A DNA stretch of 24,023 bases from a virus. The position numbers were made by a program, and so were the translations under genes. Within the stretch, counting starts at the first letter, position 1. Each line of letters starts with the position of its first letter. The notes beneath the pieces are model-generated. The model made no database searches, had not been told where the DNA came from, and saw nothing but the letters and a program-made list of their open reading frames with translations. Location of the stretch: the IMG/VR virus record IMGVR_UViG_3300042523_000170, positions 1 to 24,023 of that record. One strand, given 5' to 3'. Below are positions 1 through 24,023 of this stretch, in pieces.

Positions 1-128
1 TGATGCAATATCTTAAAACTCAATTCGATTTCATTTGGGTTATTTCTCACTTAGAACAAATGAGAGATATTGTGGATGGACTTATTGAAATTAAAAAAAT
101 AGATGGTTTTAGTAAGATTAACTTCTAA
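1..128 (+). CDS. C-terminal fragment of a probable gp46/Rad50-like recombination ATPase (partial)
   Basis: An open frame enters from the left edge and ends at TAA 126-128; only about 41 residues are visible. They read as the last beta strand of an ABC-type ATPase: a hydrophobic strand followed by Ser-His (WVISHLEQMRD), then a stretch ending in GFSKINF. SbcC/Rad50 proteins, including phage T4 gp46, end in this way, with the H-loop His contacting ATP gamma-phosphate just before a C-terminal strand. In T4-like phages gp46 works with the gp47 nuclease to resect DNA ends for recombination-dependent replication. The Walker A, coiled-coil and signature motifs would lie outside the window, so the family call rests on a short fragment. 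The last 11 bases overlap the convergent minus-strand gene, and a strong terminator follows at 148-184. Confidence 0.5.
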   Translation, partial: MQYLKTQFDFIWVISHLEQMRDIVDGLIEIKKIDGFSKINF

Positions 129-291
129 CAACCGGTAATACATTTTTAGGTGCGGTCTTATTCAAAGACTGCACCTTTTCTTTTATAAGCGTTTCTACTA
201 ACCCATTTATCTTATATCCTTTCTCTTTACAAAATTCCTTTAATGCTTGATGTATTTCAGCATCTATTTGTATCATTGCGTATTTTTTCAT
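118..291 (-). CDS. Small ribbon-helix-helix-like protein, putative DNA-binding regulator
   Basis: A 57-residue protein read from ATG (complement of 289-291) to TAA (complement of 118-120). The N-terminus MKKYAMIQIDAEIHQALKEF fits a short beta strand followed by an amphipathic helix; a Gly-Tyr turn and a second helix (INGLVETLIKEKVQ) follow. This is the beta-alpha-alpha layout of CopG/Arc-type ribbon-helix-helix repressors, which dimerise through the strand and bind operator repeats. A Lys-rich tail of about 15 residues follows. It is the only minus-strand gene I accept in the window, and it sits between replication/recombination and structural genes, a common place for small phage regulators. 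Its 3' half overlaps the terminator of the converging gene. Directly upstream lie two tandem CTTTAGTTTT copies that could be its own operator. It is short and the fold is inferred from pattern only. Confidence 0.65.
   Translation of the reverse strand: MKKYAMIQIDAEIHQALKEFCKEKGYKINGLVETLIKEKVQSLNKTAPKNVLPVVRS
148..184 (+). terminator. Strong intrinsic terminator for the leftmost + strand gene
   Basis: GGTGCGGTCTT (149-159) pairs with AAGACTGCACC (165-175) around a 5-nt loop, with one G-U wobble; A148-T176 extends it to 12 pairs. It is followed by TTTTCTTTT (176-184). The U-tract is only on the + strand, so it terminates the gp46-like transcript. The same bases encode the C-terminal part of the minus-strand gene at 118-291. 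Confidence 0.8.
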
Positions 292-298
292 AACGTTT

Positions 299-318
299 CT
301 TTAGTTTTCTTTAGTTTT
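299..318. repeat. Two tandem copies of CTTTAGTTTT; possible operator
   Basis: The 10-nt unit occurs at 299-308 and 309-318 with no spacer and begins 7 nt upstream of the start of the minus-strand ribbon-helix-helix-like gene. RHH dimers commonly bind spaced or tandem half-sites in their own promoters, so an autoregulatory operator is possible. A TATAAT-like hexamer on the minus strand (complement of 328-333) lies just beyond. The function is inferred; the repeat itself is exact. Confidence 0.35.
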
Positions 319-351
319 CTATATATAATTATAAAGATAAATAATTATTAG

Positions 352-365
352 AATATTTATAATAG
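352..365 (+). promoter_or_regulatory. Putative late promoter element before the tail fibre gene
   Basis: AATATTTATAATAG, a variant of the recurring TATAYTTATAT element, lies 30 nt before ATG 382. It is the weakest member of the set because its first base differs. The surrounding 292-381 gap is almost pure A+T, so a chance match is more likely here than elsewhere. Confidence 0.35.
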
Positions 366-381
366 AATAATAGAAATCCAC

Positions 382-3300
382 ATGGCAAGAATTAAAAAAT
401 ACTCCCCAACGATTGACCCGCATTTAAAATACTATGAAACTTTTTTAGTAGATACGGCACCCAATTCAAGATACTTTAAAATTACAGAGTTTAAAGATAC
501 TTTTACTGGCGGTAAAAATGGATTTTTAATTGAAGGTTCTCCTCAACTTTTGGAGTCTACGGAAATTAAGATTGAAATTTTAGATGTTGAAGGAAATCCA
601 ATTTATTTTGAACCAGGTAATGGTATACCTGAATACTATGAAGGTAATTCTAAAGTTATAGCAGTTTATGTTTATGAGGACACTCCAATAGGAACAGCTG
701 ATATTACTATATTGGGAGAATTGAAACAATACTATGATGGGGTTCAGCTAAAAGATATACCCGATGAATGGAAAGGTATTTATAATGTAAAATGGCAGAG
801 AGATTTTAAAGTAAACAAATTACTTTCAAATGAAGAAAAAGTAAGATTTTATAAAAGACCTACCATTACTATTACTGAAATTGTTAAACCTTTATTTACA
901 ACAATTTTACAACCAACTGTATTAAATGGGTTTGTTAAAGGAACTGCAATAGCACCACCATTAGAGACGTATTTAAAAGATTGGACATTACCAACATACT
1001 ATAAACTAACGGCTGAAAATGATGGATATAACCCTTCTGTATTTTTTACAGGTTCTATGGTAGGTACAAAATTAAATTTTAGTCATCAAGTTTATGATGA
1101 TATTAAAAACTTTAATCTTCCATACACTGACCCAACATACGCTGCTGTAAATAGTTATTCACCCACTGTAGTAGAAGTATTAAACTCTACTGAAATATTA
1201 GTAACCCAACCATTTACGATAAATAATAAATTTGGAAATCCTCTTGTATATCCACTTCCATTGCTTTTTCCAAAAAACCCTGTACCTTATGATTATGATG
1301 GTGATGGTATTAATGATTTAATTGGATTTACTCAACAAGCTAATGGTGCACCATTTACCGCATCTTTTATTGATACTAAAAATATTATTAATATAGCAAG
1401 TGCACTAACTGGTTCATTTGCAAAAATAGATATAAGAGAATTAACGACATTTACAGGTGATGTAGCTAGAGTTAGGATATTTAGAAAATCTCAATCAGAT
1501 GTAGGAAATTACGAATTTACTCAAGAGGTTTTATTGGAATCAAATGAACTATTAGTAGATTATACTGTAGAAACAAAAAACCAAGAAAATTATGGTATAT
1601 TTACAGAACCAATTATAACTGAGTATTGGGATGCATCGGCTGGATTAACTACAACATTCAATCAAGATTATTTATACGCTTCCGTAGAATTAGATGCTGG
1701 TTCTGTACCTAAATATTTTAGTACAAAGGATACATTTACTTTAAGTGAAGGTAAGGAATATGCTTTAAGTTTTAATATTAGAAAAAACGGAATAGATGAT
1801 ACAAGTTATTTAAGAGCATTTTTAAGTGGTTCAAAACAAGTAACAACAAATGGAGTAACAAAAACAATACAAATTGAGCAAGATTTTGCAAAAATATATG
1901 CTGACCCGATTGTGTTAGAAAAAACCACATCTACCAATAATATAAAAGTACAACAAATAGATAATGCAAAACTTTATTTTGAAGTAAGAGGAAATAATTG
2001 GTATATAGCAAATGTAAGTTTAGTTGCTGCACAAGAAACATCATTTTCTCCTGATGAAATAACATTTATACAATCAGTACCAAGAACATTAACAGCAGAA
2101 ACTTTTGATTATCGTTTTGAATTTTATGATATAAATAATAACTACATACCTGTAAAAGTTGAAACTCAAAAACTTTTTACTGGTGGTAATTTACAAGCAA
2201 TTAAAAAGGGTATTTTCTTTAATCCAAAAATTTTAACATTTACATTTGATTCTGCATCAAAACCAGTACCACCAACTACACAATCATTTAATGTAGAAAA
2301 GTTTTTAATTACCGGTTCTATAACTTATACATCTCAATCTTTTGATTTTAATGGTAATTTATTATCTGGATTAGATTATCTTACTGCTGAAGGAATGCCT
2401 GGTTTATTGGATTTGTTTGACTCAGGTTCGGCATCTGATATAGATAATCCATCTATGACAGTAAATCATTTTACAGGTTCTAATCCAGATAAAACAGTCC
2501 AACTTATTAAAATTACAGGAACAACTGAAGGTTATTCAGATACAGTTACCTATGTTAGAATATTAGACGGATTTGGTGGTGTGAATCATTTGATTAGACC
2601 TTATAGAGGAACACAAATTAGAAACAGTAGTACTCAAAGTTTAGAAGTACAAGCAATTAGAATCGATGGTATAAATGATATAGAATTAAGTGCAGCATCA
2701 AGACCTGATAAAAAATGGAATTTAATTCAACTGCATGTACTGAGCGGTTCACAACCTTATCAAAAATTTATTAATTTAGAGAAAGCAAATAGTAGCGGGT
2801 TTGTACAAGGATTAAGTGTTGGTGAATTGGGTAGTAAGGAATTAAACTTTAATGCCGTATTTAATCGTGATTCTATCAATAAAAGAATAACGGTATATAT
2901 GATTGATTCTGCATCAGCAGCATACGATTGGGCATATAATACATCTGGTTCTGTTTTAGCATCTCAAATATTAGAAGATTTGCAAGATGGATTGGATAGT
3001 GGTATAGTTAAATTTAATGCAGATACATTTAATATTGATTTTAGAAATAGTCTATTGTTTGCACCACCATCAGCATCAGCAACTGCATCATTCTATATAA
3101 GGGGTTCGAATACCCAAACAGTAACTGCATCTTTCCAAGTATTTCCATCTATGTCAATTAATGATTGGTATGAGCCTGAGTATTGGATATATTATACTAC
3201 TCAAAGTGTGGATAGTACGATATCAGTAACAGCTATTGATGAGAAAAAAAATGTTGTTAATGCTGGGGCAATCGGTTCGTATATAGGAGCTAATAATAAA

Positions 3301-6300
3301 CAAAGTAAAAATTTAACATTAACATTTACATATACTGAACCATATACTAATGCAACTGCAAATATAGATAAAACATTTACTATTGTACAAAGTGGTAAGC
3401 CTGGAGATGAAACTATAATATTTGAAGTAACCCCTTCCAATGTAATATTAAATGCAAATTCAAAAGGAACTGTATTAGATTATAAGCCATCCATTACGGA
3501 TATTAAATTAAAGCAGGGGTCTAGGTATCTATTGTTTACAGCTAGTGCTGGAAATCCTGGTAAAGGAAACGACGGTACATTCCATATAGCTCAAAACCAA
3601 ATAACATCAATAAACATAAATTCTGGTAGTGTTTACTTTAATCCATCATATACATCATCTTTAAGTGCTAGTGCAGCATCTAATTTTGTTCAATTAAGTG
3701 GTAGTATTACATATCCACTAATCATACATCCTTATTACACATCATCAATTTATACGGCAAGTGTTGTACAGCAATTTACAAAGGCTGTAGACGGAGCGCC
3801 ACCAATTCAGGTAATAATAAATCCTGCAAATGTTAATTTAGGAGCAGACCAAATTGGTATTGTTAAAGATTATAATCAAGCAAATACAATAATCAAATTA
3901 AAAGAAGGAACTGATTATTTAGTATATACAAATACTCAACAACCTGGTACTTTTAGAACATCATCGGTTACGCAAACAAATATTAGTGTATCCACATTAA
4001 CAGCAGACCCATCGGATACAACAAATTTAATTGTAAGTGGATATAGTGCTATGAATTCTAATAGTGCTAGTATTCAATATAATTTTGATGTATATCCATA
4101 TTCACTTTTACCTGGTCATAGAACTGGTTCAATTGCAGTTAGTGGTTCTCAGTATTTTACAAGAACAAAAGATGGACAAACCGCAAGGAGTGTAACTCTA
4201 ACAGCAAATTCTTTAGTAATAAGTTTTGATGGAGATTCTTCAAATCCTGATCCCGGTACTATTACATTAACAGCAAAATCATTTGGAGTAACTGGTTCGG
4301 CATACTATCAATTTTTTAAAGATGGAATTTCATTAGGTGCACCGCTTACCGGCACTACAAAAAATTTAAATTCATCATATCTTCCTATTGCTAATGCTAA
4401 GTCTGTATATAAAGTTGAATTAAGAGATGGTTCTGCCACATTACCTGTTGCAGCAACTGCCGAAATTACAATAGCTGGTGTTAAGGCTGGTGGTGATGGT
4501 TATACTGTAACTTTAACAAATGAAAATACATCTATTGTATATAAAGTATCTGGTGCAACTACAACAACGGGAACTGGTACAAGTATATTAGCAAGTAAAG
4601 GTACAACCGCATTACAACATGTATCATCATTTAGTAATCAAACATATGATAATGATGGAACTTATATAGGTTCGCTGGGACAGTATAAAGTTACAATAGA
4701 TAGTAAATCTGGTTGGTTGGCTTTAGCTGGTAGTCTTGTATCTGGAAGTACTGTACCAACTGTTTCAAATGTGGCAGTTCTTGGAGACCTATCAGGATAT
4801 ACAAGTCCTAATTTATACCCTACCGCAAATATAGTTTTTAAAGTAGATGTAGAGGATGGCAGGGCAGTGTATTATAAAACAGAATCAATAGCAGTTCAAT
4901 ACGAAGGAAACACTGGACCTGGTATAGTAATGAGAGGGGTTTATAAAAATACAATTAACTATATTGGTAGTGTAGAGACAACAAACTATCGTAGAGATGC
5001 AGTAATATATCCAGACCCAACAACGGTGCCTGGTGGTACAGTAACTTATTATGCAGCTGTTAGTGGTAGTGGACCTGGATTGGCAACTGGAGCTCATGCA
5101 CCAACCGCAGGTGGTAATAATGATTGGTGGCAACTTTTGGGAGACCAAGAATTTTTTGTATCTGCAAAGATTGCAATATTTGATGAATCATATGTTAAGA
5201 ATACATTAAACGTTGGTACTTACGCCGATACATCTGAATTTGTAAATGTAATTATAGCTGGTGGTAGAACCGACCCATATATTGCAGTAGGACAAAGTGG
5301 AACATATGGAACGGCTGGAGGAGGATATTCTCCAAACAACCCAGCTATCATTGGATATGGTCAGAGTGGTATCTATATGGGAATATATGAAAATGGTTCT
5401 TTTGGTACAACTGGTAGATTTTCAATTGTAAATGAAGGAACTGCATCAACATCTGGATTATATTGGGATGGTAGTGTATTGACTATTAAAGGGGCTATTA
5501 AGCAAACAGATGCTGGAGTAAATGAGCCAACATTAAAAGGAGTTTGGGCATTCGGTATTACTTACTATAATAATGATGTAGTTAGTTATGATGGAAAATC
5601 TTGGATATGTACATCTGCAACATCTCACTTTTCAACTAATAATACAAATAGTACAACTGGATATCCTGGCTCTGGTCCTTGGAGTACATATATTGATAAA
5701 GGTGATACTGGAGCTGGTGTAGTATATAGAGGTCCATTCACAATAGGAACGGCATATAGTAGTAGTGCTGTTAGAAAAGATGTTGTACAAGGTATTGATG
5801 GAGCATACTATCTATCTAAATTAACATATATACCAACTGGCTCTGATTCAAGACCCGGAGTGGGGCAAACTGCACCAGCAGGTTCAACCGCTGGTACATA
5901 TTGGCAAACATTTGGAGCAACATTTAGTTCGGTAGCAACTGATATATTATTAGCACAAGAAGCTACAATAACAAGAGGATTAGTTATGGGTAGTGATGTT
6001 GGTGGTATTGGTGTAATACGTTCTGTTGATGCATATTCTTTTACATCTGGTAGTGGGTTTTATATGGATAGAACTGGAATAGTTAGATTCGGAAATCCCG
6101 TAGGTAATCAAATAAAATTTGATGGAATTGATTTCCAAATTACTGGTTCAATAAATGCAACGGATGGACAAATTGGAGATTGGGTTATTGATGAAACTAC
6201 AAGAGCATTAAGAGATAATGATTCTCAATTAATATTTGACCCAAATATTCCTGAAATACAATTTTATACTGGAAGTGGTGAAGGTAGAAGTAAAAAGGTA

Positions 6301-7941
6301 AGTATATCCCCACTAAAAGTATTATCGGATTCTGGCGGCGGTTCAAACACTGTAAATTTCACAGGTTCATATTCGCCAGCAAATCCATCAATAACAACAA
6401 ATGCAGGTGATGGGTCGCCCGTATATGTAACTAGTTATTCAACAAAAACATCGACTGGTGGTTCTTCATCAAATGGTACATTTACACCAGCTGACGCAGG
6501 TGATTATCAACTAACTATTGTTACTCCTAGTTTTGCAGTAGAAACCGGACCTGATACAATATCACATACTTCAACTCAACCAGACTTTGAAGCACCTTAC
6601 GATGGATACATACATACCGGATATTCTAATGCACAACAAGCAGCTGCTTATTTATATATAGAAGCCGTAAAAGTTAGTGATAATAGTGTAGTTGGTAGTC
6701 ACCTTATTGGAAGTTCTACTTCCGTTGGGGCAAAAAATGTAGCTGGCTATTGGATTGGATATTCTGGATATCTTTCTGTTACAGGCGATACATTAATTAT
6801 AGATGAATTTGGAAACGAAGTTTATGCTAGAGATATTATTAGTGGACAAAATATCACTGCATGGAATTGGAGTGATTCGTTTAGCACATATAAAGTAGAA
6901 AATGTAAGAAGTAGAACTATTGATAAAGTATTCAAAGTTTCTGCTGGCGGTAATGAAGTAAAAGTATCAGATTCGCATGGATTTTGGTTAGATGGTAACG
7001 AACAAATCAAAGCTAAAGATTTAATATCGGGTGTTAGTAAAATAAATATAAGAGATGGTAATACTATTAAATTAGTAATTGTAGATGATGTAGAAATAAT
7101 TGAGGGCGATGAAATGGTATATACATTCTCTGTACCTGATGTAAATAACTATATTTCAAATGGTATAATATCTCACAATCCAATTGGCATGACAAACTGG
7201 GTAGAAGTACCTGAAAGTATCAACGCAGGGGGTTATGGTGGTGTGGGTGGTTATACTCAGACAATAAATATGTATATAAGTGAGGCAACTCCAGTACAAT
7301 TTAGATATAGATTTTTATATTACGCATATTCAGGAGTTCAAACTGATATAGGAGCATCTCCACTTTCTTATACCACTACCTATTATCCTTGGACATTTGA
7401 TACATGGGTTACTTCACCATCATTTGCTAGTTCTATTATAGTAAAAGCACCAACAAACTTTGTTGAAATTAATGCAGGTGGAATGCAAGTAGTATCGGAT
7501 GAAAATAGATATGTTAAAATGGCAAGACAAGAAGTTGGAGTTGGAGTTTCCGATTTACTTAAAGTTTTGGGTGGAAATATTAAAACAGATACTATATTAC
7601 CAAATGTGGCAGATACAAGTACTATTGGTACAAATGCGAATCAATATGGACATGTGTATGCTAATAATTTTACTAATAATGCATCTTCAGTAAGTGCAAA
7701 CGGATATACAAAATTAACAAATGGAATTATATTACAATGGGGATACCAAGCCTACACTACAACAGCAACACCTGTGGTATTTCCAATAACGTTCCCTACT
7801 GCTTGTACGTCTGTACATGTAACAACAAACAGACTTACTAATGGAGCAAATGGATATAATCATGCTGGTAGTTTAACAACAGCCGGATTTAGTGCAGTAT
7901 TTGATGGAACAGGTGGATGGTGGTCGGCAATTGGATATTAA
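382..7941 (+). CDS. Giant multidomain tail fibre / receptor-binding protein with embedded Hint domain
   Basis: A 2519-residue protein, far longer than most phage fibres. No function is evident for roughly the first 1000 residues, apart from a DxDxDG calcium-loop-like motif at 304-312. From about 1004 to 1514 there are beta-rich modules joined by short Gly/Asp linkers (GKPGDE 1005-1010, VDGAPP 1136-1141, KDGQT, GGDG, EGNTGPG), spaced 108-138 residues. Residues 1514-1840 hold three related segments resembling carbohydrate-binding modules (RGVY.., KGVWAFG.., RGPF..), separated by collagen-like GDTGAG. A 135-residue intein-like Hint domain occupies 2132-2266. The last ~80 residues (GYTKLTNGIILQWG ... 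WWSAIGY) match the gp53-like C-terminal fibre-tip domain, which places receptor contact at this end. The chaperone gene lies 13 bp downstream. ATG 382 is the first start after the promoter-like element. The fibre role is well supported; the receptor is unknown. Confidence 0.85.
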   Translation: MARIKKYSPTIDPHLKYYETFLVDTAPNSRYFKITEFKDTFTGGKNGFLIEGSPQLLESTEIKIEILDVEGNPIYFEPGNGIPEYYEGNSKVIAVYVYEDTPIGTADITILGELKQYYDGVQLKDIPDEWKGIYNVKWQRDFKVNKLLSNEEKVRFYKRPTITITEIVKPLFTTILQPTVLNGFVKGTAIAPPLETYLKDWTLPTYYKLTAENDGYNPSVFFTGSMVGTKLNFSHQVYDDIKNFNLPYTDPTYAAVNSYSPTVVEVLNSTEILVTQPFTINNKFGNPLVYPLPLLFPKNPVPYDYDGDGINDLIGFTQQANGAPFTASFIDTKNIINIASALTGSFAKIDIRELTTFTGDVARVRIFRKSQSDVGNYEFTQEVLLESNELLVDYTVETKNQENYGIFTEPIITEYWDASAGLTTTFNQDYLYASVELDAGSVPKYFSTKDTFTLSEGKEYALSFNIRKNGIDDTSYLRAFLSGSKQVTTNGVTKTIQIEQDFAKIYADPIVLEKTTSTNNIKVQQIDNAKLYFEVRGNNWYIANVSLVAAQETSFSPDEITFIQSVPRTLTAETFDYRFEFYDINNNYIPVKVETQKLFTGGNLQAIKKGIFFNPKILTFTFDSASKPVPPTTQSFNVEKFLITGSITYTSQSFDFNGNLLSGLDYLTAEGMPGLLDLFDSGSASDIDNPSMTVNHFTGSNPDKTVQLIKITGTTEGYSDTVTYVRILDGFGGVNHLIRPYRGTQIRNSSTQSLEVQAIRIDGINDIELSAASRPDKKWNLIQLHVLSGSQPYQKFINLEKANSSGFVQGLSVGELGSKELNFNAVFNRDSINKRITVYMIDSASAAYDWAYNTSGSVLASQILEDLQDGLDSGIVKFNADTFNIDFRNSLLFAPPSASATASFYIRGSNTQTVTASFQVFPSMSINDWYEPEYWIYYTTQSVDSTISVTAIDEKKNVVNAGAIGSYIGANNKQSKNLTLTFTYTEPYTNATANIDKTFTIVQSGKPGDETIIFEVTPSNVILNANSKGTVLDYKPSITDIKLKQGSRYLLFTASAGNPGKGNDGTFHIAQNQITSININSGSVYFNPSYTSSLSASAASNFVQLSGSITYPLIIHPYYTSSIYTASVVQQFTKAVDGAPPIQVIINPANVNLGADQIGIVKDYNQANTIIKLKEGTDYLVYTNTQQPGTFRTSSVTQTNISVSTLTADPSDTTNLIVSGYSAMNSNSASIQYNFDVYPYSLLPGHRTGSIAVSGSQYFTRTKDGQTARSVTLTANSLVISFDGDSSNPDPGTITLTAKSFGVTGSAYYQFFKDGISLGAPLTGTTKNLNSSYLPIANAKSVYKVELRDGSATLPVAATAEITIAGVKAGGDGYTVTLTNENTSIVYKVSGATTTTGTGTSILASKGTTALQHVSSFSNQTYDNDGTYIGSLGQYKVTIDSKSGWLALAGSLVSGSTVPTVSNVAVLGDLSGYTSPNLYPTANIVFKVDVEDGRAVYYKTESIAVQYEGNTGPGIVMRGVYKNTINYIGSVETTNYRRDAVIYPDPTTVPGGTVTYYAAVSGSGPGLATGAHAPTAGGNNDWWQLLGDQEFFVSAKIAIFDESYVKNTLNVGTYADTSEFVNVIIAGGRTDPYIAVGQSGTYGTAGGGYSPNNPAIIGYGQSGIYMGIYENGSFGTTGRFSIVNEGTASTSGLYWDGSVLTIKGAIKQTDAGVNEPTLKGVWAFGITYYNNDVVSYDGKSWICTSATSHFSTNNTNSTTGYPGSGPWSTYIDKGDTGAGVVYRGPFTIGTAYSSSAVRKDVVQGIDGAYYLSKLTYIPTGSDSRPGVGQTAPAGSTAGTYWQTFGATFSSVATDILLAQEATITRGLVMGSDVGGIGVIRSVDAYSFTSGSGFYMDRTGIVRFGNPVGNQIKFDGIDFQITGSINATDGQIGDWVIDETTRALRDNDSQLIFDPNIPEIQFYTGSGEGRSKKVSISPLKVLSDSGGGSNTVNFTGSYSPANPSITTNAGDGSPVYVTSYSTKTSTGGSSSNGTFTPADAGDYQLTIVTPSFAVETGPDTISHTSTQPDFEAPYDGYIHTGYSNAQQAAAYLYIEAVKVSDNSVVGSHLIGSSTSVGAKNVAGYWIGYSGYLSVTGDTLIIDEFGNEVYARDIISGQNITAWNWSDSFSTYKVENVRSRTIDKVFKVSAGGNEVKVSDSHGFWLDGNEQIKAKDLISGVSKINIRDGNTIKLVIVDDVEIIEGDEMVYTFSVPDVNNYISNGIISHNPIGMTNWVEVPESINAGGYGGVGGYTQTINMYISEATPVQFRYRFLYYAYSGVQTDIGASPLSYTTTYYPWTFDTWVTSPSFASSIIVKAPTNFVEINAGGMQVVSDENRYVKMARQEVGVGVSDLLKVLGGNIKTDTILPNVADTSTIGTNANQYGHVYANNFTNNASSVSANGYTKLTNGIILQWGYQAYTTTATPVVFPITFPTACTSVHVTTNRLTNGANGYNHAGSLTTAGFSAVFDGTGGWWSAIGY
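1291..1317 (+). other. Calcium-loop-like DxDxDGxxD motif in the tail fibre
   Basis: Residues 304-312 read DYDGDGIND, the spacing of EF-hand, dockerin and thrombospondin type 3 Ca2+-binding loops. Such loops commonly stabilise secreted beta-rich proteins. There is only one clear copy, and it is followed by hydrophobic LIGF, so a real metal site is plausible but unproven. Confidence 0.4.
3391..4921 (+). repeat. Degenerate tandem modules of the fibre shaft, ~110-140 residues each
   Basis: Linkers recur at D1009, D1137, D1264, D1372 and N1510, giving spacings of 128, 127, 108 and 138 residues. The first two modules share the pattern 'beta strand - P - [AS]NV.L.A - G.V.DY - I[IK]LK.G..YL.[FY]T', so they are clear homologues. 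The later ones are more diverged. The repeats are at protein level only; DNA identity is low, which argues for old duplication. Confidence 0.6.
6775..7179 (+). other. Intein-like (Hint) domain inside the tail fibre, no homing endonuclease
   Basis: Residues 2132-2266. Block A reads SVTGDTLII, where inteins usually start with Cys; here Ser2132 is position 1. Block B has S-D-S-H (Ser2196, His2199), equivalent to the TxxH motif. The C-terminal block reads MVYTFSVPDVNNYISNGII followed by Ser-His-Asn, with the canonical penultimate His2265 and terminal Asn2266. At 135 residues it is mini-intein size with no room for an endonuclease. The next residue is Pro2267 rather than the Cys/Ser/Thr needed for normal splicing, so it resembles a type-A bacterial intein-like domain that may cleave, splice by a variant route, or be inactive. 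Removing it would join ...IGYSGYL to PIGMTNW..., a plausible continuous fibre segment. The Hint assignment is strong; the activity is unknown. Confidence 0.85.
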
Positions 7942-7954
7942 AAAATAAAAATAT

Positions 7955-8326
7955 ATGATTTATTACGCAACATTTAATGAAACGGAAGACTATACTGGAT
8001 TTTATACCAAAGAAATACATGGTGATAATATTCCAACCCCAAATGTAGAATTGACAGAAGCGCAATGGAAAGAAGCTATTACGGGTAGATATAAATTAGT
8101 AGATGGAGTGCATACTCATAATCCATTCACACAGGAACAATTGGATGTCAAAGAACTATCAATAGCTAGGAGTAATAGAAACAATTTACTTAAAGAATCC
8201 GATTGGACACAATTACCAAATAATCCACTAACCGCTGAAAAGCAAGAGGAATGGAATGTATATAGACAAAAATTAAGAGATATTCCAAAAACAATTCCAT
8301 ATATATTCCCAGAACCACCACTTTAA
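7955..8326 (+). CDS. Tail fibre assembly chaperone
   Basis: A 123-residue protein. The C-terminal half contains NRNNLLKESDWTQLPNNPLT, then EEWNVYRQKLRDIP and a Pro-rich end. This is the hallmark of the phage tail assembly chaperone family (Phage_tail_APC): R-N-x-L-L-x-x-S-D-W-T-Q-x-P, then W-x-x-Y-R-x-x-L-R-D-I-P. Family members help fold or trimerise the fibre encoded next door. The N-terminal half (MIYYATFNETEDYTGFYTKE) resembles the short beta-rich leader of such proteins. It lies 13 bp after the fibre stop with no promoter element between them, so the two are probably co-transcribed and this protein serves the 2519-residue fibre. No Shine-Dalgarno is visible; the first ATG gives the full domain. 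Confidence 0.85.
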   Translation: MIYYATFNETEDYTGFYTKEIHGDNIPTPNVELTEAQWKEAITGRYKLVDGVHTHNPFTQEQLDVKELSIARSNRNNLLKESDWTQLPNNPLTAEKQEEWNVYRQKLRDIPKTIPYIFPEPPL

Positions 8327-8330
8327 TAAA

Positions 8331-8367
8331 TTTGTAACAAAAAGTAAAAACTATATATTTATATATA
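8331..8367 (+). promoter_or_regulatory. Putative promoter before the first coiled-coil gene
   Basis: TATATTTATATATA (8354-8367) is a full match to the recurring late element, 26 nt before ATG 8380. It also has TTTG at 8331-8334, 19 nt upstream of TATATTTA, so it resembles a Bacteroidota -33/-7 promoter with the last G changed to A. It is the only late-type copy with a recognisable -33 box. Confidence 0.55.
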
Positions 8368-8379
8368 TAAAACAATATT

Positions 8380-8664
8380 ATGGCACAAAAAACTGAAAAA
8401 TTAGAGCAAGAAGTTCTAGAAAGTATAACTTCTTTACAAAACAAAGCGGCAGAACAAGTACATGTTTTGGGTGAATTTCACATTAGACTTAGAGAATTGG
8501 AGGCTGAAAAGAAAAGAATGCAAGAATTTGTATCTACAATTGAAGCTGAATATGACAAGTTAGCTACTACTTTAAATGAAACTCTTAAGGGATTGGAAAC
8601 TAAATATCCTAAAGGAGAAATTGATTTAAAAGAGGGAACTGTTATATTTGATGATGGTCAATAA
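8380..8664 (+). CDS. Small coiled-coil protein, paralogue of the gene at 12102
   Basis: A 94-residue, highly charged protein of unknown function. Residues 5-78 show continuous heptad-like spacing (LEQEVLESITSLQNKAAEQV, then LRELEAEKKRMQEF), predicting a long coiled coil. It ends in a short conserved-looking tail, KYPKGEIDLKEGTVIFDDG. The same layout, with helix breaks in similar places and a YPQARINIADGTVQY tail, is seen in the 131-residue protein at 12102. Both genes have the late-type element immediately upstream and begin ATGGCA. They bracket the two glycosylation genes. A structural or chaperone role is possible, but nothing in the sequence fixes it. Confidence 0.75.
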   Translation: MAQKTEKLEQEVLESITSLQNKAAEQVHVLGEFHIRLRELEAEKKRMQEFVSTIEAEYDKLATTLNETLKGLETKYPKGEIDLKEGTVIFDDGQ

Positions 8665-8670
8665 AATAAA

Positions 8671-8702
8671 TTTGGCAATTTAAAAAAAGTTTCGTATATT
8701 TG
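8671..8702 (+). promoter_or_regulatory. Bacteroidota-type -33/-7 promoter for the glycosylation module
   Basis: TTTG (8671-8674), a 20-nt spacer, then TATATTTG (8695-8702) matches the Bacteroidota primary-sigma consensus TTTG / TAnnTTTG. Only 8 nt separate it from ATG 8711, so the transcript would have almost no leader. This is the clearest host signal in the window. Confidence 0.65.
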
Positions 8703-8710
8703 TTACAACT

Positions 8711-10903
8711 ATGAGTAAAAAGAAATTACTGTATGTTTGTCCCCACCTTTCTACCGGCGGACAACCTCAATACACTTACAAGCAGATAAAGCAATTTATC
8801 AATGATTACCAAATAGAAGTTGTTGAAATAAACAATAGCGGTGGAACTGCGTTTGTAGTACAAAAGAATAAAATTAAAGCATTAGTTCCTGTTCATACAT
8901 TAGGGGATAACAGAGCAGAAATAATTGATATCATTAATACTTTCAAACCTGATATTATACATTTTCAGGAGATTCCACAACATGATTTATCAACTGATAT
9001 TTTAGATAGAATATTTTCGGATAAAAGAAAATATTTTATTGTAGCATCTACACATGGGTCTTTAACAAATCCTGAAGAAATAATTTACCATCCCGATAGA
9101 TATATTTTAGTATCCGAATGGAGTAGACAAAAGTTTATTGATACTGGTGTTGAAACTGATATATGGGAATATCCAATCGAAGAATATGTGTTTGATAAAG
9201 CAACTGCACAAAAAGAATTAGGATTTGAATCTGATTGGAAGCATGTACTTAATGTTGGATTATTTGCACCAGGTAAAAATCAAGGTGAAGTATTTGCAAT
9301 AGCAAGGCAATTAGAAAAATACAAAATTAAATTTCACTTTGTAGGAAATCAAGCTGGAAACTTTGAACATTATTGGGGAGATATAATGAAATACAAACCT
9401 GATAATTGTATTGTTTGGGGAGAAAGAAATGATGTTGATACTTTTTACGCAGCATCGGATATGTTCTACTTTAGTTCTATAATTGAATTAAATCCGTTAT
9501 CAGTTAAAGAAGCACTATCATACGGACTACCATCTATATTTAGAAAGTTACCAACTTATTTAGATACATACGATAATAATCCATTGGTTACATACATTGG
9601 TGATGATTTAAAAGTTACTAAAAAAATTATATTAGAAACTTTACAACCTGAATTCAATGAGATACCGGGTTGGTTTGTTTATGATACTATGTATGATGAT
9701 ATGGTTAAGAATGCTAAAGGTGGTGAAACTTTTGTTGAGTTGGGTTCTTGGTTTGGTAAGTCTACAAATTATATGGCAACTAAAATTAAAGAATCTGGTA
9801 AGGATATAAAATTCACAACAATAGATACATTTAAAGGAACTGCAGATGAAGGGTTGCATAATACAATAGTAAATGGGTCTTTTGATGGAGATATATTTTA
9901 TGAATTTATAGATAACACAATCATATCAGATAACTACGGAACATTTGATATCATAAAAGATACATCACATAATGCTACCAACCAATTTCAAAATAACAGC
10001 ATTGATTATATAATGTTAGATGGTGGGCATAGTTATGAGGATGTAAACGAAGATATAAAACTTTGGTATAATAAAGTAAAACCGGGTGGATATATTTCTG
10101 GAGATGATTATGGTGGTAGTTTCTTTCCTGGTGTTACTAAAGCAGTTGATGAATATTTTTATAATCAATGTGAAATTGGATTTAGAACTTGGAAAATGAA
10201 AAAACCAAGAATACAAATAAAGCATTTATTAACAAGACCTGATGATGCTAGAGAAAGAGTAAGTATTCAATCATTAAAGCAATTATCAAAATACGGAATG
10301 GATTATGTACAAATGATAAATACTCCATACGAAGGATTAGCACCTGTTGAAAATTGTAGAAGACCTGAAAATGTTAGTAAAGATAATAAGCCGGGTGAAT
10401 TATATCCGGGAGCAGGTATTGGATATATTACGGGTAGACACTATGGTTGTTATCTAGCACATAGAGGAGCTTTGGAATCTATTGATGATACAAATTATGA
10501 TTATACTTTAATATTTGAAGCAGATGCTTTTATTAATGTAGGTATTGAGGAGTTTGTTGAAATAGTACATAGAGCTTGTTTCATTTCACAAAGAGATAAT
10601 GTTTATTATATAGGATTCGCAAATAATCCTTCTTGGAATAGATGGGGAGTTGATGAACTATTTGCAAAAACTGATTTTAATCAAGACCTTGCACATTGTT
10701 ATTTAATTCCAAATCGACACAAACAATTCTATATGGATAGACTGGAGGATATTGGATGGGATGTTGGTGATTTATGGTACAACCATGTATTCTATGACCA
10801 TAGACATTTGAGATATACAACTAATAAAAATTATAGTAAGCAAGCTGAGGGCTATTCTTTATTAGATGAAAAAATAAAAAGTTGGAAAGAAAATTGGAAC
10901 TAA
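8711..10903 (+). CDS. Three-domain GT4 glycosyltransferase / methyltransferase / second glycosyltransferase
   Basis: A 730-residue protein with three apparent catalytic domains. Residues 1-~315 form a GT-B fold of the GT4 type: HLSTGG near the N-terminus, a VGLFAPGKNQGE strand-loop, and the donor-binding E-x7-E motif (E259, E267, in IELNPLSVKEALSYGLPS). Residues ~325-490 are a class I SAM-dependent methyltransferase of the Methyltransf_24 type: motif I VELGSWFGKST (342-352), an acidic D372, YIMLDGGHSYEDV (433-445) and KPGGYISGDDY (457-467). Residues ~500-730 resemble a GT-A sugar transferase with an acidic motif EAD (603-605) in YTLIFEADAFI; the exact family is uncertain (GT25-like is possible). 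Sugar donors and acceptor are unknown. The stop overlaps the next start (TAATG), so it is coupled to the heptosyltransferase-like gene, and together they suggest synthesis of a methylated glycan on a phage protein. Confidence 0.75.
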   Translation: MSKKKLLYVCPHLSTGGQPQYTYKQIKQFINDYQIEVVEINNSGGTAFVVQKNKIKALVPVHTLGDNRAEIIDIINTFKPDIIHFQEIPQHDLSTDILDRIFSDKRKYFIVASTHGSLTNPEEIIYHPDRYILVSEWSRQKFIDTGVETDIWEYPIEEYVFDKATAQKELGFESDWKHVLNVGLFAPGKNQGEVFAIARQLEKYKIKFHFVGNQAGNFEHYWGDIMKYKPDNCIVWGERNDVDTFYAASDMFYFSSIIELNPLSVKEALSYGLPSIFRKLPTYLDTYDNNPLVTYIGDDLKVTKKIILETLQPEFNEIPGWFVYDTMYDDMVKNAKGGETFVELGSWFGKSTNYMATKIKESGKDIKFTTIDTFKGTADEGLHNTIVNGSFDGDIFYEFIDNTIISDNYGTFDIIKDTSHNATNQFQNNSIDYIMLDGGHSYEDVNEDIKLWYNKVKPGGYISGDDYGGSFFPGVTKAVDEYFYNQCEIGFRTWKMKKPRIQIKHLLTRPDDARERVSIQSLKQLSKYGMDYVQMINTPYEGLAPVENCRRPENVSKDNKPGELYPGAGIGYITGRHYGCYLAHRGALESIDDTNYDYTLIFEADAFINVGIEEFVEIVHRACFISQRDNVYYIGFANNPSWNRWGVDELFAKTDFNQDLAHCYLIPNRHKQFYMDRLEDIGWDVGDLWYNHVFYDHRHLRYTTNKNYSKQAEGYSLLDEKIKSWKENWN

Positions 10904-12051
10904 TGATATACGATAATTTAAAAAAGAATTTAAATAACATAATACAAATAAAAAACAAAGTAATTGTACACTTTGTTAGAGGACCTTTTGTTGAAGTAAA
11001 AGGAAATACAAATGCTGAGTATCGTATTGAATTTATAGATAGAAGTACTGGAAAAGTTATTCACACTGGAAACATAAAAAATAATATGTGGAGTAAGTGT
11101 AATATAGAATATTTTGTAAATTGGCAAATAAAGATATTCGAAAATGGAAAATTGTATGAGGAACATAACTACGATGCAAAAGGTAAACGAGTTTATATAG
11201 CTATGGATTCCAGAGCATTGGGAGATACATTGGCATGGTTTCCGTATTTTGAAGAATTCAGAAAAAAATGGGGATGTAAATTAATAGCATCAACATTTAT
11301 GAATGATATGTTCAAAGATGAATATCCAGATATAGAATTTGTAAGTCCTGGCTCTGGTGTTGAAAATATATACGCAATGTATGGAGTTGGATTATATTAT
11401 AAAGAAAATAATGAATATAATGAATATAAAAATCCAAATAACTTTAGAGAGCAAACAATGCAAAAAATGGCATCTGATATTTTAGGATTAGAATATAACG
11501 AAGTTAGACCAAAGATAAAAAAGAGAGATGTTAAAATAGATAAACAATTAAAGCAAGTTTGTATTGGTGTATTTGGAACGGCTCAATCTAAATTTTGGAA
11601 TAACCCAACAGGATGGCAAGATGTTGTAGATTGGTTAAATGGTAGAGGCTATACAGTTAAATTAGTATCTAAAGAGGGAGATGATTATATGGGTAACAAA
11701 CTACCAACCGGAATAGTTAAACACCCAGAAGGACCATTAGAATTGGTTATGGATGAAATGAAAAAATCTAAAGCATTTATAGGAATTGGTAGTGGGTTAA
11801 GTTGGTTAAGTTGGGCATTAGATGTTCCAACTGTATTGATTAGTGGATTCTCATATGATTGGGCTGAAATGCAGGATTGTGTAAGAATTGCGGCACCTAA
11901 AGGTAAATGTGAGGGTTGTTTTAATAGGATTAGATTAGATGCTGGTGATTGGAATTGGTGTCCTGACCATAAGGGTACTCATAAACAATTTGAATGTACA
12001 AGAACAATCACATCGGATATTGTAATAAAAGAATTAGAAAAATTCTTATAA
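10903..12051 (+). CDS. TibC/Aah-like (BAHT) protein O-heptosyltransferase with four-Cys metal finger
   Basis: A 382-residue GT-B enzyme from ATG 10903, chosen because it forms TAATG with the upstream stop; an in-frame ATG at 10882 would add 7 residues lying inside the previous gene. A beta-rich N-terminal region (FVRGPFVEVKGN...YRIEFID) is followed by DSRALGDTLAWFPYFEEF (102-119), the signature of bacterial autotransporter heptosyltransferases (TibC, Aah). These enzymes transfer heptose to Ser of strand-loop-strand autotransporter repeats. Late motifs FIGIGSGLSWLSWAL and VLISGFS fit donor binding. The C-terminus has C336-x2-C339, C353 and C365, matching in placement the iron finger described for TibC. 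Known members act on secreted bacterial adhesins; here the only obvious surface partner is the phage fibre. Family call is confident; sugar and acceptor are inferred. Confidence 0.8.
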   Translation: MIYDNLKKNLNNIIQIKNKVIVHFVRGPFVEVKGNTNAEYRIEFIDRSTGKVIHTGNIKNNMWSKCNIEYFVNWQIKIFENGKLYEEHNYDAKGKRVYIAMDSRALGDTLAWFPYFEEFRKKWGCKLIASTFMNDMFKDEYPDIEFVSPGSGVENIYAMYGVGLYYKENNEYNEYKNPNNFREQTMQKMASDILGLEYNEVRPKIKKRDVKIDKQLKQVCIGVFGTAQSKFWNNPTGWQDVVDWLNGRGYTVKLVSKEGDDYMGNKLPTGIVKHPEGPLELVMDEMKKSKAFIGIGSGLSWLSWALDVPTVLISGFSYDWAEMQDCVRIAAPKGKCEGCFNRIRLDAGDWNWCPDHKGTHKQFECTRTITSDIVIKELEKFL

Positions 12052-12065
12052 AAATTTAAAAAGAA

Positions 12066-12079
12066 TATACTTATATATA
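12066..12079 (+). promoter_or_regulatory. Putative late promoter before the second coiled-coil gene
   Basis: TATACTTATATATA lies 36 nt before ATG 12102 and is identical over 14 nt to the copy at 14931 except for the second-last base. No TTTG box is found 19-21 nt upstream, as expected for a T4-type late promoter that lacks a -35 element. Confidence 0.5.
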
Positions 12080-12101
12080 TAAACAATAAAAAACATAAAT
12101 T

Positions 12102-12497
12102 ATGGCAGAATTGGATAACATTCCACAAACACAAACAGTGGAATTAGCACAAGTTAAATTAGATGACAGTACTTTTGAAAAAATTAAAGAGTTGAATGCT
12201 AGAGTTCAAAGTTTACTTTTAGAAGTAGGCTCTATATACATCAGAAGAAAAGAAATGGAAGCAGAAATTCTTAGAATGGCTGATGTATTGGAAACGCATG
12301 AAAGCGAAATTAAATCATCTAACATAAAATTAAATGATATGGCATCTGAAATTGATGACACATACCCTCAAGCAAGAATTAATATTGCAGATGGTACTGT
12401 ACAATATCAACCGGGTGCACCTACTAGAAAGCAACAACAAGCTGAACAAGCACAACAACAAAATGGAGCATCTGACTTCAAAGTAGTAAAAGATTAA
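12102..12497 (+). CDS. Coiled-coil protein, paralogue of the gene at 8380
   Basis: A 131-residue protein of unknown function. A ~20-residue lead is followed by a long charged coiled coil (KIKELNARVQSLLLEVGSIY ... RRKEMEAEILRMADVLETHE), a YPQARINIADGTVQY tail that aligns with YPKGEIDLKEGTVIF of the 94-residue protein at 8380, then a Gln-rich, probably disordered C-terminus (RKQQQAEQAQQQNG). The paralogy rests on similar length of helix, the I-R-R-K-E-M-E-A-E / L-R-E-L-E-A-E-K core and the shared tail. It follows the heptosyltransferase-like gene and has its own late-type element, so it is probably a virion-related protein unconnected with the glycosylation operon. No catalytic motif is visible. 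Confidence 0.75.
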   Translation: MAELDNIPQTQTVELAQVKLDDSTFEKIKELNARVQSLLLEVGSIYIRRKEMEAEILRMADVLETHESEIKSSNIKLNDMASEIDDTYPQARINIADGTVQYQPGAPTRKQQQAEQAQQQNGASDFKVVKD

Positions 12498-12500
12498 TCC

Positions 12501-12517
12501 CATATATTTATATGGTA
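12501..12517 (+). promoter_or_regulatory. Putative late promoter overlapping a short inverted repeat
   Basis: TATATTTATATGGT (12504-12517), 30 nt before ATG 12534. The element lies within CCATATATTTATATGG (12501-12516), an inverted repeat with 7-bp arms and a TT centre. The repeat follows the stop at 12495-12497, so it could also act as a weak transcript end. Confidence 0.5.
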
Positions 12518-12533
12518 TAAGATATATCGTATA

Positions 12534-14912
12534 ATGCAAGGATTAGCAAAATTTTTAGTAGAATCAATATTATTGGAAGCGGAATCCATAAACAAGGTAA
12601 TAGTTGTTTATTCGGGCCGCTTTCAACCTTTTCATAAGGGCCATTACGCAACTTATGAAAATTTAGTACGCAAATTCGGAAAGGATAGTGTATATATCGG
12701 AACTTCTAATGTTACCGATTCAAAAAAATCTCCATTTAATTTTAAAGAGAAAAAAACAATAATGACAAATATGTTTGGTATTCCATCAAGCAAAATTGTC
12801 AATATCAGAAATCCATATGCACCTGAAGAAATTCTAAATAAATACGATGAAGATACAACTGGTTTAATAGTTGTAGTTGGTGAGAAAGATGAGCAAAGAC
12901 TTGGTGGTAAATATTTCACACCATATAAAGGTAAAGTAACCCAACCTTATTTAGATAGAGGATATGTTTATGCAGCACCCGCAGAATCAAACCCAATTAG
13001 TGGTACTGATGTTCGTTATTGGTTAAGCGCTGGAAGCGCTGCTGATAGAAAGAAAAACTTTACAAAAGCATATCCAAAATTTGATGAGCAAATATTCAAA
13101 TTAATTACTCTTAAGTTAAAGAGCTTAAAAGAATGTATTAATGAAGAAATTAAACTAAACGTAAAAGTTGGTGATACTTTATTGATGGGTAAATTCAAAA
13201 ACAAAAAAGTAGTTGTTAAATCAATTGGTGAGGATGAATGGGGAATGCCAACAATCAATGGTAAAAAAGCAGTAACATTTAGAATCCCTAAAAAAGAGAA
13301 TTTAAAAGAGATGGGACTTGGTGGTGGAGCTGGTGTGGGTTTGAGTTTACCTGGTGGATATATTAATGGAGCACCTGATACTAAAGATGTTAAAAAAAAT
13401 AGTAAGAAACTTAACAACAAAGGAATGAGTGGATATGATGAGGTTGATGAAGATAATATTCCTGGTGGTTTAGCAAAAGGTAAAACCCTAATTGATTTAG
13501 CTAAAAAATGGGATTCAAAAGGATACTATGACCCAAAACAATTTGCAGAAAAATATGTAAAACCTCAATTGATGAAGGGTATTAAAGTTGAAATGGAACA
13601 TACAACTGATGTTCGTATTGCAACCGAAATAGCTATGGACCATTTATGGGAAGATATCAATTATTATGAAAAGTTAGCTAAAATTGAAAAACCAATAAAA
13701 GAATCTTTATTAACAGAAGGTGGGGCTTATGGACATATGGCACATCCATTTGATATTGAAATGGGTTTAACATTTGGTGACCTTAAACAAATAGTAGTAA
13801 GAGCACTTAATGGTGATTTGGAATTAGCAAGAGAAAAGACTGATGGACAGGCATTAGCAATTAGTTGGGTAAATGGTAGATTGGTTGCAGCTCGTAACAA
13901 ATCTCACTTAAAAGATAAAGGAGTTGGTGCTATGACAATAGGACAAGTAGCCGATAAGTTTGCTGGTAGAGGTGGATTAACCGATGCTTACAACTTCGCT
14001 ATGCAAGATTTATCAAAAGCAATTGCAGCATTATCCGAACCTCAACGTAAGAAGGTTTTTAAGGATGGTAGTTCGTTTATGAATTTGGAAGTAATATACC
14101 CAACATCCGTAAACGTAATTCCCTACAATCAACCCCTATTAGTATTTCATGGTACTTTTGATTATGATATGGCTGGTACTATAATTGGACAAAATCAAGA
14201 TGCAGCAAAAGTATTAGGTGGAATGATTAAGCAAGTAAATGCACATGTTCAATCTAAATATACAATACAGGGACCTCCAATGCAAACACTCCCTAAAACC
14301 GAACATCTTTCTAAATTACAAGGAAAGTATTTGGGAATGATTTCTAAACTACAATCTGAATTTGGATTAGCTGACTCGGATGGTGTAGCAGATTATCATC
14401 AGGCATGGTGGACAAATTTTGTAGAAAAGGGAGCAAAGAAATTGGATGCACAACAAAAGATAGGCTTAATTAAAAGATGGGCTTTTTTAGATAAAAGTTT
14501 TCGTATAGGGGATATAAAGGATGATAAGATAAGAGCTTGGGCCGAACAAACGGATAAACAAGACCAACAAAAGATATCAAAACAAAACTTAATGAGATTT
14601 GAGGAGATATTCTTAGGCGTTGGTGCAGATGTATTATCATTTATGACATCAGTATTAACTGCAAATCCTGCAGAAGCTACTAAACAAATGAAAGCAAAAT
14701 TACAAAGTACAATATCTCAAGTAAAAGCAAGTGGTGACCCTAAAAAGATTGCAAAACTTAAATTAGAATTAAGTAGGATGCAAGCTTTGGGTGGATTTGA
14801 TAAAATTGTACCAAATGAGGGATTAGTATTCGTATATGGTGGAAACACTTACAAACTAACAGGTGCATTCGCACCGCTTAATCAGATTTTAGGCATATTT
14901 TTTGATTCTTAA
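12534..14912 (+). CDS. Fusion of HIGH-family nucleotidyltransferase, DUF5661-like segment and KxDG ligase-type nucleotidyltransferase
   Basis: A 792-residue protein. Residues ~20-200 are a cytidylyltransferase/NMN-adenylyltransferase-like domain: GRFQPFHKGH (28-37, the HxGH motif) and ISGTDVR (155-161, equivalent to ISSTxVR). A basic linker with a Gly-rich patch follows. Residues ~300-385 (GGLAKGKTLIDLAKKW ... VEMEHTTDVRIATEIAMDHL) resemble DUF5661. Residues ~390-792 form a covalent nucleotidyltransferase of the DNA/RNA-ligase superfamily: K435-T-D-G (motif I, lysine to be adenylated), NLEVIYP (motif III-like), E762-G-L (motif IV-like) and Y773-K774-L-T-G (motif V). Similar proteins occur in marine T4-like phages, but substrates are not established; RNA or DNA end repair and nucleotide-cofactor chemistry are both open. 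The N-terminus ends in LLE/A and the domain boundary has LTE/G, which resemble prohead protease sites. Two active-site sets appear intact. Confidence 0.75.
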   Translation: MQGLAKFLVESILLEAESINKVIVVYSGRFQPFHKGHYATYENLVRKFGKDSVYIGTSNVTDSKKSPFNFKEKKTIMTNMFGIPSSKIVNIRNPYAPEEILNKYDEDTTGLIVVVGEKDEQRLGGKYFTPYKGKVTQPYLDRGYVYAAPAESNPISGTDVRYWLSAGSAADRKKNFTKAYPKFDEQIFKLITLKLKSLKECINEEIKLNVKVGDTLLMGKFKNKKVVVKSIGEDEWGMPTINGKKAVTFRIPKKENLKEMGLGGGAGVGLSLPGGYINGAPDTKDVKKNSKKLNNKGMSGYDEVDEDNIPGGLAKGKTLIDLAKKWDSKGYYDPKQFAEKYVKPQLMKGIKVEMEHTTDVRIATEIAMDHLWEDINYYEKLAKIEKPIKESLLTEGGAYGHMAHPFDIEMGLTFGDLKQIVVRALNGDLELAREKTDGQALAISWVNGRLVAARNKSHLKDKGVGAMTIGQVADKFAGRGGLTDAYNFAMQDLSKAIAALSEPQRKKVFKDGSSFMNLEVIYPTSVNVIPYNQPLLVFHGTFDYDMAGTIIGQNQDAAKVLGGMIKQVNAHVQSKYTIQGPPMQTLPKTEHLSKLQGKYLGMISKLQSEFGLADSDGVADYHQAWWTNFVEKGAKKLDAQQKIGLIKRWAFLDKSFRIGDIKDDKIRAWAEQTDKQDQQKISKQNLMRFEEIFLGVGADVLSFMTSVLTANPAEATKQMKAKLQSTISQVKASGDPKKIAKLKLELSRMQALGGFDKIVPNEGLVFVYGGNTYKLTGAFAPLNQILGIFFDS

Positions 14913-14930
14913 TTGTTTTCTTGATTTTGA

Positions 14931-14944
14931 TATACTTATATATA
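14931..14944 (+). promoter_or_regulatory. Putative late promoter of the packaging genes
   Basis: TATACTTATATATA, 33 nt before ATG 14964. The leader downstream contains ATATATCGTATA (14948-14959), also present before the gene at 12534. No -33 TTTG box at the right distance. Confidence 0.5.
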
Positions 14945-14963
14945 CAAATATATCGTATATAGT

Positions 14964-15647
14964 ATGGCAAAGGAATTCAATAAAAAGTTTATGCATCCAA
15001 CTCGTAGGAAGTTGGTGGATATGGTAATGCATGGTGCTGAATATGAAAAGGAATCATTTATTTCATTTTCTGGAGCAGATAAAGAAATTATAAAACGTAA
15101 GGTTGGTGAAAAATGGACTGATGGTGATGGTAAGTCTTGGGAGCAATTAGAAGCTGGCAAAGTACAAACATCAGAGCTCGGTGATATAATGGCTGAAACA
15201 AGAGCTTATTTAGATAAGTTAAACACTTGTAAATCGGATAATTGCAAAACAATCAAAATAGGTAGAGTTGATAAAAAATTAATATCTAAGACAGGATATT
15301 GTTTACATTGTCTTTCTTTAAGAGAAGCTCAAATTAAATATGATGGATTGTGGAAAGAATATGAAGATTATAAAATATATTCTAATATGATTGCACATGG
15401 TAAAGATGTAATTGCACAATTTCAACAAGCATATAATGATGCAAAGCAAACTTATGAAGTAGTTCAAGAAGATGGTAAAATTGAAACTTGGAGTATGGAA
15501 AGAGATGTTAATGAATTGAAAGCGGAAATAATGATGGATATTGTTAATTTTGAAAAAGAAATAGAAGAAGTTACAAAATTAAGAAATGAGGCTTACCAAA
15601 AATTAAAAGATAAAAATTACGATTTAGTAAGACCACTTAAAGATTAG
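14964..15647 (+). CDS. Zinc-ribbon/coiled-coil protein preceding TerL; candidate small-terminase analogue
   Basis: A 227-residue protein whose family I do not recognise. The N-terminal third is basic and aromatic (NKKFMHPTRRKLVDMVMHG, then KWTDGDGKSWEQL). A four-cysteine cluster, C89-x4-C94 and C113-x2-C116, suggests a zinc ribbon. The C-terminal half is helical and probably coiled coil (FEKEIEEVTKLRNEAYQKL). It is separated from the large terminase by a single base, with one late-type element serving both. T4-like phages place the small terminase gp16 immediately before gp17, and a DNA-binding, helical, oligomerising protein would suit that job. Against this, classic gp16 has a helical core and no zinc ribbon, so the proposal rests on position and general features only. 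Confidence 0.7.
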   Translation: MAKEFNKKFMHPTRRKLVDMVMHGAEYEKESFISFSGADKEIIKRKVGEKWTDGDGKSWEQLEAGKVQTSELGDIMAETRAYLDKLNTCKSDNCKTIKIGRVDKKLISKTGYCLHCLSLREAQIKYDGLWKEYEDYKIYSNMIAHGKDVIAQFQQAYNDAKQTYEVVQEDGKIETWSMERDVNELKAEIMMDIVNFEKEIEEVTKLRNEAYQKLKDKNYDLVRPLKD

Positions 15648-15648
15648 T

Positions 15649-17244
15649 ATGGCAACAGGTATAACACAAAAGAAATCTTTAAAAGAAATTATTGCAGAAG
15701 AATACAAAAAATGTGCGGTAGACCCAATACATTTTATGAAGAAGTATTGTATGATTCAACATCCTGTTAGAGGTAAAATACCATTTCAACTGTTTCCATT
15801 TCAAGAAAAGACTTTAACGGAATTCAAAAATAATAGATTTAATATAGTTCTTAAATCCAGACAAACTGGTATATCAACACTATCAGCCGGATTTTCTTTA
15901 TGGAATATGCTGTTTAATAATGATTTCAATATATTAGTAATTGCAACAAAGCAAGATGTTGCAAAGAACTTAGTAACAAAGGTTAGGGTTATGCATGAAC
16001 TACTACCTAGTTGGTTAAAGAACGGCTCAATGGAAGATAACAAACTTTCCCTTCGCCTGAATAATGGCTCTCAAATTAAGGCTATTGCTAGTTCTCCTGA
16101 CGCAGGACGTTCGGAAGCATTATCATTACTTATATTTGATGAGGCCGCATTTATTGATGATATTGATGAAATATGGAAATCGGCACAATCTACCCTTTCA
16201 ACGGGTGGTGCTTGTATTGCATTATCTACTCCTAATGGTGTAGGTAACTGGTTTCATAAAACTTGGGTAGATGCGGAAGAAAGTAGAAATCCTTTTAACA
16301 CTATTGAATTGCATTGGACTGTGCATCCTGAAAGAGACCAAAAATGGAGAGATTTACAGGAAGAATTATTAGGTAGAAAAGGAGCAGCTCAAGAATGTGA
16401 TTGTGATTTTATTTCATCTGGTGAAACTGTAATTGAACCAGAATTATTAATGTTCTATAAAGAAACATATGTAATACCACCAATTGAGAAAGGTGGATTT
16501 GATGGAAACCTTTGGAAATGGGAACATGCTGATTATTCTAAATCGTATATGGTAGTGGCCGATGTGGCTAGAGGTGATGGTGCCGATTATTCTACTTGTC
16601 ACGTACTTGATATTGTTAATTCAGTTCAAGTAGCTGAATATAAAGGTAAAATTGATACAAAGGATTTTGGAAATTTCTTAGTAGCACTTTCAACTGAATA
16701 TAATGATGCTTTACTTGTGATAGAGAATGCAAACATTGGTTGGGCAACGATTCAGCAAGTAATAGATAGAGGATATAAAAACTTATTCTATATGAGTAAG
16801 GATTTGAAATATATTGATACTGAAAATCAAATGACAAATAGATATAGAGCCGAAGATAGAGGATTGGTAGCTGGATTTTCAACCACTTCTAAGACTAGAC
16901 CTTTAATTATATCTAAATTAACCGATTATTTTAGAGAAAAATCAATTATAATTCGTTCATCTCGTTTAATAGATGAGTTATTTACATTTATCTATATGAA
17001 TGGTAGAGCTGAAGCAATGAAGAGTTATAATGATGACTTGGTAATGGCATTTTCAATTGGATTATGGGTAAGGGATACTGCACTTCGTTTAAGACAAGAG
17101 GGAATTGATTTAACTAAAAGTGCAGTAGGTGGAATTACATCAAATACTTATACTGGTATTTATGGTGGTGCAAATAGTATGGATGATGACCCTTGGAAAA
17201 TGAGGGTTGGGGATGGATTTGAAGATTTATCTCAATGGTTGTAG
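15649..17244 (+). CDS. 17: Terminase large subunit (gp17-like), DNA-packaging ATPase/nuclease
   Basis: A 531-residue two-domain motor that translocates DNA into the prohead through the portal and cuts the concatemer. The N-terminal ATPase shows Walker A KSRQTGIST (69-77), Walker B LLIFDEA (160-166, with catalytic E165) and the coupling motif ALSTP (191-195). The C-terminal RNase H-like nuclease shows D305 in MVVADVARGDG, E359 in LLVIENANIGW and D462/D463 in YNDDLVMAF, the expected acidic triad. T4 gp17 is 610 residues, so this is somewhat shorter but has every key motif. It begins one base after the zinc-ribbon protein and has no Shine-Dalgarno. There is no intein and no group I intron, although phage terminases often host them. 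Confidence 0.96.
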   Translation: MATGITQKKSLKEIIAEEYKKCAVDPIHFMKKYCMIQHPVRGKIPFQLFPFQEKTLTEFKNNRFNIVLKSRQTGISTLSAGFSLWNMLFNNDFNILVIATKQDVAKNLVTKVRVMHELLPSWLKNGSMEDNKLSLRLNNGSQIKAIASSPDAGRSEALSLLIFDEAAFIDDIDEIWKSAQSTLSTGGACIALSTPNGVGNWFHKTWVDAEESRNPFNTIELHWTVHPERDQKWRDLQEELLGRKGAAQECDCDFISSGETVIEPELLMFYKETYVIPPIEKGGFDGNLWKWEHADYSKSYMVVADVARGDGADYSTCHVLDIVNSVQVAEYKGKIDTKDFGNFLVALSTEYNDALLVIENANIGWATIQQVIDRGYKNLFYMSKDLKYIDTENQMTNRYRAEDRGLVAGFSTTSKTRPLIISKLTDYFREKSIIIRSSRLIDELFTFIYMNGRAEAMKSYNDDLVMAFSIGLWVRDTALRLRQEGIDLTKSAVGGITSNTYTGIYGGANSMDDDPWKMRVGDGFEDLSQWL

Positions 17245-17260
17245 TGTTTTGATATTTTAC

Positions 17261-17274
17261 GATATTTATGTTAT
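17261..17274 (+). promoter_or_regulatory. Putative late promoter of the portal gene
   Basis: GATATTTATGTTAT, 48 nt before ATG 17309, in the only gap between terminase and portal. It departs from the consensus at the first base and has G in place of A at position 10, so it is a weaker match. A nearby GATATTT (17251-17257) repeats part of it. Confidence 0.35.
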
Positions 17275-17308
17275 ATAATGTCAAAATAGAAAACTGATAA
17301 AATAAATT

Positions 17309-19090
17309 ATGGCAGAACAAGAATTAGATGATAGTAAAAGTTTTTTTGGTAGACTAAAGAAATTATTCTCAACAAATGCTATTGTTACCGTTGACAAAAA
17401 TGGTAAGCGTAGAGTTGTTGATACGGATGAGAAGCAAATGAGTACAAACTTTGTAAATCTTAGAGATAGATATACAAAATTACAAAGGTCATATTACGAA
17501 ACCAATCAGGGTGCACAATCAATGGCATACCATCAGGTTCGTAGAGAATTATTCAGAGATTATGATGCTATGGATAATGACCCAATTATAGCATCTGCAT
17601 TAGATATCTATTCAGATGAATCCACAACAAAGAATGAATATGGTGATATATTAGCAATTAAATCATCAAACGAAAATGTAAGTGCAATATTACATAACCT
17701 ATTTTATGATATTATAAACATAGAATTTAACCTTTGGCCTTGGACAAGAAACTTGGTAAAATATGGTGACTTCTTTTTAGCATTAGAAATGGCAGAAGGT
17801 AAGGGTATTATTAATGTAACTCCATACTCTGTATATAATACGGAAAGATTGGAAGGTACTGACCCAATGAATCAAAACTATGTTAAATTTAAAGTTGAAT
17901 TAGATAGATTTGGTAAAAAGGAATATGAGAACTATGAAATGGCTCACTTTCGTTTACTTTCAGATACAAACTTCCTTCCATATGGTAAGGCTATGATTGA
18001 AAATGGTCGTAGAGTTTGGAAACAATTACAATTAATGGAAGATGCGATGTTAATTCATCGTATTATGAGAGCTCCTGAAAAAAGAATATTTAAAATTGAT
18101 ATTGGTAACATCAACCCTAATGAAGTTGATAACTATATGCAAAGGATTATTAACAAAATGAAGAAAACTCCATTTGTTGATACTAATACAGGAGATTATA
18201 ATTTAAAATACAATATTCAAAACCTTACGGAAGATTTTTTCTTACCTGTTAGAGGTGGAGATAGTGGTACTTCAATTGACAACCTATCTGGATTAGAATA
18301 TTCAGCAGTTGAGGATATTGATTACTTAAAAGCTAAATTATTTGCAGCACTTAAAATACCTAAAGCATTTTTGGGATATGAGGAAGATGTAAATGGTAAA
18401 GCAACTTTAGCAGCACAGGATGTTCGTTTTGCTAGAACTATTGAAAGAATTCAAAGAACAATCGTTAGTGAATTATATAAGATTGCAATCGTTCACTTAG
18501 CGGGACAGGGTATTGATGATTCAGAAATGACAAATTTCCAACTTACTTTAACTAACGCTTCTACAATATATGAGCAAGAGAAAGTAAATCTTTGGAGTGA
18601 GAAGGTTAGATTAGCAACTGATATGAAATCCTTAAATATGTTATCTACCGATTGGGTTTACCATAATGTGTTTGGTATGAGTGAGGATGAGATGGATATG
18701 GAGAGAGCTAAGATGGTATTAGACCTTAAAGATAGATTCCGTTATAACTCAATTGAACAACAAGGACAAGACCCAGCAAATCCACCACAACAACAAAATG
18801 TGGAGGAGGAGATTGAAAAAATGAAGCAAGAGATTGTAGATAATAAAGGTGGTAGACCAAGAGAGGGAAATACTTACGGAAAAGATAAACATCCATTAGG
18901 TAGAGACCCATTGGGTAACAAAGAAAACGAATCTCCTAGAAAGAGAGAAACTAGAACTAACGAATCGAATAAGAAACTAGCACAAGAATATATAAACGGA
19001 ATTTCAGCAAAAAAGAGGATTTTAAGTGAAAAAACACAAAAAACTGACCTTTTGGATGAAAATAATCTGTTAGATGACAGTAAATTTTAA
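17309..19090 (+). CDS. 20: Portal vertex protein (gp20-like)
   Basis: A 593-residue portal protein forming the dodecameric DNA gate of the head and the docking site for the terminase and neck. Recognisable T4 gp20-family stretches are RRELFRDYDAMDNDPIIASA (~79-98) followed by LDIYSDEST, then WPWTRNLVKYGDFF, HRIMRAPEKRIFKIDIGN and the clip/stem segment RGGDSGTSIDNLSGLEY, with LKIPKAFLGYEED. T4 gp20 is 524 residues; the extra length is a charged, low-complexity C-terminal tail after about residue 480 (Gln/Pro-rich, then GGRPREGNTYGKDKHPLGRD), probably disordered or a binding tail. It begins ATGGCA with its own late-type element, downstream of the terminase. The order terminase-portal-protease-scaffold matches T4. 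Confidence 0.95.
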   Translation: MAEQELDDSKSFFGRLKKLFSTNAIVTVDKNGKRRVVDTDEKQMSTNFVNLRDRYTKLQRSYYETNQGAQSMAYHQVRRELFRDYDAMDNDPIIASALDIYSDESTTKNEYGDILAIKSSNENVSAILHNLFYDIINIEFNLWPWTRNLVKYGDFFLALEMAEGKGIINVTPYSVYNTERLEGTDPMNQNYVKFKVELDRFGKKEYENYEMAHFRLLSDTNFLPYGKAMIENGRRVWKQLQLMEDAMLIHRIMRAPEKRIFKIDIGNINPNEVDNYMQRIINKMKKTPFVDTNTGDYNLKYNIQNLTEDFFLPVRGGDSGTSIDNLSGLEYSAVEDIDYLKAKLFAALKIPKAFLGYEEDVNGKATLAAQDVRFARTIERIQRTIVSELYKIAIVHLAGQGIDDSEMTNFQLTLTNASTIYEQEKVNLWSEKVRLATDMKSLNMLSTDWVYHNVFGMSEDEMDMERAKMVLDLKDRFRYNSIEQQGQDPANPPQQQNVEEEIEKMKQEIVDNKGGRPREGNTYGKDKHPLGRDPLGNKENESPRKRETRTNESNKKLAQEYINGISAKKRILSEKTQKTDLLDENNLLDDSKF

Positions 19091-19106
19091 CAAACATTAA
19101 AAAGTT

Positions 19107-19120
19107 TATATTTATATGTG
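19107..19120 (+). promoter_or_regulatory. Putative late promoter of the head accessory cluster
   Basis: TATATTTATATGTG, 51 nt before ATG 19158. It would drive the seven tightly packed genes from 19158 to 22979, none of which has another copy before it. A perfect palindrome TATGTACATA (19127-19136) follows in the leader. Confidence 0.5.
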
Positions 19121-19157
19121 TTAGTTTATGTACATAGGTTAAATTATAGGGAAATAA

Positions 19158-20039
19158 ATGAAAAAAATAAAACATTCTAAGGTTAAGAATACCGGAGTGT
19201 TATTTGAGCTTTTAGTAAGACAAATAACATTAGAGGTACTTAATGGTGATAAGACTGAGAACGCAAAACATATAGTAAAAGAATTCTTTGCTGCAGGTAC
19301 TGAATTAAATAAAGAATTACGTCTTTATGATTTACTATTAAAAGAAAAATACAATTCAGAATCAAAAGCTGAAATGTTTGTTGAAACTGTATCTCAAGCA
19401 CATTCAAAATTAAATGGTATAAAGCTATCTAAAGAAAAATACAATCTTATTAAAGAAATTAATTCAAAATTTGAATTAGAGCAATTTTTAACATCTCCTA
19501 TAACTAACTATAAAGTATTAGCATCAATATATAAAGTGTTTGAATCTAAGAAATCTGAAAACTACGATATTAAAGATGTATTTAATTCTAAGATTACATT
19601 AATTGAGAACATTATCTCTAGACCTCCTCTAAACAAAACAATTGAGGTATCCGATAGTACAAAACTAATAGAAACCTATAAACAACAAGATAAAGACCTA
19701 AGATTATTAACCTATAAGATTCTTGTTGAGACTTTCAATAAAAAATACACAAATTTAGATGAAAAACAAAAGGGCTTGTTAAAAGAGTATATTAATAACA
19801 TGTCTAATACATCTAAATTTAAAGATTATTTAGCAGTAGAACTTCCACAAATTGTGAAAGAATTAAAAACAATTAAATCTAAAATATCAGATAAAGTAAC
19901 TACAATCAAATTGTCAGAAACTATTTCTGTTTTAGAAAAAATGAAAATTGGTAAAACTGTATCTGATAATAATGTTTCATCTATCATGCTTTCTTATGAG
20001 TTAATCAAAGAATTAAAATCAAAGGTAAATGTCAAATAG
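19158..20039 (+). CDS. Conserved-looking helical head protein of unknown function
   Basis: A 293-residue protein, Lys/Glu-rich and predicted almost entirely helical, with no membrane segment, signal or catalytic motif. The N-terminus (HSKVKNTGVLFELLVRQITLEVL) looks like the most constrained part. I recall similar proteins between portal and prohead protease in environmental T4-like phages, but I cannot name a family. It starts after the late-type element with a purine-rich AGGGAAATAA leader, one of the few with anything like a ribosome-binding site. Its last 11 bases overlap the next gene, suggesting translational coupling. Position argues for a role in head or neck assembly. Confidence 0.7.
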   Translation: MKKIKHSKVKNTGVLFELLVRQITLEVLNGDKTENAKHIVKEFFAAGTELNKELRLYDLLLKEKYNSESKAEMFVETVSQAHSKLNGIKLSKEKYNLIKEINSKFELEQFLTSPITNYKVLASIYKVFESKKSENYDIKDVFNSKITLIENIISRPPLNKTIEVSDSTKLIETYKQQDKDLRLLTYKILVETFNKKYTNLDEKQKGLLKEYINNMSNTSKFKDYLAVELPQIVKELKTIKSKISDKVTTIKLSETISVLEKMKIGKTVSDNNVSSIMLSYELIKELKSKVNVK

Positions 20040-20616
20040 ACTAAAAGAAATAATCAGAGGTATAGTTAAAGAAATCCAAGACGAAAAGGAATTGGAAGAA
20101 ATGACTGGAACTGGTGCAGTTGCTGGATATGATACTCCAAACGCATTTGCTAAACCTGGTCAAACTGCAAAGAAAAATAAAAGATTAGCTAACGTAACTG
20201 GTGGTGAGGTTGTTGATGATTTAGAAGAAGCTAAGGATTGGTTGAAAAACGATGTTCCTGCTAATTCTAAAAAACCATTAACAATGAAACCAACAGCAAT
20301 TAGTTCAGCAGATGCTGGTGGTATTGCTGATAAGAGTGGTATGATATTAGCAAAGGATGATGAGGAAGCTAGTTTAAATGAAAATCGTTGGTTAGAAATT
20401 AAAAACGGAGATGGTTCACCTAAAGCTAAAATGAGTAGAGGTGTAACATCTATCAAACAACAATTAGGTGAGGTAGAGAAATTTGTTAACTGGTATTCTA
20501 AAATAAAGAATGAGAATGGAGTTAAGAGAGGAGATTACTATAAAAGAACAAATAAGAGTTTACATAAGATAAAAGAAAGGTTAATGAATCTTTCAGAAAA
20601 AATTAGAACTTTATAA
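20029..20616 (+). CDS. Unknown head-cluster protein with TGTGAVAGYDTPNAF motif
   Basis: A 195-residue protein. The N-terminus is an amphipathic helix, SNRLKEIIRGIVKEI, similar to the SRLKELVKEVMVEE helix in the next gene. It is followed by an acidic stretch and the small-residue motif TGTGAVAGYDTPNAFAKPGQ (about 26-45), which I associate with structural proteins of marine T4-like phages. The middle is Lys/Asp-rich and probably disordered; the C-terminus is helical and basic (KRTNKSLHKIKERLMNLSEK). No enzymatic motif is visible. It overlaps the upstream gene by 11 bp and ends one base before the next, so it is translated as part of the head cluster. A minor capsid or core role is inferred from context only. 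Confidence 0.7.
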   Translation: MSNRLKEIIRGIVKEIQDEKELEEMTGTGAVAGYDTPNAFAKPGQTAKKNKRLANVTGGEVVDDLEEAKDWLKNDVPANSKKPLTMKPTAISSADAGGIADKSGMILAKDDEEASLNENRWLEIKNGDGSPKAKMSRGVTSIKQQLGEVEKFVNWYSKIKNENGVKRGDYYKRTNKSLHKIKERLMNLSEKIRTL

Positions 20617-20617
20617 T

Positions 20618-20992
20618 ATGCCAGCAGTATCTAAAGCACAACAAAGATTTATGGGTATGGTTCATGCCGCTCAAAAGGGTGATATGGAAAATCCATCAAA
20701 AGAAGTTGAAAAAGCGGCAGATAGTATGACTAAAAAAGATGCAAAAGATTACGCATCTACATCACATAAAGGTCTACCAAACAAAAAAGAAAATATGAAC
20801 ACAACAATTACAAAATCAAGACTAAAAGAATTAGTTAAAGAAGTAATGGTAGAGGAAAATGAATATCAAGCATTTTTCGCTAAGGCATTGGAAAAAGCTG
20901 GAAAATCTATTCCATCTATGAGTGATGCAGAAAAGAAAGCATTTTTTGATAAAGTAGATGCGGCTTGGAATGGTAAAGGCGAAAAAAAATAA
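20618..20992 (+). CDS. DUF3008-like small protein with a C-terminal helical motif
   Basis: A 124-residue protein made of two parts. Residues 1-55 (MPAVSKAQQRFMGMVHAAQK ... MTKKDAKDYASTSHKGLP) match the DUF3008 pattern of small basic proteins found in phages and bacteria, with no known function. A linker and the amphipathic helix SRLKELVKEVMVEE follow. The last ~40 residues (MSDAEKKAFFDKVDAAWNGK) form a short helical motif that I associate with phage structural proteins. It begins one base after the upstream gene, with no Shine-Dalgarno, and ends 6 bp before the prohead protease. The basic N-terminus and head-cluster location suggest a nucleic acid-associated or core protein, but this is inference. 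Confidence 0.75.
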   Translation: MPAVSKAQQRFMGMVHAAQKGDMENPSKEVEKAADSMTKKDAKDYASTSHKGLPNKKENMNTTITKSRLKELVKEVMVEENEYQAFFAKALEKAGKSIPSMSDAEKKAFFDKVDAAWNGKGEKK

Positions 20993-20998
20993 CATAGA

Positions 20999-21595
20999 AT
21001 GAAGAATCTTTTAATAGAAACAAAATTATTTGAGGGAAAGGTACAAGAAGATGAAGGTGGAAGAACCATTGTTAAAGGTATTCTACAAAGAGCTGGTGCT
21101 GAGAATCAAAACGGAAGAATTTATCCGAAAGAAATCTTAATGAGAGAAGCTAAGAAGTATGAGGTATTCATTAAAGAGCGTAGAGCATTAGGTGAATTAG
21201 ACCATCCAGATTCTACTGTAATCAACTTAAAGAATGTTTCTCACAATATTAGAGAGATTCATTGGGACGGTGATGATTTATGTGGGACTGTTGAAGTTCT
21301 ATCTACTCCATCTGGTAACATCTTAAAAGAATTATTAAAAGCTGGTATTTTATTAGGTATCTCATCAAGAGGTATGGGTTCTACTCGTAACTTATCTGGA
21401 AACAAAGTAGAGGTACAAGAAGATTTTGAATTGATTGGTTGGGATTTCGTATCTAACCCATCTACACATGGTGCATTTATGGTACCTGTAAACGAATCGG
21501 TTAATAAAGGTTTACAACAAATTGGAACTGATGTTTGCGGAGACTTCTGTAAAGCACAAGACTTAATGAGAGAAATAATAACTGAAATAGCATAA
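20999..21595 (+). CDS. 21: Prohead core protease (gp21-like serine protease)
   Basis: A 198-residue serine protease of the T4 gp21 type, which sits in the prohead core and cleaves scaffold and capsid proteins during maturation. Visible signatures are GRIYPKEIL (39-47), the catalytic His in GELDHPD (H69) and the nucleophile in LLGISSRGMGS (S122 or S123), followed by WDFVSNPSTHGAFM (148-161), which fits the family's conserved C-terminal block. It is close to T4 gp21 (212 residues) in length. Residues 10-13 read LFE/G, matching the T4-type (I/L)-x-E/(A/G) cleavage consensus, so N-terminal self-processing is possible. It lies upstream of the acidic scaffold, its likely main substrate. There are two Cys (DVCGDFC) near the C-terminus. 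Confidence 0.93.
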   Translation: MKNLLIETKLFEGKVQEDEGGRTIVKGILQRAGAENQNGRIYPKEILMREAKKYEVFIKERRALGELDHPDSTVINLKNVSHNIREIHWDGDDLCGTVEVLSTPSGNILKELLKAGILLGISSRGMGSTRNLSGNKVEVQEDFELIGWDFVSNPSTHGAFMVPVNESVNKGLQQIGTDVCGDFCKAQDLMREIITEIA

Positions 21596-21597
21596 GA

Positions 21598-22143
21598 ATG
21601 GCAAAGAATTTTGATATATACGATTTCGTACACAACAATAAGATAACCTTAAAAGTTGATGGCAATAAAGGAACTACTGTAGCTAAAGCATACAATGATA
21701 TCCGTAAAACTAACTTGAAAGAAGTAAAGATAGTTAATGGTAAATTCAGTTTAGCTGAAAACTTAGAAGATAGAAAATTATCAAACGAAGTTAAAAAACA
21801 CTTCTTAGAGATTATTTCTACTTATAATACTTTCCAAGACCAAATGAGAAGACAATCTGATTTGACTGAAGTTGCAAATACTTTAGGTGCTATCGTTGAG
21901 GCTGCAAAAGAAATGACATTAAGAGAAAGTGGTGATTGGTTTGATGCAGTGACTGTAAAAAGAAATATGCAAGAATTAGATAAGTTAGGTAAATCATTTG
22001 ATAAGTTCGCTGTTGAAGCAAACTCAATGGATGAGAGATTACATTCTTTATATGAAGATATGGGTCACATCTTAAATCGTTACTATGAAATCGCTGATAT
22101 CTCTGTAGATACAATGAAAGAAAGATTAGGTAAAAAGAAATAA
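21598..22143 (+). CDS. Unknown helical protein between protease and scaffold
   Basis: A 181-residue protein with no recognised family. A short N-terminal beta-like segment (DIYDFVHNNKITLKVDGNKG) is followed by long charged helices to the end (FLEIISTYNTFQDQMRRQSD, EEAAKEMTL-type pattern, RLHSLYEDMGHILNRYYEIA). No Cys, no signal, no membrane segment. It starts 2 bp after the protease and ends 2 bp before the next gene, beginning ATGGCA like many genes here. The segment SLAEN (51-55) superficially resembles a maturation site but does not fit the consensus. Its placement next to gp21 suggests a core or head-assembly role. Confidence 0.7.
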   Translation: MAKNFDIYDFVHNNKITLKVDGNKGTTVAKAYNDIRKTNLKEVKIVNGKFSLAENLEDRKLSNEVKKHFLEIISTYNTFQDQMRRQSDLTEVANTLGAIVEAAKEMTLRESGDWFDAVTVKRNMQELDKLGKSFDKFAVEANSMDERLHSLYEDMGHILNRYYEIADISVDTMKERLGKKK

Positions 22144-22145
22144 TT

Positions 22146-22979
22146 ATGATTCGTTTAGGTGGTTTAATATCTCAAAAAGCATTTGGTAAATTTGAAATGG
22201 GTAAAGTTGTTTCTAATCCATTTGCAAACGCATTCATTAAAGAAGGTGAAGGTGAAGACCATGAAGTTTCTATGGCAAACAATTCATTGGATACCATTAT
22301 TAAGATGGCAACTGAATTGAAAGCCAAAATGGGAGAAGATGAAAAACAAATACCAGCTTGGATTCAAGACCATATAGCTAAAGCAGAAAACTTAATTTCT
22401 CAAACATCATCTAACTATCACGAATACGGAACAAACGAATCGGTAAATGAAGGAGCTGGTAGAGAAGCAATGGGAATTGCTAAATTTACTGGTACTCGTG
22501 CAATTGCAGTACAAAAATTTATAGATGATTTTAATTTGAACGCTAAAAAGCTTTTTAACTTTATAGCTAAAGGAAAATTAAAAGATAGAATGGACTTTGC
22601 AACAGCAATAAGTGGAACACGTGGCAACAAATATCAAGGTAATTTTGTAGGTATGTTCGGAGAAGGTACAATAAATGAAGATTCCGAAACAAAGAGATTG
22701 GAAATGCTGATTAAAAATTTGGAAGAAACTATTAAACTATTAGTACAACAACTTAAAGATAATAAAAGTTTACCAAGCAACAAAAAAGAAAATATTAAAA
22801 AATCAATAGCACTAAACTTAGATTTAATTAACTATTATAAAAAATGGTTAAAAGATTACCAAGCAGCTGCAAACGAATCATTAGTAAAAGAAGATGGCCC
22901 TTGTTGGAAAGGATATAAGCAAGTTGGTATGAAAGATAAGGGTGGTAAGCAAGTTCCTAATTGTGTTCCAAATAAATAA
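22146..22979 (+). CDS. Putative capsid-core protein with C-terminal CWKGYKQVGMK motif
   Basis: A 277-residue protein of unknown function. The segment IPAWIQDHIAKAENLISQTS (69-88) is a helical motif I recall from environmental T4-like head proteins. The last ~25 residues (C253-WKGYKQVGMK ... VPN-C273-VP) form a compact Cys-bounded, Lys-rich tail that recurs, to my knowledge, at the ends of various phage proteins. IKE/G (31-34) and VNE/G (100-103) fit or nearly fit the T4-type prohead protease site, so the protein may be a processed core component. The rest is Lys/Glu-rich helix. It begins 2 bp after the upstream gene and closes the operon; a structured leader follows. Confidence 0.7.
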   Translation: MIRLGGLISQKAFGKFEMGKVVSNPFANAFIKEGEGEDHEVSMANNSLDTIIKMATELKAKMGEDEKQIPAWIQDHIAKAENLISQTSSNYHEYGTNESVNEGAGREAMGIAKFTGTRAIAVQKFIDDFNLNAKKLFNFIAKGKLKDRMDFATAISGTRGNKYQGNFVGMFGEGTINEDSETKRLEMLIKNLEETIKLLVQQLKDNKSLPSNKKENIKKSIALNLDLINYYKKWLKDYQAAANESLVKEDGPCWKGYKQVGMKDKGGKQVPNCVPNK

Positions 22980-23178
22980 ATTCTAAAGAAAAGTATAGAT
23001 TTTTTACGTTTTGTAGAATTTTATATATTTATTCTTAACAATAACCTATTAATTTAGGTTTTTCTATTGGTAAATGAATACTCTCGTTCTATGAGAAGTG
23101 ACCAAAACGCCAATCAAAAACATACATTGAAGTCCACAAATTTAATGACTTCAGAAATCCGATAAATAAGGAAAACAA
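22980..23178 (+). promoter_or_regulatory. Structured leader of the scaffold gene with late promoter element
   Basis: The longest gap in the window (199 nt). TATATTTATTCTTA (23024-23037) matches the first eight positions of the late element, 155 nt before ATG 23179. Downstream are AACCTA/TAGGTT (23043-23060, 6-nt loop, then a T run to 23063), ACTCTC/GAGAAGT with one bulge (about 23080-23100) and TGAAGTC/GACTTCA (23128-23153, 7-bp perfect stem, 12-nt loop). The first hairpin looks like a weak terminator or attenuator. No tRNA or ORF longer than a few codons is visible. A purine run AAGGAAAAC precedes the start. Confidence 0.5.
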
Positions 23179-24023
23179 ATGGCAAGTTCAAAATTGTTGA
23201 AAGAAGCAATTGCTGATGCTAAAGCTGTACGTGAAACTGCTATCGCTAATGCTAAAATCGCACTAGAAGAAGCATTTACTCCTCGTTTACAATCTATCTT
23301 ATCTCAAAAATTACAAGCCGAAATGGAAGGTGATGAAGAAGATACGGAAGATGCAGTAAATGAAGATAATGATACTTCAAGTGAAATAGCTAAAGGTGAT
23401 AACAAACAACCTGCAGATAAAGCAAATTCAGCACAAACTGACCTAAGTGGAATCTCTAAACAATCTGGTGAGCCAGGTAGCGAAGGTGAAGAAACTAAAG
23501 TTAGTGGCCTTACCGAAGGTGAAGATGAAGAATCAAAAGAAATGGATGAGGAATACTCAACCGAAGATGATGAGGAAGCAGCTCCAGCTATGGAAGGTGA
23601 TGACGAAATGGCTCCTGAAGCTGACGAAGATGAATTAGATTTAGAATCTATCATCCGTGAGTTAGAAGCACAAATCGCAGGTGAAGAAAGTGAGGAAGAA
23701 ATTCCTGCTGAAGCACCAGCTATGGAAGGTGAGGAAGCACCGGTTGAAGAACCAGTAGCAGCTGAACCAACTGAAGCACCAGCAGTAGAGGGTGAAGACC
23801 CAGCTATGGCTGATGATGAAATCGATCTTGATGAAATATTAAGAGAGATGGGATACGGAGAAGATGAAGCTGAAGAAGAAAAAGCTGATGATGCAGCTGA
23901 AATGAAAGCTGAAGTAGCAAACCTACAAGCTGAATTAGAAGAAGCATTAGCAGTAATCAAATCTTTGAAAGGTACAATCAACGAAGTAAACCTTTTAAAC
24001 GCTAAATTACTTTACACAAACAA
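23179..24023 (+). CDS. 22: Prohead core scaffold protein (gp22-like), partial at right edge
   Basis: At least 281 residues, running off the window. The basic-amphipathic N-terminus (SSKLLKEAIADAKAVRETAI, then ALEEAFTPRLQSILSQKL) is typical of scaffolds of marine T4-like phages. It leads into an extremely acidic region from about residue 50 to 240, rich in Glu, Asp, Ala and Pro, then a coiled-coil start (MKAEVANLQAELEEALAVIK). Scaffold proteins fill the prohead, set its shape and are degraded by the gp21 protease. A motif is duplicated inside the acid region: DELDLESIIRELE and DEIDLDEILREMG, each after an A[PV]EG/AMEG stretch. Position right after the protease cluster matches T4 gene order; the major capsid gene would be expected next, outside the window. 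A minus-strand frame over this region is a shadow. Confidence 0.85.
   Translation, partial: MASSKLLKEAIADAKAVRETAIANAKIALEEAFTPRLQSILSQKLQAEMEGDEEDTEDAVNEDNDTSSEIAKGDNKQPADKANSAQTDLSGISKQSGEPGSEGEETKVSGLTEGEDEESKEMDEEYSTEDDEEAAPAMEGDDEMAPEADEDELDLESIIRELEAQIAGEESEEEIPAEAPAMEGEEAPVEEPVAAEPTEAPAVEGEDPAMADDEIDLDEILREMGYGEDEAEEEKADDAAEMKAEVANLQAELEEALAVIKSLKGTINEVNLLNAKLLYTN
23584..23853 (+). repeat. Internal duplication in the scaffold acidic region
   Basis: Two units of about 25-29 residues start at PAMEG (23584) and PAVEG (23778) and end in an LDL-[ED]-[ES]-I-[IL]-RE motif. At DNA level CCAGCTATGGAAGGTGA is exact at 23584-23600 and 23716-23732, so part of the repeat is recent. Residue spacing is not regular. 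Confidence 0.6.

Follow-up and report, generated by a model that had tools for sequence, protein, structure and literature searches.

A cysteine-free Hint domain resembling type-A bacterial intein-like domains in a predicted surface loop of a T4-like phage tail fibre

Phage inteins are reported mainly from conserved enzymes, while bacterial intein-like domains (BILs) are reported from bacterial surface or secreted proteins; published examples come from bacteria and in most cases begin with Cys (Cys1). Type-A BILs end in His-Asn, have no nucleophile at the residue following the domain (+1) and reside in variable regions; cleavage is their usual outcome and splicing, through direct aminolysis, an occasional one (PMC4031507, PMC7765530). 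A published mark of these domains is that their +1 side chain is not conserved (PMC4031507, PMC5874633). Within the open-access literature (subscription journals were outside the scope of our search) we found no intein or BIL described in a phage tail fibre. Here we describe a Hint domain in the tail fibre of a T4-like virus together with its relatives. We conclude that the insert probably belongs to an active, cysteine-free, Ser1-type family resembling type-A BILs, which would sit in a variable loop at the surface of fibres of T4-like phages and excise itself. We read the family as active because its catalytic positions are invariant, synonymous codons turn over, dN/dS is low and the fold is that of a Hint domain, and because of the literature on type-A BILs.

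The window, i.e. the whole stretch of viral DNA that was analysed (24,023 nucleotides; positions 1 to 24,023 of IMG/VR record IMGVR_UViG_3300042523_000170), has one open reading frame of 2519 amino acids at positions 382-7941 (plus strand, as are the features given below for the fibre and for the Tfa-like gene) that hosts the domain. We assign this uninterrupted frame to a tail fibre because it ends in a Gp53-like C-terminal tip domain (aa 2444-2519, positions 7711-7938; PF21882, 5.5e-12) and is directly followed by a gene for a tail-fibre assembly (Tfa-like) chaperone (7955-8326; phrog_8716, phrog_4912). The terminase of the window is T4-like, the nearest named phages being Flavobacterium phage immuto (56.8%) and Microcystis phage Mel-JY01 (55.5%), and the hosts of the virus are aquatic bacteria. 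Adjoining the fibre, at 8711-10903, lies a glycosyltransferase fused to a methyltransferase-like part, which is approximately 70% identical in most relatives while the fibres diverge widely. The fibre tip is swapped whole among relatives (L094/L097, L071, L017, L044 and L021), and in some of these the Gp53-like tip and the Tfa-like gene are replaced by a motif that we read as resembling an S74-type intramolecular chaperone.

The Hint domain comprises 135 residues (aa 2132-2266, positions 6775-7179), with neither an endonuclease nor a cysteine, and reads SVTGDTLI...SDSH...VYTFSV...NGIISHN, followed by Pro. The codon for Ser1, the N-terminal nucleophile, is at 6775-6777, that for the block-B His68 (in SDSH) at 6976-6978 and that for Thr117 at 7123-7125, whereas Ser133-His134-Asn135 at the end of block G are encoded by 7171-7179. 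Thr117 is position 4 of block F (F:4), which is usually Asp in class-1 inteins and Cys in class-3 inteins. The assignment is secure since four kinds of evidence support it. First, the domain matches Pfam Intein_splicing (PF14890) with values of 3.9e-8 to 6.8e-8, slightly under the curated score cut-off, a profile that all 22 aligned family members match, and its match to NCBIfam intein_Cterm exceeds the cut-off. Second, a profile of the 22 members searched against the PDB retrieved the Spl DnaX mini-intein (3.8e-10), Tetrahymena BIL2 (1.4e-9) and the Clostridium BIL (2lwy, 1.2e-6), with DnaB inteins also among the matches; with the family profile the BIL structure scores no better than ordinary mini-inteins, a point against the type-A BIL reading. 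Third, AlphaFold modelled the domain, using the family alignment, with a pLDDT of 87.5 and a pTM of 0.83. Fourth, the top Foldseek matches of this model are all Hint structures, with E-values down to 2.4e-9 and TM scores of 0.84 for Npu DnaB (4o1r) and 0.83 for the Clostridium thermocellum BIL (2lwy). The intein-like sequence at 6775-7179 is thus far beyond chance. The preliminary description had placed a Hint domain with Ser1 and a Pro after the final Asn inside the fibre: its coordinates are exact to the base, both residues were confirmed in the translation, and the structural comparison that it called for matches mini-inteins as well as the Clostridium BIL.

The domain interrupts a beta-sandwich domain of the fibre. 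The N-terminal half of the latter spans aa 2032-2131 (6475-6774; last strand at about 6748-6765), as seen from flank alignment with intein-free homologues and from AlphaFold. The C-terminal half, with the coil that follows it, runs to aa 2401 (7183-7584; first strand at about 7192-7209) according to the multiple alignment and AlphaFold. When the flanks of family members were joined and compared with all other fibres, they aligned across the junction with the intein-free homologues L125, L107, L165, L163, L147, L144, L177 and L158, and in a multiple alignment all Hint domains are inserted at about the same place. In an AlphaFold model of the whole segment (pLDDT 83, pTM 0.53) the Hint domain is flanked by a strand that ends at aa 2128 and another that starts at aa 2271. 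From this monomer model of moderate global confidence, and because the same beta-sandwich domain is uninterrupted in intein-free relatives, the insert is predicted to sit in a surface loop. The best matches in a Foldseek search with the whole interrupted segment were all Hint structures, none of them a match to the host domain. Homologues lacking the insert had been suggested as a check; such homologues exist, but they are more distant, and an exact empty-site allele of the GYL/PIG loop was not found among them. The proposal that cleavage would release the receptor-binding tip is weakened by these alignments, in which the intein-free homologues run straight across the junction and the insert falls in a loop of one domain. 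Cutting nicks this loop and therefore would not by itself free the 253-aa tip, and the two halves of the beta-sandwich should, judging from the model, stay folded together after cutting.

Relatives, numbered as L loci, were gathered by scans of viral contigs, and yielded 23 distinct full-length domains including that of the window; the 22 further phage-fibre members are roughly 35-97% identical. Every Hint domain of the family lies within a long open frame, about 250-340 aa ahead of the fibre C-terminus. Conservation figures refer to 22 aligned members and counts at +1 to the 23 distinct ones. Invariant among the 22 are Ser1, Val2, Val64, Ser65, His68, Phe70 and Val115, as well as Asn125, Tyr126, Ser128, Asn129, Ile131, Ser133, His134 and Asn135; the only conserved His columns are His68 and His134, and no Cys is conserved, most members being entirely without it. 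Across the 23 members Ser1 is encoded by all four TCN codons and His68 by both His codons, and because synonymous codons turn over at these positions we take the two residues to be kept by selection. For the Hint domain dN/dS is 0.10-0.25 in most close pairs, with 0.25 between the window and L002 (small counts, four synonymous and four non-synonymous changes); two pairs of the L185 group give 0.53 and 0.66, a weaker constraint that counts against activity. Two scans across 84,980 genomes of bacteria and archaea revealed no relatives of the family, and searches of named phages only distant Hint domains (e.g. Planktothrix phage DnaB, 28%), so no cultured host phage is known. The presence of such a domain in at least 22 related fibres makes the fibre Hint look like a functional module that they share, and not like a relic.

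Among related loci, compared over the fibre end adjoining the glycosyltransferase gene, the Hint domain is present in 7 of 62, and four of these seven belong to the lineage of the window and L002. In some pairs synonymous distances are much lower in the Hint than in the flanking fibre DNA: 0.14 vs 0.86 and 0.95 for L185/L189, 0.13 vs 0.39 and 0.68 for L170/L127, and 0.07 vs 0.54 and 0.29 for L185/L199. These distances point to exchange of the module between fibres by recombination, with no endonuclease in the domain.

Other Hint domains were seen in the same material. Directly downstream of the Hint-bearing fibre of L190, at positions 1576-2325 of that locus, a 250-aa Gly-rich protein ends in a second, Cys1-type Hint (GGGGCILTGE...IVVHN) followed by only eight residues; such a partner gene was sought near all family members and was found at L190 only. 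In L219, L220 and L221 the frame starting at position 3729 encodes a 1563-aa protein with a terminal Cys-type Hint (GGGGGCVAPNVMILMADG...SNDILSHN), after which 14 residues remain. Moreover, apparent T4-like terminase genes of L210-L218 and L222-L224 contain inteins that are similar in block G to the fibre Hint family and have the junction SNDILSHN-[ST]T.

Compared with the described classes, the working mode of the fibre Hint is, as judged from sequence and fold, most like that of type-A BILs, which we consider the best class for it. The preliminary description had listed this class among its options, and the option gains from the His-Asn end in 22 of 22 members, the lack of a required +1 nucleophile and the location in variable regions of non-conserved proteins, together with the Hint fold shared with the Clostridium BIL. 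Unlike type-A BILs, which are found in bacterial proteins, the fibre Hint is part of a phage structural protein, has Ser1 and a Thr or Ser at F:4 with no conserved Cys, and favours Pro and aliphatic residues at +1; the absence of cysteine and the presence in a phage thus appear to set the family apart from published BILs. Tetrahymena BUBL BIL2 (6y75, 6tmm) gave the best Foldseek E-value, but is a Cys1 domain of a eukaryotic polyprotein. The inteins in terminase, RNR, DnaB and similar genes of phages are likewise phage-borne Hint domains, but reside in conserved enzymes. Membership among type-B BILs, which lack an intein-like block G with the His-Asn end, was ruled out by the invariant SHN.

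In the mechanism that we propose, Ser1 would make an N-O acyl shift at Leu2131-Ser2132, Asn2266 would cyclise at Asn2266-Pro2267, and through both end reactions the 135-residue domain would leave the fibre. Since no +1 side chain can accept the N-terminal half, any joining would have to follow the route proposed for type-A BILs, in which the newly freed amine of the +1 residue attacks the Ser1 ester directly. This aminolysis could be slow, since a Ser1 ester reacts less readily than a thioester, and in engineered inteins bulky or Pro residues at +1 slow Asn cleavage. Otherwise the loop would stay nicked, with the beta-sandwich halves held by their own fold and the fibre trimer. The earlier expectation that Pro at +1 blocks splicing is sound for class-1 inteins that use canonical transesterification, but type-A BILs described in the literature still cleave and partly splice with no +1 nucleophile (PMC4031507). 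We find it doubtful that the family is instead a separate Hint class of phage receptor-binding fibres, cysteine-free, in which Ser1, the block-F Thr/Ser and the block-G Ser would replace the +1 nucleophile, the module would move between fibres and these would be rejoined or left nicked in a receptor-binding loop after translation; Pro, Val or Ile, favoured at +1, would then perhaps hold the reaction back until folding and trimerisation of the fibre are complete.

Another reading is that the domain descends from a class-1 intein (Ser1/Ser+1), was deprived of the +1 nucleophile in the window lineage and is now decaying, decay being an option that the preliminary description had also listed. Class-1 mini-inteins such as Npu/Ssp DnaB and Spl DnaX share with the fibre Hint the fold, the A/B/F/G block order, Ser1, the His-Asn end, a patchy presence and intein-free alleles. 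Unlike them, the fibre Hint lies in a variable loop of a divergent domain rather than at a conserved enzyme site, lacks Cys, Ser or Thr at +1 in 20 of the 23 members, and is without the NX-motif His that is conserved in Ser1 class-1 inteins (PMC10189870). The window carries Pro at +1 (7180-7182), whereas L002 and L003, 97% identical to it in the domain, have one extra triplet in the DNA alignment (CACAAT-AGT-CCA vs CACAAT-CCA, i.e. HN-Ser-Pro), and Ser at +1 is also present in L170 and L127. L001 and L004, from two other metagenomes, have the same junction as the window, which therefore is not an assembly slip. Our first reading of the single-triplet difference, that the window had lost a +1 Ser, was given up when its support was removed by the outgroups L195 and L201 on the tree; since both carry Pro, a gain of Ser in L002 is slightly favoured over a loss in the window, on few sequences. 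Over the 23 members +1 is Pro in nine, Val in six, Ser in three, Ile in two, Ala in two and Phe in one, and never Cys or Thr, while in the surrounding fibre Thr is more frequent than any other residue (11.7%) and Pro accounts for only 3.7%. The tree requires at least nine changes at +1, four for Pro alone, and Pro recurs in at least three lineages; being the commonest +1 residue, it is not a defect peculiar to the window. Whichever direction Ser and Pro changed, the side chain at +1 is, on this comparison, not what natural selection keeps. With Pro, Val, Ile, Ala and Phe there alongside open frames and catalytic positions that are invariant in the 22 aligned members, decay of a class-1 intein is unlikely.

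Equally to be weighed is a splicer with an internal hydroxyl, where the F:4 Thr/Ser would take the N-extein from Ser1 to give a class-3-like branched ester, after which Asn would cyclise and the amine attack the ester. F:4 is Thr in 18 and Ser in 4 of the 22 members, all of which have Ser at G:5 and Phe at B:12. At these three positions the class-3 WCT triad has its Cys, Thr and Trp; in MchDnaB1 Cys124-His65-Thr143 and Trp67 align with Thr117-His68-Ser133 and Phe70 of the window (PMC7664689), a correspondence drawn from sequence alignment. The conserved block-F hydroxyl and block-G Ser suggest an internal acceptor, but class-3 inteins lack Ser1/Cys1 and use Cys at F:4, whereas the fibre family keeps Ser1 strictly and has no Cys, and hydroxyls are poorer nucleophiles than Cys. 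Class-3 membership was rejected on account of Ser1, and we hold the internal-hydroxyl route to be improbable.

It is also quite improbable that the mature fibre keeps the domain, either folded as a bulge or serving as a reactive ester that links the fibre to another molecule such as host surface glycans: Hedgehog Hint domains do pass an ester to a foreign nucleophile and the site is a predicted surface loop of the domain adjoining the tip, but the strict His-Asn conservation points to a C-terminal reaction in use and a cofactor-binding extension is absent. That it is a catalytically silent structural domain, in line with its sporadic and dispensable occurrence (7 of 62 fibres), is very improbable, as the invariant residues are exactly the catalytic ones.

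Finally, a fibre family that combines invariant cutting residues with indifference at +1 makes ligation by oxygen nucleophiles alone, with no +1 side chain taking part, testable, and likewise the post-translational cutting or splicing of tail fibres near the receptor-binding tip. If active, the fibre Hint would offer a candidate tool, free of cysteine and tolerant of Pro at +1, for cleavage or ligation.
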